Shown here one piece after another: positions 1-64,000 of a stretch of DNA of 64,000 nucleotides. The DNA lies in the NCBI RefSeq assembly GCF_010093045.1, contig NZ_CP048115.1:1674001-1738000 (forward strand), given 5' to 3'. The notes under the pieces are model-generated. The model searched no databases. It was given only the letters and a program-made list of their open reading frames with translations, and was not told where the DNA came from. A program made the position numbers and the translations under genes. Positions within the stretch are counted from its first letter, which is position 1; every line of letters begins with the position of its first letter. Source of the stretch: Mucilaginibacter sp. 14171R-50. Lineage in GTDB: Bacteria; Bacteroidota; Bacteroidia; Sphingobacteriales; Sphingobacteriaceae.

Positions 1-126
1 CCTATCTTTCAGCCCGATGGTTATGATATTACCTTCGCAGAAATGAGCATGGACGAAAAAAACCGCATCAGCCACCGTAGCCGCGCGGTTGATCTGCTCG
101 TCGCGTTTTTGAAGAATGAGCTTTAG
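1..126 (+). CDS. rdgB: RdgB/HAM1-type XTP/dITP diphosphohydrolase, C-terminal end only
   Basis: The open frame enters from the left edge and stops with TAG at 124-126, giving 41 residues. The peptide carries the family's C-terminal signature: a [13 protein letters not shown] stretch, then KNRISHR, then a helix ending FLKNEL. In this family the conserved SHR belongs to the substrate pocket. The enzyme hydrolyses non-canonical purine triphosphates (ITP, XTP, dITP) to monophosphates and keeps them out of DNA and RNA; it is cytosolic. Only the last fifth of the gene is visible, so start and promoter are outside the window. The identification rests on these motifs alone. Confidence 0.82.
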
Positions 127-149
127 GTCTTTTAGACATTTGTTCAATC

Positions 150-950
150 TTATTTTTTAAGATTTACTTCTGTAACGGCTGTACGGCGGGTTGCCGTGTA
201 AACTATACCATTCACTATCTCGTACCCGGTAGATACACTTTGCGAATATCGTTTCAATATGATGCCGGTGTTATTGTCTATCAATATTGAGCCATTGATC
301 CTGCTATTTAAGTTTTGGCCAAGGATGGAAGTTTTATAGGTGATGGTGATAGTTCGCCCGTTAACGGCGTATACAGTATATGTAGTTGTTTTTGATGGTG
401 TATTATCTGTCCATGAATAGCCTTTTTTTAGCGAAGGGTTAACAGCGAAGTTGGCCATGAATTGTAATATCGCCCCGGGCACAAGGCGCTCAAGTTGTAA
501 GCCGGTAAATGATAACAGAGTATCATTCACAGTAGCGGCGCGTTTTACATTAAATATTTCGCCTTTGTTATTTACCGTAATTGTAGGGGATGTTTTTGCT
601 ATTTTCTGCAGGTTTACCTGGATATCTGAGGCCGGATCGGCTGGTTTTTCTGAATGATATATCATGGTCTGGTCCATAGCATTAATAGTATCTGTCAGTT
701 TGTCTGTTGTGATGATCATGGTGGCCCCGTTTTCAGAAGCATCGGTTACCTTATAGGTTTTTGCCACAATGGAAGACGAACTGACGTGCAGGCTTTGCCC
801 GCCTCGTTGCATTACACAGTTAGATCTGGTGAGTACCTGTCGTTGAAATTCATCCCCCTTTTTGAACCTCACCTGTGCGCACGCGGTGTTACTGATATGA
901 GCTAACAGTATAATTAGCAGCCAGTTTGATTTTATTAGCGCGGCTCTCAT
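150..950 (-). CDS. Exported protein of unknown function, DUF6263-like
   Basis: The product has 266 residues and begins with a signal peptide (hydrophobic LLIILLAHIS, cleavage probably after the ACA before QVRF). The rest is beta-rich, with many Thr, Ile and Val strands, and resembles the DUF6263 family of secreted Bacteroidota proteins; that match is from memory and tentative. It has no lipobox and no catalytic motif that I recognise. It is the last gene of a tight three-gene operon read leftward, its ATG lying 2 bp after the stop of the preceding gene. The operon carries the same promoter module as the LuxR regulator gene at 4836-5480, so it may be a target of that two-component system. Confidence 0.7.
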   Translation of the reverse strand: MRAALIKSNWLLIILLAHISNTACAQVRFKKGDEFQRQVLTRSNCVMQRGGQSLHVSSSSIVAKTYKVTDASENGATMIITTDKLTDTINAMDQTMIYHSEKPADPASDIQVNLQKIAKTSPTITVNNKGEIFNVKRAATVNDTLLSFTGLQLERLVPGAILQFMANFAVNPSLKKGYSWTDNTPSKTTTYTVYAVNGRTITITYKTSILGQNLNSRINGSILIDNNTGIILKRYSQSVSTGYEIVNGIVYTATRRTAVTEVNLKK

Positions 951-952
951 CG

Positions 953-1618
953 TTAGTGTTTTTGTTGGGTACTATACTGATAATAAAACACTTGTATGAT
1001 GGGGTCATCAGGAATGGGCCACGGGATAAGGCCATTGCCGGCAGGCAGCGACAGTGGGCTGGGGGTTACTATGTCGGGCATCAATAAAATCGCCCGTTGC
1101 GTGGAATTTGCACCAGATGATACCGGCTGTTTTGGCGCAGGCGGCATTTGAGGCTCTTCCGGCATTGGTACTTCTATTGTAGCAGGCACCGCCGCGTCCT
1201 GTAAGCTTAGCTGGGGCAACGGTGGCATATCCGGTGCAACAGGTAGCGGGATGTCTGCCGAAGCAGCTATAGTGCTGGTGGCTGCCGGCTGGTCGGGATT
1301 ATTTACCGCAGGTGATACCCTTGATATTGCAGCTAACACCGGCGATTTTACGGGCGATACTAATGGCAATGCCACGCCGGGGATATCGATCAGGATCAGT
1401 GAGACAGATTGCTCTGTTCCGCTTTTGCCGGTGGTGGTGCCTTTTGTTATAGTGCCAGGTGGCAAAGGCGGCGGTACACGCCAGTCTGATAAATTACCAC
1501 GCTGGGCTAAAGCGGGGGTTACCGAACCCGTAATGGCCAGCAACAGCAAGATAAGCACAGGCAGCGATACTGGCCGCCTGTTGTTGTTTGTTGCTATGCG
1601 AGGGTATGTTGTTTTCAT
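953..1618 (-). CDS. Proline-rich exported protein, unknown function
   Basis: The product has 221 residues. An N-terminal hydrophobic segment (VLILLLLAITGSVTPALA) looks like a signal peptide or anchor. The mature part is unusually rich in Pro, Ala and Ile, with PPLPPGT, PMPEEPQMPPAPKQP and similar tracts and no Cys, so it is probably an extended periplasmic or surface linker rather than a globular enzyme. It lies between two other exported-protein genes with 2-bp gaps on both sides, so the three are very probably co-transcribed and translated together. I do not recognise a family. A periplasm-spanning spacer role is possible but unsupported beyond composition. Confidence 0.65.
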   Translation of the reverse strand: MKTTYPRIATNNNRRPVSLPVLILLLLAITGSVTPALAQRGNLSDWRVPPPLPPGTITKGTTTGKSGTEQSVSLILIDIPGVALPLVSPVKSPVLAAISRVSPAVNNPDQPAATSTIAASADIPLPVAPDMPPLPQLSLQDAAVPATIEVPMPEEPQMPPAPKQPVSSGANSTQRAILLMPDIVTPSPLSLPAGNGLIPWPIPDDPIIQVFYYQYSTQQKH

Positions 1619-1620
1619 CT

Positions 1621-2460
1621 CTATCTGTTTACAGAAAGCGGATAACTTATACTGAATGTAGAATTTGGTTTATTTGATGAATATCTTGTTACATTGTCTA
1701 TACCTATACCAATAGCCAAAGGGCTATGTAACGGTTTGATACCAAGCGAAAAGCCCAAATTTATACCCGACCATTCAGTAATAAAATTAACTTTTTTTAT
1801 CAGTTCGTAGGATATACTTCCAAATATTGCCGTCCCGTGCGCGCCTCTGCCCGCTTTTATATCATCCGGGCTTTTATGATAAAAGCGCCCGTTGCCAATA
1901 CCGATGGTATAAGTAAGTTTTGAGCTGCCCGGCGTTGCAGAGGGCAGGCTTTGTATGGCATGGCTAAAAGCAAAATAAAAGGTTGACCCCGGCGCATCAG
2001 ACTGAATTTTGCTTGCAAATAACTGTAAGCCGCCAACAGCGATGCTGCTGCCTGTAAATATCTGCCTGCTTACCACAATATTTCCGGAAAAATCACTGCT
2101 TGTTGAAACGTCCGCAGAGTTGATCCCAACAGCAACGTTTACAATCTTTTGAGGATCTCCGACGCAGAATCCTGCAAATGTTATCAGATCACCTGTTTTT
2201 GTATAGGCTTGAGGGTAAACTCCCCCTATGCCTCCAAATATGTATGTGCCAAAACCGCCCCATCCTGAGGGTGATATCAGGTTTTGTAGTACATCATTGG
2301 GCAAAAGTTCATCTCTCAAATTTTTGGTAGTGCCCTGGCTCAATAGTGAATCCAACCCTGTCTGCAATTTACGTTCAAATGTACTTTGTGCGTATACTGA
2401 ACCTGACCAAGCGAGGCTTAAAAAAGCGATCATAGCAAATGTTTTTGGTCTGTAATGCAT
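1621..2460 (-). CDS. Exported protein, probable beta-barrel, unknown function
   Basis: I start the gene at the ATG at 2458-2460, because the peptide then begins with a signal sequence (MHYRPKTFAMIAFLSLAWSG, cleavage near VYAQS) and has 279 residues. The frame is open upstream to a GTG/ATG near 2550, but that extension has no signal-peptide character. The mature protein has alternating strands and Gly-rich turns (GGFGTYIFGGIGGVY, TYTIGIGNGRFYH) and ends in a strand-like SYPLSVNR, which suggests an outer-membrane or surface beta protein. It is the first gene of the operon continuing to 150. A promoter/operator module lies upstream at 2559-2607. Confidence 0.65.
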   Translation of the reverse strand: MHYRPKTFAMIAFLSLAWSGSVYAQSTFERKLQTGLDSLLSQGTTKNLRDELLPNDVLQNLISPSGWGGFGTYIFGGIGGVYPQAYTKTGDLITFAGFCVGDPQKIVNVAVGINSADVSTSSDFSGNIVVSRQIFTGSSIAVGGLQLFASKIQSDAPGSTFYFAFSHAIQSLPSATPGSSKLTYTIGIGNGRFYHKSPDDIKAGRGAHGTAIFGSISYELIKKVNFITEWSGINLGFSLGIKPLHSPLAIGIGIDNVTRYSSNKPNSTFSISYPLSVNR

Positions 2461-2558
2461 CTGTTCAGTACTATAGCAAACTCTTCTTTTTAACAGGTAA
2501 TAGTGGCAAATTAATTCATGTATCCGTAGCGGCCATTTCTGAGCCATCACATCATTAG

Positions 2559-2607
2559 TAAAGCTACACTTTTATCATCGCTCAAAAAATACCAACCACT
2601 TTGTATT
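2559..2607 (-). promoter_or_regulatory. Promoter plus palindromic operator shared with the LuxR regulator gene
   Basis: Read on the minus strand, an imperfect palindrome AATACAAA-N4-TTGGTATT (2588-2607, one mismatched pair) is followed after 21 bp by TAGCTTTA (2559-2566), a reasonable Bacteroidota -7 box. The same arrangement with the same spacing occurs at 5493-5541 in front of the response-regulator gene; 34 of the 49 positions are identical without gaps. Outer TAC and GTA triplets in inverted order are typical of NarL/LuxR-family response-regulator sites. The palindrome centre would lie near -45, where an activator would bind. Inference only; no binding data. Confidence 0.6.
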
Positions 2608-2717
2608 GCCTGCTCTTTCCGCTCTCTCTAAAATTGTTCTGTCTGAAAAACAGTGGACTAAGTTATCCGGTGCATTGGGGTGCGTAGTCTTTACTGTCTA
2701 TCTCAAATTAAATTATT

Positions 2718-2927
2718 ATGAAATATCTGGAGTATTTAACCTATGCTGTCCCTGTTGTTTTTATGGTATTGTCGCGCCTGTCCCTGCTTCGGTACAAAAA
2801 GCTTAAAGATAGTGGCAGGGTACCCGAAATTGTTTGTGCCAGACAAAAGCAAAACCTATTTCTTTTTTTGGCGATAACAACTGCGATGATAATAGTTATT
2901 ATTCAACTGCAGCTATTTGATTTTTAA
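2718..2927 (+). CDS. Small two-helix membrane protein, hypothetical
   Basis: This is a 69-residue frame with two hydrophobic segments, about residues 5-22 (EYLTYAVPVVFMVLSRLS) and 48-66 (LFLFLAITTAMIIVIIQL). A basic loop with many Lys and Arg residues lies between them, as expected for an inner-membrane hairpin. It is alone on its strand between the divergent operon at 1621-2460 and the histidine kinase at 3055. I see no family. An overlapping frame at 2606-2806 has no such order and was rejected. The membrane pattern is the main argument that it is real. Confidence 0.45.
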   Translation: MKYLEYLTYAVPVVFMVLSRLSLLRYKKLKDSGRVPEIVCARQKQNLFLFLAITTAMIIVIIQLQLFDF

Positions 2928-2996
2928 TAATACGCTGCCTGGGCACGTCGCCCTGTAGTTTTAGGGCGGCAGGCGGCGGGCATGGAGCGGCGCGAG

Positions 2997-3004
2997 TATA
3001 TTTG
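2997..3004 (+). promoter_or_regulatory. Possible -7 promoter element of the sensor kinase gene
   Basis: TATATTTG matches the Bacteroidota -7 consensus TAnnTTTG and lies 51 bp before the kinase ATG. The -33 region at the expected distance is GC-rich and has no TTTG, so a weak or activator-dependent promoter is possible. Confidence 0.35.
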
Positions 3005-3054
3005 ATAGGATCATTTTATAATTATTATCTTTAACAGGGAACCACTATCCGGAT

Positions 3055-4830
3055 ATGAAATATCTCTTTTGTTTTTTCCTGTTGTTAACTGCGGTTGAAT
3101 GTTTAGGTCAAAATATTGATAGTTTAAATAAAATTGTGCTGGGCAATGCGCCGGTTCAAAAGCGGCTAAATGCTGCTATAAAGGGTTCCGGGCATCCGTC
3201 TGTAAAAAACGCTAACGATGTACTAACCATTGCAAAACCCGGGCTGCGCCTTGCTGTAAGGTCGGGCAATAAGCCCGCTGTTTCCCTGTTGTCGGTGAGC
3301 ATGGGTAAGGCTTATTATTTTTTAACACGTTATGATTCGGCGGCATATTATTATGACGCTGCAGCCAATGTTTCGGACAAGTCCCTTAAAGAAAATGTTT
3401 TGCCTTACAATTATGCGGAGCTGGCAAAAGCCTACGCCCTGCAAAAGAATTACGATAAAGCGATAGAGCTTTATAACAAGGCGATACTATATGCACCTGT
3501 AACGGGGCCGCGGCGCCTGCCCATGGCTGCTCTTAATAAAATAGGTGAACTGTATGAAGCTAAACGCGATTACCAAAATGCTTTAAATTATTTCAGACGG
3601 GCTTACGATATCAGCGACTCGTTAGATCTTGTGGAAAGAACAAAGAAAAATACATCTGAAGCTTATAGCCGCGACTTTATTGGTGATGTGATGGAAGGTA
3701 TGAGGCACAAGACGAGTTCGGTAGAGGACATTTTAAAGGCCATCGATACAAAAAAAGCTATTAACGATACGCTGGCGCTTACCATAAATTATTTTAACCT
3801 GGGCATATTATATAAAAGCAAGCAGCAATATGGCCGGGCACTGGAAGCATTGCAGGAGTGTTTGCAATATGCTACTAACATATATTATACAGAGATGCAG
3901 GGGAGTGTGCTGAACGAGTTAACAGACCTTTATGAGCAGGTGGGCAACCACCGTCAGGCGCTGGTTTATTTAAAGAAGCGCATAGCATTGAGTACCCCGG
4001 GGAGCAACCATATTTCAAAAACAATGGACGAGTTGCAAACCAAGTATGAGATAACGCAGCGCGAAGATCAGGTGCTGCGGCAACAATTTGAAATTACCAA
4101 GCGCAACTACTGGGTGGCCGGTATAGCTGTTGTTGCCATGCTGATGTTTTTAACAGGCTATATATATTATAAACAAACACGGTTAAGGCAGCGCAATATT
4201 GCCATGCAGGCTATTATTGCTACTGAAGAGAGCGAACGAAAACGGATAGCCCAGGACCTTCATGATGGCGTGAGCCAAACCATGACTGCTGCCAAGATGA
4301 GCCTGAGAGCTATTGCAAATGAGATGCCTTTTGTAAACGATGAACAGCAAAAACGGTTAGAGAAAGCGATCAGCCTGGTTGACGAAGGTTTCAGGGAGGT
4401 AAGAACCATATCGCATAACATGATGCCGTGGGCGCTTAATGAAACCGGCCTGGCCACGGTTATTAAACAATTTATATCTAACATCGAAAACCAGGCAATT
4501 ACTATCAACTTTTTTTGCAAAGGATTTGATCAGCCATTTAATGATACAGTTGAAATTATTTTGTACCGGGTGTTGCAGGAAAGCTTACATAATGTAATGA
4601 AACATGCCAGTGCCAGCCGGATTGATATATCATTGATAAAAGATGAGCAAGGCAATATCAGTTTAACCATTGAAGACAACGGAAAAGGATTTGACGCCGC
4701 CCGCCCCGAAACATACCAGGGGATGGGCCTTAATAACCTGCGATCGCGTATAATTTTTTTGAAAGGGAAAGTCGAACTATCTTCTAAAATAGGTCAGGGC
4801 ACGCTGGTTTCTGTTTATGTACCGGCGTAG
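3055..4830 (+). CDS. TPR-containing sensor histidine kinase (HisKA_3/LytS-NarX type)
   Basis: The product has 591 residues. It begins with a signal peptide (MKYLFCFFLLLTAVECLGQ), followed by a periplasmic region of tetratricopeptide-like helices (about 25-330, e.g. AKAYALQKNYDKAIELYNKA). One membrane span follows near 352-371 (YWVAGIAVVAMLMFLTGYIYY). The cytoplasmic kinase has a HisKA_3 dimerisation helix with the phospho-acceptor His in IAQDLHDGVSQ, and an HATPase domain with an N box (LQESLHNVMKHA) and G boxes (DNGKGFDAA, GMGLNNLRSR). Such kinases phosphorylate LuxR-type regulators. The regulator gene lies just downstream and converges on this one, with 5 bp between the stop codons. The ligand of the TPR sensor cannot be read from sequence. 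Confidence 0.93.
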   Translation: MKYLFCFFLLLTAVECLGQNIDSLNKIVLGNAPVQKRLNAAIKGSGHPSVKNANDVLTIAKPGLRLAVRSGNKPAVSLLSVSMGKAYYFLTRYDSAAYYYDAAANVSDKSLKENVLPYNYAELAKAYALQKNYDKAIELYNKAILYAPVTGPRRLPMAALNKIGELYEAKRDYQNALNYFRRAYDISDSLDLVERTKKNTSEAYSRDFIGDVMEGMRHKTSSVEDILKAIDTKKAINDTLALTINYFNLGILYKSKQQYGRALEALQECLQYATNIYYTEMQGSVLNELTDLYEQVGNHRQALVYLKKRIALSTPGSNHISKTMDELQTKYEITQREDQVLRQQFEITKRNYWVAGIAVVAMLMFLTGYIYYKQTRLRQRNIAMQAIIATEESERKRIAQDLHDGVSQTMTAAKMSLRAIANEMPFVNDEQQKRLEKAISLVDEGFREVRTISHNMMPWALNETGLATVIKQFISNIENQAITINFFCKGFDQPFNDTVEIILYRVLQESLHNVMKHASASRIDISLIKDEQGNISLTIEDNGKGFDAARPETYQGMGLNNLRSRIIFLKGKVELSSKIGQGTLVSVYVPA

Positions 4831-4835
4831 CGGTG

Positions 4836-5480
4836 TTACAGATTATACTGCAATATAAACTTGGTCAACTCAACCGGGTTTTTCAAACTCAACTTTTGCA
4901 TAATGTTCTTACGGTGGGTCTCGACAGTGTAAATACTTAAGTTAAGATGATCGGCCATTTGCCGGTTTGTATAATCCTGCTTAATGAATTGTAGTAGTTC
5001 CAACTCTCTTTTTGTGAGTTGAAATTGTTTTAAAAAAGGGTCTGGTTCATCAAATGTTGAATTTACTGCGGGTATTTTATTAGGGAAAGACGCCCGTCCC
5101 TGGGAGACCGACTGGATCAGATTGAGTAATTCATCTTTCTCGGCATTTTTAAAAACGTAGCCATCAGCTCCGTAGCTCTTAGCTTTTTCGATCAGGTATT
5201 CTTCATTGTATGTAGAAAGCATGACGACCTTGATTTTTGGATAGCAATCTTTTATTTTTTTAAGCGCTTCAAAGCCATTGATACCCGGCATGTTAATATC
5301 CAGCAGTATCACCTGGGGCGTTTGAGTTTGCAGTATACTTAATAGTTCGCGCCCATTGCCCGCGATAGCTGTGATCTGGATATCCGGCTCATTTTCCAAT
5401 AACATACGAAGCCCGTTTATAAAAAGGGTGTGGTCATCTGCTATGATAACTGATATCTTTTGGGCGATAGGGGTTTCCAT
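4836..5480 (-). CDS. LuxR/NarL-family response regulator
   Basis: The product has 214 residues in two domains. The receiver domain (about 8-125) shows the acidic pair IIADDH, the phospho-acceptor Asp in VILLDINMPG and the conserved Lys in YVFKNAEK. The C-terminal LuxR helix-turn-helix (about 148-212) contains LTKRELELLQFI and the recognition region LSIYTVETHRKNIMQKL. It is the obvious partner of the histidine kinase at 3055-4830, although the two genes are convergent rather than co-transcribed. Its own upstream region holds a perfect palindrome also found upstream of the 150-2460 operon, so autoregulation and control of that operon are likely. The 5' leader after the inferred -7 box would be very short. 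Confidence 0.93.
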   Translation of the reverse strand: METPIAQKISVIIADDHTLFINGLRMLLENEPDIQITAIAGNGRELLSILQTQTPQVILLDINMPGINGFEALKKIKDCYPKIKVVMLSTYNEEYLIEKAKSYGADGYVFKNAEKDELLNLIQSVSQGRASFPNKIPAVNSTFDEPDPFLKQFQLTKRELELLQFIKQDYTNRQMADHLNLSIYTVETHRKNIMQKLSLKNPVELTKFILQYNL

Positions 5481-5492
5481 CTTTCAATAATG

Positions 5493-5541
5493 TAAAGTTA
5501 AACTTTATCACCTCCATAAAAAATACAAACTGCTTTGTATT
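5493..5541 (-). promoter_or_regulatory. Promoter plus perfect palindromic operator of the LuxR regulator gene
   Basis: Positions 5522-5541 form a perfect inverted repeat, AATACAAA-N4-TTTGTATT. On the minus strand it is followed after 21 bp by TAACTTTA (5493-5500), a near-consensus -7 box. The latter is itself embedded in a palindrome TAAAGTT-A-AACTTTA (5493-5507). The module is repeated at 2559-2607 with identical spacing. The site lies between the regulator gene (leftward) and the 5622-8181 operon (rightward), so it may control both. The likely binding protein is the regulator itself; this is inference from position and symmetry. Confidence 0.65.
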
Positions 5542-5621
5542 GTGTGGCTTAGCGCGGCGACATAACATTGTGTTACCAACAATTAACACAGTCGCCATAC
5601 ACAAAACCGAACCTATTGCCG

Positions 5622-6380
5622 ATGAAAAAGCTAATTACCACACTCGCCGCAATGCTGTTTTGCCTTACGGTGCTTGCTCAACAAAGCGCCGCGCAAATAA
5701 CTTACAACAGGCATGCCTTGAATCTCCGGGAACAGGACGAACTTTACAGGGACGCGCTGAAAAATGACCACGTGACGCCCGGTTTTGTTTCGCCCGTGTC
5801 TGTACAATTGCTGTTGGGCAGCCAGGGTGTAGGTGCGGATATTAAATACGGATTTTTGCCCAGGTTGTCGGGCCGGGTCGGTTTTGGAATAATCCCGGTG
5901 AATGCCGGCCGTAATTTTCACTTCTCCTCGTTCAAGGTTCATGGCCAACTTACCTCACGCTTCTCCAACTTGCATTTACTGGCTGATTATTCACCATTCG
6001 CAACGCAAAGTATCCGGGTAGTAGGCGGGGCATCATACCTGATAAAGGGAAACGCCAATGTAATAATATCGCCAACCGGCGGATACCATATAGGTAGTAG
6101 GTCGGTAACCAAAGATCAATTAGGCGCCATATACGCCAATGCCTACTGGAAGGGACTGGCGCCCTACCTGGGTATAGCCTTATTCAGGGACTTTCCAGAC
6201 AAGGTCTTTAACGTCAATTTAGATATTGGCAGTTACTATCTGTCAAGCCCCGCCACGTCATTTACCGGCACAGAGCTTTTGTCTGATAATGACGATAACG
6301 CTAAACAATTTAACAAAAATATGAGCGGCTACCGCTGGCTGCCGGTTGTTCAGGTCAATTTTAATTTCAGGCTTAAATAA
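5622..6380 (+). CDS. Exported probable outer-membrane beta-barrel protein
   Basis: I start it at the ATG at 5622 because the product then begins with a signal peptide (MKKLITTLAAMLFCLTVLAQ); an upstream in-frame extension to 5568 lacks such features. The 252-residue product has alternating Gly and aromatic strands (SVQLLLGSQGVGADIKYGFL, GRVGFGIIPVNAG) and ends VVQVNFNFRLK, a strand-like outer-membrane C-terminus. It probably forms a small barrel of unknown function. It is followed after 10 bp by the lipoprotein gene at 6391, so the two form an operon. It is divergent from the LuxR regulator gene and shares its operator region. Confidence 0.7.
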   Translation: MKKLITTLAAMLFCLTVLAQQSAAQITYNRHALNLREQDELYRDALKNDHVTPGFVSPVSVQLLLGSQGVGADIKYGFLPRLSGRVGFGIIPVNAGRNFHFSSFKVHGQLTSRFSNLHLLADYSPFATQSIRVVGGASYLIKGNANVIISPTGGYHIGSRSVTKDQLGAIYANAYWKGLAPYLGIALFRDFPDKVFNVNLDIGSYYLSSPATSFTGTELLSDNDDNAKQFNKNMSGYRWLPVVQVNFNFRLK

Positions 6381-6390
6381 ACTATCACAA

Positions 6391-8181
6391 ATGAAAACAC
6401 ATACAAAATCCAACGATCAGGAAATATCGCGAAGGATAATTATAGGGTTATCTTCTATCGCGGTGTTGCTTACCGTAACCTTACTTATACTATCGGTAGG
6501 TGGTTGCAAGAAACCAAATGAAGACATAAAGCTAAACGTGAACGAAAGCTCGCTTACAAAGGCACCGGTATTAGTGCATTTCGCCAATGCGAATGTAAAT
6601 TCAATGAACCAGCCGCTGGACTTTGACGTAGAGATAACCGGTAAGGATGCCGCACTGGTACAAATGGACGGCGGCGCTACTTCTGGTTTTAAAGCCTCAC
6701 ATGGTTTCCTGCCATTGTCGTTATTACGCGAGGCTTCACCATCGGCAACTTCGCCGGTAACTTTTAATGTTTCGGCGCAGATACCGGGTTTTGCACCGCT
6801 GGTGCAAACCATTACCATTACAAAAGATACAGCAACCATTGTGGATATCGGTGCTATCGAGTATGCTCATCCACCAAAAGGTACGGCTGTGCTTACAGCG
6901 GTATCGCCATTGTCAAACGGTGTTTCAAACGGTGCCACGCTGAATTTGCAGGCGGGCGCCGGCATGGTAGAGACCGCGCAAATAAACATACAGCCCGGCA
7001 CCCAAATGCTCGACCAGAATAATATGACTATAAATGCGGGTCAGTTGTCATCAAACATTGTTAATTACAGCGCCACCTCTACAACCTCCTACGGGGCTTT
7101 TCCGGGCGGCTTCAGCCCCACAAACGTGGTAGATGCAACCGGGAAACAGGTAAACGGGGGATACCCGATCAACTTCGTATCGGCGGGCCTGCTATCCATT
7201 AAAATGACAGCCGGGGGCACCCAGGTAAGGCATTTTTCAAAACCATTAAAAGTAACGATGAAGCTTGACCCACATACTACAAACTTTGTTACCGGTAAAG
7301 ATATCAAAGCCGGAGACACTGTACCATTATGGAGCCTCACTGAAGAAACCGGGCAATGGAAAAGCGAAGGCGATGTAACCATAACAGCAGATGGATCTGG
7401 TAACCTGGTGGCCATTTTTGAAACTTCACATCTTTGCTGTTTTAACCTCGATTGGAGCTGGGCAATAACCGGACGCCCCTACGGCACTTGTTTTAGCCCG
7501 TTAACTGTACGTATACATTGCGGCGCCGGTAACAGCGGTATTTACGACGTTACCATTTGTACGCCAAACAATCAATACCTGGCGGGCGCCCATGGCGAAT
7601 ATGTGCACGATGGAGACGTGGTCGTTTTCCCTTCTGTACCAAACATTGAGCAATGCAAAGTAGTGATAAGTGGTTTTAACCTTTATCTTAACCCCGGCCT
7701 GCCTATACTTGCCCAGAGTCAGTTATTCAATCCATGCAGCCAGGGTGCTATTGATCTTACATTCGGTACCCCACCGGCCAACCCTACATTTGTTAACGTA
7801 AACTTCAATATTCAAGGTCATTGCAGTAACAAAGCTATCAACTTGCTGCCTTCGGGGTGGTTCTTTCTTTACGATGCCGGCGCTGCAAAGATCAACCAAA
7901 ACCCATGGACGTACATATATGTAAGCAAAGGTGTTATCAAATATGCATTTGGTACGGGTATAACAGGCGGTGGCGGCAGCTATCACATCCAACTTTTTGC
8001 CGGCGACCAGTATTACATGTACACCTATAATAGTTTTGAATGGTATGAATCAGCCCTCTTTACTATGGCTGCGCGTAATTTTGATTTTCCCTCGCATAAC
8101 GGCATCACCGGTACAGCTATTTATGATGTACCCAGTAACTCCCTGAATATAAACGTCAAGTTCAGTGTACACTGTCGTTAA
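6391..8181 (+). CDS. Large lipoprotein of unknown function
   Basis: The gene is started at the ATG at 6391, 10 bp after the barrel gene; the frame extends upstream into that gene without a better start. The 596-residue product has a basic N-terminus, one hydrophobic segment (IIIGLSSIAVLLTVTLLILS) and a lipobox-like VGGC followed by KKP, typical of Bacteroidota lipoproteins. The mature part begins with a beta-sandwich-like segment (about residues 40-140). The C-terminal half has several Cys residues (LCCFNLDW, GTCFSPL, IHCGAG, TICTP), unusual for a lipoprotein of this group and suggesting disulfides. No catalytic motif was recognised. With the 5622 protein it probably forms a surface module controlled by the neighbouring two-component system. 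Confidence 0.7.
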   Translation: MKTHTKSNDQEISRRIIIGLSSIAVLLTVTLLILSVGGCKKPNEDIKLNVNESSLTKAPVLVHFANANVNSMNQPLDFDVEITGKDAALVQMDGGATSGFKASHGFLPLSLLREASPSATSPVTFNVSAQIPGFAPLVQTITITKDTATIVDIGAIEYAHPPKGTAVLTAVSPLSNGVSNGATLNLQAGAGMVETAQINIQPGTQMLDQNNMTINAGQLSSNIVNYSATSTTSYGAFPGGFSPTNVVDATGKQVNGGYPINFVSAGLLSIKMTAGGTQVRHFSKPLKVTMKLDPHTTNFVTGKDIKAGDTVPLWSLTEETGQWKSEGDVTITADGSGNLVAIFETSHLCCFNLDWSWAITGRPYGTCFSPLTVRIHCGAGNSGIYDVTICTPNNQYLAGAHGEYVHDGDVVVFPSVPNIEQCKVVISGFNLYLNPGLPILAQSQLFNPCSQGAIDLTFGTPPANPTFVNVNFNIQGHCSNKAINLLPSGWFFLYDAGAAKINQNPWTYIYVSKGVIKYAFGTGITGGGGSYHIQLFAGDQYYMYTYNSFEWYESALFTMAARNFDFPSHNGITGTAIYDVPSNSLNINVKFSVHCR

Positions 8182-8342
8182 GCATACTTATCAAATTTAT
8201 ATAGGTATAAGCCCTTTAACTACGCGGTTTCCTATTTCTATTAAATGGATGTCACTATCGGGTCTTTATTTTTTTATTTCGTATTTGCAAACTGGATTCA
8301 CGCGTAACACGATAGCTCTTAGGTAAGTAATAGTATTAACAA

Positions 8343-8376
8343 AAAAGCCTGCTACGATAGTTCGTAGCAGGCTTTT
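8343..8376 (-). terminator. Intrinsic terminator of the tRNA-Met gene
   Basis: A perfect 15-bp stem (8343-8357 with 8362-8376) closes a 4-nt loop. On the minus strand it ends in a run of T. It begins 5 bp after the 3' end of the tRNA, so it fits as that gene's terminator; its A/T-symmetric ends could also stop transcripts arriving from 8181. Confidence 0.85.
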
Positions 8377-8381
8377 ATCAG

Positions 8382-8455
8382 TAGCGGGGAGCAGGATCGA
8401 ACTGCCGACCTTAGGGTTATGAATCCTACGCTCTAACCATCTGAGCTACCCCGCC
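8382..8455 (-). tRNA. tRNA-Met (anticodon CAT)
   Basis: The minus-strand sequence folds into a full cloverleaf of 74 nt. The acceptor stem is GGCGGGG with CCCCGCT and discriminator A; the T arm has a 7-nt TTCGATC loop; the anticodon loop reads ATTCATAA with anticodon CAT. CCA is not encoded. I call it elongator Met because the acceptor stem is fully paired at its first base pair, unlike initiator tRNA; a CAT anticodon with lysidine modification (Ile2) cannot be excluded by eye. Its 5' half is duplicated at 13247-13286, which marks it as the integration target of the element on its right. Confidence 0.93.
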
Positions 8456-8456
8456 G
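8417..8456. repeat. Left attachment repeat (inside the intact tRNA-Met)
   Basis: This 40-bp segment equals 13247-13286 exactly. It covers tRNA positions 1 to 39, from the 5' end to the anticodon loop, plus one base upstream. The crossover therefore lay in or before the anticodon loop, a usual site for tyrosine recombinases. Confidence 0.9.
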
Positions 8457-8526
8457 GGTTATATTCTCTGCTGAATATCAGTCTTTATATCGTTAGCCGC
8501 ATCCGGCATTATTCAGCTTCCAAACC

Positions 8527-8548
8527 TGTTAACGGTTTTGTTAACGGT
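8527..8548. repeat. Two tandem TGTTAACGGT motifs, probable integrase arm sites
   Basis: TGTTAACGGT occurs at 8527-8536 and 8539-8548 in direct orientation, about 70-90 bp inside the left attachment repeat. A third identical copy in the same orientation lies at 13133-13142 inside the right end. Paired distal sites on both sides of the core are how many tyrosine integrases bind their att sites. Confidence 0.55.
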
Positions 8549-8569
8549 CGCCCTTTCGGGCGTGGAGCG

Positions 8570-8602
8570 CAAAGGTAACAAACAATGGCATAAATTTACA
8601 AT
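8570..8602 (-). promoter_or_regulatory. Island-borne promoter for tRNA-Met
   Basis: On the minus strand ATTG, 21 bp, then TACCTTTG (8570-8577) matches the Bacteroidota promoter pattern. Transcription would start near 8563 and give a leader of roughly 100 nt containing a GC hairpin (8549-8562) before the tRNA. The promoter lies inside the island, whereas the original-looking tRNA promoter is now at 13313-13344 beside the tRNA fragment. Confidence 0.55.
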
Positions 8603-8717
8603 ATTTTTCACTTTTGTATTTAACTGGGTGGATAAGGGATGGGTTTGTTTGTGATCGATAGAAGTTCATAAATCCGCTAATTTAATTAATGCTAAAAGTA
8701 TTTTAAAGTCATTTATT

Positions 8718-8733
8718 TTTACATTTATGTAAA
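8718..8733. promoter_or_regulatory. 16-bp palindrome before the SIR2 gene
   Basis: TTTACAT-TT-ATGTAAA is a perfect inverted repeat ending 10 bp before the SIR2 ATG. Its TACATTT portion could also be a degenerate -7 box. A repressor acting here would cover promoter or start site. The HTH protein encoded just downstream is one candidate, but no evidence links them. Confidence 0.4.
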
Positions 8734-8743
8734 TCTTATTGAC

Positions 8744-10243
8744 ATGAATATCTCTGAATTTATTTCGCAATATAAAAATCATCCTGTTTTATTCATAGGA
8801 ACGGGGTTTAGTTTACGCTATCTGCGAAATTCTTACACATGGGATGGTTTACTTGCTAAAATCGCTTTCGATCTTAAAGGCAACAACGAATATTACCTTG
8901 ATATAAAAGCTTCCAGCGAAGAAAATGGGAAATATAAATTCGAAATGATTTCGAGTAAACTTGAAATGGAATTTAATCGTCAGTTACAGGAGGAGCGAAA
9001 CGGCAAATTCAAAGATATTAACGACATCTTCTATGAAAACATGGCAAAGGGAGTTAATTTAAGCCGATTTAAAATTTATATAAGTCAAATATTTTCAACG
9101 CTTGATTTTAGACCTGAAAAAGCAGATGAATTATCTGAACTCAAAAAGATCAGAAAAAATATAAGTTCTATTATCACAACAAATTACGATAATCTTATAG
9201 AACAGACATTTGAATTTAATAAATTGATAGGCAATGATATACTTTTAAGCAATCCTTATGGGTCTGTATACAAAATACATGGATGCCGTACATTGCCAGG
9301 AAAGCTTATTATTACAACAGAAGATTATCAAATTTTTTTTCAAAAGTATGAATTAATAAGAGCGCAATTGTTATCGCTGTTCATTCACAATCCAATTATT
9401 TTTTTTGGATATAGTATTGGTGATGAAAATATTAAGAGTATTTTGAAAACAATCTTTACATACATAGAACCAAATTCCGAACAAGCAAAAAAAATCAGGG
9501 CGAATTTCTTGCTCGTAGAATACGATTCAGGCTCGATGTCTAACGAAATTGTTGAGCATGATATTGACATGGAAGGGTTTAGCACAATAAGAATAAACAA
9601 AATTAGGACCGATAATTTTTCCGCAATTTATAACTCGATATCAAGTCTGCAATTACCTATTTCTGCGATGGATGTGAGAAAGGTGCAGGCGGTAGTGAAA
9701 GAAATATACTCTGGCGGAAATATTGCAGTGAAAATTACTGAAGACCTCGATCTGCTGGGAAATGCGGCAAAAATATTGGCCATTGGGACAGACCGTACAA
9801 TAAAATATGATTACTTAACGAGTTCTGAAACTTTAGCTAATTATTTCAAATTAATTGATGAAGCTAATTCGCAGACGGTGGGATTAATCGACAAATACGT
9901 TATACCGAAGACCCAATATTTTCCGATTTATGGATTTAATCTAATCAATGCCAACTTAACATCAGCCGCTGCTTTAAAAGAAAATCAGAAAATCAAAATT
10001 CAAGGATATTTGGCAGATGTTCCCGCTGCTTGTCAAACACTCCACGCTACAGTACAAGGAATTTTAGATGATAATTCGGTGCCTAAAAGTTCAAAAAGCA
10101 GAGCAATCTTTTGGTCTATAATGAATGATAAGGTTAGCATAGAAGACACAGAAAAATATTTACGGGATTATAATAACAAAAAAAATACTGAATTTAAAAG
10201 AATGCTATCCGCTTACGATTTTAAGAAATTTAGTAAAGAATAA
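8744..10243 (+). CDS. SIR2-like domain protein, probable NAD-consuming defence effector
   Basis: The product has 499 residues. A SIR2-like Rossmann domain fills about residues 10-300: GTGFS (19-23) for nucleotide binding, TTNYDN (145-150) with the catalytic-type Asn147, KIHG (177-180) with His179, and FFGYSIGDENI (220-230). These are the landmarks of the SIR2_2 family, whose members in several anti-phage systems (DSR, Thoeris ThsA, SIR2-pAgo) hydrolyse NAD+ to stop infected cells. The C-terminal 200 residues match nothing I know and may be the sensor. The gene is AT-rich compared with flanking genes and sits in a tRNA island. Its TAA overlaps the ATG of the following HTH gene (TAATG), suggesting translational coupling. 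The fold is clear; the defence role is inference. Confidence 0.85.
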   Translation: MNISEFISQYKNHPVLFIGTGFSLRYLRNSYTWDGLLAKIAFDLKGNNEYYLDIKASSEENGKYKFEMISSKLEMEFNRQLQEERNGKFKDINDIFYENMAKGVNLSRFKIYISQIFSTLDFRPEKADELSELKKIRKNISSIITTNYDNLIEQTFEFNKLIGNDILLSNPYGSVYKIHGCRTLPGKLIITTEDYQIFFQKYELIRAQLLSLFIHNPIIFFGYSIGDENIKSILKTIFTYIEPNSEQAKKIRANFLLVEYDSGSMSNEIVEHDIDMEGFSTIRINKIRTDNFSAIYNSISSLQLPISAMDVRKVQAVVKEIYSGGNIAVKITEDLDLLGNAAKILAIGTDRTIKYDYLTSSETLANYFKLIDEANSQTVGLIDKYVIPKTQYFPIYGFNLINANLTSAAALKENQKIKIQGYLADVPAACQTLHATVQGILDDNSVPKSSKSRAIFWSIMNDKVSIEDTEKYLRDYNNKKNTEFKRMLSAYDFKKFSKE

Positions 10244-10516
10244 TGGAAGTTACCTGTTTTGAGGATCGCGCTTTTTTTGCAATGATCGATAAGGTTGAAG
10301 CTTATATCGACAGCAAAAAGCCTAAACAATCACAAGACGACAAATGGGTTTCCGGCGAGGAAGCCATGAAGATGTTACGCATCATCAGCAAAACCACGGT
10401 GCAGAAATTCCGTGACGAAGGAAAATTCCCTATAGCAGCCCGAGAAAAAAATTATCCTATACGATGCCGACAGCATCAGGGATTTCATTGAGGATTTTAC
10501 TTATGAAACTTTTTAG
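10243..10516 (+). pseudogene. HTH (excisionase/MerR-like) DNA-binding protein with frameshift
   Basis: The frame starting at 10243 encodes a helix-turn-helix domain (WVSGEEAMKMLRIISKTTVQ, then KFRDEGKFP). It leaves the expected frame at a run of seven A (10445-10451). Reading on in the +1 frame gives IILYDADSIRDFIEDFTYETF with a stop at 10514-10516, exactly the tail expected for this family. One extra A therefore explains the break; the uninterrupted protein would have 90 residues. As written the frame stops at 10491 with an 82-residue product. It may be true decay, a slippage site or a sequencing error. Related small HTH proteins are common in Bacteroidota mobile elements and act as regulators or recombination directionality factors. 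Confidence 0.65.
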
Positions 10517-10518
10517 CT

Positions 10519-10740
10519 ATGCAGGAAGAATTAGACACATCGCCTGAATATATCAAGGGCTTTAATCAGATGTACAAGCTAAGACAAGAAATGCCGGAAG
10601 TTGCACAATAAATGCTATCTGCTAAAGCCGAGAGTGACCACTTCAAAGGTATGGTTGCAGGAGCGAAACAAGTCGAACTCGAATGTATCCGGGAAATTTC
10701 GGAGAAGGGTCGAAATCAATCCCGCGAACGGGAGATCTAA
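10519..10740 (+). pseudogene. Small hypothetical gene interrupted by an in-frame stop
   Basis: An ATG at 10519 opens a frame (MQEELDTSPEYIKGFNQMY...) stopped by TAA at 10609-10611. The same frame resumes at once with ATG (MLSAKAESDHFKGMVAGAKQ) and runs to TAA at 10738-10740. Both halves are charged and helical. I recall small Bacteroidota proteins with a TPEYIKGFNxGY start and a later FKxGxxQ segment next to such HTH genes, so the two pieces are probably one 73-residue protein split by a point mutation. It starts 3 bp after the intact end of the HTH gene. Function unknown. Confidence 0.45.
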
Positions 10741-10756
10741 TTTGGCGTAGGTTATA

Positions 10757-10981
10757 ATGATCGACTTTAACAGTATATGGATAGATATTGAATGTCCCCA
10801 ATGTAAATACATTGATGAAATTCAACTTATTGACGCAAAAGCTGAAAAACTGCGTTTTTGTAACAATTGTAAAGTAAAAATTCAGCTAAAAGACAGCGAC
10901 GGATCTGTCCATAGTAATATCGAAACAATAAACAATGCCTTTAAAGGTTTAGAAGAAATATTCAAGAAAATCGGGAAATAA
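10757..10981 (+). CDS. Small zinc-ribbon protein linked to a nuclease gene
   Basis: The product has 74 residues with two CxxC knuckles, Cys13/Cys16 and Cys35/Cys38, spaced as in a zinc ribbon, followed by a charged helical tail (NAFKGLEEIFKKIGK). Its TAA overlaps by 1 bp the ATG of the nuclease-like gene (TAATG), so the two are almost certainly translated together and their products may form a complex. I recognise no named family. A nucleic-acid-binding or regulatory subunit is the simplest guess. Unlike the two small genes before it, this one is intact. Confidence 0.7.
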   Translation: MIDFNSIWIDIECPQCKYIDEIQLIDAKAEKLRFCNNCKVKIQLKDSDGSVHSNIETINNAFKGLEEIFKKIGK

Positions 10982-11934
10982 TGTACTATAATCACAATAT
11001 CAGAACAAGTTTACAAGAATGGAAGGGTAGACTTTATAAGGCGACTAATGAACAGTTTGGGCATCAATTAAAATACTGCATCAATAACATTGAAAAAAAT
11101 AAGCTGCTTTTTAGCTTGATAAGTGATTCCATTATCCAATACCCTTTTAGCCAAGAACAATTAAAAGAAATGGGAGATAATGACTATGGCGCACCGGATT
11201 TATCATTTGAAGATGAAGTGCAACATGCGAGTTACTGTTATCAGTTCTTAAAATATTTTATCCAAGAATATAAAGATTACAATCTGCATCACTATACAAA
11301 CTTTCACGGAGGAAACTTTGAAGAGACTAAAAAAAACGTTATCGAAGAACTGATAACCCCCTTATTTTACTACTTGCATGATAAACTGGATAAATCAAAC
11401 TCAATTGTCTATTTGCTGGAAAAGTACAAAAGAAGGACGGAATGGTTTACCTATAAAGATCTTTTGAAAGAGTACCAAAATGCGACCAAAAGTTATGAGC
11501 AAATTTTTGAGGACGATTTAAGATTATTTCTATTTGATCAAGGGATAGATTATCCATTCTCCACGCCTAAATCGACTTCGGGACGTGGTGATATTATTGG
11601 AGCCATTGAAACTGACGATCCGCTTATCATTGAAATAAAAGTTTTAGATAAAGATAAGAGTTACGGGAAACAAAGAGTAATTGACGGTTTTTCCCAGATA
11701 ATAAAATATACAAATGATTATAGCAAAGATCTTGGCTATCTTGTGATATTCAATACAGACAATATCGAAATAGAATTCGTACTGAACGAAAAGAATAATC
11801 TCTTTCCACCGATGATAAGTTTTAACAACAAAACCTATTTTATTGTGGTAATCAACTTACATACAGGGATATCGGCAAGCAAAATTGGCACCACTGAAGT
11901 TTTAACGATTAACGAAACTGAACTGACGAAATAG
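10981..11934 (+). CDS. PD-(D/E)XK nuclease-like protein, candidate defence effector
   Basis: The product has 317 residues. The N-terminal two thirds (about 1-170) are helical, Tyr- and Lys-rich and unlike any family I know. The C-terminal part has a PD-(D/E)XK nuclease pattern: Glu177 in a helix (IFEDDLRLFL), Asp204 in GRGDIIG, then E218-I-K220 on a strand (LIIEIKVLD), and Gln239 in the following helix (GFSQIIKY), then core strands GYLVIFNT. Such domains occur in restriction enzymes and abortive-infection nucleases. It is coupled to the zinc-ribbon gene before it. The nuclease call is from motifs by eye; target and trigger are unknown. Confidence 0.65.
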   Translation: MYYNHNIRTSLQEWKGRLYKATNEQFGHQLKYCINNIEKNKLLFSLISDSIIQYPFSQEQLKEMGDNDYGAPDLSFEDEVQHASYCYQFLKYFIQEYKDYNLHHYTNFHGGNFEETKKNVIEELITPLFYYLHDKLDKSNSIVYLLEKYKRRTEWFTYKDLLKEYQNATKSYEQIFEDDLRLFLFDQGIDYPFSTPKSTSGRGDIIGAIETDDPLIIEIKVLDKDKSYGKQRVIDGFSQIIKYTNDYSKDLGYLVIFNTDNIEIEFVLNEKNNLFPPMISFNNKTYFIVVINLHTGISASKIGTTEVLTINETELTK

Positions 11935-12095
11935 AATTCAAACCGACCTTTGTACCTACACATTTACTATGCTATAATAGTTAACCTCCAATGATGCAGA
12001 TGAATGTAAACTATTGGGGATATGGGCTTTCTGCTTCAACCTCAAATTTCAAAAATCAAAAAAAATTAAGGCTGACTGTGCTGCTCGGGATAAAA

Positions 12096-12467
12096 TTATT
12101 CTACAGTTTCGTCGCTGTCTTCCATTTTTTCTTCAACTGCTGTTAATGACACAAAAATCGTCATGAAAGAAAAACGGTCTGTGTCAGTAATGTTTCCTCT
12201 ATCATCTAAGTGTACACCATACAGTTTTTCATCCGTATCGTATCTAATATCCCTTATTTCTACTTCGCTAACGGTATATGAACGTTCACCGTACTCATCC
12301 CATATAATTACTATTTCATCACCAATGTTAAATTGTTCATTGGTAGACTTGCCATCTTGACCTTTGACACAATTTTTTATGTGATCCGCACTATCTGTTG
12401 AAAACCCTAACCCGTCAGAACAATTAAATACAAATCGTACGTAATATTTTAAATCATTAATATTCAT
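12096..12467 (-). CDS. Small acidic hypothetical protein of the island
   Basis: I start it at the ATG at 12465-12467, giving 123 residues; the frame extends 7 codons further to a TTG. The protein is acidic (pairs and runs such as EEKMEDSDETVE at the end) and beta-rich, with FNIGDEIVIIWDEYGERSYTVSEVEI and KLYGVHLDDRG resembling a small SH3-like barrel. No Cys pair, signal peptide or membrane segment is seen. It is read leftward like the integrase, in a base composition matching the island. Such orphan acidic proteins can be antitoxins, immunity proteins or phage counter-defence, but nothing here decides among these. Confidence 0.6.
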   Translation of the reverse strand: MNINDLKYYVRFVFNCSDGLGFSTDSADHIKNCVKGQDGKSTNEQFNIGDEIVIIWDEYGERSYTVSEVEIRDIRYDTDEKLYGVHLDDRGNITDTDRFSFMTIFVSLTAVEEKMEDSDETVE

Positions 12468-12542
12468 GTTCTCAAATTTTAGATGCAAAATTAGCTTTAA
12501 GTTTTAGTGTTTCAATCATATAGTATATGAGATTTGGTACAA

Positions 12543-13073
12543 TTAATGAATATTCCGACTATGCCCGGTGCGTAGAAATAGCGTGTAGCGGCGTAGGAAC
12601 TTAACCGTGATTTTAGAAAAGGTTACACCGTTTCCGGCAAATTCATAAAAGCGTTTCAAACGGCTTGTATCTGATTTGCAGACATCGTAATTGCCCAAGG
12701 CCCTTTGTTCGGCCAAATAATTATCGGCAACATCCTTGAACAAGGGCAGCCTTGGCGCAGGAGAAATTTCCTTTACGGGTTTGGGTTTTGTCGCCTCGAT
12801 AATGTCTTCCGCTGAATACTTTTTTGCAGTTTCAAATTCAAGGATTTTTTCATTGATTTCAGCAAGCCTTTTTGTCAGAAAATTGGTTATCCGCATATGA
12901 TGCAGATGTGCCTTTTTTACTTGCTGTTTTGTTGCATCCCAGAAATCGCGGGAGGCAAGAACATTTCCTTCAAAAAGATATGCAGGAATGCCGTTTTGAG
13001 ATACTTTAATACCGATAGGGAAATTGCCGTTTTTGTCTTTGCGGCTCCATGTAACAATTTTTGCGCTGGCCAT
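12543..13073 (-). pseudogene. Truncated tyrosine recombinase (integrase), catalytic domain missing
   Basis: From the ATG at 13071-13073 the product has 176 residues. It contains the Bacteroidota-type arm-binding domain (about 1-75, with GNFPIGIKVSQNGIPAYLFEG and a LASRDFWDATKQQV stretch) and most of the SAM-like core-binding domain (about 108-170: LFKDVADNYLAEQR, ITVKFLRRYTLFLRT). It stops at once afterwards. Family members are about 400 residues and carry the catalytic R...HxxR...Y in the missing C-terminal half. No remnant of that half is seen in 12489-12542. The protein may still bind arm sites but cannot catalyse recombination. It lies beside the right attachment repeat. Confidence 0.8.
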
Positions 13074-13132
13074 GTGAAAAACTTTTAAAGTAAATAAAAT
13101 TGTTTTCCACGCCCCAGTCAAAGGTCGCAATT

Positions 13133-13142
13133 TGTTAACGGT
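13133..13142. repeat. Third TGTTAACGGT motif at the right island end
   Basis: It is identical in sequence and orientation to the two copies at 8527-8548 and lies about 105 bp inside the right attachment repeat, next to the integrase start. It is a probable integrase arm site. Confidence 0.5.
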
Positions 13143-13246
13143 TCGGCTGGATTAACCTGTCATTTGATGATTCAATCTGGCTGATACGGGGATAAAAAAG
13201 GGCCTTCCTGCCCATTTCAAACCATTTCAGCGCCAAGGGAACGGGA

Positions 13247-13286
13247 TTATGAATCCTACGCTCTAACCATCTGAGCTACCCCGCCG
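13247..13286. repeat. Right attachment repeat, 5'-half fragment of tRNA-Met
   Basis: This is an exact copy of 8417-8456. It contains tRNA positions 1-39 on the minus strand and no 3' half, so it is not a functional tRNA gene. It marks the chromosomal junction created by integration. Confidence 0.9.
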
Positions 13287-13312
13287 TTTTCATGGTTCCT
13301 GAAAAAGGTTTG

Positions 13313-13344
13313 CAAATATAGCAGAAATTCGCTTTCTTTAGAAA
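13313..13344 (-). promoter_or_regulatory. Stranded original promoter of tRNA-Met
   Basis: On the minus strand TTTC, 20 bp, then TATATTTG (13313-13320) gives a good Bacteroidota promoter ending about 27 bp before the tRNA fragment. This is the spacing expected for a tRNA gene, so it is probably the ancestral promoter, now driving transcription through the fragment into the island. Confidence 0.5.
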
Positions 13345-13392
13345 AAATGTTCACTTTTGCCCCCTTGATTGATTTGTAACGATTGAACCCCA

Positions 13393-13773
13393 ATGTCCGA
13401 GAAGAAAAAATTCAACCTTGAGTACGAGATAAAATCCTCACCAAGAATACTATATACCTTCCTTAACGAAGCTAATGGCTTAACACAATGGTTTGCTGAT
13501 GATGTAAGCGTTCGCGACCAGATTTACACCTTTACCTGGGACGACGAAAAGCAGAATGCCAAACTGGTTGCTGTTAAAGAGAACAAACTGGTTAGGTTTA
13601 AATGGGTTGACGATGAGCCCCAATGTTACTTTGAAATGGAGATCATCCAGGACGAACTGACAAATGATGTTGCCTTAAGCATTACTGATTTCGCAACCGA
13701 AGAAACCATTGCCGAGCGTAAGCTTATCTGGGACAACCAGATAAATTACCTGATAAGCACCCTGGGCGCTTAA
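13393..13773 (+). CDS. START-like/SRPBCC domain protein
   Basis: The product has 126 residues, the usual size of a single helix-grip domain. The first strand and helix (FNLEYEIKSSPRILYTFLNEANGLTQWFAD) and the later GLTQWF, TFTWDDE and VRFKWVDDEP segments match the AHSA1/START-like proteins conserved in Bacteroidota. No signal peptide is seen, so it is probably cytoplasmic with a hydrophobic ligand pocket; the ligand is unknown. It begins just outside the island and is the first core-genome gene on that side. The permease gene follows 89 bp later. Confidence 0.82.
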   Translation: MSEKKKFNLEYEIKSSPRILYTFLNEANGLTQWFADDVSVRDQIYTFTWDDEKQNAKLVAVKENKLVRFKWVDDEPQCYFEMEIIQDELTNDVALSITDFATEETIAERKLIWDNQINYLISTLGA

Positions 13774-13862
13774 ATTTCTCCGTATTTTGTATGATGAAAC
13801 CGGCGTGTAAATAACAATTATTTGCGCGCGCTTACGTTTCAATCCCTGTACGCAATTGCCCG

Positions 13863-15281
13863 ATGAAAAAAATACATTTGTTATTACTTAAATCATTTAT
13901 AAGGCCTTTTATAGTAACCTTACTGATAGTGATGTTTGTATTACTGATGTTGTTTTTGTTCAAATACATCGATGATCTTATCGGTAAAGGCTTTCAGTGG
14001 TACATCATTCTTGAGCTGATGATGTATAACTCGGCTACCAATGTGGCTATGGCATTGCCGCTATCCGTACTGCTTTCATCTATCATGACATACGGCAGCC
14101 TTGGGGAAAATTATGAGTTGGTTGCCATTAAATCAGCCGGGATATCACTGCGCCGCGCCATGTACCCCATGATGGTTGTTGTGTTGGTACTTAGCGTTGC
14201 GGCCTTCGTATTTTCGGATTATATGCTGCCGGTGGCCAACCTTAAATATTACTCGCTCCTGTACGATGCGCGCAAGCAAAAATCAGCCGACCTGCTCCCC
14301 GAAAATGTTTTCAGCAATCGTTTTCCGGGGTACACCATACGCGTAAAAAAGAAAGACCCCGACGGGCAGACCCTGCACGATATCATGATCTATTCTAAAG
14401 GGGCGCTTGAAACAAACCAGGATGTTTTGTTTGCAAAGTCGGGGCTCATGTACCGGTCTAAAGATGATCTGTACCTGATCTTGAAGCTGAAGGATGGGGT
14501 ACGTTATGTAGAAGATGCCGGCGATCAGGGTAACGCCATGCCACGCAAGCGGCTTACGCGTTTCCGGTTTAAAGAAACCGAGCAAAAATTCGATCTTTCG
14601 GGCTTTAAGATGACGCGGACCGACGAGAACGAGTTCAGGAGCGCCTCGATGATGATGAACCTGCGCCAGTTGCAGCATTATATCGATTCGGCAAACAAGG
14701 AGGTGGATAGTAATGTAAGGCTTAATTATTCGCTGGTGGCGGCGTATATGAAATATAATACCATGCCGCAAAAATCAAAGGTTAAAGTGCTGCCGGCAGA
14801 TAGTATCAAGATGAGCTCCATAAGTGAAAAGATCAGCGCTTTAAACAATGCTTCCAGCGAAGTTCACCAAATATTGGATGTGATAAAAAACCGGGCCGAC
14901 AGGCACAAGGAAACATCAAAAAGTATACGCCGATATATAATGGAGTATCAAAAGAAATTTACCCTTGGCGCTGCCTGCATAGTGCTGTTTTTAATTGGCG
15001 CGCCTTTGGGCGCGATAATACGTAAAGGAGGGTTGGGTATGCCTGTAGTTATATCGGTGATATTTTTCCTGGTATATTACATTATAGGTACCATTGGCGA
15101 AAAATCAGCCAAAGAGGGAGACTTATCGCCGCTGATAGGGGCATGGGTAGCCATTGCTGTTTTACTGCCTATTGGGGTATTCCTTACGTATAAATCAGCT
15201 ACCGATTCGGCCCTTTTTGATGCGGATATGTATAAACGTTTCTTTAGGCGCTTTAACCTGCGTAAAACCAAGCCCGTATAG
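13863..15281 (+). CDS. LptF/LptG (YjgP/YjgQ) family permease
   Basis: The product has 472 residues. Three membrane spans lie in the N-terminal 125 residues ([54 protein letters not shown]). A periplasmic beta-jellyroll-like region (about 125-330) follows, then three C-terminal spans ([50 protein letters not shown]). This is the layout of LptF and LptG, which with LptB2 extract lipopolysaccharide from the inner membrane. In Bacteroidota the two subunits are usually encoded apart, so I do not assign F or G. The next gene, ribBA, starts 100 bp downstream and is functionally unrelated. Confidence 0.9.
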
Positions 15282-15381
15282 TTTTACAAAATACCGACCT
15301 TATTCATCTTATTATCGTATAAATTTGTTGTATCGGCAATTGTACTATACCAGCCAATTTCTCTTACAAATTGACGCAGAC

Positions 15382-16587
15382 ATGTTAAACACCATACCGG
15401 AAGCAATAGAAGCTATAAAAGCAGGCAAAACCATTATTGTTGTAGATGATGAGGACCGCGAAAACGAAGGCGATTTTTTAACCGCCGCCCGGAACGCTAC
15501 GCCCGAAACTATCAACTTTATGGTGCGGTATGGGCGCGGCCTTGTTTGTGCGCCTATAACCAGGCAACGCGCGCACGAGCTGGAACTGGAGCCAATGGTT
15601 AGCCGTAACACCACATCGCACGAAACGAATTTTACTGTATCGGTAGATCTGCTTGGTAATGGCTGTACAACCGGCATATCCGCGACAGACCGGTCTAAAA
15701 CAACTTTGGCGTTAATTGACCCGTCAACCAGGCCTGCCGACCTGGGGCGGCCGGGGCATATCTTCCCGCTGATTGCCAAGGATGGCGGAGTTTTACGCCG
15801 TTCGGGACATACCGAAGCCGCTATAGACCTTTCAGTATTGGCCGGTTTTGAACCTGCCGGCGTAATATGCGAGATTATGAAAGAAGATGGCGATATGGCA
15901 CGCCTGCCCGAGCTGCTGGTGATGGCCAAAGAGTTTGACCTTAAAATAATTTCGATAAAAGACCTTATCGAGTATCGTTTGAACACTGAGTCGTTGGTGC
16001 GTAAAGAGGTATCGGTAAAAATGCCAACCCAATGGGGCGATTTTGACATGATAGCTTATACGCAGTTGGATACCGGCGAAAATCATTTAGCACTGGTAAA
16101 AGGTGAATGGCAACCCGGCGAGCCTGTTTTGGTGCGTGTGCACAGTTCATGCGTTACCGGCGATATCTTCGGGTCGTGCCGGTGCGATTGCGGCCCACAG
16201 CTGCATAAAGCCATGGAAATGATAAGTAAGGAAGGCAAAGGTGTGGTAGTTTACATGAACCAGGAGGGGCGGGGTATCGGGCTTGTAAATAAGCTTAAAG
16301 CCTACCATTTGCAGGAGAATGGGTTAGATACTGTTGAGGCGAATATCAAACTGGGCTTCCAGATGGATCAGCGCGATTACGGCATAGGCGCGCAAATATT
16401 GCGCAACCTGGGTATTTCTAAAATGCGCCTGTTAACCAATAATCCAAAAAAGCGTGCCGGGTTGATAGGATACGGGCTTGAAGTGGTCGAGAACCTGCCG
16501 ATAGAGATCGAATCGAACCCGCATAATGAAGCTTACCTACGTACCAAACGCGATAAAATGGACCACGCTATTATGCGCGAGCATTAA
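15382..16587 (+). CDS. ribBA: Bifunctional DHBP synthase / GTP cyclohydrolase II (RibBA)
   Basis: I start at the ATG at 15382; the frame is open further upstream into the permease gene, but homology begins here. The 401-residue product joins two riboflavin-pathway enzymes. Residues 1-200 are 3,4-dihydroxy-2-butanone-4-phosphate synthase (ribulose 5-phosphate to the four-carbon unit), with the acidic metal loop [11 protein letters not shown]. Residues about 205-400 are GTP cyclohydrolase II, with the zinc-ligand Cys residues in [18 protein letters not shown] and the EGRGIGL loop. Both active sites appear intact. The stop overlaps by 4 bp the convergent end of tamB. Confidence 0.96.
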
Positions 16588-19500
16588 TTATCACCTTCGG
16601 TATCCTCATTCGCATTGTTGTCCTCAGATGGCTTTGAAGGCACAGGTGTTGCGATGTTTGTTGCGGGCACCGGTGAAGGGGTTTTAGGTGCATCGTTGTT
16701 ACGGCGGCGCCTCTGCCTGAAAATGTTACGCAAAAATTCGCCAAACGTATCAAAATCCCGCTGATACACTAAACCTATACCATTTACATATTGTACACCC
16801 AGCGCGTCGTTAATGCTGTTCAGGGTGGTGCTGTTTAACGCCCGGTACGAGTACCTGGCCCGCAGGTTACCGTCCCTTCGTATCAGGTATTGAATTTCGA
16901 AATCTTTGGTTAGCGTCCTGAAGTCTGTATTCAGTAAATTGGTTTTATTATTGAACAGATCGCTTGTGCCACTGTTAGAGTATAAACTGCCGTTTATAAG
17001 AAGCCTGTCGTTCAAAAACTTAAGTGACGCGCTCGCATCGTTGAACGACCGTATATTCAAATCGAAATATTTGATGTTTGATTGCGAGATAAAACTGTTA
17101 AGCTTATTAAACGCAAATTCGCTCACTGCTTCTCCGGCGGTACCCAATACCTGGTTGGTTAAGTTGCTGCCTGTGCCCGATGCAAAGCTACGCCGTACAA
17201 TAATACTGAGGGCTTGTTGGCTCCGGTTATTGTTATCGGCCAGGTAGGTGCTAAGGTCATCTTTAATTGATGGGTCAACCGGGAAGTTAAAATTAAAATC
17301 GATATTAGGCTGTAACAATGATTTGGACAGTATCAGTTCGGCCTGTACCAGTACCTGCTTGGGCTGCGGCGCTTGCAGGCCGGCAGCGGTGTACAACGGT
17401 GCGATATTGGTGCGTACCTCGTAAACGGCTTTCAAATTTATCTCGGCATTTGCGGGGTTGCCCGTCCAGCGGATGGTGCCTCCTTCGTTCACCACAAAGT
17501 TTTTACTAATAAAATCCTTCGCGGTAAACTCAAACTTCCCTGATGTGATCAGGAAAGCGCCGAACATCTCAAAGTCGCCCAGGCTATTGATGTTCAATTT
17601 GAGGTTGCGGGCCTGGCCTGTACCCTCTAATACACCATAATCTGTACTTATCCGTACGGTTGTACTTTCATTAACGGTAAGGTCAAAATTTAGCGTAACA
17701 CCATTAAATGCCTTGCTCTTTTCAACGGGCTTTTTTAAAGTGGTATCGTTATGGTCCACAAATCTGATGAAATCATATTCCGCCGCCGTAGATGAAGTAT
17801 TTAACGGAATATTAAATATGGTGCCCGCTTCGGTTGACGCCTTGATGTCTATCTTCATGTTATCTACAGGCCCTGTAAAACTAAAGGTACCGCTACCGTA
17901 GGCAGTACCGTAATAAAGGTGGTTATCCTTAAAAGTGGTGTTAAGCGCCATCAGGTTACGGGCTTGCACAGTTATATCAAGCGTAGGGTTTGATATCTGG
18001 TTAAGGTCAACCGTTCCGTTTGCCTCGCCGGTGCCTCCACGGCCATCTTTCAGCACCATTTTATCAATCTTTATAACACTGTTGCTTACCGCCAGTTTCT
18101 CGTTTACGGTGTACGCTGTCTTAAGATAATTAACAGTCACGCCCGTATTATTTAACGAGACCTCGCCGTTAAGTTGCGGCTTGGATGGCGAGCCGGATAA
18201 CTGCAGATTTGCTGACACGGTGCCTTTAATATCAGATACCAGCTCTTTTATAAAAGGCTCAAAGATAATGGCTTCGGTATGGTCCATTTTAATGTCGAAG
18301 TTCAGGTTATCGCCGTTTTCCTGCGCCAGTGTGTATACCCCATCGATATTCATGGTCTTTAAACCACGATTAGTTATATTTAAGTTTACCCTGGCCTGCT
18401 TATGGGCATTATCAAGGTTCGAGACGATCTTGACATTGCCTACCAGCGTTTTGTTCATCGCCAGCGAATCGATATTAAGGTTTGCATCAATTCCGGGTTT
18501 CTTCATGATGGAACTCAACGTAACATCGCCATTTAAGGACCCTTTTAACAGTACACCTGATGTTTTTGTAAGCTGATTAATGGTAGCCATACTAAATTTA
18601 TCAAAGGTTACTTTCAGTTCGTCTTCGGTGCGGTCGGATATAAAACCGTTTATCCGCACTTTTTGGACGCCGTTTGATAGCTCAAATCCCGATACCTGGG
18701 TTTTACCATCCAGCAGCCGTATTTTTACCTGCTCTTGTATCTTCCAGTTTTCGTGTTCCAATATTACATCTGATGGTAATATCGCCAGTTTGGCGGTAGT
18801 GTCTCGGCCAAATTCTACCAGTCCGTAAAGGTCTAACTGGTTGGCGGCGTCCTTATCAGATAACTTTACGTTAAAATTGAGGCTGTCGTTCTTTAAAAAG
18901 TTGGTAATGTTAATGTTTTTGATGTACAGGCTGTCGGTAAGGTCAACACGGTTTAAGGATACGTTTAGGCCGAGCATGTCATCAGCCGTGCTCTCATCAA
19001 TAATAAAATCATGAAACACTATTTTGCCCAGTTTAATGGTCTTAATATAGCCGTTCAATGTGGCTGTTTTTTCGGTAGAATTAAACTTACCTACAAAAGT
19101 GCCCTGTTCAGGCACCTTAAGGGTGGGCATAAAAATGGCCAGCAGCGGGTCGATGTTTTTTATCGCTAAGTTAAAATCAAAATTTTGCGGCTGATGCGGG
19201 GTAATGGTTGTTTTTAACGACGGAATATATTTTTTGGCTATGGTTTTAAAGTATGACGGAAGGGTGGCCAGGTCGTAACTGCCTTTAATGCTGCCGTCGG
19301 CCAGATCAGATCGCAGCGATATCACCCTGGCAGCGCCCTTTCCGGCAGCGGTTAAGGCAACCGAATCAACCACGTAGTTGTTTCGTGGATCTATTATACG
19401 GGTGTTGCTAAGTAAAATACGTCCGTCCAGGTTATCCAGGTTATTTCCCGAAAAATTGGTGCTGATATCGGTGCTGAGCGAAATGGTATCTTTTACAAAT

Positions 19501-21068
19501 TTAAGCTGGCGAAGATGCGCGTTACCTACACTGCCTGTAAAATTGTATATAGGCAATTTGGGGTTTAAATTAACACTGCCCGCCAGGTTCAGCTTAATAT
19601 TTTTATCGTTAATGGCTAACCTGCCTATAGCTGTTTTGCGGTTAAAAGAGCCGTTTGTAGTTATGTTACTGTAAGCATAACCCTTAAATTGCAGGTAGGC
19701 AATTTTCGCATCGCCGTGTACATTCAGGCTTTTCAGGTCGTCGCCGCTGCCGGTTATATTGGCCCTTAGCGTAGTACGACCAAGTTGATTGTCGTTTAAT
19801 AAGCTGCCAAGGTCAAAGTTATTAGTGGAAATTTTACCGCTGTAACTCGGTACACCCGCTTTGTTTATTTTCAGGTTAATATCCGGGTCAAAACGGCCCA
19901 GTTTTGTTTTAAAAGTACCAAATGCCACAAAATCGTTTTGCAGGCCGGTAAACCTGCCTGTAAAGTTTACGTTTCCAAATTTGCTCACTACATCCGGCAC
20001 TTTTGCGTTTGGCTTGCCTGTAAAGTGGCTATACAAGTAGTCCAGGTCCTTTTTATTGGTGGCTATCTGGTCGAACTTTAACTGCAAAAAAGTGTTGTTC
20101 CAATCGGGCAGGCCGGTTAAGTTAAAGTCGCCCTTTATAAATGTGCCCTGGGCGGCTGTAATGGTAAGATTTTTGGCTTTCAAGTTGCTTACCATGCCGC
20201 GCACGCGGCCGTCTATGCCCAGTTCAAAGGTCGTTTTATCCAGTGTGCTGGTAAAATAAGCTATGTCTTTTGATGACAGGTGCGACGATTTAAAGTCGGC
20301 GTCCATATTCACCTTGTTTTCAAAGTCGTCAAAATCATCAAACGATTTGAATTTCATCTTAAAAAAATTCTTCACGCTGGAATGCGCTGTTTGTACGTTA
20401 AGGTTTTGAAGCAATATCTGGTTGGTATCGATGGTAGCGTTAGCATTAAGGTTCCGTACCACGAATCCACTTTTTTCATGCAGGGTTAAACCACCTATCC
20501 TGGCTTTAAAAAGGTGATTTTTCAGGTCCATATTTCGTATAATGGTGCTGAAATGGGTAAGATCTACATCGTTAAAGTTTACACCTTTTACCAATTCTGT
20601 CCTTAAGTGGTTCTTGTACCTGAAGTGAAAGTTATTAATGGCTATTTTTTCGAAGGTAAGTGTCCAGGGTTTGCTTTTTGTTTTTGTTGTATCGCCCGAA
20701 TTAAAGTAATCGAGCACAAACTTAAGGTTGGTTGTGCTGTCTTTTAACTTTTTCAGGTAAAACGAGCCGTTGTCCAGCTGAATGGATGCAAAATCTATCT
20801 TCTTTTTTTTGATGCTGTTGAAGATTGAAAAGCCGCTAAGCTCTACCACCAGTTTTGGGGTGCTCAACAAGGTATCCTGCTGCTTGTCCAGAATGTACAG
20901 GCCTTCTAATACTACTGATGAAAAGGGCTTAATGTAAAGGCTTTTTACATCCACTTTTGTATTAAGCTCTTTTGATAAATAAGTGGTGGCTTTTTTTGCC
21001 GCCCATGTTTGTACCGGCTTGTACTGAAAAAGCAATAGCAATATGCTTATCAGTAACAAAATTATCAA
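16584..21068 (-). CDS. tamB: TamB/DUF490-family translocation and assembly protein
   Basis: The product has 1494 residues, typical for this family. An N-terminal hydrophobic anchor ([20 protein letters not shown]) is followed by a very long beta-rich region of repeated short strands (e.g. [20 protein letters not shown]) and the conserved C-terminal DUF490 domain (about 1050-1440). TamB spans the periplasm and is linked to outer-membrane protein assembly and phospholipid transport. No ATG is near the start: the listed TTG leaves the basic part outside, while the frame is open back to an ATT at 21117-21119 directly after a stop, adding KYKVIKKVLKIALSIV. The true start is therefore probably upstream and non-canonical. 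Confidence 0.88.
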
Positions 21069-21123
21069 TACGATACTTAACGCTATTTTGAGTACTTTTT
21101 TAATAACTTTGTATTTAATTTAG

Positions 21124-21174
21124 AATTCAAAAGTAAAAATTCAAAAACGTACTAAGTGTTTTACTTTTTGAATT
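21124..21174. repeat. Imperfect inverted repeat between tamB and tsaD
   Basis: AATTCAAAAGTAAAA (21124-21138) faces TTTTACTTTTTGAATT (21159-21174) and can form a hairpin with one bulge. Its words (AAAAGT, TTCAAAA) resemble those of other gap repeats in this window. It lies on the tamB promoter side, so it is not a terminator of either gene. Confidence 0.45.
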
Positions 21175-21239
21175 TATTTATGACCATAGTCTAAAGTAAT
21201 AAGTGTTTTGACCTTAACTTTCGACTTTTACTTAATAAC

Positions 21240-22241
21240 GTGCCGGTAATATTAGGAATCGAATCTTCATGTGATGAAACCTCAGCAGCTGTTTGTGTTG
21301 ATGGCGAAATATTAAGCAATGTTATTGCCAATCAAACCATCCACGAAGCGTACGGAGGCGTTGTCCCCGAGCTTGCCTCAAGGGTTCATCAGCAAAATAT
21401 TGTTCCTGCTGTACAACAAGCACTATTAAACGCAAAAGTAAGCAAAAATGATATTGATGCGGTAGCTTTTACGCGCGGCCCGGGGCTTTTAGGCTCACTT
21501 TTGGTAGGGGTTTCGTTCGCCAAGTCCTTCGCGCTTGCCAAAAACCTGCCATTGGTAGATATTAACCACATGCAGGCGCATATACTTGCGCACTTTATCG
21601 GCCCAAACAAGCCTGCTTTTCCTTTTTTGTGCCTTACCGTATCAGGGGGGCATACGCAAATAGTTTTGGTAAAAGATTACTTCGATATGGAAGTGATTGG
21701 CCAAACCCTTGACGACGCGGCAGGCGAGGCGATGGACAAGACCAGTAAAATATTAGGCCTGCCATATCCCGGCGGCCCGTTGATAGATAAGCACGCACGC
21801 AGTGGTAACCCTGATGCCTATAAATTCCCCGAGCCGCAGATACCGGGCTTTGATTTTAGCTTTAGCGGACTTAAAACAGCCATCCTTTATTTTATAAGGG
21901 ATAACGTTGCTGCTAACCCTGATTTTATAAAGCAAAATATAAACGACATTTGCGCATCGGTTGAAAAACGCATTGCTACTATTTTATTAAATAAATTAAA
22001 ACGTGCCGCTAAGGAATATAACATTAAAGATATAGCCCTGGCCGGCGGTGTGTCGGCTAATACCGGTTTGCGCGAAGGGCTTACCCGGCTTGGCGCCGAA
22101 AACGGCTGGAACGTTTTTATACCCAAGTTTGAATACTGTACTGATAACGCGGCTATGATAGCCATTGCCGGTTATTATAAATATTTAAAAGGTGAATTTG
22201 CCGGGCAGGACGTAGCGCCGCTGGCACGTATGCCGATGTAG
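21240..22241 (+). CDS. tsaD: tRNA N6-adenosine threonylcarbamoyltransferase TsaD
   Basis: The product has 333 residues, full length, starting at GTG (21240), which is directly before the conserved PVILGIESSCDETSAAV. It has the metal-binding HxxxH (DINHMQAHILAHF, near residue 107), the nucleotide-binding FLCLTVSGGHTQIV and GVSANTGLREGL, and the C-terminal EYCTDNAAMIA. TsaD transfers the threonylcarbamoyl group to A37 of ANN-decoding tRNAs in the t6A pathway, with TsaB and TsaE encoded elsewhere. It is divergent from tamB and followed by a repeat tract rather than a terminator. Confidence 0.97.
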   Translation: MPVILGIESSCDETSAAVCVDGEILSNVIANQTIHEAYGGVVPELASRVHQQNIVPAVQQALLNAKVSKNDIDAVAFTRGPGLLGSLLVGVSFAKSFALAKNLPLVDINHMQAHILAHFIGPNKPAFPFLCLTVSGGHTQIVLVKDYFDMEVIGQTLDDAAGEAMDKTSKILGLPYPGGPLIDKHARSGNPDAYKFPEPQIPGFDFSFSGLKTAILYFIRDNVAANPDFIKQNINDICASVEKRIATILLNKLKRAAKEYNIKDIALAGGVSANTGLREGLTRLGAENGWNVFIPKFEYCTDNAAMIAIAGYYKYLKGEFAGQDVAPLARMPM

Positions 22242-22245
22242 GGAA

Positions 22246-22327
22246 GTCGATAGTCTATAGACGATAGTCCATAGACCTGCTTCCGGATAAACACAATACT
22301 ATGGTCTATCGACCATTGACTATGAAC
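22246..22327. repeat. Imperfect inverted repeat of GTCTATAG/CCATAG words
   Basis: The left arm 22246-22274 and right arm 22299-22327 are imperfect inverted copies rich in GATAGTCTATAG and CCATAGAC words. Similar tracts occur at 28115-28224 and, as direct repeats, inside ispG near 56470. They look like one dispersed Sphingobacteriaceae repeat family. No coding frame is present. Confidence 0.5.
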
Positions 22328-22334
22328 TAAAATT

Positions 22335-22505
22335 ATGAACATTCCTTCTCTTATCTTTTGGGCGGTTTTTGTACTGCCGCTTGTTGCTTTTTTAGTTTGG
22401 TTAATGCGCCAGGATAAACGCAAAGGTATAACCGGGCTTATTGTACTGGCTATTTTGGTGATTGGGGGTATAGCCTACATGTACTGGAAAACCGGGGGCA
22501 AATAA
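22335..22505 (+). CDS. Small two-helix membrane protein (56 residues)
   Basis: An ATG at 22335 opens 56 codons to TAA at 22503-22505. Two hydrophobic helices (SLIFWAVFVLPLVAFLVWLM and GITGLIVLAILVIGGIAYMYW) are separated by a short basic loop RQDKRKG, a clear inner-membrane hairpin. It ends 4 bp before the CdiI-like gene and may be in one transcript with it. I do not know the family. The strong membrane pattern and clean frame argue that it is real. Confidence 0.6.
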   Translation: MNIPSLIFWAVFVLPLVAFLVWLMRQDKRKGITGLIVLAILVIGGIAYMYWKTGGK

Positions 22506-22509
22506 TTAA

Positions 22510-22902
22510 ATGCAAAGCAATTGGAAATTCAAGTCTTTGCAAAACCTTGAAAAGAAGGTGATGACAAATGATGGATATTCTTCCAATTTAACCGCGCGCT
22601 GCACAGAACTTTTAAGACGGCCGTTAAACGAATACTCGGTTGAAGACATGAGAATTATGATCGGGCAGCAAGTAGGTTTGAATTACCTAATACCATTAGC
22701 TCTGGAACAGTTACATATTAACATTTTATCGGAAGGGGATTATTACCCAGGAGATCTTTTAAATGTGGTATTGAAAGTTGATAAGGCGTTTTGGAGTAAG
22801 AATAGTTTATTATTCAAAAACTTGATACAGTTAATTAAGGGGAATAAAAATTTATTACTTCAATCTGGTATCTCTGAAGATATATTAGCCAATTTCAATT
22901 AA
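22510..22902 (+). CDS. CdiI_2-like contact-dependent inhibition immunity protein
   Basis: The product has 130 residues. The core (RRPLNEYSVEDMRIMIGQQ, then GLNYLIPLALEQL, then EGDYYPGDLL) closely follows the pattern I know for the CdiI_2 family, small cytoplasmic proteins that neutralise toxins delivered by neighbouring cells. No toxin gene, Rhs protein or two-partner secretion gene is in the window, so this is an orphan, perhaps kept for protection against competitors. Base composition is somewhat AT-richer than tsaD, consistent with transfer. The family call is from memory of the motif; the protected target is unknown. Confidence 0.7.
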   Translation: MQSNWKFKSLQNLEKKVMTNDGYSSNLTARCTELLRRPLNEYSVEDMRIMIGQQVGLNYLIPLALEQLHINILSEGDYYPGDLLNVVLKVDKAFWSKNSLLFKNLIQLIKGNKNLLLQSGISEDILANFN

Positions 22903-22906
22903 AACA

Positions 22907-22932
22907 ACGGCCCCCGCATTTGCAGGGGCCGT
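22907..22932. terminator. Bidirectional terminator between the immunity gene and the IPT lipoprotein gene
   Basis: A 12-bp stem with one mismatch (ACGGCCCC...GGGGCCGT) closes a 2-nt loop. It is flanked by A-rich sequence on the right and, on the minus strand, by TTGTTTT. It fits the end of both convergent genes. Confidence 0.75.
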
Positions 22933-22977
22933 ATAAAAAAACACTTACAAAAATTCTAACCCGTACTTTATACAGTA

Positions 22978-25005
22978 TTAGAAAGCCCTTTTATATATTC
23001 TGACAGATTGCCCGCCAGAAGTGGTGCAGAAAATAAAGAAAGTGTTATCTACCCTTTCGATACCGGCAATGGTAGCCCCTTGCGGTATGGTGTACTTTTT
23101 ATAGCTGTTGCCTACATCGTTCGACAGGCTGAAACTTGTGCCGCCATAGGCCACATAATCCCCCCATTGTTTTATCACATTTACCTGCTCGTCACTTACT
23201 TTAACAAATACGTCGCCCTGGCCGCGCGATTGATATAGGCGGTTATCAGCTATTTGCGCGCTGGTGCTGAATATAGCATAGGTGTAACCAGGCGCCGAAA
23301 GGATATTTTTATAGCCTTCGTTTAAAAAGTAAGTGCCCGTAGTTCCCGTAGTAACCAGCCATGTTTGCCCCTGGTCGGTAGAGCGGTAGAACTTATTGGA
23401 TGCAGGATCAATAGCGTAAAAATATTTACCGCCTCCATCGCTTGCAATATGGTCAAGCCTGGTAGCGCCACCTAAGCTCGCATTTTTTACCTGGAAACTG
23501 GTTCCCCCGTTCAGTGATATATAATATGACTGGCCCGATAGCAGGTACACCTTATCACTTTTAGCGACTATGCCGTTAAAGCCCAGGTTTGGCAAATTAG
23601 GGTTTACGATAAGTTTGGTGAACACTGTGCCATCTGTTTTTACAACGCCCAGGTTAGTGGTTATGTAAAAGTAGTTCCCATCGGCTACAATAAAGTTAAC
23701 TTTCAATGTATCTTTTGTAAGCGGCAGGCTGTTAAATACATTATTGAAGGTGACCCCTTTATCGCTGCTGTAATACAGGTTTCTGCCGGTTTTGCCATTG
23801 GTGAAGAACATGCGACTGCCTGAGGATGCCGACATAATACCCGTTTGCGGACTTACCGTTTGATCTACTTGAGTCCAACCGTTTGGTGGCGACGGTACCA
23901 CAAGCGTAAAGTCGGTTGCGCTTGTTAGTTTGGTGCCGCTGTTAACCGTCAAATATATTTTACCGGTTACGGCGCCCTGCGGTACTATAACCTGTAATTG
24001 CGTGGCCGTTGCAGCTATCACTGTACCGGTGAACAGGTTGTTTTGCGGGCCGGTAAAGTGTACAACATTGTCTGCCGGTATCGTGCTAAAATTAGTGCCT
24101 TTTACAACTATGGTATCGCCAGTTTTAGCGCTTGCCGGCGCAAACGATGTAAATGTTGCCGCTTGTATATAGGTAAACGTAGGCCCGGTGGCAACCTCGC
24201 TGTTCTTAACTTTTACAGACACCGCGCCTGTTGAACCGCCTGCCGGTACTTTAACCATAAGTTTGGTAGCGGTGGCCGATATGATCTCGGCATTTACGCC
24301 ATTGAATTTAACCACATCATCTGCAGGCGTTGCACTATAATTTACACCGGTTATGGACACGGTATCGCCGGTACGGCCTTTTGTAGGTGCAATGTTTTCG
24401 ATAGTTGGTTTATCAGCCACCGGAGTAGGGTCTTTTACCTCTGACTTTGGTTTGGTTACTACCGATGCGAAGGTTATGGTAAACCCACCTGACGAGTTAA
24501 ACTCGCGGCCACTTGCATCCTTAAACATAATGTCCCATTTAACCTCAATATAGGTATCCGTAATGGTGATACTGATAGAGCCTGATAATGCATAATACGC
24601 ATTGCCGCTGTTAAAGTACTGCACATAGGTTTGCGATGTGCCCGCGTTTACTTTAATGGTTTTAGTGCCGGGGTTAAGTGATGTGCCCGACTTTTTGGTT
24701 AGGGCGATAGCGCCGTTCTTCAGATCGTCGATAAAAAAAGTAAGCTTGTTGCCGTTGGCATCCAGCGTGGCCGATGTCTCCAGGGATTTTACCCCATCGC
24801 CGGGGGTGCTGAATAATGTGCTTTTGATATTATTTTCTTTGATGACGAATTCCTTTCCGTCTATTTTACCTTTAACGGTAGAGGTTTTAACCTCCGGTTG
24901 GGGAGTTGGCTTAATTACAGTTTCTTTTTTGCACGCGCTTACCGCCACAATAAGCAAGGCAAGGATGGCCGGTTTTTTTAATATTTTTTTCAGATACAGC
25001 TTCAT
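22978..25005 (-). CDS. IPT/TIG-domain lipoprotein with C-terminal propeller-like region
   Basis: The product has 675 residues. The lipobox follows a short signal (ILALLIVAVSAC, then KKE), so it is a lipoprotein. Residues about 45-190 form a domain of unknown type. Two IPT/TIG Ig-like domains follow (about 203-280, PTIENIAPTKGRTGDTVSITG; and 284-370, FTSFAPASAKTGDTIVVKG). The C-terminal 300 residues contain repeated Ser/Asp-rich turns of BNR/sialidase-like propellers (YYSSDKGVTF, YISLNGGTSF, YRSTDQGQTW, SLSNDVGNSY). Such proteins are usually surface-exposed and bind glycans or proteins; no catalytic residues were seen. It stands alone between terminators. Confidence 0.82.
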   Translation of the reverse strand: MKLYLKKILKKPAILALLIVAVSACKKETVIKPTPQPEVKTSTVKGKIDGKEFVIKENNIKSTLFSTPGDGVKSLETSATLDANGNKLTFFIDDLKNGAIALTKKSGTSLNPGTKTIKVNAGTSQTYVQYFNSGNAYYALSGSISITITDTYIEVKWDIMFKDASGREFNSSGGFTITFASVVTKPKSEVKDPTPVADKPTIENIAPTKGRTGDTVSITGVNYSATPADDVVKFNGVNAEIISATATKLMVKVPAGGSTGAVSVKVKNSEVATGPTFTYIQAATFTSFAPASAKTGDTIVVKGTNFSTIPADNVVHFTGPQNNLFTGTVIAATATQLQVIVPQGAVTGKIYLTVNSGTKLTSATDFTLVVPSPPNGWTQVDQTVSPQTGIMSASSGSRMFFTNGKTGRNLYYSSDKGVTFNNVFNSLPLTKDTLKVNFIVADGNYFYITTNLGVVKTDGTVFTKLIVNPNLPNLGFNGIVAKSDKVYLLSGQSYYISLNGGTSFQVKNASLGGATRLDHIASDGGGKYFYAIDPASNKFYRSTDQGQTWLVTTGTTGTYFLNEGYKNILSAPGYTYAIFSTSAQIADNRLYQSRGQGDVFVKVSDEQVNVIKQWGDYVAYGGTSFSLSNDVGNSYKKYTIPQGATIAGIERVDNTFFIFCTTSGGQSVRIYKRAF

Positions 25006-25177
25006 TATGATGAGATTTTAATTTTTTTAAATCTCTGATTATTTAAATCTCAGGCATATACAGTATTTACGGTATATTTTACTGCGTACTAACAGCGGGC
25101 CGTCGGTAAAGGCGTGTTACGAACGATTACCATGACACGATCGTTGTACTTTGCGGGTGATATTTAAGGAATAAAAA

Positions 25178-25203
25178 AAGGCGATGAATAACTCCATCGC
25201 CTT
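25178..25203 (-). terminator. Terminator of uvrA
   Basis: A 9-bp perfect stem AAGGCGATG/CATCGCCTT has, on the minus strand, a following T-rich run (CTTTTTTTATT). It lies 30 bp after the uvrA stop. Confidence 0.8.
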
Positions 25204-25232
25204 ACTTGTTTTCCCAACCTCTGATCTGATCA

Positions 25233-28100
25233 CTAAAGCCTTTCCTTCAAAAACTGGCCGGTATAGCTGTCTTCAATTTTTATCAGGTTTTCGGGGGTGC
25301 CTTCAAAAACCACGTTACCGCCGCGGTCACCGCCTTCGGGACCAATGTCAATCACCCAGTCGGCGCATTTGATCACATCCATATTGTGTTCAATCACAAT
25401 AATAGTGTTGCCATGCTCCAGCAGCGCGTCGAATGATTTCAGCAATTTCTTGATATCGGCAAAGTGCAGACCGGTTGTGGGCTCATCAAATATGAATAGT
25501 GTTTTATGGGTGTTGTTACCCTTAACAAGGAAGGAAGCCAGCTTAATACGCTGCGCCTCGCCGCCTGATAGCGTGTTTGAGGATTGCCCTAACTGCACAT
25601 ACCCTAAACCAACATCTACCAGTGGTTTTATTTTGGCCAATATTTTAGTGTCTTTGGCAAAAAATATCAGCGCCTCGTCAATGGTCATCTCCAGCACTTC
25701 TGATACATTTTTATCCTGATAGGTAACATCCAGTATATGCTGCTTAAAGCGTTTACTGCCGCAGGCCTCGCAGGTCAGGAAGATATCCGCCATAAACTGC
25801 ATCTCTATCTTCACTTCGCCCTCACCCTGGCAAACATCGCAGCGCCCCCCCTCAACGTTGAACGAAAATGCCGATGGTTTTAAACCGGCAGCTTTTGCAG
25901 CCGGCAGCGCAGCGTACAGGTTACGTATCTCGTCCCAGGCTTTCACATAAGTAACCGGGTTAGAGCGCGACGAACGGCCGATTGGGTTTTGGTCAACCAG
26001 TTCCACCTGTTCAATTTTGTTGTAATCGCCTTCAATACTGTCAAAAGCGCCGCTTTGGTCGCCGCTGTAATTGCCCAGCGTTTTTTGCAGGGCGGGCGCC
26101 AGTATGCGTTTTACCAGGCTGGTTTTACCGGAGCCGGATACACCTGTTACCACCGTAAGCACACCCAGCGGGAACTTGGCATTGGCATGTTTCAGGTTAT
26201 TTTCGCGGGCGCCTTTTATCTCGATAAAATCGCTCCACTTGCGGCGCGTTTTAGGTATAGCAATTTCTTCGCGGCCGCTTAGGTATTTGCCGGTAAGGCT
26301 ATCGTCGTCAACTATGATCTGGTCGTAAGTGCCGGTAAATATCAGGTTGCCGCCATGTGTGCCGGCCTCGGGGCCAATATCTATGATATGGTCGGCGGCC
26401 TTCATGATCTCTTCTTCGTGCTCAACCACCAAAACGGTGTTCCCCACATCGCGAAGGGATTTCAGCACCGTTACCAAACGCTGGGTATCACGGGGGTGCA
26501 GGCCAATGCTTGGCTCGTCCAGTACATATATCGAACCCACCAGGCTGCTGCCCAGCGACGTGGCCAGGTTAATGCGCTGCGACTCGCCCCCCGAAAGTGT
26601 GTTTGACAAACGGTTGAGTGTTAGGTATGCCAGGCCCACATCATTTAAAAAGCTGAGGCGGTTGGTGATCTCTAAAAGCAGCCGCTTGCCTATCTTAAGG
26701 TCGGTTTCGTTCAGCTGCAGGTTGCTGAAAAATTCCAGTGCGGTATCTAAAGGCATCAGCACCACATCGGTGATTGATTTTCCGTCGATCTTTACATAGG
26801 TTGCATCCTTACGCAAACGGCTGCCCTTACATTCGGGGCAGGTAGTTTTTCCGCGGTAGCGCGATAGCAGCACGCGGTATTGTATCTTATAAGTTTGCTC
26901 CTCCATTTCCTTGAAGAAAGCATCCAGCCCCCGAAAATATTGATTGCCTGTCCATAGCAGGCGCTGCTGTTCTTCGGTAAGCTGGTTATACTGCCGGTGA
27001 ATAGGGAAATCAAATTTCAGGGAGTTTTTTACCAGCACATCGTTCCACTCGCGCATCTTCTCGCCGCGCCAGGGGGCAATAGCGCCCTCATAAACGGTTT
27101 TACTTTTATCGGGGATAACCAGGTCTTCGTCAATACCGATGATCTTGCCATACCCCTCGCAGCGCTTACAAGCGCCGTAAGGGTTATTAAAGCTGAAGAA
27201 GTTTGGTGTAGGTTCTTCAAAGCGGATGCCGTCAAGCTCAAAGCGGTCGCAAAAGAAACGTTCGGTTTCTTCCTCCTCCTCGGGTTTGCGGTAACGCACA
27301 AAGCAATCGCCTTTACCTTCAAAAAACGCGGTTTGTATACTATCAGCCAGTCGGCTAATGGTTTCATCTTCCTCATTTTTAGTAATGCGGTCAATAACTA
27401 TGCGCACATGCGGATCAACAGTCGTTGTTTGCGTATGGTCGGCAGCATCGTCTTTTTTGCCTTTCCCGGTATCTATCGAGGCGTTATCGATGCTTTCATC
27501 TTCCAAAAGCGATTCTATACGCGATACCTGCCCGTCGTACTCAACCCTTACAAACCCCTTTTGCATCAAAACGGCAAGTTCCTCTTTAATACTGCGGTTG
27601 TTATGCGGGTGCAGCGGGCACAGTATAGTTACCTGTGTTTCATCAGGCAGGGTGGTAATAAAATTGATCACGTCGGTTACGCTGTCCTTCTTTACTATCC
27701 CGCCCGATACCGGCGATATGGTTTTGCCAATGCGCGAAAAAAGCAGTTTAAGGTAATCGTATATCTCGGTGCTGGTACCAACTGTAGAGCGTGGGTTACT
27801 GGTGATTACTTTCTGCTCGATAGCTATTGCCGGGGCTATGCCCTTTATGTAATCAACATCGGGCTTGTTCATGCGGCCCAGAAACTGGCGTGCGTACGAT
27901 GATAAGCTTTCTACATAGCGGCGCTGCCCTTCGGCATACAAAGTATCAAACGCCAGCGACGATTTACCCGAGCCCGACATGCCCGTAATAACCACCAGCT
28001 TGTTTTTGGGGATGGCCACATCCATATTTTTAAGGTTGTGTACCCTTGCCCCTTTTATAATTATATTTTTCTGCGGATCTTTTTCTGCTTCCTTGATCAT
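25233..28100 (-). CDS. uvrA: Excinuclease ABC subunit A (UvrA)
   Basis: The start is taken as the ATG at 28098-28100 ([12 protein letters not shown]), because the upstream extension runs into a repeat tract. The 955-residue product has two ABC ATPase halves: Walker [15 protein letters not shown] near residue 38 and [13 protein letters not shown] in the second half; signatures [14 protein letters not shown] and [14 protein letters not shown]; and zinc modules with CxxC pairs ([35 protein letters not shown]). UvrA loads UvrB on damaged DNA in nucleotide excision repair. No other uvr gene lies nearby, as usual. Confidence 0.97.
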
Positions 28101-28114
28101 AGTATTGGTTGGTC

Positions 28115-28224
28115 GTTCATGGCCCATAGATCATGGTAGAAATTTGCCTTATAGGTTAAACCTTTGATAAAACCTGTTATCTAACCAATAGTTTGCAATA
28201 AACTACCATCTATTATCCATGAAC
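28115..28224. repeat. Imperfect inverted repeat upstream of uvrA
   Basis: The arm GTTCATGG...CATGGTAG (28115-28139) faces CTACCATC...CCATGAAC (28203-28224). Shorter inner complementary words (ATTGGTTGG, CTAACCAAT) extend it. The whole tract could form a long hairpin just upstream of the uvrA start. The rest of the gap to 28372 holds nothing I recognise. Confidence 0.5.
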
Positions 28225-28372
28225 TTTTTGGAAATGCAAAAATCCTAAAATATTTAGCTTTTTCCAAATGAGTTTTGGCAATACGAGAGCTTAATGAGTT
28301 ATTAATAAAAGAGTTTGCAATTTAGTGACACGTGGCTTTCGAGAAGAACATAATATACCCCGCTAAAAAATA

Positions 28373-28404
28373 TTTGTTTTTATTTTTTAAGATCATTATA
28401 TTTG
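28373..28404 (+). promoter_or_regulatory. Consensus Bacteroidota promoter of the ECF sigma gene
   Basis: TTTG (28373-28376), 20 bp, TATATTTG (28397-28404) matches the housekeeping sigma consensus exactly. The inferred start leaves a leader of about 90 nt before the ATG at 28502. Confidence 0.75.
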
Positions 28405-28501
28405 AGGGTAACATTTTTCTTAAACCCTAAAAGAAACGCTATAGATAGAACTCTACTTTTAATAACGACAAAAAATTTAATTTAGTTTATTAGTAGCTTC
28501 T

Positions 28502-29086
28502 ATGGATTTTCAATTGAAAAGTGATCAGGATCTAATCCATCTGTATATCGCCGGTAATGAGGCCGGACTTGTTGAGCTGATTAGGCGATACCAATCAAAA
28601 ATTTACACTTCCATTTATTTACTTGTAAAAGACGAGGCCCTTGCCGAAGATATTTTTCAGGATACGTTTATTAAGGTTATTAATACGCTAAAAGCTGGTA
28701 AATACAACGAAGAGGGAAAGTTTTTGCCATGGGTAACCCGTATAGGCCATAACCTGGTTATCGACCATTTTCGCCGTGAAAAGCGCGCGCCTATGGTAAG
28801 CAATGGCGATGATTTTGATATTTTTGAGGTACTGGGGCATTACGATGAAAGCGCGGAAGACCGCCTGGTACGTGAGCAAACTCATAAAGACTTGAAATCG
28901 CTGATACAACTACTACCCTCAGAGCAGAAAGAGGTACTTATTATGCGCCACTTTGGCGATATGAGCTTTAAAGAAATTGCTGATGTTACTGATGTAAGCA
29001 TTAACACCGCGCTTGGCCGTATGCGTTATGCGCTTAACAACCTGCGTAAAATGATGCAAAGCAAGGAAATGAGCTTGAAAAACTAA
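28502..29086 (+). CDS. ECF-type RNA polymerase sigma factor
   Basis: The product has 194 residues. Sigma-70 region 2 (about 25-95) includes DEALAEDIFQDTFIKVINTL and the promoter-opening segment LPWVTRIGHNLVIDHFRRE; region 4 (about 130-185) includes LPSEQKEVLIMRHFGDMSFKEIADVT and the helix-turn-helix VSINTALGRMRYALNNL. No anti-sigma gene is adjacent, so it may be controlled by level rather than sequestration. It is preceded by a consensus housekeeping promoter and followed by a clear terminator, so it is a single-gene unit. The targets cannot be read here. Confidence 0.93.
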   Translation: MDFQLKSDQDLIHLYIAGNEAGLVELIRRYQSKIYTSIYLLVKDEALAEDIFQDTFIKVINTLKAGKYNEEGKFLPWVTRIGHNLVIDHFRREKRAPMVSNGDDFDIFEVLGHYDESAEDRLVREQTHKDLKSLIQLLPSEQKEVLIMRHFGDMSFKEIADVTDVSINTALGRMRYALNNLRKMMQSKEMSLKN

Positions 29087-29160
29087 TTCTGCGCTATAAT
29101 CATTTGATCAATTGAAGAGTTAGCCGCGCATATAATATGCCGGTAGATATCATTGTTATA

Positions 29161-29189
29161 AAGCTGCCCTATAAGGGCGGCTTTTTTTA
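29161..29189 (+). terminator. Terminator of the sigma-factor gene
   Basis: The stem AAGCTGCCCT/AGGGCGGCTT (one T-G pair) with loop ATA is followed directly by a run of seven T, about 75 bp after the sigma stop. Confidence 0.85.
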
Positions 29190-29385
29190 TGATATTACAA
29201 CAATAAGCCGCACGTACCACCGTTTAATTTGCGATGAATTTCCATTGAAATAGTTAATATTCTTAATTTGAACCATGGTAATGGACCAAAAATTAACCTT
29301 CAAAAAAAATTTCATTTAATTTTCATCTTTGTGAAATATTAATAAATAATTCTCGTTAATTTTATAATCAAACAAACAACAGCTT

Positions 29386-29583
29386 ATGGGTGAAACCTTT
29401 ACTTCAATTTTTAATGCGGTCACTAATAAAGCTCAGGTGAAACAATCAGAGGTATATGAGAATCTGGAAGCGGACGAGGTGATATTTTATAACTCCCTCC
29501 GCGCTGATTTGGATCTTTTAAAGAAAAAGCCAAAACTGCAGACCATACATCACATTTTAGATTATTCAAAGAGCCTGCGCTAA
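29386..29583 (+). CDS. Small hypothetical protein (65 residues)
   Basis: This is a 65-residue soluble, helical frame (MGETFTSIFNAVTNKAQ ... LQTIHHILDYSKSLR) with balanced charge and no membrane segment or Cys. It has its own AT-rich upstream region (29190-29385, nothing else recognised there) and is followed by a hairpin at 29605-29656. I recognise no family. The orderly amphipathic pattern and isolated position make a real gene likely. Confidence 0.55.
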   Translation: MGETFTSIFNAVTNKAQVKQSEVYENLEADEVIFYNSLRADLDLLKKKPKLQTIHHILDYSKSLR

Positions 29584-29604
29584 GTAGTACTACGCTAAAA
29601 CACT

Positions 29605-29656
29605 GGTTCATAGATCAAACAGTTCGGATAATCCCCGGCAGCTTGATTTATGAACC
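29605..29656 (+). terminator. Probable terminator after the 65-residue gene
   Basis: GGTTCATAGATCAA pairs with TTGATTTATGAACC around a 24-nt loop, followed by a T-rich stretch. It shares the GTTCAT word with the repeat next to it, so it may be part of that repeat instead. Confidence 0.45.
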
Positions 29657-29673
29657 TTTCTATTTTTATATGG

Positions 29674-29788
29674 GTTCATTTGTTTAATGGTTCATTAGTT
29701 TATTGGTGGATAGTTTAATAGTTTTGCATTGCTGATTGGCTCGCTTAACCAAGCACCAATGAACAATTGAACTAATGAACCAGTGAAC
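29674..29788. repeat. 35-bp imperfect inverted repeat upstream of endonuclease III
   Basis: The left arm 29674-29708 and right arm 29754-29788 are complementary at 27 of 35 positions and consist of GTTCATTAGTT/GGTTCATT words. The tract fills the gap up to the nth start and would form a long hairpin in RNA or single-stranded DNA. Confidence 0.6.
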
Positions 29789-29794
29789 TAACAA

Positions 29795-30556
29795 ATGCTC
29801 AAAGCCGAACGATACCGCCACTTTGTAGAATACTTTTCAAAGAACCAGCCCAACGCGGTTACCGAGCTGCATTACACTAGCCCCTATGAGTTGCTTGTAG
29901 CGGTTATACTATCTGCTCAATGTACCGATAAGCGCATTAACCAGGTTACACCGGCGCTATTTAAACGCTTCCCCGATGCCGCCGCGCTGGCCGCAGCTGA
30001 TGCCGACGAGATATTTAACTATATACGCAGCGTAAGCTATCCTAACAATAAGGCCAAACACCTGGCCGGGATGGCTAAAATGCTGATGGAGAAATTCGGC
30101 GGCGAAATACCATCAGGGCTGGATGAGTTGCAACAGCTGCCTGGCGTTGGTCGCAAAACCGCCAATGTAATTGCGTCGGTAGTGTTTGATGCACCTGCCA
30201 TTGCGGTTGATACGCATGTATTTAGGGTAGCTAACCGTATTGGGCTTACCAACCGGGCAACTACCCCGCTGGCCGTCGAGCGGCAGCTGATGCAGCACTT
30301 ACCAAAAGAAACTCTTGGCGTGGCCCACCATTGGCTGATATTGCATGGCAGATATATATGCGTGGCCCGTAAGCCGAAATGCGAAATTTGCCCCCTCACC
30401 TGGTTTTGCAAATACTACGAACAGCTAAATTCTGAAACGGCACTGTTGAAAGCCGAGGCCGCCCGCATCAGGAAGGCGAATGACGCCAAAAAAAGAAAAC
30501 TACTAAATGGCATAAGCAAAGAATTAACAAAGCGAAGTGTTGATAAAGATATTTGA
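29795..30556 (+). CDS. nth: Endonuclease III (Nth)
   Basis: The product has 253 residues, about 35 longer than the E. coli enzyme because of a basic C-terminal tail (EAARIRKANDAKKRKLLNGI). It has the helix-hairpin-helix LQQLPGVGRKTANVI with the catalytic Lys, the catalytic Asp in AIAVDTHVFRVANR, and the 4Fe-4S ligands in CVARKPKCEICPLTWFC (C-X6-C-X2-C-X5-C). It removes oxidised pyrimidines and nicks abasic sites in base excision repair. The start codon is 6 bp after the inverted repeat at 29674-29788. Confidence 0.96.
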   Translation: MLKAERYRHFVEYFSKNQPNAVTELHYTSPYELLVAVILSAQCTDKRINQVTPALFKRFPDAAALAAADADEIFNYIRSVSYPNNKAKHLAGMAKMLMEKFGGEIPSGLDELQQLPGVGRKTANVIASVVFDAPAIAVDTHVFRVANRIGLTNRATTPLAVERQLMQHLPKETLGVAHHWLILHGRYICVARKPKCEICPLTWFCKYYEQLNSETALLKAEAARIRKANDAKKRKLLNGISKELTKRSVDKDI

Positions 30557-30620
30557 TGGATAGGCATTGGTTAGGTAAGTTTACAGGGAACCAAACAAAT
30601 AAAATAAATTACTAAAAATA

Positions 30621-30652
30621 TTAGTATTTTAATAAATAATATTTTATATTTG
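30621..30652 (+). promoter_or_regulatory. Promoter of recA
   Basis: TTAG, 20 bp, TATATTTG (30645-30652) fits the Bacteroidota consensus with one mismatch and lies 17 bp before the recA ATG. I see no LexA-type box; Bacteroidota often lack one. Confidence 0.65.
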
Positions 30653-30669
30653 TTTCACAATAATTTAAG

Positions 30670-31677
30670 ATGAGCAACGCAGATAAATTGAAAGCATTAC
30701 AGCTTACGTTAGATAAGCTGGAAAAGTCGTATGGCAAGGGTACCATCATGAAAATGGGTGATACCGCTATTGAAGCAACGGAAGCAATATCTACCGGTTC
30801 GCTGGGCCTCGATATCGCTTTAGGGGTAGGCGGCTTGCCAAAAGGCAGGGTTATAGAAATATATGGCCCGGAGTCGTCGGGTAAAACAACCCTTGCGATA
30901 CACGCTATAGCCGAATCACAAAAAAGGGGTGGCATTGCCGCCTTTATTGATGCGGAGCACGCGTTCGATCGCTTTTATGCAAAAAAACTGGGTGTTGATG
31001 TCGAGAACCTTTTGATATCGCAGCCGGATAATGGCGAGCAGGCTTTAGAGATCGCCGATAACCTGATCCGCTCGGGCGCTATTGATATATTAGTTATCGA
31101 CTCTGTAGCCGCATTAGTGCCTAAGGCAGAGATAGAAGGCGAAATGGGCGATTCTAAGATGGGCCTACATGCGCGCTTAATGTCGCAGGCATTACGTAAG
31201 CTAACCGGTACCATCAGCAAAACCGGCTGCTGCTGTATATTTATTAACCAGCTGCGCGATAAGATCGGCGTTATGTTTGGTAATCCTGAAACTACTACCG
31301 GTGGTAACGCCTTAAAGTTTTACGCTTCGGTGCGTTTGGATGTTCGCCGTATATCGCAAATTAAAGATACCGACGAGGTATCGGGTAACCGCGTTAAGGT
31401 TAAGATCGTTAAAAACAAAGTTGCGCCTCCGTTCCGCATCGCCGAATTTGACATTATGTTTGGCGAAGGCATCTCAAAAGCCGGCGAGATCATTGACCTG
31501 GGTGTTGAATACAACATCATTAAAAAAGCGGGCTCGTGGTTCAGCTATGGCGAAACACGTTTAGGCCAGGGCCGCGATGCCGTTAAACAACTAATACTGG
31601 ATAACCCGGAATTAGCGGAAGAACTGGAAGCGAAAATAAAGGAAACGGTAACCGGTGAAAGTTTAACAGAAGCTTAA
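30670..31677 (+). CDS. recA: Recombinase RecA
   Basis: The product has 335 residues, of standard length. It has Walker [15 protein letters not shown], Walker B in [15 protein letters not shown], the L1/L2 DNA-binding loops ([30 protein letters not shown]) and the polymerisation segment at the N-terminus. It forms filaments on single-stranded DNA for homologous recombination and repair. It follows nth by 113 bp but has its own promoter, and is closed by a hairpin at 31706-31728. Confidence 0.98.
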
Positions 31678-31705
31678 AAGATAATTCTGAGTATATCAAC
31701 TAAGG

Positions 31706-31732
31706 CAGCCTTCCCAAACGGGAGGCTGTTTT
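31706..31732 (+). terminator. Terminator of recA
   Basis: CAGCCTTCCC/GGGAGGCTG (one bulged T) with an AAAC loop is followed by TTTT, 28 bp after the recA stop. From here to 31975 the sequence holds nothing I recognise. Confidence 0.75.
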
Positions 31733-31974
31733 AGTATAATACCTTTCGGTTTTAAACTTAACGCTCGCGCTAATCAGCCATTTTTTGTGCGGATCAGCTT
31801 TGGCGTACCGCCGGCATTAATTTCAGGGGGGGTGCCTGGGAATCTCCGGCCCTAAACTCTTGTTTAACCAGCTTAATTGGTTAGCCGTTATAAATTAAGG
31901 TTCGTTTTTACATCGTCCTAATAACATAAGTATTAATGTTATTAGGCAACTCTGTTATAACGGGACAGATATGC

Positions 31975-31999
31975 AAAAAGCCTTCCCAATCGGGAAGGC
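31975..31999 (-). terminator. Terminator of aconitase
   Basis: The perfect stem GCCTTCCC/GGGAAGGC with loop AATC (31980-31999) is followed on the minus strand by TTTTTG, 31 bp after the acn stop. Confidence 0.85.
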
Positions 32000-32029
32000 T
32001 CAATCTAAAATCTAATTCGCAAATCTAAA

Positions 32030-34297
32030 TTAGGATGCCATTTGCCTGCGAATGATATTCAGCGCGCCGCCGGCCCTAAACCACTCTATTTGCTGTGCAT
32101 TATAAGTGTGGTTAACCGGGAAGCTTTCTGTTGTGCCGTTTGCATGGTGCAATACTACGGTTAACTGTTTGCCCGGGGCAAAGGTGGTTAAGCCGGTAAT
32201 ATCAATAACATCGTCCTCTTGTATCTTTTCGTAATCGTTAGGGTCGGCAAAGGTGATACCTAACATACCTTGTTTTTTAAGGTTGGTTTCGTGGATACGG
32301 GCAAATGATTTTACCAGTATGGCACGTACACCTAAGTGCCGCGGCTCCATCGCAGCGTGTTCGCGCGATGAGCCTTCGCCATAGTTTTCGTCGCCTACAA
32401 CCACAGTTCCTATACCGGCCGCTTTGTAATCGCGTTGGGTGGCAGGTACGGGTCCGTATTCGCCGGTCAGCTGGTTTTTAACGCTATCGGCAGTGTTATT
32501 AAAGTAGTTGATAGCGCCGATAAGCATATTGTTTGATATGTTATCCAAATGGCCGCGGAACTTCAACCACGGGCCTGCCATTGAAATATGGTCGGTAGTA
32601 CACTTGCCGCGGGCTTTTATTAATAACCTTAAGCCGCTGATATCGGTCCCTTCCCAAGGGGTAAAAGGCTCTAACAACTGTAAGCGCGATGAGCGTGGGT
32701 CAACCTTTACTTCTACCTGGCTACCATCCTCTGCAGGTGCCTGGTAACCGGCATCCTCAACAGCGTAACCGCGTACGGGCATTTCAATACCTTGCGGCTC
32801 GTCTAATTTTACCTGTTCGCCGTTTTTGTTCGGCAGGGTATCGGTAAGCGGATTAAACGTAAGATCACCGGCAATTGCAAATGCAGTAACAATCTCTGGC
32901 GACGCCACAAAGGCGTGTGTATTAGGGTTACCATCCTGGCGTTTAGCAAAGTTGCGGTTGAACGATGTGATGATAGAGTTTTTGCGGGTCGGGTCGTCGG
33001 TGTGGCGTGCCCACTGGCCAATACATGGCCCGCAAGCGTTGGCTAATACCACGCCGCCCATTTTAGCGAAAGTATCCAGGTAGCCATCGCGCTCTACTGT
33101 GTAACGCACCTGTTCCGAGCCGGGGGTAATGGTAAACTCAGCTTTGGTAACCAGCTCTTTATCAATAGCCTGCTGGGCGATAGAAGCCGAACGGGTAATA
33201 TCTTCGTATGACGAGTTGGTACATGAACCTATCAGGCCCACTTCTAAAATTGCAGGCCAGTTGTTTTCCTTAACCGCTTGCGCGAATTTTGATATAGGCC
33301 ATGCCAGATCCGGGGTGAACGGGCCGTTTACATGCGGCTCCAATTCGCTCAGGTTTATTTCGATAACCTGGTCAAAATATTGTTCAGGATTTGCGTAAAC
33401 TTCATCATCGCCGGTTAGGTGCTGCGCTATAGTGTCGGCCATATCGGCGATATCGCCGCGTTTGGTACCGCGTAAGTAATCTGCGGCTTTATTATCGTAA
33501 CCAAAAATAGATGTGGTAGCGCCAATTTCGGCACCCATATTACAAATTGTGGCTTTACCGGTGGCCGACATAGAGCGGGCACCTTCGCCAAAATACTCAA
33601 CAATAAAACCTGTACCGCCTTTTACGGTAAGGATACCCGCAACGCGCAGGATAACATCTTTAGCCGATGTCCAGCCGGAAAGTTTACCGGTTAATTTAAC
33701 ACCCAGCAGCTTAGGGAATTTTAGCTCCCATGGCAAACCGGCCATTACATCGCAGGCATCGGCGCCACCAACGCCAATGGCAACCATACCCAAACCACCT
33801 GCATTAGGGGTGTGGCTATCGGTGCCTATCATCATACCACCCGGGAACGCGTAGTTCTCTAAAACAACCTGGTGGATGATACCGGCACCGGCTTTCCAGA
33901 AACCGATACCGTATTTATCAGATACAGATGAAAGGAAATCGTAAACTTCGCGGTTAATATCAATCGCAGTATTTAAATCAGCAACGGCGCCAACTTTTGC
34001 TTGTATCAGGTGGTCGCAGTGTACGGTTGAGGGTACTGCAACCTGGGGGCGGCCAGCCTGCATAAACTGCAATAATGCCATTTGAGCGGTAGCATCCTGC
34101 ATAGCCACGCGATCGGGTGCAAAGTCAACATAGTCGGTACCACGTTCAAAAGCTTTTTTAGCGTCACCTTCGCTAAGGTGGGCATATAATATTTTCTCGG
34201 TTAAAGTAAGGGGCTTACCTGTCGCTCTGCGGGCAGCATCCACACGGGTGCTGTAGCGATCATAAACCTTTTTGATCATGTCTAAATCAAAAGCCAT
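32030..34297 (-). CDS. Aconitate hydratase (mitochondrial-type aconitase)
   Basis: The product has 755 residues, the length of the mitochondrial-type enzyme rather than the roughly 890 residues of AcnA. It carries the 4Fe-4S Cys ligands in [13 protein letters not shown] and [10 protein letters not shown], and the substrate-binding [19 protein letters not shown] near the C-terminal swivel domain. It interconverts citrate and isocitrate in the TCA cycle. It stands alone with its own terminator; no isocitrate dehydrogenase or citrate synthase is in the window. Confidence 0.96.
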
Positions 34298-34661
34298 AAT
34301 GTTTGATTTTTAGTAGTAAAAGATATACAAATCTGCCAGACGGCGGACTTGCGGCGAATTTACAAAATATAAAGTTTATTAACAGTCAGGGCTTTGTACA
34401 ATTGTTATTTGGATATGTTCTAAATAATATTCCTGTCGCTGTTAACTTACAAGGCGGAAGGGATCAGTCACCATAAACACGCTCTAAAAAGTGCGATTAT
34501 TAAGGGCTTCACTCAGCTATGATGTTCATTAAGCACGCAGATATTGATAACACGCGCAAACTGAATTTGTTCTGAAACCATTGCTTCGCTTAATAGCCAT
34601 AAACATCCACATTGTGCGCTCTGATAGAGGTTATCTGGGCGGTTATCAAAAACTCTCCGGG
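34298..34661. other. Intergenic gap without recognised content
   Basis: This 364-bp gap lies between the start of aconitase and the end of the deacetylase gene, both leftward. It must hold the aconitase promoter, but I see no consensus box that I would trust, and no small frame or hairpin stands out. Confidence 0.5.
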
Positions 34662-35297
34662 TTAGGGGGCCGAAGTGTAAGGCAGCGGCGCAAACGTATA
34701 GCCTGCGTTACTCCAATGCTCTAAAGCCAGAGGCAGGGCATGTTCCAGCCTTTGGAACGCTTTTAAACTATCGTGAAAAAGCACTATTGATCCATCCTGT
34801 ACATTCTTCAGCACATTTTGTAAAGCTTCTTCAGGCTTAAGGCTCATATCAAAGTCGCCGCTCAGTACGTCCCACATTACTATCTGCAGATCTGGACGGG
34901 CCTGTTTCAATAAACTTATTTGCCTGCGTTTTATACGACCGTACGGCGGGCGAAACAAAGGGGTGTTCAAGATCTTATCAGCCTGCAAAAAATTCTCTAG
35001 ATATATTTGGTTATCAGTAGCCCATCCCTTAAGGTGGTTAAAGGTATGGTTTCCTATGGCATGGCCATCGTTTTTTACCTGCATAAAAATGTCGGGATGC
35101 TTGCGCACATTATCACCAATGCAAAAAAAAGTGGCTTTGGCATTGTACCTTTTTAAAATATTTAATACAAAAGGTGTAACAATGGGTATAGGGCCGTCGT
35201 CAAAAGTCAAATAAATACGACGGGTACCCGTTTTGGCGCCCCATATTAATTGAGGATACAGTTTTTTTAACCACCACGGAGTTTTTACCAGGTACAT
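34662..35297 (-). CDS. Polysaccharide deacetylase (NodB domain) family protein
   Basis: The product has 211 residues, a single carbohydrate esterase 4 domain. The motifs are in order: LTFDDGP with the catalytic and metal Asp pair, HAIGNHTFNH with the two metal His, FRPPYGR, VMWDVLSGDF and the final VLFHDS. Members remove N- or O-acetyl groups from peptidoglycan, chitin-like or exopolysaccharides. No clear signal peptide is visible (start MYLVKTPWWLKKLYPQ), so localisation is unclear; a membrane-associated N-terminus is possible. The neighbours give no hint of substrate. Confidence 0.92.
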   Translation of the reverse strand: MYLVKTPWWLKKLYPQLIWGAKTGTRRIYLTFDDGPIPIVTPFVLNILKRYNAKATFFCIGDNVRKHPDIFMQVKNDGHAIGNHTFNHLKGWATDNQIYLENFLQADKILNTPLFRPPYGRIKRRQISLLKQARPDLQIVMWDVLSGDFDMSLKPEEALQNVLKNVQDGSIVLFHDSLKAFQRLEHALPLALEHWSNAGYTFAPLPYTSAP

Positions 35298-35382
35298 GCG
35301 TAAACGTAAAGGGGTTTAATATTAACCAAAAAATAGAGCTTGCAAAGTAATTACCAGTTACTTACAATTGTATACATTAATT

Positions 35383-36822
35383 ATGAAACTAAACTTACAG
35401 ATCACAAAAGTAACTATTGCTTGCTTCACATTACTTTCAACAGTTAACTTAACTGTAAAAGCACAAGAAGTTATCACCCTGCAAAAAGCCATTGACCTTG
35501 CCCTTGATCGCAACTTAACCATAAAACAAGCTAAACTTACCGAAGCGCTAAGCACCGAAGATTACAGGCAGGCTAAAAATAATTTGTTGCCAAACCTTTT
35601 TGTTAATTCGCAGGGATCGTACAATTTTGGCCGTGCTACCGACCAAACCAACCTGGCCATTAATAACGGCAGCTTTTTTTACAATACCAATTCCGCATCG
35701 GCACAGGTAACAGTTTTTCAGGGCGGGCAATTGCGTAACCAGATCATCCAGAACCGTTTGTTGCTTGATGCTGATAAATCAAACACCGCGAAGATAAAAA
35801 ACGACCTGATATTGAGTGTTGTTACACAGTATTTAACCATTTTAACAAACCAGGACCTTGTAACCGCGGCTAAACAACAAATAGATATCTCGAAAATAGC
35901 GTTAGACCGGGCGCAAATAAGTTATGATGCAGGCAACCAAACCCTTGCCGACCTATCGCAGGCAAAAGCCCAGCAATCAACTGCAGAACTTAATTTAACA
36001 ACCGCGCAGAATCAGCTGGATTTATCCCTGTTGATTTTGAAGCAATACATGGAGATGGATCCGCTAACACCGATAGAGGTTGAAAAACCTGATATCAGCA
36101 AGCTTACTGTAGCTACCGCTTACGATCCGCAAAATGTTTTAAACACAGCGCTTGCCATAAACCCGGATGTAGTGCTTGCGCAAACCCGCGAGAAAGCATA
36201 TTTACAGGCTATAAAAATTGCCAAAGGCGGCTATTATCCAACCTTAAGTTTGTCAGGTTCGGTAGTAACGCAATACAGCAGCACCAGTAAAGCGCTGTTA
36301 GGCACGGTGCAGGGTTTTAATACGGTTAACGGAAATATAAACGGCGTACCTACCACCATAGACCTGCCTACCACAACCCCGGTGTTTGGCGGTACTACTT
36401 CATTTGCAACACAATTGAGTAATAACCTTAATCAGTCGGTTGGCTTTAACCTGCAGATACCTATATTTAACCGGTTTTTTACACGTACCGCAGTACGTAA
36501 GGCCAAGATCAATTACGAAAATGCCCAGGTATCTACCCAGTTGGCAAAAAATAATTTAAGCAAAACCATTATACAGGCAGTATTGGATGTACAGGCCGCC
36601 GAAAAGAAACGCCTGTCTATGCTGCAAACTTACAATGCCAATAAGGAAGCCTTTAACGTGATACAAGAGCGCTACAATGTTGGCCTGGTAAACTCGCTTG
36701 ACTATAATACATCGCTCACTAATTTGAATAAATCGCAATTTGATTTGATACAGGCACAATACGAAGTTGTGTTCAGAAGCAAAGTAATTGACTATTATCT
36801 CGGAAATCCTATAACACTTTAA
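35383..36822 (+). CDS. TolC-family outer-membrane efflux protein
   Basis: I start at the ATG at 35383, giving a signal peptide (MKLNLQITKVTIACFTLLSTVNLTVKAQ). The 479-residue product has the duplicated coiled-coil architecture of TolC, with paired long helices (SKIALDRAQISYDAGNQTLADLSQAKAQQSTAELNL and AEKKRLSMLQTYNANKEA region) and the strand-rich SVGFNLQIPIFNRFFTR. It forms the outer-membrane exit duct of a tripartite pump. The adaptor gene follows after 22 bp. The energising transporter (RND or ABC) is not in the window, so these two partner with a pump encoded elsewhere. Confidence 0.93.
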   Translation: MKLNLQITKVTIACFTLLSTVNLTVKAQEVITLQKAIDLALDRNLTIKQAKLTEALSTEDYRQAKNNLLPNLFVNSQGSYNFGRATDQTNLAINNGSFFYNTNSASAQVTVFQGGQLRNQIIQNRLLLDADKSNTAKIKNDLILSVVTQYLTILTNQDLVTAAKQQIDISKIALDRAQISYDAGNQTLADLSQAKAQQSTAELNLTTAQNQLDLSLLILKQYMEMDPLTPIEVEKPDISKLTVATAYDPQNVLNTALAINPDVVLAQTREKAYLQAIKIAKGGYYPTLSLSGSVVTQYSSTSKALLGTVQGFNTVNGNINGVPTTIDLPTTTPVFGGTTSFATQLSNNLNQSVGFNLQIPIFNRFFTRTAVRKAKINYENAQVSTQLAKNNLSKTIIQAVLDVQAAEKKRLSMLQTYNANKEAFNVIQERYNVGLVNSLDYNTSLTNLNKSQFDLIQAQYEVVFRSKVIDYYLGNPITL

Positions 36823-36844
36823 AAACACAAACAATCCTGAAATC

Positions 36845-38185
36845 ATGGGAAAAACTACTAAATATATTCTGATAAGCCTTGGCGTACTGATCGTGCTCCT
36901 GATCATTGGCAAAGCAACCGGTATTATAGGTAAGCCGCAATTAACCCAGGTGGCTGTTGAAAAAGCAGAGAGCCGCGATATTAACGAAACTGTATCCGCA
37001 AGCGGTAAAATTAAACCGCATGTTGAGGTTAAAATCAGCCCGGAGGTATCGGGCGAGGTGGTGGAGTTGCCTATTAAAGAAGGCGACGTGGTGAAAAAAG
37101 GCCAATTGTTATGCCGTATTCGTCCGGACATTTTAAAGTCAGGTTACGACCGTGCCGTGGCTTCGTACAATACCCAAAAGGCAAGCGTTGGCAACTCTTC
37201 GCAGATGCTTAAACAGTCCGAGGCTACCTTTGCTAACCAGGCATCAATATACAAACGCAGCAAGGAACTTTTTGATAAAAAGGTTTTAACTGTTGCTGAG
37301 TTTGAACAGGCCAAAGCAAATTACGAAGGCGCAAAGGCCTCATTAGAGGCGGCAAGGCAAAACGTTGTGGGATCTAAATTTGGCTTAGAGCAGGCACAGG
37401 CATCTGTAAAAGAAGCGCAGGATAACCTGGCCAAGACAACCATTTACGCGCCGGTTGATGGCGTGGTATCAAAACTATCTATTGAGCAGGGCGAGCGTGT
37501 ATTAGGTACCCAACAGTTTGCCGGTACCGAGATCATGACCATATCTGACCTGAGCAAAATGGATGTAAACGTTGATGTGAACGAGAATGACATTAACCGC
37601 ATAGCTATTGGCAATCAATCGCAGATAGAGATCGACGCGTTTTTAGGAAAGAAATTTACAGGTGAGGTTATTGAAATAGGGAGCTCGGCAAATGTGGTAG
37701 GTACCAACGCCGACCAGGTTACTAATTTTACCGTGAAGGTGAGGATCACAGCGCAATCTTATATAGACCTGCTGAAGAAAAATGCAGAGAACCATTCGCC
37801 GTTTCGCCCGGGGTTGACCGCCACCGTTGATATACAAACCAATCACGTAAAAGCATTATCGGTGCCTATTCAATCGGTTACCACCCGCGACGAAAAGAAA
37901 CCGGCTGCTACACAAGGCAATACACAAAACGACGACAAGAAAAGCACTATCTCCGCAGCCCCGTCAAAGGAATATGTATTTGTTTTGCAGGGTAATAAGG
38001 TTAAACAGGTTGAGGTAACTACCGGTATACAGGATGACACTTATATACAAATATTAAGCGGCCTTAAAGGTGGCGAAGATGTGATATCAGCACCATTCGC
38101 AGCTATATCTAAAACATTAAAAGACGGTATGCTGGTAGAAAAGGTTGATAAAGCTAAACTTTTTAATACCGACGCTAAGAAGTAA
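36845..38185 (+). CDS. Periplasmic adaptor (membrane fusion) protein of an efflux pump
   Basis: The product has 446 residues. An N-terminal membrane anchor (YILISLGVLIVLLIIGKATG) is followed by the split biotinyl-lipoyl domain (VEVKISPEVSGEVVELPIKEGDVVKKGQLL and IYAPVDGVVSKLSIEQGERV), a coiled-coil hairpin between them (about 100-195), a beta-barrel and a membrane-proximal domain. The layout resembles MacA/HlyD-type adaptors, often paired with ABC transporters. It is in one operon with the TolC-like gene and is closed by a strong hairpin terminator. Confidence 0.92.
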   Translation: MGKTTKYILISLGVLIVLLIIGKATGIIGKPQLTQVAVEKAESRDINETVSASGKIKPHVEVKISPEVSGEVVELPIKEGDVVKKGQLLCRIRPDILKSGYDRAVASYNTQKASVGNSSQMLKQSEATFANQASIYKRSKELFDKKVLTVAEFEQAKANYEGAKASLEAARQNVVGSKFGLEQAQASVKEAQDNLAKTTIYAPVDGVVSKLSIEQGERVLGTQQFAGTEIMTISDLSKMDVNVDVNENDINRIAIGNQSQIEIDAFLGKKFTGEVIEIGSSANVVGTNADQVTNFTVKVRITAQSYIDLLKKNAENHSPFRPGLTATVDIQTNHVKALSVPIQSVTTRDEKKPAATQGNTQNDDKKSTISAAPSKEYVFVLQGNKVKQVEVTTGIQDDTYIQILSGLKGGEDVISAPFAAISKTLKDGMLVEKVDKAKLFNTDAKK

Positions 38186-38209
38186 TTTTCAGATAGACAT
38201 TTTAGACAA

Positions 38210-38243
38210 AGGACAAAGGGCGAAAGACCTTTGTCCTTTTTTG
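38210..38243 (+). terminator. Terminator of the efflux operon
   Basis: The 10-bp perfect stem AGGACAAAGG/CCTTTGTCCT with an 8-nt loop is followed by a T run, 25 bp after the adaptor stop. Confidence 0.88.
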
Positions 38244-38402
38244 TTTGCATGGTTGCCCCGGGGCGACTATCACATCATCCCCAAAGCAATCAGATGACAA
38301 GGCTTTTTATCTTCCGGCATTTGCCTTTTACCATCCAAATAATATTTCATTAATTTGTACCACCGGGAAAACCAATTGCCCGGCCGGGACATTTACTATT
38401 TA

Positions 38403-39410
38403 ATGCTTAAGCAAAAAAACAAAATTGCCGTGGTGGGCGGCGGAAGCTGGGCCACCGCTAATATCAAGATGCTTACCGATAACGCCATTGAAAAAGAAAT
38501 TTTTTGGTGGATGCGCAACGGTGAAGCTGTAGCGCACATTCATAAATTCGGGCATAACCCAAACTATCTAAGTTCGGTTGAAATACGGGTGCCCGCGCAA
38601 CATATTTCTACCGATCTAAGGGCAATAGTACAGGTTGCAGATTTTGTACTTTTAAACGTACCTGCTGCCTTTCTGAAAGAGGCCCTGCGGGGTATCACCG
38701 CCGCCGATCTAAAAGGGAAAAAGGTAGTATCGGCAATTAAAGGTATAGTGCCCGACGAGAATAAAATTATAGGCGAATTTTTAAACGAACATTACGAAGT
38801 GCCGTTTAGCCATTTCCTGGTAATTAGCGGCCCGTGCCATGCCGAGGAGGTAGCCCTTGAGAAACTATCCTACCTTACCATCGCGTCGCAGGATACCGGC
38901 CTTGCCGCTGAGTTTGCCGGTATGCTGAACACCCGCTATATTAAAACCATTGTATCTGACGATATTTATGGCACCGAGTATGGTGCGGTATTAAAAAACA
39001 TCTACGCTGTTGCAAGCGGTATTTGCCATGGCGTAGGGTATGGCGATAACTTCCAGTCGGTATTGATATCAAACGCCATACGCGAACTGGAGCGTTTTGT
39101 GAATGCGGTACACCCTATAGACAGAGATATCAAAGAATCGGCTTACCTGGGCGATCTGCTGGTAACTGCATACTCGCAGTTTAGCCGCAACCGCACCTTT
39201 GGCAATATGGTAGGGAAGGGTTACACCGTAAAATCGGCCCAGTTAGAAATGAACATGATAGCCGAAGGTTATTATGCAGTAAATTGCCTACACCAGGTAA
39301 ATAAACAATATATGGTTGATATGCCTATTTGCGAGGCCGTTTACGCTATTTTGTACAAGAAAAGCCCACCTTTTATTGAAATGCAGAAACTGGCAGAGAA
39401 ATTGAGTTAA
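38403..39410 (+). CDS. gpsA: NAD(P)H-dependent glycerol-3-phosphate dehydrogenase
   Basis: The start is the ATG at 38403, placing the Rossmann motif at residues 8-16 (AVVGGGSWATA; most relatives have GxGxWGTA, so Ala replaces Gly here). The 335-residue product has ISGPCHAEEV, the catalytic-Lys region GAVLKNIYAVASGICHGVGYG and the C-terminal dimer helices. It reduces dihydroxyacetone phosphate to sn-glycerol 3-phosphate for phospholipid synthesis. It is a single gene, followed by a small exported-protein gene. Confidence 0.93.
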   Translation: MLKQKNKIAVVGGGSWATANIKMLTDNAIEKEIFWWMRNGEAVAHIHKFGHNPNYLSSVEIRVPAQHISTDLRAIVQVADFVLLNVPAAFLKEALRGITAADLKGKKVVSAIKGIVPDENKIIGEFLNEHYEVPFSHFLVISGPCHAEEVALEKLSYLTIASQDTGLAAEFAGMLNTRYIKTIVSDDIYGTEYGAVLKNIYAVASGICHGVGYGDNFQSVLISNAIRELERFVNAVHPIDRDIKESAYLGDLLVTAYSQFSRNRTFGNMVGKGYTVKSAQLEMNMIAEGYYAVNCLHQVNKQYMVDMPICEAVYAILYKKSPPFIEMQKLAEKLS

Positions 39411-39441
39411 TTATTACAGTTACGAACCAAATTTTTTGCAG

Positions 39442-39786
39442 ATGAAAAAGCTATTTAAAACCACCATGTTTGCCGCGGCCATGTTTGCTGCATCGGCAAG
39501 TTATGCGCAAACACATAAAGATACTACACTGGGCCAAAAGGTTGGCACCACCGCTAAAAAGGGATGGCATGCCACCAAGAAAGCAGCGAACGCCGTAGGC
39601 AACAAAACTGCCGAAGTGGCTTCAAAAGGGGCATCGGCCGTAGCAGATAAAAAATATGATGCAAAGGTTGGCCCACAGGGCCAAACCATTTACATAGATA
39701 AAAATTCGTACTATTATTACGTAAATAAAAAGGGGCACCATATTTATGTGCCAAAAGCTAAACTGGTTGATAAACCTGCCCACTAA
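39442..39786 (+). CDS. Small exported Lys/Ala-rich protein
   Basis: From the ATG at 39442 the product has 114 residues with a signal peptide (MKKLFKTTMFAAAMFAASASYAQ). The middle part is Ala/Lys-rich and helical (GWHATKKAANAVGNKTAEVASKGASAV), similar in style to LEA-like or histone H1-like repeats. The end contains a Tyr-rich strand (NSYYYYVNKKGHHIYVP). Periplasmic location is likely; function unknown. It lies 31 bp after gpsA and has its own terminator. Confidence 0.65.
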   Translation: MKKLFKTTMFAAAMFAASASYAQTHKDTTLGQKVGTTAKKGWHATKKAANAVGNKTAEVASKGASAVADKKYDAKVGPQGQTIYIDKNSYYYYVNKKGHHIYVPKAKLVDKPAH

Positions 39787-39794
39787 TATTATTT

Positions 39795-39828
39795 AACGCA
39801 GCCATTAGCTAACGGCTGCGTTTTTTAT
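39795..39828 (+). terminator. Terminator after the small exported-protein gene
   Basis: AACGCAGCC pairs with GGCTGCGTT, with an inner self-complementary TTAGCTAA, followed by a T run. Confidence 0.85.
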
Positions 39829-39843
39829 TACCTTATGCACTAA

Positions 39844-40164
39844 ATGAAAAAATACATTTTAATATCGTATATTTTTTTCGCGGTGGCATTAATGATAACC
39901 GCCTGCGAAAAAAAGCAATCTAACACCATGTTGCAGGGCACCTGGAAATCAAAGGATGCCAACACCAGTCTTAAAATAACCGGTAAAAAATTTATTATGG
40001 ATGGTGACGAGCAAAGCGCCGAGGATTATTTTGTAAAAGGAGATACCATTTTCACTTCTTTTGAAGGCAACCAGCCTTTTACAAAATTTGTTATACAAAA
40101 AGTTGATGAAAGCAACCTGATCTTGCTTTACCCCGACTCGGTGGTAGTGAACTTTAGCCGGTAA
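39844..40164 (+). CDS. Small lipoprotein, lipocalin-like
   Basis: The product has 106 residues. The signal and lipobox MKKYILISYIFFAVALMITAC are followed by EKKQ, so it is a lipoprotein. The mature part (LQGTWKSKDANTSLKIT ... FTKFVIQKVDESNLILLY) matches the short beta-barrel style of lipocalin-like domains common in Bacteroidota, with the characteristic GTW near the N-terminus. Ligand and role are unknown. It is convergent with the RNA helicase gene. Confidence 0.65.
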   Translation: MKKYILISYIFFAVALMITACEKKQSNTMLQGTWKSKDANTSLKITGKKFIMDGDEQSAEDYFVKGDTIFTSFEGNQPFTKFVIQKVDESNLILLYPDSVVVNFSR

Positions 40165-40228
40165 AACAAAAACCTCCCGTATGAAAAACAAACGAGAGGC
40201 TCTGTAAACAAAACTAAACTAAAACTAT

Positions 40229-40253
40229 GCTTTCGGTTAACTACTCCGAAAGC
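40229..40253 (-). terminator. Terminator of the DEAD-box helicase gene
   Basis: The stem GCTTTCGG/CCGAAAGC with a 9-nt loop is followed on the minus strand by a T-rich ATAGTTTTAGTTTAGTTTTG tract. Confidence 0.7.
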
Positions 40254-40260
40254 TCTATGA

Positions 40261-40281
40261 AACTAACTAACTAACTAACTA
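40261..40281. repeat. Five-fold ACTA tetranucleotide repeat at the helicase stop codon
   Basis: On the minus strand the helicase stop TAG is followed at once by TTAG units. The array lies outside the reading frame, so length changes would not alter the protein. Confidence 0.8.
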
Positions 40282-42111
40282 AAATCTTCTGCGGCGTTCA
40301 GGGCGCTCCTCGCGGGGCCTTCCAGAGAAATCACGGAAACCGCCGCCGCTGTTCCTGTCCCTGTTAAAACCGCCTTCGCGGCGTCCGCCACCACTATTTC
40401 TATCCCGGTTGTAACCGCCGCCGCCTTCGCGCCTTTGGTAACCGCCTTCGCGCCTGTCGCCGCCGCTTCTAGGGCTGCTGGTGCCTTCGCCGGATACTTC
40501 TATCCTAACCTCACGGCCTTTAAACTCAACACCTTTAAAGTTATTCATCACCTGGTCAACGTCGCCGTTGTTTACCTCAAAGAAAGAGTAAACACCCTTA
40601 ACATCAATTTTACCTACGGTGCGCCCGCTTATTTTGGTGTTGTTGCAAATGTAACCGAGCAGATCGCCGCGGTTAAACTCGTCAACACTGCCCAAATTGA
40701 TAAACAAACGGGTATATTCTGACTTGCCACCTGAATCGCGCATGCCGCGTTCTCCTCTTTCACCATCCCTGCGGAAATCATCAGCCGGGGCGTTAAGGTC
40801 TGGTGCATTTTTATAATAATCTAAAAAGCGGTTAAACTCAAGCGACGCAAAACGTTTAATCACCTCTTCTTTATCAAGGTCTTTAAACTCATCCATAATA
40901 CGCGGGATGTATTGCTCAATCTGGTCATCATTAACCGTTACATTATGCACTTTATGTACCAGTGCAAAAAGTTGTTTCTCGCAAACATCAAAACCTGTAG
41001 GTATTTCGGCTTTTACAAACTTTTTACCTATAACACGTTCTATCTGGCGAATTTTACCAAGCTCCTTACTGTTGATGATGGCGATAGATACACCTGTTTT
41101 ACCTGCACGGGCTGTACGGCCGCTGCGGTGGGTGTAGTTTTCAATCTCATCAGGTAACGAGTAGTTAATAACGTGTGTAACATCATTAACATCAATACCA
41201 CGTGCTGCAACATCGGTAGCAATTAACAATTGCAGGCTGCGTTCGCGGTAGCGTTTCATTACCTTGTCTCGTTGCTGCTGCGAAAGGTCGCCGTGTAAAG
41301 CATCGGCATTATAACCGTCTTTTATCAGCGATTCTGCAATTTCCTGAGTTTCTATCTTGGTGCGGCAAAATACTATACCAAATATCTCGGGGTTGTTATC
41401 AACAATGCGTTTAAAGGCCGCATATTTATCACGGGCACGTACAACGTAGTACTCATGATCGATATTGGCGTTACCTGTATTTTTTTCGCCCATGGTTAAC
41501 TCAAACGGGTTATCCATGTATTTTTTTGCTATCCTTCTAACTTCAGAAGGCATAGTGGCCGAAAATAGCCATGTTTTTTTCTCGTCCGGAGTGGTAGATA
41601 AGATACTGTCAATGTCTTCCTGGAAGCCCATATTGAGCATCTCATCAGCCTCGTCTAATACTACATACTTAACCTGCGAAAAGTCTATCGCTTTGCGGTT
41701 AATAATGTCGAGCATACGGCCGGGTGTGGCAACAACTATCTGCACGCCGCGTTTTATCTGGCGTAACTGATCCTGGATGCTGGCACCGCCATAAACGGCA
41801 ACAACGTGCACGTTGTTCATTTTTTTGGCGTAGTTCTTAATGTCGTTCGTGATCTGTAAACAAAGTTCACGTGTTGGGCATAAAACAAGCGCCTGCGGAT
41901 GATTTTCTTCGAAATCGAGCAGTTCTAATAGCGGCAGTCCAAAAGCAGCTGTTTTACCGGTCCCTGTTTGGGCTAATCCGACAAAATCGTTGCTGCCTGT
42001 TAACAATACCGGAATTGACTGTTCCTGGATTGGTGTAGGATTTTCAAATCCTAACTCAGTGATGGCATTAACAATATCATGACGGATTCCCAGTTGAATA
42101 AATGGGTTCAT
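40279..42111 (-). CDS. DEAD-box RNA helicase with RRM-like and RGG-type tail
   Basis: The product has 610 residues. The core (1-370) has all helicase motifs: the Q motif FENPTPIQEQSIP, AQTGTGKT, PTRELCLQ, DEAD, SAT, and HRSGRTARAGKTG. A DbpA/CsdA-type RNA-binding domain follows (about 470-545, FINLGSVDEFNRGDLLGYI ... GVYSFFEV). A low-complexity Arg/Gly/Asn tail contains repeated NRDRNSGGG units (about 550-610). Such proteins unwind rRNA or mRNA during ribosome assembly and cold growth. A consensus promoter lies at 42153-42183, giving a leader of about 35 nt. Confidence 0.95.
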   Translation of the reverse strand: MNPFIQLGIRHDIVNAITELGFENPTPIQEQSIPVLLTGSNDFVGLAQTGTGKTAAFGLPLLELLDFEENHPQALVLCPTRELCLQITNDIKNYAKKMNNVHVVAVYGGASIQDQLRQIKRGVQIVVATPGRMLDIINRKAIDFSQVKYVVLDEADEMLNMGFQEDIDSILSTTPDEKKTWLFSATMPSEVRRIAKKYMDNPFELTMGEKNTGNANIDHEYYVVRARDKYAAFKRIVDNNPEIFGIVFCRTKIETQEIAESLIKDGYNADALHGDLSQQQRDKVMKRYRERSLQLLIATDVAARGIDVNDVTHVINYSLPDEIENYTHRSGRTARAGKTGVSIAIINSKELGKIRQIERVIGKKFVKAEIPTGFDVCEKQLFALVHKVHNVTVNDDQIEQYIPRIMDEFKDLDKEEVIKRFASLEFNRFLDYYKNAPDLNAPADDFRRDGERGERGMRDSGGKSEYTRLFINLGSVDEFNRGDLLGYICNNTKISGRTVGKIDVKGVYSFFEVNNGDVDQVMNNFKGVEFKGREVRIEVSGEGTSSPRSGGDRREGGYQRREGGGGYNRDRNSGGGRREGGFNRDRNSGGGFRDFSGRPREERPERRRRF

Positions 42112-42152
42112 GAATTAAAATAACGTATTTGGCTACATCGCCAAATCGGGTG

Positions 42153-42183
42153 CAAAAGTACAACTAATAATTTACAATTCAAA
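42153..42183 (-). promoter_or_regulatory. Consensus promoter of the helicase gene
   Basis: On the minus strand TTTG (42180-42183), 19 bp, TACTTTTG (42153-42160) matches the Bacteroidota consensus exactly, 42 bp before the start codon. Confidence 0.75.
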
Positions 42184-42461
42184 TACTGATTTTTTAATTT
42201 TTAACAGAACCTAAAGGTTGACGGTGTTTTATCGTAATTAGCTTAAAATCAATAAGTTTTTGTGGCGATGGCTGACGTGTTAGTGTAAGCAGTACATATC
42301 CCATGTTTAGCGCACAATGAAAGGGAGAGCGTTACAGTGGAATAAATGATATTGGTTTATTTCGGGCGTGGCCGCTAGCAATCAACCGGGTTGATATGTA
42401 AAATTTTTAGGATGATAGACCCGTCATACAGTTCGGTTGAAAAGAAAAAGTATATTTGAGA

Positions 42462-42599
42462 ATGGATATCCATACGGAAAAACTAAGTTTATTACGGAGG
42501 CTTAAGGGCACTGTAAAAGGCGCGGACATTTTTAACTCACCGCAACTACAAACCAAAGCATTTGCCTTGTCAAACTCAACTTTGCTGAGTTCTGATTAA
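42462..42599 (+). CDS. Possible 45-residue gene or gene remnant
   Basis: An ATG at 42462 opens a frame of 45 codons (MDIHTEKLSLLRRLKG ... STLLSSD). The first dozen residues resemble the start of short antitoxin-like proteins common in Sphingobacteriaceae (MDIQTEKLELVK), whereas the rest does not, so it may be a truncated remnant. It sits in the 527-bp gap between the helicase and the DUF58 gene; apart from the helicase promoter I see nothing else there. Confidence 0.3.
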   Translation: MDIHTEKLSLLRRLKGTVKGADIFNSPQLQTKAFALSNSTLLSSD

Positions 42600-42638
42600 A
42601 AAGACGCAATAAATCCCAAATCAAAAATCCGCGATAAA

Positions 42639-43514
42639 GTGCTTGATCCTAAAGTATTAATGACCATTAAGGATTTGCCGTTACTGGCGAAAACGGTTAT
42701 TGATGGATTTATGATAGGGTTTAATAAAAGTACGGTAAAAGGCCCGGGGCTCGAATTTAGCCAGTACCGCAGCTACCAGCCCGGCGACGACCTGCGCTGG
42801 CTGGACTGGCGCATGTTTGCCCGCAGCGACAGATATTACATCCGCGAATCGGAAATAGAAACAAGTATCTCTGTAAGGTTTTTGGTAGATGCCAGCGCAT
42901 CTATGAATCATGATGATAACGGTATAAAAAAGATAGATTATGCCAAATTCCTGACTGCATCATTAGCCTACCTGGCTAATTTGCAGGGCGATTCGGTAGC
43001 GTTGAATGTGTTTCAGAATGGTTCTCTTTTTTCGATGCCATCAAAACCCGATCCGCAGCATTTACAGCGACTGTTTTATCATTTGCAACAAGTTGATCCT
43101 GCAGGAACGTTCACTAAGCCGGTACATTATAAAGAGCTTTTTGCCGGTACGGGACGTAAGGAACTGCTGGTATTTATAACGGACATGTACCAGGCCGATG
43201 GCGAAATAAATGCGTTGCTTAATACGCTGGCGGCGTTAAAACATGAGATAATTGTGTTTCACCTGATGGGGCAGAACGAGCTTGATTTTGATTTTAAGGG
43301 CTTTTCTACACTTGAAGACCTTGAGACCGGCGAAACCATACAAGTAAACACCCAACGTGCGGGCCTGCTCTATCACGAAAAACTGCAGGAACACCTGGCA
43401 GCTATAAAAACTAATTTAACAGGTAAGCGAATTGCCTATAAAATGATAAGCACCGCACAGCCGTTAGACGAAGCGCTAAAAGAGTTTTTAGTTCAGCGTA
43501 AAAAAGGATTGTGA
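42639..43514 (+). CDS. DUF58-domain protein
   Basis: The product has 291 residues, starting at GTG (42639); a later ATG at 42660 is an alternative. The DUF58 core YRSYQPGDDLRWLDWRMFARSDR is clear near residue 43, followed by a von Willebrand A-like half with DASASM, a degenerate MIDAS motif. In Bacteroidota such proteins accompany a MoxR ATPase and Bat proteins in stress tolerance and complex assembly. Here the MoxR gene is not upstream. It is the first gene of a four-gene run to 48912. Confidence 0.9.
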   Translation: MLDPKVLMTIKDLPLLAKTVIDGFMIGFNKSTVKGPGLEFSQYRSYQPGDDLRWLDWRMFARSDRYYIRESEIETSISVRFLVDASASMNHDDNGIKKIDYAKFLTASLAYLANLQGDSVALNVFQNGSLFSMPSKPDPQHLQRLFYHLQQVDPAGTFTKPVHYKELFAGTGRKELLVFITDMYQADGEINALLNTLAALKHEIIVFHLMGQNELDFDFKGFSTLEDLETGETIQVNTQRAGLLYHEKLQEHLAAIKTNLTGKRIAYKMISTAQPLDEALKEFLVQRKKGL

Positions 43515-43529
43515 TGGAATTTGTAAACC

Positions 43530-43584
43530 CTTTGAATAAAAAAATAAAACCCCTCCCTTTCGGAATGGGTTTAGGAGGGTCTGC
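43530..43584. repeat. Short GC-rich inverted tract between DUF58 and BatA genes
   Basis: A CCCCTCCC...GGGTTTAGGAGGGT tract resembles the CCCTCCTAAA/GGGAGGG elements scattered in Sphingobacteriaceae gaps. It may form a weak hairpin in the operon mRNA. The comparison is from memory. Confidence 0.35.
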
Positions 43585-45045
43585 ATGCAGTTTTTAAGCC
43601 CCATATGGTTTTTTGCGCTGGCAGCAATAAGCATCCCGGTTATCATTCACCTGTGGAATGTGCGCCCGGGCAAAACGCTTAAGGTGGGCAGTATATCGCT
43701 CATAACCGAAGCCTCAAAAAGTACCCGTCGCAGTTTCAGGCTGCTGGATATCTTGTTGCTGGTACTCCGCTGCCTGCTGCTGGGGCTGCTGGCTTTGCTG
43801 CTGGCATCGCCGTTTTGGCAAAAGCATGCTTCGGCAAAAATTGAAAAAGGCTGGCTGCTTATCCCCAGGGAAAACTTTAAAGAAACATACAAAAAATTTA
43901 AGCCCGCTATCGATTCGTTAACTAAAGCAGGGTACGGCTTTCATTATTTTAACAATGGTTTTGCAGGTGCCGATCTGAATAACATATTAGCAGATACGGC
44001 CTTAAAAGACACCGCCGCCAAAAGCAACTACTGGGGTTTGATAAAGGCTTTAGACAGGCGGCTTTCAGGGGCCACGCCGGTTTATATATTTACACCCAAT
44101 GGCATCGGGCATTTTAAGGGCGACAGACCGCAGGTTGACCTGAACCTGCATTGGCAAACCTATACTGTGGCCGATTCGTTAAGCCGATGGATAGCCTCGG
44201 CATGGTTAACTAATAGCGGAACTATTCGTGTAACCGTTGGCAATAGCAGCCCGGCGGGTACAATTTACGCCGGGCAGGTATTGCAAAGCGGGGGCAACCG
44301 CGATATTGCTGTTACCATGCAAAACGGGCAGCCCTTTGTAAGCTTAAAGGAAAAAAGCCAAATGCAAGTAGCTGTGGACACTGCCATGCAACGTATGGCC
44401 ATTTACACGGATAAACACACCGTAGACGCGAATTATTTAAAAGCAGCATTGCTGGCGGCGATTAACTTCAGCGGGCAAAAAGCCGTTGTAAATCAATATT
44501 CCAGCGCTGCGAAAATACCTGCCGGGCAAAACTGGGTGTTTTGGTTATCCGAACAGGCATTAAGCGGCGGGGCTAAAAGCGGTGAAAATATTTTCAGGTA
44601 CCAGGCCGGTAAACCTGCTGATGTAAACTCGTGGATAGATCCGGGGCATATCACGCTGGCAAAACGCTTAGAACCGTTAAGCCAGACAGAAACTATCTGG
44701 AAGGATGGTTTTGGCAAACCTGTTTTGGGTTTTGATGGCCGCACCTATAATTTTTACAGCCGTTTTAACCCCCTTTGGAACGATGTGGTTTGGAGCGATG
44801 AGTTCCCGGCGATGATATTAAAACTTATCAGCAATAAAACGGTTAGCCAACCCGCTGCGTACGATAAGCGTATAGTAGATAATGCGCAGTTGCAGCCCAT
44901 TATTAAAAAGGAGAACAAAGTGATAACATCACCTAAAGCTACGGCGCAAACCAGCCTGTCGCGTTATTTTTGGTTATTACTGGTTGGGCTGTTTATAGCG
45001 GAGCGCGTTGTCTCGCACGCAAAAAAACAAACAAACAATGGCTGA
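43585..45045 (+). CDS. BatA-domain membrane protein
   Basis: The product has 486 residues. The N-terminal BatA signature MQFLSPIWFFALAAISIPVIIHLWNVRPGK (membrane helix then basic segment) is followed by a second helix (LLDILLLVLRCLLLGLLALLLASPF), a periplasmic region and a third C-terminal helix (YFWLLLVGLFIAERVV). This is the shape of aerotolerance-type proteins seen next to DUF58 genes. The start of the next gene overlaps its last 8 bp, so translation is coupled. The exact function of this paralogue is unknown. Confidence 0.85.
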   Translation: MQFLSPIWFFALAAISIPVIIHLWNVRPGKTLKVGSISLITEASKSTRRSFRLLDILLLVLRCLLLGLLALLLASPFWQKHASAKIEKGWLLIPRENFKETYKKFKPAIDSLTKAGYGFHYFNNGFAGADLNNILADTALKDTAAKSNYWGLIKALDRRLSGATPVYIFTPNGIGHFKGDRPQVDLNLHWQTYTVADSLSRWIASAWLTNSGTIRVTVGNSSPAGTIYAGQVLQSGGNRDIAVTMQNGQPFVSLKEKSQMQVAVDTAMQRMAIYTDKHTVDANYLKAALLAAINFSGQKAVVNQYSSAAKIPAGQNWVFWLSEQALSGGAKSGENIFRYQAGKPADVNSWIDPGHITLAKRLEPLSQTETIWKDGFGKPVLGFDGRTYNFYSRFNPLWNDVVWSDEFPAMILKLISNKTVSQPAAYDKRIVDNAQLQPIIKKENKVITSPKATAQTSLSRYFWLLLVGLFIAERVVSHAKKQTNNG

Positions 45046-47158
45046 ACACGGCGGAATACATAAGATACAAAGCCTGCGCCGACGCTGGGTAGTTTACCAC
45101 GTGCTGGAAGATGTGCTGCTGTCTTTGTACGCGGGGCTTTACGTTGGGGCGCTGGTGTATTACCTGTTGTCGCCATCGTTGCTGTGGGGAATTATTACAT
45201 TCCCACTGGTTCTTGCCGTAATGTTGGCGGTTAACCGGCCATGGCACGTGAGCGATGAAAAAATAGCAAGCTTTTTGAACAAGGAATATCCTGAATTGCA
45301 GGAGAGCAGCCAATTGCTGTTACTGCCTGCCGAACAGCTAAATCCTTTACAGGTTATTGCATCGTCCAAAACATCTGCTGTTTTAGCCGGGTTAAAAATA
45401 TCGCATAAGCCTTTTGCCAGGCGTTTGGTTGTGGCATTTGTGTCGCTTATGGTAGCCACCGGTTTAATATGGGCGCTCGGCAAAATATTTCATATCGAAA
45501 GGATATTTTACGGGCCAAATCGTGCGGTTGCGGTTTGCGGCCCGGCCCCATTGCCCGAGGTGATTTTACCGCAAATAAGCGATGTAGAAGTTACCGTTAC
45601 CCCGCCCGCATATACCGGCAGGCCTAAGCGGATGCAGGATAAATTCAATTTGGTAACTGAGCAAGATGCGCGGGTTGAATGGCATATTAAAACGAACGTT
45701 GCGATAAAAAAAGGGTTATTAATCTTCAATAACAAGGAAAAAATAAATTTAATAAGCAAAAGTAAACATACCGAATGGTATGCTTCTTCTGTTCTTCACA
45801 CACCCGGCTTTTATCAGGTTAGTATCGACGGTAAATTATCCGAGTTGTATTATGTACAGTTGGTTAAAGATAACCCGCCGGTAATACGCATTAAGTCACC
45901 AAAACAGTATACATATATAGATGCGGGCGAGGCGCCAAAAATTAATATCAGCGCCACGATAACCGATCAATATGGTGTGACTAACGTATCCATCATGGCT
46001 ACGGTAGCGAAGGGCAGGGGCGAGGGGGTTAAGTTTAAAGAGTATACGTTAACATTTCCGCAGGGGTTTAACGCGCAAAGTCCGTTATACGATGTTCAGA
46101 AACTGGTTAACCTGCCCGCTCTTAACATGGAACCGGGCGACCAGCTTTATTTTTACGTGCAAGCCCATGATACCCATAAGCAGTTAAGCCGTACCGATGT
46201 TTATACCGTAAGTTTACAAGATACCGCCGAATTGCTAAGCATGAACGGGATGCTTACGGGGGTAAACCTTAAACCGGAGTTTTTCAGGAGCGAGCGGCAG
46301 ATCATCATTGATGCGCAGCAATTGCTTAAAGATAAGGACAGCATCAGCGTAGAACGGTTTAACGCACGCAGTAACGACCTGGGTATTGACCAAAAGCTGC
46401 TGCGGCTGCGCTATGGTAAATTTTTAGGCGAGGAAGGCGAGGACGCTATTGGCACTCCGGATGATGAAGCGGCGGATCCTGCCGACTTCAGCAATGCCAA
46501 AAAGATACTGAAAGAATATACCGACGACCATGATAACGCCGAAGATGCCGGATTTTTTGAACCTGAGGTAAAGGCCCAGCTGAAGGCCACCCTCACCGAA
46601 ATGTGGAAGGCCGAACTACAGCTTCGCCTTTATAAACCGCAGGCAGCATTGCCGTTTGCTTACAAAGCGCTGCGCCTGCTCAAAGATCTGCAGCAGAAAT
46701 CCAGATCGTACGTTGCTAAAACCGCCTATAAACCTACCCCTTTAAAGTTGGAAAAGCGGCTTAGCGGCGAACTTGATAAAGTTATACAGCCAGTGACCCG
46801 GCAGGATATAAAACCCCCGGCCGATAAACAGGAAGCCCTAAAAAAAGCCGTAAGCGTTTTGGAGGCATTAAAGTTAAACCCTGTATTAAATGCCACCGGC
46901 AGGCGTGCGCTGCAAGTGGCTGATCAGCAATTAAGTATGCAGGCGTCTGCCCGGCCGGGCGCTTATCTGCCGGCGTTGAATGCCATGCGCAGGATATTAT
47001 CATCCTCAAACGCTAATATCAATGATGTTAATGCTGTTGAAGTCGTTCTGCAAAAAACCTTGGGCGCACTTAAAACGCTGCCCTCTTCCGGACAGGAACC
47101 CGCGGATATGGGCCTGTCAAAACAGTATTATAAAAATCTAAAACAAGCAAACCGTTGA
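45038..47158 (+). CDS. Large membrane protein of the BatA-like cluster (DUF4175-like)
   Basis: Starting at the ATG at 45038 the product has 706 residues. Two membrane helices lie near residues 25-70 (VLLSLYAGLYVGALVYYLLSPSLLWGIITFPLVLAVML) and a third near 130-150. The rest is a periplasmic or extracytoplasmic region with Ig-like strands (LPQISDVEVTVTPPAYTGRPKRM) and a helical C-terminal half. The VTPPAYTGRP stretch resembles DUF4175 proteins; this match is tentative. It overlaps the neighbours on both sides (8 bp and 1 bp), so it is part of a coupled operon and probably of a membrane complex. Confidence 0.75.
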   Translation: MAEHGGIHKIQSLRRRWVVYHVLEDVLLSLYAGLYVGALVYYLLSPSLLWGIITFPLVLAVMLAVNRPWHVSDEKIASFLNKEYPELQESSQLLLLPAEQLNPLQVIASSKTSAVLAGLKISHKPFARRLVVAFVSLMVATGLIWALGKIFHIERIFYGPNRAVAVCGPAPLPEVILPQISDVEVTVTPPAYTGRPKRMQDKFNLVTEQDARVEWHIKTNVAIKKGLLIFNNKEKINLISKSKHTEWYASSVLHTPGFYQVSIDGKLSELYYVQLVKDNPPVIRIKSPKQYTYIDAGEAPKINISATITDQYGVTNVSIMATVAKGRGEGVKFKEYTLTFPQGFNAQSPLYDVQKLVNLPALNMEPGDQLYFYVQAHDTHKQLSRTDVYTVSLQDTAELLSMNGMLTGVNLKPEFFRSERQIIIDAQQLLKDKDSISVERFNARSNDLGIDQKLLRLRYGKFLGEEGEDAIGTPDDEAADPADFSNAKKILKEYTDDHDNAEDAGFFEPEVKAQLKATLTEMWKAELQLRLYKPQAALPFAYKALRLLKDLQQKSRSYVAKTAYKPTPLKLEKRLSGELDKVIQPVTRQDIKPPADKQEALKKAVSVLEALKLNPVLNATGRRALQVADQQLSMQASARPGAYLPALNAMRRILSSSNANINDVNAVEVVLQKTLGALKTLPSSGQEPADMGLSKQYYKNLKQANR

Positions 47159-48912
47159 TGCAGGCCAACTGGACATATATCGTATTAACGCTTTGCGTTT
47201 TGCAGGCCGCAGTTTTTGCGTGGCAGGAGTACAGGCGTGTTAATAAGCGGAATTTAACGTTGCGCATGCTGGCGGTAATTGCGGCGGTGGCGGCATTGGC
47301 TTGCATTGCCTTGCCCATTGGCTATACCGGCAATGTTGCCAAAATGGCTAAGCATAAAACCATCTTGCTGACAGATGGCTTTAATGACGACAGCCTAAGC
47401 GCGGTCGATTCCAACATCGTTACTACAGAGGTAAATGTTAAACAAGCATATCCCCGGGCTAAGCTGATAAACAGTACAGATGAGCTGAGCAGAAACAACC
47501 AGCTGCATATTTACGGTTACGGCTTAAGTCGCGCCGGTTTGCTGGAACTGGACAGCTTACCGTTTATATTCCACCCGGCAAGTTTACCTGGGGGTGTTAG
47601 TCACATAAGCTGGAGCAACCACCTGAAAGCGGGCGACGCAATGCAGGTTCAGGGTGTTTACAACAATCCGTCTTCAAAAAAAGTAAAACTGGTTTTAAAG
47701 GGATTGAATACCGGCTTGGATTCAGTAACGCTGGCCCCAAAAGCGCAAACCACATTTAATCTGAGCACGGTTCCTAAAACAACCGGGAAAATAGTATTTA
47801 CGTTGCATGCAGATACAAGCTTACAAGGTTACATACCTGTGGAAATTACATCCACTGAACCACTTAAGGTATTAATGCTGTCGGCTTCGCCGGATTTTGA
47901 AACCAGGTTTTTAAAGAACTGGTTAACCCAAAACGGCTATGCAGTTGCCTTGCGCGCGGCCATTAGTAAGAATAAGTATAACAGCGAATACATCAATATC
48001 GACAAATTGAGCCTTGAAAGGCTATCAACCCAAACGCTCGGAAAATTTGATGTGGTTATGGGAGATCTTTCAGTTTTCAGCAGTTTAAGTCCCGGTGAAA
48101 CCGATGCGCTGAAACAACAGGTAGCTGATAAAGGTTTAGGGCTTATTGTTCGTTCCGACAGCGCCGGTAAGGCCTCTTGGCTGCAAAAGCAGTTTGCAGT
48201 GGATAAGCCGTCGGGAAAGGAACCAGCACCTGCCCAACTTATTATCGATGGTAAAAAGAGCGCCGTTAAGCTAAGCTACGGGCCATCGCATATTATTTAT
48301 CAGGACGGCACTTTGCCGCTGGTAAAAACCACCCAGGGCGGGGTATTGTCAAGCAGCGCCCTGTTTGGCTCTGGCAAAATTATTTTCACCACGTTAAACA
48401 ATACGTTCAGCTGGATGCTTGCCGGAAGCAAGCGAGATTATACGGCATTATGGTCGGCATTGCTTAGCAAGGCGGCGCGTAAGGATAATGTGGTGAAAAA
48501 TAACGTCGAATTTTCCGGGTTGCCGTTTGTTAACCACCCTGTTCTATTGCATGTTGCGCGGGGTAAAGCATCACCTATAACTGTTAACGGGCAAACCGTG
48601 GCATCGGTACAAAACGCTGATATTCCTTTTGAGTACAACGCCATGTACTGGCCCCCATCAGCAGGATGGCAAAATATGGAAGAGAATGGACGTTTGAGCG
48701 CGTGGTATGCCTACGCCGAAAATAATTGGAAAGCAGTACAGGCGGCGGATAAAATATCGGCAACAAAAAAATACGCGGGCGAACACAAAATAACCGATAT
48801 TGTAACAAAACAGATACATCAAAAAGTTCGGATTGAGGTACCGAAAATATATTTTTATATCCTATTGCTTGCCGCCTGTACATTTTTATGGGTAGAGGCT
48901 AAGCTATCGTAA
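47158..48912 (+). CDS. Membrane protein with glutamine-amidotransferase-like region, BatA-cluster
   Basis: The ATG at 47158 overlaps the previous stop (TGATG) and gives 584 residues. Two membrane helices at the N-terminus (YIVLTLCVLQAAVFAW; MLAVIAAVAALACIALPIGY) and one at the very end (IYFYILLLAACTFLWVEA) enclose a large extracytoplasmic part. Its middle (LKVLMLSASPDFETRFLKNWL ... FDVVMGDLS) resembles the class I amidotransferase-like fold found in BatA-associated proteins, without a catalytic Cys that I can see. It probably works with the three preceding proteins. Confidence 0.7.
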   Translation: MQANWTYIVLTLCVLQAAVFAWQEYRRVNKRNLTLRMLAVIAAVAALACIALPIGYTGNVAKMAKHKTILLTDGFNDDSLSAVDSNIVTTEVNVKQAYPRAKLINSTDELSRNNQLHIYGYGLSRAGLLELDSLPFIFHPASLPGGVSHISWSNHLKAGDAMQVQGVYNNPSSKKVKLVLKGLNTGLDSVTLAPKAQTTFNLSTVPKTTGKIVFTLHADTSLQGYIPVEITSTEPLKVLMLSASPDFETRFLKNWLTQNGYAVALRAAISKNKYNSEYINIDKLSLERLSTQTLGKFDVVMGDLSVFSSLSPGETDALKQQVADKGLGLIVRSDSAGKASWLQKQFAVDKPSGKEPAPAQLIIDGKKSAVKLSYGPSHIIYQDGTLPLVKTTQGGVLSSSALFGSGKIIFTTLNNTFSWMLAGSKRDYTALWSALLSKAARKDNVVKNNVEFSGLPFVNHPVLLHVARGKASPITVNGQTVASVQNADIPFEYNAMYWPPSAGWQNMEENGRLSAWYAYAENNWKAVQAADKISATKKYAGEHKITDIVTKQIHQKVRIEVPKIYFYILLLAACTFLWVEAKLS

Positions 48913-48963
48913 TATTATACCGCCCAGCTGACCGGGCCTATTAAATCAATTGGAGGATACACT

Positions 48964-50601
48964 TTGAGAAGAAGAGACTTTATTTACTTAACGGGCTTTG
49001 GCGCCGGGGCTATGATGCTGCCGTCGTTAGATGGCTTTGGTAAAAACATTGATGCGCAGCAGGCACTTGAGGGTGTTGATGTACGCATTAAAAAAGAGCT
49101 GGCCGACGCGGGCCTTAACGCCGCGAAAGGTGCTGGTGCAAGCTACGCTGATGTGCGCATTGGCCGCTACTTAAACCAGTTTGTAATAACCCGCGAAAAC
49201 CGGGTGCTAAATGTAGCCAACACCGAATCGTACGGAGTGGGCATCCGCGTTATAGCCAACGGCTGCTGGGGTTTTGCCGCTACAAACGAGGTAACTAAAG
49301 AAGGTATTGCCAAAACCGCTAAACGTGCAGTTGCTGTTGCCAAGGCCAACGCCAAGTTAGGCAGCGCGCCGGTACAGCTTGCCCCGCAAAAAGGCTACGG
49401 CGAGGTAAGCTGGAAAACCCCTATCGAAAAAAATGCTTTTGAGGTACCTATTAAGGAAAAGGTTGACTTGCTGCTGGGCGCCAATGCCGCGGCTATTTCA
49501 ACCGGTGCCGATTTTGTAAACTCCATGATATTTGCGGTGAACGAGCAAAAGTATTTTGCATCTACCGATGGCTCGTATATCGACCAGGATATTCATCGTA
49601 TTTACCCCAACTTTACCGTTACAAAAAGAGATGTGGCGCAAAATGCTTTTGAAACACGCCGCTCTTTAAGTTCCCCCATGGGTATGGGTTATGAATACTT
49701 GATCCCTTCTGCATCTGAAAAGGTCACCGGTATTACCACCCGCTATAAAAAGCGCTATGATATGCTGGAGGATATAAAATATGCCACCAAACAAGCTGCA
49801 GAAAAGATCTCCTCAAAGTCTGTCGACCCGGGTAAATATGACCTGGTGCTCGATCCGAGCCACCTTTGGTTGACCATTCATGAATCGGTAGGGCACCCAA
49901 CCGAGTTGGACCGAGTGCTGGGCTACGAGGCCAACTTTGCCGGTACCAGTTTCCTTACGTTGGATAAATGGAAAAGCGGCAAATTCAACTTCGGCAGCAA
50001 ACAGGTAAATATCGTTGGCGATAAAACGCAGGTGGGCTCGCTCGGCGCCGTGGGTTATGATGACGAAGGCGTCGCCTGTAAAAAATGGGATATTATTAAA
50101 GACGGCACCCTGGTAAATTACCAGGCCATTCGCGACCAGGCACATATCATCGGGCTTAAGGAATCGCAGGGGTGCTGCTACGCGCAAAGCTGGCAGGATG
50201 TGCAGTTTCAGCGTATGCCGAACGTATCATTACAGCCCGGCAAGGCCGCGCTAAGCGTTGATGATATGATCAAAAATGTTGAAAAAGGGATTTACATCAT
50301 TGGCGACGGTTCATTCTCTATCGACCAGCAGCGCTACAATTTCCAGTTTGGCGGGCAGCTATTTTACGAGATAAAAGACGGTAAAATTGCAGGTATGCTT
50401 AATAATGTAGCTTACCAGGCCAACACCCAGGAGTTCTGGAACTCATGCGCACAGGTATGCGACGACCGCGATTACCGTTTGGGCGGATCGTTTAACGACG
50501 GAAAGGGACAGCCAAGCCAAAGCAGCGCGGTATCACATGGCTCATCAACAGCAAGGTTTAACGGTGTTAATGTAATCAACACCAAAAGAAAGATCGGATA
50601 A
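48964..50601 (+). CDS. tldD: TldD-type metalloprotease with Tat-like leader
   Basis: The gene starts at TTG (48964), supported by GGAGG 8 bp upstream, a rare clear Shine-Dalgarno here. The 545-residue product has the TldD zinc motif HESVGHPTELD (HExxxH) and the flanking conserved GSLGAVGYDDEGV and KDGTLVNYQAIRD. TldD and TldE together degrade unfolded or modified peptides. The N-terminus MRRRDFIYLTGFGAGAMML looks like a twin-arginine signal, unlike cytoplasmic E. coli TldD. The partner gene tldE follows 3 bp later. Confidence 0.92.
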   Translation: MRRRDFIYLTGFGAGAMMLPSLDGFGKNIDAQQALEGVDVRIKKELADAGLNAAKGAGASYADVRIGRYLNQFVITRENRVLNVANTESYGVGIRVIANGCWGFAATNEVTKEGIAKTAKRAVAVAKANAKLGSAPVQLAPQKGYGEVSWKTPIEKNAFEVPIKEKVDLLLGANAAAISTGADFVNSMIFAVNEQKYFASTDGSYIDQDIHRIYPNFTVTKRDVAQNAFETRRSLSSPMGMGYEYLIPSASEKVTGITTRYKKRYDMLEDIKYATKQAAEKISSKSVDPGKYDLVLDPSHLWLTIHESVGHPTELDRVLGYEANFAGTSFLTLDKWKSGKFNFGSKQVNIVGDKTQVGSLGAVGYDDEGVACKKWDIIKDGTLVNYQAIRDQAHIIGLKESQGCCYAQSWQDVQFQRMPNVSLQPGKAALSVDDMIKNVEKGIYIIGDGSFSIDQQRYNFQFGGQLFYEIKDGKIAGMLNNVAYQANTQEFWNSCAQVCDDRDYRLGGSFNDGKGQPSQSSAVSHGSSTARFNGVNVINTKRKIG

Positions 50602-50604
50602 CAT

Positions 50605-51936
50605 ATGCCTATATATACTAAAGAACAAGCACAGGCTTTATTAAAGAAGGTGCTCAGCTATTCAAAAGCGGAGGAGTGTGAAGTAAACCTTGGCGGCAGC
50701 GAAGGCGGGAATGTACGTTACGCGCTTAACGCGGTTTCAACCGCCGGCGATATCAGCACAGTTGGCCTTAGCGTAACCTCGGTTTATGGCAAAAAAGCAG
50801 GCTCGGCCACTATCGACCAGTTTGACGATGCTTCGTTAGAGCGTGTTGTGCGCCGGTCGGAAGAGTTGGCGCAGCTGGCCCCCGAAAATTCGGAATACAT
50901 GCCGATGTTGGGCCCATCCGATTTTAAAGAAGCGATAACATACAATGCAAATACCGCCGCCATGACGCCCGAAAGCCGTGCCGAAATGGTGGGTAAAAGC
51001 TTAGAGGTTACCAGGCAAGCTAAACTGTTTGCGGCAGGCTTCCTCGAAAACTCCACTGGTTTTAGCGCGGTTATGAACTCGAAAGGGTTATTTGCCTATA
51101 ACAAAAGCAGTGATGTCACCTTCTCTGTTACTACCCGTAACGAGGGCGGCACCATATCCGGCTATGCGGCCCGCGGTTTTACCGACGTATCTAAACTGGA
51201 TACCGCCTCGGCAACGCGCGTGGCTTGTATGAAAGCCAATGCTTCGGCCGGCGCAAGAGCTATTGAGCCGGGGAAATATACCGTGATACTGGAGCCTGTT
51301 GCGGCTACCTATATGCTCGAAAATATGTTCCGTTTTGATGCGCGAAGCGCTGAAGAAGGCCGTAGCTTTTTAAGTAAAAAAGGCGGCGGCACCCGTTTGG
51401 GCGAACAACTGGTGGACCCTAAGGTGACCATTTACTCTGATCCGTTCAATCCCGACCTGCCAGGCTCAACATGGGGAGGCGACGGACAACCACGCGAAAA
51501 AACCGTTTGGATTGACAAGGGCGTAGTAAAAAATCTTTCGTACTCGCGCTTTTGGGCGCAGAAAAAAGGCGTAGCACCTTTGCCCGGCCCAAGCAATATA
51601 ATTATGGAAGGCGGCGATGCTACCCTGGAAGACCTGATAAAAAGCACCGAAAAAGGCATCCTGGTTTCGAGGTTATGGTACATCCGCATGGTCGATCCGC
51701 AATCGCTGCTGTTAACCGGGCTTACCCGCGACGGTACGTTTTATATCGAGAACGGCAAGATCATGTTCCCGGTAAAAAACTTCAGGTTTAACGAGAGCCC
51801 GGTGATTATGCTGAACAACCTGGAAGCCCTTGGCAAAACAGAACGCAGCATAAGCGTAGAAAGCTACCGCAGCTACATGATACCGCCTATGAAAATACGC
51901 GACTTTACCTTCAGTTCGCTGTCAGACGCGGTTTAA
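50605..51936 (+). CDS. tldE: TldE/PmbA-type protease subunit
   Basis: The product has 443 residues, typical of PmbA/TldE. It has the family's mixed alpha/beta N-terminal domain (AEECEVNLGGSEGGNVRYALN) and C-terminal barrel with YTVILEPVAATYMLENM, but lacks the HExxxH zinc site, as expected for the non-catalytic partner. No signal peptide is visible, in contrast to the adjacent TldD. The two genes are 3 bp apart and form an operon closed by the hairpin at 51961-51991. Confidence 0.92.
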   Translation: MPIYTKEQAQALLKKVLSYSKAEECEVNLGGSEGGNVRYALNAVSTAGDISTVGLSVTSVYGKKAGSATIDQFDDASLERVVRRSEELAQLAPENSEYMPMLGPSDFKEAITYNANTAAMTPESRAEMVGKSLEVTRQAKLFAAGFLENSTGFSAVMNSKGLFAYNKSSDVTFSVTTRNEGGTISGYAARGFTDVSKLDTASATRVACMKANASAGARAIEPGKYTVILEPVAATYMLENMFRFDARSAEEGRSFLSKKGGGTRLGEQLVDPKVTIYSDPFNPDLPGSTWGGDGQPREKTVWIDKGVVKNLSYSRFWAQKKGVAPLPGPSNIIMEGGDATLEDLIKSTEKGILVSRLWYIRMVDPQSLLLTGLTRDGTFYIENGKIMFPVKNFRFNESPVIMLNNLEALGKTERSISVESYRSYMIPPMKIRDFTFSSLSDAV

Positions 51937-51960
51937 TACCCCGTTGCAACATAAATACCA

Positions 51961-51991
51961 AACGCCATTGCCAAAAGTAGTGGCGTTTTTG
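51961..51991 (+). terminator. Terminator of the tldD-tldE operon
   Basis: AACGCCA/TGGCGTT closes a 13-nt loop and is followed by a T run, 25 bp after the tldE stop. Confidence 0.7.
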
Positions 51992-52018
51992 TTTATTTGC
52001 AGCCCCAAAACTTTTATC

Positions 52019-53020
52019 ATGCGAAATTTCCCTGTTAGCAGTTCAATCCTTTCGGCCACTCATATTGGTTTATTTTTGCAAGATAAGTATGGCTTTGCTA
52101 CGCACGCTATCTGCAAATTGCTTAAAACCGGCATCAATCATAGCTATTTACTAACAGATGGGCGTAGCAAACATGTTTTTAGATTATACAGCCTAAGCTG
52201 GCGTAGACACACGGAAATAACAGAAGAACTAAGGTTGTTGAATCTGCTTCGCGATGCCGGCGTTTCAGTTTCCTACCCTGTAAAAGACAAGGCTGATGCA
52301 TATATCCAGCAATTGAATGCGCCCGAAGGCACACGTTTTGGTGTACTGTTTTCTTTTGCCGAAGGAGAAAAGCTGCTGAATTTTGATGCCAGTATGCATT
52401 TTAAAGTTGGCGAAACAATGGCCCGCATACACCAGGTAACACACAATATCCAATTGCAAAGGGTTAACTATACACCCCAGGTTTTACTGATAGATGCTTT
52501 TGAGAAATTGAAAGGTTTTTTATCAAGCGATACCGAAGAAATGCAATGGATGGTATCAACGCAAAAATATCTTTTGAACGAGATTAGCAGAGCCGACACC
52601 AACCAATTAAGAAAAGGCGTAACGCACATGGATATCTGGTTCGATAATTTTAACATCACCAGAGAGGGTAACGTTACGCTGTTCGATTTTGATTTTTGCG
52701 GCAATGGCTGGCTTTGTTATGATATTGCTTACTATATTTTGCAGTTGCACAGCACCGAAAAGGTTGAAGCCGAACGCGACGGTAAGCAAAAAAGCTTTTT
52801 AACCGGGTACCAATCCGTAACGCCAATAAGCGCCGAAGAGATGCGCCTGTTACCGGCGCTTGGGGTAAGCATGTATTTTTTTTACCTGGGCATACAGTGC
52901 GAGCGGTTTGATAATTGGTCGAACGTGTTTTTAAACGAAACGTATTTAAAACGTTATATTAATTTGCTGGTAAAAAAATACTTCCACGAAAACGTTCTGA
53001 AGGGTAATAATGTTAATTAG
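52019..53020 (+). CDS. Aminoglycoside phosphotransferase (APH)-like kinase
   Basis: I start at the ATG at 52019, just after the terminator; the frame extends upstream through it without merit. The 333-residue product has the APH catalytic loop THMDIWFDNF (HxDxxxxN) and the metal motif DFDFCG. The N-lobe has HVFRLYS in place of a classic Lys strand. Relatives phosphorylate small alcohols such as homoserine, choline or aminoglycosides. No resistance context is present, and the neighbour is a hydroxyacid dehydrogenase 3 bp downstream, so a metabolic kinase is more likely than a resistance enzyme. Confidence 0.85.
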   Translation: MRNFPVSSSILSATHIGLFLQDKYGFATHAICKLLKTGINHSYLLTDGRSKHVFRLYSLSWRRHTEITEELRLLNLLRDAGVSVSYPVKDKADAYIQQLNAPEGTRFGVLFSFAEGEKLLNFDASMHFKVGETMARIHQVTHNIQLQRVNYTPQVLLIDAFEKLKGFLSSDTEEMQWMVSTQKYLLNEISRADTNQLRKGVTHMDIWFDNFNITREGNVTLFDFDFCGNGWLCYDIAYYILQLHSTEKVEAERDGKQKSFLTGYQSVTPISAEEMRLLPALGVSMYFFYLGIQCERFDNWSNVFLNETYLKRYINLLVKKYFHENVLKGNNVN

Positions 53021-53023
53021 ATC

Positions 53024-53881
53024 ATGACAAATACAACAAAGATAGGTTGGATCGGCCTGGGCCTGATGGGCAACCCCATGTCGCAGCAATTGTTAAAGGC
53101 AGGTTATCCGATAACGGTTTATAACCGCCATAAGGATAAAGAAGCCGGATTGACACAGCAGGGCGCCGCCACGGCATCAACCCCAAAGGAGTTGCTGCAG
53201 CAAACGGATATAGTTATTATTATGGTGACCGATGATAAGGCCATCCGGGAAATATTTGAGGGCGAAAACGGTTTGTTACAGGCTGATGTAAGCAATAAAG
53301 TGATCATTAACATGAGCACCGTATCGCCTGGCATTAACAAAGAAATGGCTGAACGGTGCAGGCAACAGGGTAACCATTTGCTTGATGCGCCGGTATCTGG
53401 CAGTGTTAAACAGGCCGAGACCGCCCAACTGGTAATAACGACTGGGGGCGACACCGACGTTTTTGAACAGGTAAAACCTATATTGGAAAAACTTGGCAAA
53501 ATGGTAACAAATGTGGGCACTGTAGGCTCAGGCAACGCGGCCAAATTAGCTATCAACACCCTGCTGAGCTTTTACACCCAGGGGTTGGCCGAAGCGGTTA
53601 TCCTGGCAAAAAACAACGGCATTGAACCCGAAACTTTACTGAACCTTTTGAGTAATACTGCCATTGGCAACCCTTATAGCAAACTAAAAGGCGAGGCTAT
53701 TGTCAACAACAACTTTAAAGCCGCTTTTACGCTTAAAAATATAGTTAAGGACCTGCAGTTATCAAGGGATATCGGTCTCGATACACCGTTGGGACAAACG
53801 GCACTAAAGACATTTGAAGATGCCAGCGCCAGGTTTGGCGACGAAGATCTGATAGCCATCTATAAGCATCTGGACAAATAA
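53024..53881 (+). CDS. Beta-hydroxyacid dehydrogenase family NAD(P)-dependent oxidoreductase
   Basis: The product has 285 residues. It has the N-terminal Rossmann motif GWIGLGLMGNPMSQQLLKAG, the substrate-loop DAPVSGSVKQAE and the catalytic Lys region GSGNAAKLAINTLL, followed by the all-helical C-terminal domain. The family includes 3-hydroxyisobutyrate dehydrogenase, tartronate semialdehyde reductase and glyoxylate/succinic-semialdehyde reductases; sequence alone does not decide. It is in one transcript with the APH-like kinase, 3 bp apart. Confidence 0.9.
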   Translation: MTNTTKIGWIGLGLMGNPMSQQLLKAGYPITVYNRHKDKEAGLTQQGAATASTPKELLQQTDIVIIMVTDDKAIREIFEGENGLLQADVSNKVIINMSTVSPGINKEMAERCRQQGNHLLDAPVSGSVKQAETAQLVITTGGDTDVFEQVKPILEKLGKMVTNVGTVGSGNAAKLAINTLLSFYTQGLAEAVILAKNNGIEPETLLNLLSNTAIGNPYSKLKGEAIVNNNFKAAFTLKNIVKDLQLSRDIGLDTPLGQTALKTFEDASARFGDEDLIAIYKHLDK

Positions 53882-53882
53882 A

Positions 53883-54704
53883 TTAATCCCGCTTCTTTTT
53901 TAAACTGTAAGACGGTTTGTTAGATTTTATTTGTTCGGCGTTATCGTACAGGCTTAATGTTTTTTTATTGATAATAAACGAATAAACTTTCTGGCCGGGT
54001 GCATTTAGGTTAAAAATGATCTCGTCATGGCTGTGCTCCGGGTCGGCAATAAGGTCATTTTGTACAAAATAAGTTGTTAAACCGGGCAGTCCAGATACTT
54101 TGCCGTTGTCATAAAACCTGGCGTTTACCTTTTTACCTGCGGCATCCGTCCCCTCATAAATTCCAGATAGGATAGCCTGGTTTATCATATAGTTCATCCC
54201 GTCGGCTAATCCTCCGCTTGGCATGGTTTGCATGGCTTTTATATATTGCGCGGTAGCCGTTTCTTTGGTTTTAGGATTGTAATGATAGATAATAAGGGTA
54301 GTATCGCCATTCTTTACTTTGTAGCTTAACTCGTCACCGCCAAGCTCAATAGTGGTGGTGTTTTTACCTGCCTGAAACCTTAAGGTTACATCCATGCCTT
54401 CATGGTTGTTAATAATGGCGGGCACGCTTATACTGTCGCCTTTAAGCTGGGCAGTATCAATATACATAATGGTAATGCCGGTGCCCCGTTCTACAGCTTC
54501 CAGCGGCGATTTACTTTTCTTAACTTTTTTTATATAATCCTTTTTAACCCAAACACCATTTATCAGCGGCTTAAACTGATGAAGTAAAGCCTGCGATTGG
54601 TCGAGCCTGCCGTTGGCGGTAGTGTCCTGGTCGCTATCTCCGTTTTTACTTTTGCACGATAGAAATATACATAGTATAAGCAGGGGGCAGACTATTCTTT
54701 TCAT
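53883..54704 (-). CDS. Lipoprotein of unknown function
   Basis: Starting at the ATG at 54702-54704 the product has 273 residues. The short signal MKRIVCPLLILCIFLSC, then KSK, is a good lipobox. The mature part is beta-rich and Lys/Asp-rich (LKGDSISVPAIINNHEGMDVTLRF), and may be a lipocalin-like or calycin fold; no catalytic motif. It is convergent with the dehydrogenase gene, the stops being 1 bp apart, and no terminator hairpin is visible between them. Confidence 0.7.
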   Translation of the reverse strand: MKRIVCPLLILCIFLSCKSKNGDSDQDTTANGRLDQSQALLHQFKPLINGVWVKKDYIKKVKKSKSPLEAVERGTGITIMYIDTAQLKGDSISVPAIINNHEGMDVTLRFQAGKNTTTIELGGDELSYKVKNGDTTLIIYHYNPKTKETATAQYIKAMQTMPSGGLADGMNYMINQAILSGIYEGTDAAGKKVNARFYDNGKVSGLPGLTTYFVQNDLIADPEHSHDEIIFNLNAPGQKVYSFIINKKTLSLYDNAEQIKSNKPSYSLKKKRD

Positions 54705-54889
54705 GTAATTATATTGGTAACCCAATATAGGGAAATGTGGTGTTAGTTTTGTCTGTACGAAACAATAAGTTCCGTTTTAAATTATCCGGTAGTGAATTTC
54801 TATCGTCGATATACCACATACACAGTGATAAAGGTTTAGCTTATTTGAAAATGAGTTATACTATAAAGTAGCATACAGCAATCATTAAT

Positions 54890-54919
54890 ATTCGCTTTAC
54901 AACAAAATCCGTATTTTTG
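54890..54919 (+). promoter_or_regulatory. Probable promoter of ispG
   Basis: TATTTTTG (54912-54919) matches the -7 consensus; TTCG lies 17 bp upstream as a weak -33 box. The start codon at 54945 is 26 bp downstream. Confidence 0.45.
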
Positions 54920-54944
54920 CATTTCATTAATTTCACCCCTGCAA

Positions 54945-56972
54945 ATGAATGCTGATGCCGTTAAGATGCTGCCAGGCCGTTATTGTAACTCACTGACCGA
55001 TTATTCGCGTTTTGTAACCCGCGAGGTAGCTATCGGTGATATACCAATGGGCGGTAGCAACCCTATCCGCATCCAGAGCATGACCACCACCGATACCATG
55101 GATACCATGGGCACTGTGGAGCAAACCATCCGTATGGTTAATGCCGGCTGCGAGTATGTGCGCATTACCGCGCCCAGCATAAAAGAAGCAAACAATCTTG
55201 CCGAAATAAAAAAACAACTGCGCATGCGCGGCTATAACGTCCCGCTGGTTGCCGATATACATTTTACCCCCAATGCTGCCGAAGTGGCCGCCCGGATAGT
55301 AGAAAAAGTACGCGTTAACCCCGGTAATTATGCCGATAAAAAGAAATTTGACCAAATAGAATATACCGACCTGGAATACCGGGCCGAGTTGGAACGTATC
55401 TTCCAGAAATTTACACCCCTGGTAAAAATATGTAAGGAATACGGCACTGCCATGCGTATCGGAACCAACCATGGGTCGCTGAGCGACCGCATTATGAGCC
55501 GTTATGGCGATACCCCGCAGGGCATGGTAGAGAGCGCGATGGAGTTTATCCGCATGTGCGAAACGCTTGGCTATTACAGTTTGGTGGTGAGCATGAAAAG
55601 CAGCAACCCACAGGTAATGGTGCAAGCTTACCGTCTATTAGTGCAAACTATGGTAGCCGAAGGTATGAACTACCCTTTGCACCTGGGCGTTACCGAAGCC
55701 GGCGACGGCGAGGACGGCCGCATAAAATCTGCCGTAGGGATAGGCACTTTACTGGAAGATGGCCTGGGCGATACCGTTCGGGTGTCGCTCACCGAAGAAC
55801 CCGAAGCCGAAGCGCCGGTGGCTATTGCGTTAGTGAAACGCTACACTGAGCGAAGTCAAAAGTCGAAAGTCGAAAGTCGAAAGTCGACTCAAGACTTAGA
55901 ACTTCAGGCTTCAGACTTAAGACATTCCCCATACGAATACAAAAAACGCGACACCTACGAAGCCAACGCCTTTATAGGCGGGCACATGGTGCCCAGGGTG
56001 GTGATAGACCTGTCGCGGGCTAATTTGAAAGACCCGGCAGTAATGAACGATGCAGGTTACCTGTATTCGCCTTTACTGGATAAGTATAACATGGCCGAGC
56101 AGTCAGTAGATTTTGTTTACTTGGGCGATAGTTTGCCATCATTTACTTTGCCGGGTAATCTTAAGCAACTATATAATTACAATACCTGGCAAAAGCTTAC
56201 CAATAAAACACTTTGCCACCCGCTATTTACTTTGCATGAATATATAGCTGCGGATGCTAACCGCACATCAGCTTTAAACCTCATCCGCATTAAAAGTGCC
56301 GACCTGCATACCGAAGCTTTCGGGTTGATACCACTTGATAAGTCGCTGGTTTTTGTGCTGGAAACAGATGAGCCCCACGGGATGGCTGACCAGCGTGCTT
56401 TTTTCTTGAAATTACAGGAAATGGAACTGGATATCCCGGTTATCATAAAGAGGAGTTATGCTTTTGCAGACCATAGACCATGGACCATGGACCATGGTCA
56501 AATTGATCTCACATCTGATTTGCAACTTTACGCTGCTCCCGACTTAGGCGCTTTGCTGATCGATGGCTTTGGCGATGGTATCTGGATAGATGCGCCGCAA
56601 GTGGCAACAGGCGTTATTACTTCAACCGCGTTTGGCATATTGCAGGCAACCCGTTCGCGTATTTCTAAAACAGAATATATATCATGCCCAAGCTGTGGCC
56701 GAACATTGTTTGACCTGATGGTAACCACGCAAATGATCCGCAGCCGTACCAGTCATTTAAAAGGATTGAAGATTGGCATAATGGGCTGTATTGTAAACGG
56801 ACCGGGCGAAATGGCCGACGCAGATTATGGCTACGTAGGTTCGGGTACCGATAAGGTAACGCTATATCGCGGGCAGCAAGCCGTAAAGAAAAATATTAAC
56901 TCTGCCAATGCGCTTGATGAGCTTATCGGCATTATTAAAGAGGACGGCAACTGGATAGAGCCTGCAGAGTAG
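54945..56972 (+). CDS. ispG: 4-hydroxy-3-methylbut-2-enyl diphosphate synthase IspG, long form with repeat-derived inserts
   Basis: The product has 675 residues, the long three-domain form of Bacteroidota. The TIM-barrel half (1-300) begins REVAIGDIPMGGSNPIRIQSM. The C-terminal half carries the 4Fe-4S cysteines in YISCPSCGRTLF and MGCIVNGPGE. The enzyme makes HMBDP in the non-mevalonate isoprenoid pathway. Two stretches look foreign: about residues 302-325 (55849-55920), encoded by tandem AAAGTCG repeats, and about residues 506-519 (56464-56505), encoded by CCATGGA repeats. Both are in frame and lie at probable surface loops around the inserted domain, so the protein probably stays active. 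Confidence 0.94.
   Translation: MNADAVKMLPGRYCNSLTDYSRFVTREVAIGDIPMGGSNPIRIQSMTTTDTMDTMGTVEQTIRMVNAGCEYVRITAPSIKEANNLAEIKKQLRMRGYNVPLVADIHFTPNAAEVAARIVEKVRVNPGNYADKKKFDQIEYTDLEYRAELERIFQKFTPLVKICKEYGTAMRIGTNHGSLSDRIMSRYGDTPQGMVESAMEFIRMCETLGYYSLVVSMKSSNPQVMVQAYRLLVQTMVAEGMNYPLHLGVTEAGDGEDGRIKSAVGIGTLLEDGLGDTVRVSLTEEPEAEAPVAIALVKRYTERSQKSKVESRKSTQDLELQASDLRHSPYEYKKRDTYEANAFIGGHMVPRVVIDLSRANLKDPAVMNDAGYLYSPLLDKYNMAEQSVDFVYLGDSLPSFTLPGNLKQLYNYNTWQKLTNKTLCHPLFTLHEYIAADANRTSALNLIRIKSADLHTEAFGLIPLDKSLVFVLETDEPHGMADQRAFFLKLQEMELDIPVIIKRSYAFADHRPWTMDHGQIDLTSDLQLYAAPDLGALLIDGFGDGIWIDAPQVATGVITSTAFGILQATRSRISKTEYISCPSCGRTLFDLMVTTQMIRSRTSHLKGLKIGIMGCIVNGPGEMADADYGYVGSGTDKVTLYRGQQAVKKNINSANALDELIGIIKEDGNWIEPAE
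55858..55895. repeat. AAAGTCG tandem repeat inside ispG
   Basis: Five consecutive AAAGTCG-like 7-mers start near 55858 and merge into an AGACTTAGAACTTCAGG tail. The words match those of dispersed intergenic repeats in related genomes (from memory). The reading frame stays open and encodes a Lys/Ser-rich loop. Confidence 0.7.
56466..56498. repeat. CCATGGA tandem repeat inside ispG
   Basis: CAGACCATAGACCATGGACCATGG and one further unit lie in the ispG frame and encode HRPWTMDHG. The unit is the same CCATAGACC word seen in the intergenic repeats at 22246 and 28115. Confidence 0.7.
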
Positions 56973-57255
56973 AACACCACGCGCTATTGTGATGTAGTGC
57001 GTGCGATTAAGGGGAGAGGGGTCTTGTTCATCACGCAAAATCAATTTGCAATATAACGCTACAGACCACTTGCGTGACGGGCTTCTCTAACTGATCTCCT
57101 ATTTCTGCCATCATGTCACCGTAAAGTAACCCATACTGACTGTTTGTAAGCTAACTGACACCTATCCGCTATTTTTTCTGCCAAATACATATTGGCACAG
57201 GCATTGATAAATAAGCGTGTAAGCATTTAATCATCAAGAAAAAACAAATCATAAT

Positions 57256-59163
57256 ATGTCTAAAATAATTGGAATTGACTTAGGAACAACAAACTCCTGC
57301 GTAGCAGTAATGGAAGGTAACGAACCTGTAGTTATTGCTAACAGCGAGGGAAAACGTACTACGCCATCCGTTGTAGCTTTTGTTAACGATGGCGAGCGTA
57401 AAGTGGGCGACCCTGCAAAGCGCCAGGCCATCACAAACCCTACAAAAACCATCTATTCTATAAAACGCTTTATGGGTAACCAGTTTAACGAGGTTACCAA
57501 CGAAGTTGGCCGTGTGCCATACAAAGTTGTTAAGGGCGACAATAACACACCGCGTGTTGAAATTGGCGACCGTAAATATACCCCTCAAGAAATTTCGGCA
57601 ATGATCCTTCAGAAAATGAAGAAAACCGCCGAAGACTTTTTGGGTACCGAAGTTACCGAAGCGGTTATTACCGTTCCGGCTTATTTTAACGATGCACAGC
57701 GCCAGGCAACAAAAGAAGCCGGCGAGATCGCGGGTTTAAAAGTTCGCCGTATTATAAACGAGCCTACTGCTGCTGCGCTTGCCTACGGCTTAGACAAAGC
57801 ACACAAGGATATGAAAATTGTGGTGTTTGACTGCGGTGGCGGTACGCATGACGTATCTGTACTGGAGTTAGGCGACGGCGTGTTCGAAGTAAAATCAACC
57901 GATGGTGATACCCACCTTGGTGGTGACGACTTTGACCAGGTAATTATCGACTGGATGGCTGATGAGTTTAAGAGCGACGAAGGTGTTGACCTGCGTAAAG
58001 ACCCAATGGCTTTACAACGCTTAAAAGAATCGGCCGAAAAAGCGAAGATCGAGTTATCAAGCTCTACACAAACCGAAATTAACCTGCCCTATATTACAGC
58101 AGGTGCCGAAGGCCCAAAACACCTGGTTAAAACTTTGAGCCGCGCAAAATTTGAGCAACTGGCCGACAGCCTGATCAAACGTACTATCGAGCCTTGTAAA
58201 ACTGCATTGAAAAATGCAGGGTACAGCACTTCTGATATCGACGAGATCATACTGGTGGGCGGTTCAACCCGTATACCTGCAATACAGGATGCAGTACAAA
58301 AATTCTTCGGTAAAGCGCCTTCAAAAGGTGTTAACCCTGATGAAGTTGTTGCCATTGGTGCAGCTATACAAGGTGGTGTATTAACCGGCGAAGTTAAAGA
58401 TGTGTTGCTGTTAGATGTTACCCCGCTTTCATTAGGTATCGAAACTATGGGTGGTGTAATGACCAAACTGATCGAGTCGAACACAACTATCCCAACCAAA
58501 AAATCAGAAACTTTCTCAACCGCCAGCGATAGCCAGCCATCAGTTGAGATACATATATTACAGGGCGAGCGCCCAATGGCATCGGGTAACCGTACCATAG
58601 GCCGTTTCCACCTGGATGGTATACCACCTGCGCCTCGCGGCGTGCCTCAGATCGAGGTAACCTTTGATATCGATGCCAATGGTATATTACATGTATCGGC
58701 AAAAGATAAAGCTACCGGCAAAGAGCAGAAGATCCGTATCGAAGCGTCATCAGGCTTAACCGATGCCGAGATCAAAAAGATGAAGGATGAGGCCGAAGCA
58801 AACGCTGATGCCGACAGAAAAGCAAAAGAAGAGGTTGAAAAACTGAACTCTGCTGATGCCCTGATCTTCAGCACCGAAAAACAATTGAAAGAGTACGGTG
58901 ACAAGATACCTGCCGATAAAAAAGGCGCTATCGAAGCCGGCCTTGAGAAATTGAAAACAGCTTACTCGGCTAAAGACCTTGCAGCTATTGAGCCCGCACA
59001 GGAAGAACTGAACGCCGCGTGGACCGCTGCATCTGAAGATATGTACAAAGCGTCTGCCGAGGCAGGTCAGCAACCCGGTGCCGACGCAGGTCAGGCCGGT
59101 GGCGGCCAACCCGAAGGCGGCGCCGATAACGTAACAGATGTAGATTTTGAAGAGGTAAAATAA
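57256..59163 (+). CDS. dnaK: Chaperone DnaK (Hsp70)
   Basis: The product has 635 residues. The ATPase domain begins [14 protein letters not shown] and contains [14 protein letters not shown] and the connect motif [10 protein letters not shown]. The substrate domain follows ([20 protein letters not shown]) with a helical lid and a Gly/Gln/Ala-rich tail ending in the conserved DVDFEEVK. It binds exposed hydrophobic peptides with DnaJ and GrpE, neither of which is adjacent. It is a single-gene unit with a strong terminator; the 283-bp gap upstream shows no clear heat-shock element that I can identify. Confidence 0.98.
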
Positions 59164-59182
59164 TTACCCGATATATATAATG

Positions 59183-59214
59183 AAAAGGCCCCTAAAAATA
59201 GGGGCCTTTTTTTG
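59183..59214 (+). terminator. Terminator of dnaK
   Basis: A 12-bp perfect stem AAAAGGCCCCTA/TAGGGGCCTTTT with an AAAA loop is followed by a T run, 20 bp after the stop. Confidence 0.92.
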
Positions 59215-59224
59215 TTTAAATAAC

Positions 59225-59352
59225 CTTCATTGCTTCGTACGTGGCAATAACGAACTGGTTTGGTCACTCGTCCTTGCGAGGAACGATAGCGACGCGGCAA
59301 TCTTCGACATGCTTGTAGCCGAGGGGATAGCCAGGCTACGCTTGCAATAACG
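59225..59352. repeat. Dispersed palindromic-type repeat between dnaK and a regulator gene
   Basis: The segment contains ATTGCTTCGTACGTGGCAATAACG and, later, CGTCCTTGCGAGGAACGA and CGGCAATC. These are the building words of the widespread 'TTGCGAGGAACGAAGCAATC' repeat known from many bacterial genomes; here it is degenerate. No reading frame makes sense across it. Confidence 0.5.
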
Positions 59353-59366
59353 CGAAGGGATAAAAG

Positions 59367-59394
59367 AAAAGCCAGCACAATTGTGCTGGCTTTT
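59367..59394. terminator. Terminator of the single-domain response regulator
   Basis: A perfect 14-bp inverted repeat AAAAGCCAGCACAA/TTGTGCTGGCTTTT without loop bases in the centre lies 44 bp after the regulator stop; symmetric A/T ends allow use in both directions. Confidence 0.75.
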
Positions 59395-59437
59395 CTCGTA
59401 CGCAAGTCTTATCTTTTGTTCTTGATCTTTTCCAAAT

Positions 59438-59797
59438 CTACGCGATCAAATTATTCACCTTCTCAACCAGCTCCGTTAAATCAAATGGCTTATTAATGAT
59501 GGCATCGCAACCGTAGGCATACAGGTCGGCCTCGCGGTTAACGTAAGCCGAAAATATAATTACCGGCACATCGCTGAATTTAGGGTGCGCTTTTATGTTG
59601 CGGCATAGCTCGCCGCCGTTAGTGCCCGCCACGCGGTAGTCCAGTATAACCAGGTTGGGGTTAAAATCCTCCAGCAGCGGCATAACATTTTTGCTTTCGC
59701 CTGTGCTTTTCACCTCAAAATTTTCGTAGGTGAGTGTTTCATGGACAATGTCGAGGATATCCTGGTTGTCATCCAATACTAAAATGCGCTTTACCAT
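59438..59797 (-). CDS. Single-domain response regulator (CheY-like)
   Basis: The product has 119 residues, one receiver domain only. It has the acidic pair VLDDNQD, the phospho-acceptor Asp in LVILDYRV, Ser in FSAYVN and the conserved Lys in INKPFDL. With no output domain it must act by protein contacts or in a phosphorelay. No kinase gene is adjacent. It is a monocistronic unit between two hairpin terminators; the upstream gap (59798-60024) shows nothing I recognise. Confidence 0.92.
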   Translation of the reverse strand: MVKRILVLDDNQDILDIVHETLTYENFEVKSTGESKNVMPLLEDFNPNLVILDYRVAGTNGGELCRNIKAHPKFSDVPVIIFSAYVNREADLYAYGCDAIINKPFDLTELVEKVNNLIA

Positions 59798-60024
59798 AAA
59801 TGATAATAAATAAACTAAAAATATCTGAAAATGGTATCTATGCCATAAAAAAATGACGTAATACGGTATCGGATGGGCTGTGTATGTTTAAGATATCATG
59901 AACAGGCTATCTCTCAAAGATACCACAAATATATTTGTTAGTATGAAATATTATTGCTTAATACGCATAAAAATGTATCAATGTTGTTATACGGCCTGCC
60001 AGGATCAGAATCGGCATACCTTAT

Positions 60025-60058
60025 AAACAACAAACCCGCTGATGCGGGTTTGTTGTTT
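60025..60058 (-). terminator. Terminator after the glycine-zipper gene
   Basis: A 15-bp stem AAACAACAAACCCGC/GCGGGTTTGTTGTTT with a TGAT loop begins 2 bp after the gene at 60061 on the minus strand. The GC core is followed by T-rich sequence inside the stem, the usual bidirectional form. Confidence 0.85.
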
Positions 60059-60060
60059 AA

Positions 60061-60381
60061 TTAATATGGGTAAGGTTTACCGGGGTGGGCGCGTTTCCAG
60101 GCGCGCCGGCGTTCCAGCCAGGCCGCATGCTTCCTCTTCTGTTCCCGCCTGCGGGCTTCGTTACCAATAATGTAACCTCCGCCGGCGCCAATGGCGCCGC
60201 CGATAACCGCGCCGCCAACGCTTTTACCTATCAGCGCGCCGGCAACAGCGCCACCTGCGCCTCCAATTATTGCACCTTTACCTTGTTTACTTATGCCTTT
60301 TTTCTCCTGCGCCTGCACGTTAAAACTTACCGTGGTAGTTAACGAAAGTAGCAGGCCGCCGTATATTAATAACTTTTTCAT
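60061..60381 (-). CDS. Glycine-zipper exported protein
   Basis: Starting at the ATG at 60379-60381 the product has 106 residues. A signal peptide (MKKLLIYGGLLLSLTTTVSFNVQAQ) is followed by a glycine-zipper segment with GxxxG spacing (GAIIGGAGGAVAGALIGKSVGGAVIGGAIGAGGG split over two helices) and a very basic tail (ARRREQKRKHAAWLERRRAWKRAHPG). Such proteins associate with membranes in the periplasm or outer membrane; some are linked to envelope stress. Function here is unknown. Confidence 0.75.
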   Translation of the reverse strand: MKKLLIYGGLLLSLTTTVSFNVQAQEKKGISKQGKGAIIGGAGGAVAGALIGKSVGGAVIGGAIGAGGGYIIGNEARRREQKRKHAAWLERRRAWKRAHPGKPYPY

Positions 60382-60464
60382 TGTAGTATTTGCTTTTGTA
60401 TGTATGCAAAGCAAATAGTACGCCGATTATTTAAAGGCTATTTTTAAGCTTATTTAACAAACTT

Positions 60465-61262
60465 TTATTTGAGGAAATTAATGATAGCCGATGCGAATTG
60501 TATAGTATTGGCTGCATTATTATGGTTTCCGGGTACGCTCACTATTTTTGATCGCGGTATCATTTTTTGCAGGATGCTTACATCGCCGTTCGTATTATCT
60601 TCTGTGCCATCAATAAGCAGTACGGGTATTTTAACTTTTGCAAGCTCCTGTTTGCTGGTGCTGGGCTGGTGTTTTTGCTGAAAGGCCAGCGCCAGGGTAT
60701 CAAAATTGTTTTTACGTATCCATACCATCATGTCATCCACATCATGTATGGTTGTATCACCCATCAGGGCTTGGTAGGCATGTATCCTTCTTGGCCACGC
60801 CGGGTTGGTATAATCGGCACCCATGCCGCCCATAACAGCTTTATCTACACGTTTATCAAGCACCATCAACCGCGAAGTGATAATAGAACCGCGCGAGTAA
60901 CCCACCACGGCATACTTTTTAAAGCCCAGGCTGGTAGCCAGCGCCATTATATCTTTTGCCTCGGCATCATTGGCATAACCGGCATCGGTGTGGGGCTTAT
61001 CAGACAAACCGTTACCCCTTTGGTCCAGTATAACCACCTTGTAACCATCCTGGAGCAGGGCAGTGTACAGGCTGCCATGCTTCCATCCCTGGCTGGTGCC
61101 GGTAAACCCATGCACCAATATCACCGGGTAGCCATCTCCCTTTACCTCGTAGTAAATTTTTGTGCCATCAAACGATGTAAAGAATTTGCCTTCGGGCTGC
61201 TGCGCATAAAGGGTTAAGCTGCAGCAAAGGGCGATAATTGATGATAATAATAGCTTTTTCAT
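60465..61262 (-). CDS. Exported alpha/beta hydrolase
   Basis: From the ATG at 61260-61262 the product has 265 residues with a signal peptide (MKKLLLSSIIALCCSLTLYAQ). The fold landmarks are present: the oxyanion segment VILVHGFTG, the nucleophile elbow VVGYSRGS (Ser in GxSxG), Asp in LLIDGTEDN and His in VPGNHNN. It is a periplasmic esterase- or lipase-like enzyme of unknown substrate. The next gene in the same direction, the GntP permease, ends 1 bp upstream of this start, so the two are probably co-transcribed. Confidence 0.88.
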   Translation of the reverse strand: MKKLLLSSIIALCCSLTLYAQQPEGKFFTSFDGTKIYYEVKGDGYPVILVHGFTGTSQGWKHGSLYTALLQDGYKVVILDQRGNGLSDKPHTDAGYANDAEAKDIMALATSLGFKKYAVVGYSRGSIITSRLMVLDKRVDKAVMGGMGADYTNPAWPRRIHAYQALMGDTTIHDVDDMMVWIRKNNFDTLALAFQQKHQPSTSKQELAKVKIPVLLIDGTEDNTNGDVSILQKMIPRSKIVSVPGNHNNAANTIQFASAIINFLK

Positions 61263-61263
61263 G

Positions 61264-62571
61264 TTATACAAATAAGTTAATGATAAGCACCCCGGCCAAA
61301 CCAATAACAGATACCAGGCTTTCCATTACCGACCACGAGCGGAAGGTATCTTTTATGCTCAGGTTAAAATACTCTTTAAACAGCCAGAACCCCGAATCGT
61401 TAACATGCGAGAATGCCAGGCTGCCCGCGCCGATAGACAGCACCATAAGGTTAGGGTTTACATGCTCGGTAACAACCAGGCTGGCAACAATGCCGGCGGC
61501 GGTTAACCCTGCTACGGTAGCCGAACCCAGGCTGATGCGGATTATAGCGGCTATTACCCACCCTAAAACCAGCGGCGGCATATTAAAGCTTTTAAGGCTA
61601 TCGGCTATCTGGTTACTTACACCGCTGGTGGTAAGCACCTCTTTAAACGCGCCCGAGCCGGCTATAATAAGCAGGATAAGGGCGATATCTTTAACAGCAT
61701 CGGTAAAATTAACGGCAATAGCGCTCATGCTGCGGCCTTGTTTTATGCCAAGCGTATAGGTAGCCACAATAAGGGCTATCAGCATAACGATGGATGGGTC
61801 GCCTAAAAAGGCCATAGCATTCAGTATTTTCTGATCCTTAACACCCATGTATGGAAAAAACGCGGTAAGCATCAGGAGCATTACGGGCAGCAGGGCGGTA
61901 AAAAAACTGATAAAGCCGCTGGGCAGTTTATCGGCAGGCATTTCTTCGGCGCGGAAGGTAGCCAGCGGCTCGGACGGGATCTTTTTCAGGAACTGGGCGA
62001 ATACCGGACCCGCAAGGATGATCGCGGGGATAGCAATAAGCAGTCCGTACACAAACGTGGTAGCCATGTTTGCATGAAACAGCACTACCAATGCCGACGG
62101 CGAAGGGTGCGGAGGCAAAAAGCCATGGGTAACTGATAACGAGGCTATCATGGGCAGGCCTATGAAAACCGCGGGCAATTTGTATTTGTATACTACCGAA
62201 AATATAAGCGGCACCATCAGCACAAAGCCAATGCCGTAAAACAACGGAATGCCGATAATAAAACCCGCCACCACCAGGGCCCATTGTATATATTTTTGCC
62301 CCACGGCGTTAACCAAAACCTCGGCTATTTTTTGGGCGGCGCCGCTTGCAGCAACCAGTTTACCCAGCATAGCGCCCAGGCAAATAATAATAAGCAGGCC
62401 GCCCAGTATATCGCCCATGCCCTTTTGCACTGATGCGGTAACCTTATTAATGGGGATGCCTAACATTAAACCGGCAACTATGGATACCAGCAAAAAGGCG
62501 AGGAACGGGTTTAGCCTGGCCCAGCTAACTAAAAGGATGAGCAGTACTATACAAAACAGTATAACCAGCAT
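61264..62571 (-). CDS. GntP-family gluconate:proton symporter
   Basis: The product has 435 residues and about 12 hydrophobic segments. It has the family features GLMLGIPINKVTASVQKGMGDILGG near the N-terminus and GSATVAGLTAAGIV and AGSLAFSHVNDSGFWLFKEYF near the C-terminus. GntP proteins import gluconate or related sugar acids with protons across the inner membrane. No gluconate kinase or dehydratase is next to it, so the true substrate is open. The gene begins 225 bp from the divergent arabinofuranosidase gene, sharing an upstream region in which I see no clear boxes. Confidence 0.93.
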   Translation of the reverse strand: MLVILFCIVLLILLVSWARLNPFLAFLLVSIVAGLMLGIPINKVTASVQKGMGDILGGLLIIICLGAMLGKLVAASGAAQKIAEVLVNAVGQKYIQWALVVAGFIIGIPLFYGIGFVLMVPLIFSVVYKYKLPAVFIGLPMIASLSVTHGFLPPHPSPSALVVLFHANMATTFVYGLLIAIPAIILAGPVFAQFLKKIPSEPLATFRAEEMPADKLPSGFISFFTALLPVMLLMLTAFFPYMGVKDQKILNAMAFLGDPSIVMLIALIVATYTLGIKQGRSMSAIAVNFTDAVKDIALILLIIAGSGAFKEVLTTSGVSNQIADSLKSFNMPPLVLGWVIAAIIRISLGSATVAGLTAAGIVASLVVTEHVNPNLMVLSIGAGSLAFSHVNDSGFWLFKEYFNLSIKDTFRSWSVMESLVSVIGLAGVLIINLFV

Positions 62572-62826
62572 GGTTTATATATTCAGAGGTTTATAATTGA
62601 ATTGCCTACCGCAGAAACCGGCGCAACTAATGTAACAACATTATATTAAAAGGGCGTATAGTACTTAAAAATAGGTAAATACTTTGAATGCTGCCCTTTA
62701 TTAAGCGCTTTAAAAAATGCCCGTTGCCTGGTGTAGATAAGCCTCGCCGTTACTGATGGGAGCCTTATTGATTTTTGCATAAAAAACGCTAAGTTTATGA
62801 ATGTACCAGCTACAGCTATAACCAGT

Positions 62827-64000
62827 ATGAAAAATCTTTTACTTGTACTATTTGTGTTTTATCAGTCGGCAGTTGTTGCACAAAGCACTGCCAGCGTAAC
62901 TATAGCAAATAACAACGGGCAAACCATCAGCCGGCATATTTACGGCCAGTTTGCCGAACATTTAGGCCGGGGTATTTATGGTGGTTTTTGGGTAGACAAA
63001 AGCTTGCCGGTTAAAAAGCAAGACCGTATCCGTCTGGATGTGGTTAACGCATTAAAAAAGATAAATATCCCGAACCTAAGGTGGCCGGGTGGTTGTTTTG
63101 CTGACGAGTACCATTGGCGCGACGGTATTGGCCCGCGCGAGCAACGGCCTAAAATGGTTAATACCAACTGGGGCGGCGTCACCGAAGACAACAGCTTTGG
63201 GACACATGAGTTTTTAGCCTTGTGCAAGCTGCTGAATTGCGAACCGTACATAGCCGGTAATGTTGGCAGCGGCACAGTAGAAGAAATGTCGAAATGGATA
63301 GAGTACCTTAACTCTGACAGCAAAAGTACCGTGGCGCAGCTACGCGCCCGCAACGGCCACCCCGAGCCTTACAAAGTAAGCTTTTGGGGCGTAGGGAACG
63401 AAAGCTGGGGGTGTGGCGGATCGATGACCCCTGAATTTTATACGGATCAGTTTAAAAGGTACGCGGCATACGCTAAGGATTATCCTGGTTCGCCATTGAA
63501 AAAGATAGCCAGCGGCGCCAATGCCGACGATTATAACTGGACGGAAGTATGCATGAAAAAGATCCCATTGGGTACGATGTGGGGCTTATCGTTGCATTAC
63601 TATACCATACCCACCGGTAACTGGAACAAAAAAGGCTCGGCCACTAAATTTACTGAAGCCGAATATTTTAATACCATGCTAAACTGCCTTAAAATGGAGG
63701 AACTGGTAAACAAGCATTCGGCAATTATGGATAGGTATGACCCGGAAAAACGGGTGGCCCTGGTAGTTGACGAGTGGGGTGTGTGGACGGATCCGGAACC
63801 TAATACCAATCCGGGCTTTTTGTATCAGCAAAACAGCCTGCGCGACGCGCTCATAGCTGCTACCACGCTAAATATATTTAACAACCATTGCGACCGCATC
63901 AAAATGGCCGAACTGGCCCAAACGGTAAATGTATTGCAAGCCCTGATACTTACTGATAAAGCCAAAATGCTGCTTACCCCAACTTATCATGTATTTGATA
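62827..64000 (+). CDS. Secreted GH51 alpha-L-arabinofuranosidase, N-terminal part
   Basis: The frame starts at the ATG at 62827 with a signal peptide ([19 protein letters not shown]; an in-frame ATG at 62797 adds ten residues without a better signal) and is cut by the window end after 391 residues. The start of the mature enzyme ([20 protein letters not shown]), [13 protein letters not shown], the acid/base Glu in [11 protein letters not shown] and the nucleophile Glu in VVDEWGVW are typical of glycoside hydrolase family 51. It releases arabinose from plant arabinoxylan or arabinan. The missing part should be the C-terminal beta domain. Confidence 0.95.

Follow-up and report, generated by a model that had tools for sequence, protein, structure and literature searches.

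The nearest characterised analogue of the system described here is FimS/FimR of Porphyromonas gingivalis, in which the kinase carries periplasmic TPR repeats and the regulator binds and activates promoters of surface-protein genes (PMC11053733, PMC1974823). In Escherichia coli, activation by NarL at the 7-2-7 sites of ogt and yeaR needs no more than one site, placed 32 bp from the -10 element (PMC7419079, PMC9314961). On Ti plasmids, tra box I of TraR, one 18-bp dyad between traCDG and traAFBH, serves two divergent class-II operons (PMC3907764). In a limited literature, we encountered no base-resolved operator for a Bacteroidota regulator of the LuxR type that is paired with a TPR kinase.

Here, we describe two probable palindromic operators that accompany such a kinase and regulator in Mucilaginibacter. 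The window, meaning the whole stretch of DNA analysed (64,000 nucleotides), contains the following features, in which type A denotes TAnnTTTA boxes and type B denotes TAA[A/C]ATTG boxes.

150..950, - strand: DUF6263 exported protein (Pfam PF19777, 36 bits against a cut-off of 26.7)
953..1618, - strand: PRO, an exported proline-rich protein; proline-rich repeat in relatives
1621..2460, - strand: OMP1, exported, presumed outer-membrane barrel, no family
2559..2566, - strand: type A -7 box TAGCTTTA, 21 bp from operator 1, assigned to the OMP1-PRO-DUF6263 operon
2588..2607, no strand: operator 1, AATACCAA-CCAC-TTTGTATT, inverted repeat with one broken pair, read as two-way
2629..2636, + strand: type B -7 box TAAAATTG, 21 bp from operator 1, assigned to the small protein/kinase operon
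2718..2924, + strand: small membrane protein of 69 aa that opens the kinase operon and contains two hydrophobic stretches
3055..4830, + strand: sensor kinase with signal peptide, TPR repeats, one transmembrane helix, HisKA_3 (His403) and HATPase_c; orthologs known
4836..5480, - strand: response regulator, receiver and GerE/LuxR HTH (NarL type); presumed binder of both operators
5493..5500, - strand: type A -7 box TAACTTTA, 21 bp from operator 2, assigned to the regulator gene
5522..5541, no strand: operator 2, AATACAAA-CTGC-TTTGTATT, perfect inverted repeat, read as two-way
5563..5570, + strand: type B -7 box TAACATTG, 21 bp from operator 2, assigned to the OMP2-lipoprotein operon
5622..6380, + strand: OMP2, exported; weak CarO-like match (26 bits, below the cut-off of 300)
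6391..8181, + strand: LIPO, 596 aa, presumed lipoprotein or exported protein, no family; operon partner of OMP2

The initial annotation of this DNA had aligned segments 2559-2607 and 5493-5541 without gaps at 34 of 49 positions. Our recount agrees, and the value exceeds the best ungapped 49-mer among about 3000 random pairs of regions of the same sizes drawn from the window (at most 32, typically 23-25). Its palindromes, perfect at 5522-5541 and with one broken pair at 2588-2607, were confirmed, as were its two TAnCTTTA boxes on the - strand, TAGCTTTA (2566-2559) and TAACTTTA (5500-5493), each 21 bp off its palindrome. A feature absent from that annotation is a second -7-like box at each palindrome, located on the opposite strand and side and again at exactly 21 bp. 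Since both sides of each palindrome carry a -7 box at 21 bp, the operators appear to be two-way, each forming the centre of two divergent promoters. More specifically, site 1 would face the OMP1/PRO/DUF6263 operon (2460-150) and, as an extension of the earlier reading, the operon of the small membrane protein (2718-2924) and kinase (2718-4830) as its other arm, a position upstream of both operons that is kept in relatives. Site 2 would face the regulator gene and the OMP2/lipoprotein operon (5622-8181). The regulator ATG lies just 12 bp beyond its -7 box (window 5480-5500), with similar spacing in many relatives, so the mRNA leader should be only a few bases long.

Domain content places the regulator in the NarL/FixJ family. 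Its PF00072 (95.8 bits) and PF00196 (58.5 bits) matches both exceed the cut-off, its N-terminus is a receiver domain and not an acyl-homoserine-lactone-binding domain, and both NCBIfam and its PDB neighbours, NarL and VraR, point the same way, with NarL the best solved relative. Among 11 orthologs, the HTH helices are largely invariant and the phosphorylation site is intact, comprising D15 D16 (D15 invariant) together with D61, T90 and K111, which are aligned and invariant. The transmembrane helix of the kinase lies at about 353-371; in combination with the signal peptide and TPR repeats, this single helix predicts a TPR sensor whose repeats are probably periplasmic. The small membrane protein that precedes the kinase shows 40-52% identity in relatives.

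The locus shares with FimS/FimR, a system of the same phylum, a TPR sensor kinase with HisKA_3 and, as proposed here, a DNA-binding regulator that acts on surface-protein genes. However, the kinase scores 59 bits against the NCBIfam FimS equivalog (cut-off 600) and no fimbrial families were found among the cargo in Pfam and NCBIfam, so the system is FimS/FimR-like but not a member. Furthermore, unlike at this locus, no defined palindrome or shared two-way operator for FimR was encountered in the accessible parts of the reports. The operators resemble NarL sites in their promoter-adjacent position and their inverted TAC/GTA heptamers with a 2-bp spacer (TACAAAC-TG-CTTTGTA within 5522-5541), and the distance to the -7 box is 31 bp here versus 32 bp to the -10 element for NarL. 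The NarL heptamer consensus is TACYYMT. The heptamer here, TACMAAS, departs from it, the -7 box is of the Bacteroidota kind, and one site serves two promoters; due to this combination of 7-2-7 spacing with a different heptamer, the operator would work like a NarL site without being one. TraR offers a parallel in layout, as a LuxR-type HTH protein with one dyad for two divergent operons in class-II position. Unlike TraR, which is an acyl-homoserine-lactone receptor, the protein here is a response regulator, and the sensor and regulator genes are themselves arms of the operators.

Housekeeping promoters in Bacteroidota carry TAnnTTTG at -7 and TTTG near -33 (PMC7366714). The boxes TAAAATTG, TAACATTG and TAnnTTTA are each one base off TAnnTTTG, with type A boxes terminating in TTTA instead of TTTG, and their spacing is invariant. 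Judged by box similarity, transcription would start from promoters at the four boxes. With the box assumed to be centred at -7, the operator centre falls near -42 on both sides and its edge over -33, and on type B sides no conserved TTTG was found at -33, where the operator edge occupies the position. A dimer bound there would thus have a sigma-A-type -7 box 21 bp downstream on each side and lie at about -42, where a -33 element would otherwise be. Given the precedents of single-site activation by NarL and of tra box I, we propose dual class-II activation with feedback on kinase and regulator. In this scheme, the probably periplasmic TPR domain of the kinase would sense an envelope or extracellular cue, and the kinase, whose domains and those of its partner are intact, would phosphorylate the regulator. 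Regulator dimers would then occupy both operators, a link that we draw from comparative evidence. From site 1 they would turn on the OMP1/proline-rich/DUF6263 operon and the small-protein/kinase operon, and from site 2 the regulator gene and the OMP2/lipoprotein operon, class-II style in each case. We consider it likely that the NarL-type regulator and TPR kinase activate divergent promoters in this manner, with positive autoregulation, and this one regulator probably switches on its own gene, that of its sensor and those of several exported proteins together. Segment 150-8181 would then constitute a self-amplifying two-component circuit with exported envelope proteins as its output, and may be one sensing and envelope-response system.

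The same operator and regulator could instead act by repression, with the dimer blocking the -33 position of both promoters until the kinase signals. Blocking is possible since the operator edge overlaps -33 on both sides, but type B promoters that lack the conserved -33 TTTG would be weak without an activator. In addition, NarL-type sites at comparable distance activate in E. coli, and FimR is an activator. Repression is thus unlikely, and we retain activation as the preferred reading.

The connection between palindrome and regulator was assessed across 150 Mucilaginibacter genomes with the pattern AATACMAA-N4-TTKGTATT, which itself imposes the invariance of the palindrome among relatives, although not the conservation of the boxes. 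The pattern occurs in 29 of the 150 genomes, with 1-4 sites each; read backwards as a control, it gave 5 matches over all 150. An ortholog of the regulator (70-78% identity) is present in 25 of the 150, and all 25 carry the palindrome, with 74 sites in total, so that the layout is kept in about a sixth of the genus. Lack of conservation in relatives, which the initial annotation had named as grounds for abandoning its proposal, is accordingly not what the congeners display. Among the 125 genomes without the ortholog, the palindrome was found in four, one copy each. One of these, G247, is a draft contig that ends just past the kinase gene (presumably locus L148, judging from its contig number). 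Of the other three, G095, G135 and G157, the last two were retrieved, and neither has a box at 21 bp. OMP1 is present with the regulator undetected in nine genomes, several of them incomplete drafts, and the palindrome is missing from eight of the nine, the exception being G247. This indicates that the operator follows the regulator and not the cargo. Palindrome and regulator co-occur with Fisher p values of 5e-7 (OMP1-bearing genomes) and 1e-24 (all genomes), which ignore phylogeny and overstate independence, as the regulator-bearing genomes may form one clade.

In four genomes (G142, G238, G192 and G089), the kinase and regulator genes lie apart. At the unlinked loci that were retrieved (kinase in four, regulator in three), the operator and both boxes are kept, with one type A box at 22 bp. 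An unlinked OMP1 copy in G208 and G192 has no recognisable operator within 420 bp.

These patterns bear on whether the palindrome could be bound instead by some other DNA-binding protein whose gene lies elsewhere, with the two-component genes just among its targets. Binding of the regulator is a prediction, and TetR-type and other HTH proteins use such dyads too. Nevertheless, the palindrome accompanies the regulator in every genome that has it and is lost with it while the cargo stays, the 7-2-7 TAC/GTA geometry suits a NarL-type dimer, and no other conserved regulator gene was located at all palindrome sites. We regard a different protein as very improbable. The initial annotation proposed that the kinase/regulator pair would control the regulator gene and the 150-2460 operon, and perhaps also the divergent operon at 5622-8181. 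On this comparative evidence, control of all three is strongly supported.

The geometry was examined at 59 sites, comprising those of the window and of the fetched loci, with boxes counted within 110 bp of each site. All 44 type B boxes lie at exactly 21 bp; among type A boxes, 37 lie at 21 bp and 5 at 20 or 22 bp. Much of the spacer between operator and box is unconserved. Downstream of type A boxes lies the regulator or the OMP1/proline-rich/DUF6263 operon; the genes downstream of type B boxes belong to the kinase operon, to the OMP2/lipoprotein operon or to OMP1 operons that stand alone. The operators could be one-way, as the initial annotation had drawn them, with the opposite-side boxes incidental, and some sites do carry a box on one side only. 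These single-box sites, however, are those without a gene on the other side, such as the stand-alone OMP1 sites L105, L107, L110, L115 and L141, where the box is on the OMP1 side only, and at 35 of the 59 sites a type A box is paired with a type B box, both exactly 21 bp away. A one-way operator is therefore hardly credible, and the two-way reading stands.

At loci L109, L117, L118, L131 and L135, another perfect palindrome, near-identical and of the AATACCAAGTAGTTGGTATT type, occupies a position common to all of them, close to a Cys-containing ORF of about 75 aa. It has no -7 box at 21 bp at these five loci and is perhaps the site of another protein.

Within the genome itself, a single contig of 4,535,041 bp scanned by pattern search, AATACAAA-N4-TTTGTATT occurs with at most one mismatch at two places, both at this locus. 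The many random copies that would have counted against the earlier proposal are thus not found, and the regulon in this genome appears local. Six places with 2 mismatches (L003-L008) were dropped as operators for want of a -7 box at 21 bp. Searches of the whole genome for half-site plus box, in either configuration, returned the same two sites together with single 3-mismatch strays. The palindrome count at 3 mismatches in the window alone is not significant (11 of 100 shuffles), so what makes the operators significant is the presence of exact and 1-mismatch copies together with their placement at promoters and their conservation. Chance likeness of two AT-rich intergenic regions, with which the unremarkable 3-mismatch count agrees, has a negligible probability given the genome-wide uniqueness and the conservation of position and boxes in 25 congeners.

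The cargo is less readily classified. Beyond DUF6263 and the sub-cut-off CarO-like match, no informative families were found in Pfam and NCBIfam, and PDB sequence searches with OMP1 and lipoprotein profiles gave no matches. Structure models were too poor for a fold search (mean pLDDT 29 for OMP1 from 4 sequences, 43 for the lipoprotein from 3), due to too little sequence depth. Literature searches returned nothing on DUF6263 and nothing on this system; among the papers listed for LuxR regulators of Mucilaginibacter, none mentions the genus. The OMP1-DUF6263 cargo is also present in genomes without the regulator, which may mean that the regulator captured pre-existing cargo. Several relatives have SusC/SusD genes near the regulator; these were weighed as possible cargo and set aside, as they start about 0.7-1 kb beyond the first small ORF.

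In the stand-alone OMP1 operons of L115 and L071, the middle protein consists of a signal peptide followed by an almost pure proline-rich repeat (PPIPPVPPIPPVPP...), which suggests a periplasm-spanning linker. At the regulator operator of L070, L103, L106, L112, L116, L119, L127, L130, L134, L136 and L139, the first ORF past the type B box encodes a small hydrophobic peptide of the form M-x-Y/D/F-I/L-I-x-T-x-I-I-M-L-x-C-I-x-A-L, ranging from 26 to about 200 aa in length. The same type lies upstream of OMP1 in L071, L115 and L141. In the window, OMP2 takes the place of this peptide after the type B box, and its signal peptide looks similar.

Adjacent to the locus, the window contains a tRNA-Met (8381-8455, - strand), a SIR2_2 protein (8744-10240) and a tyrosine-integrase-like ORF that is truncated (12543-13130). 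The SIR2_2 protein matches PDC-S25, a candidate defence family (E 3e-151). The content of 8381-13130 suggests a defence island at a tRNA.

As a whole, the locus offers a conserved operator whose geometry is fixed. In a genome that consists of one contig, the regulon appears to be complete with two sites that serve four transcription units, and unlinked genes, one-way sites and regulator-free relatives provide natural controls. In culturable Mucilaginibacter, the signal and the function of DUF6263, the OMP1 family and the OMP2/lipoprotein pair can be tested directly, and the locus provides a two-way promoter part of compact size. It is possible, although we hold this tentatively and consider it rather doubtful, that the sensor, the regulator and all cargo form a closed self-amplifying module on one bidirectional operator type, with promoters lacking a -33 element. 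If so, the module could show bistable switching and thereby control an undescribed structure of the envelope, which OMP1, OMP2, DUF6263, the lipoprotein and the proline-rich protein would build.
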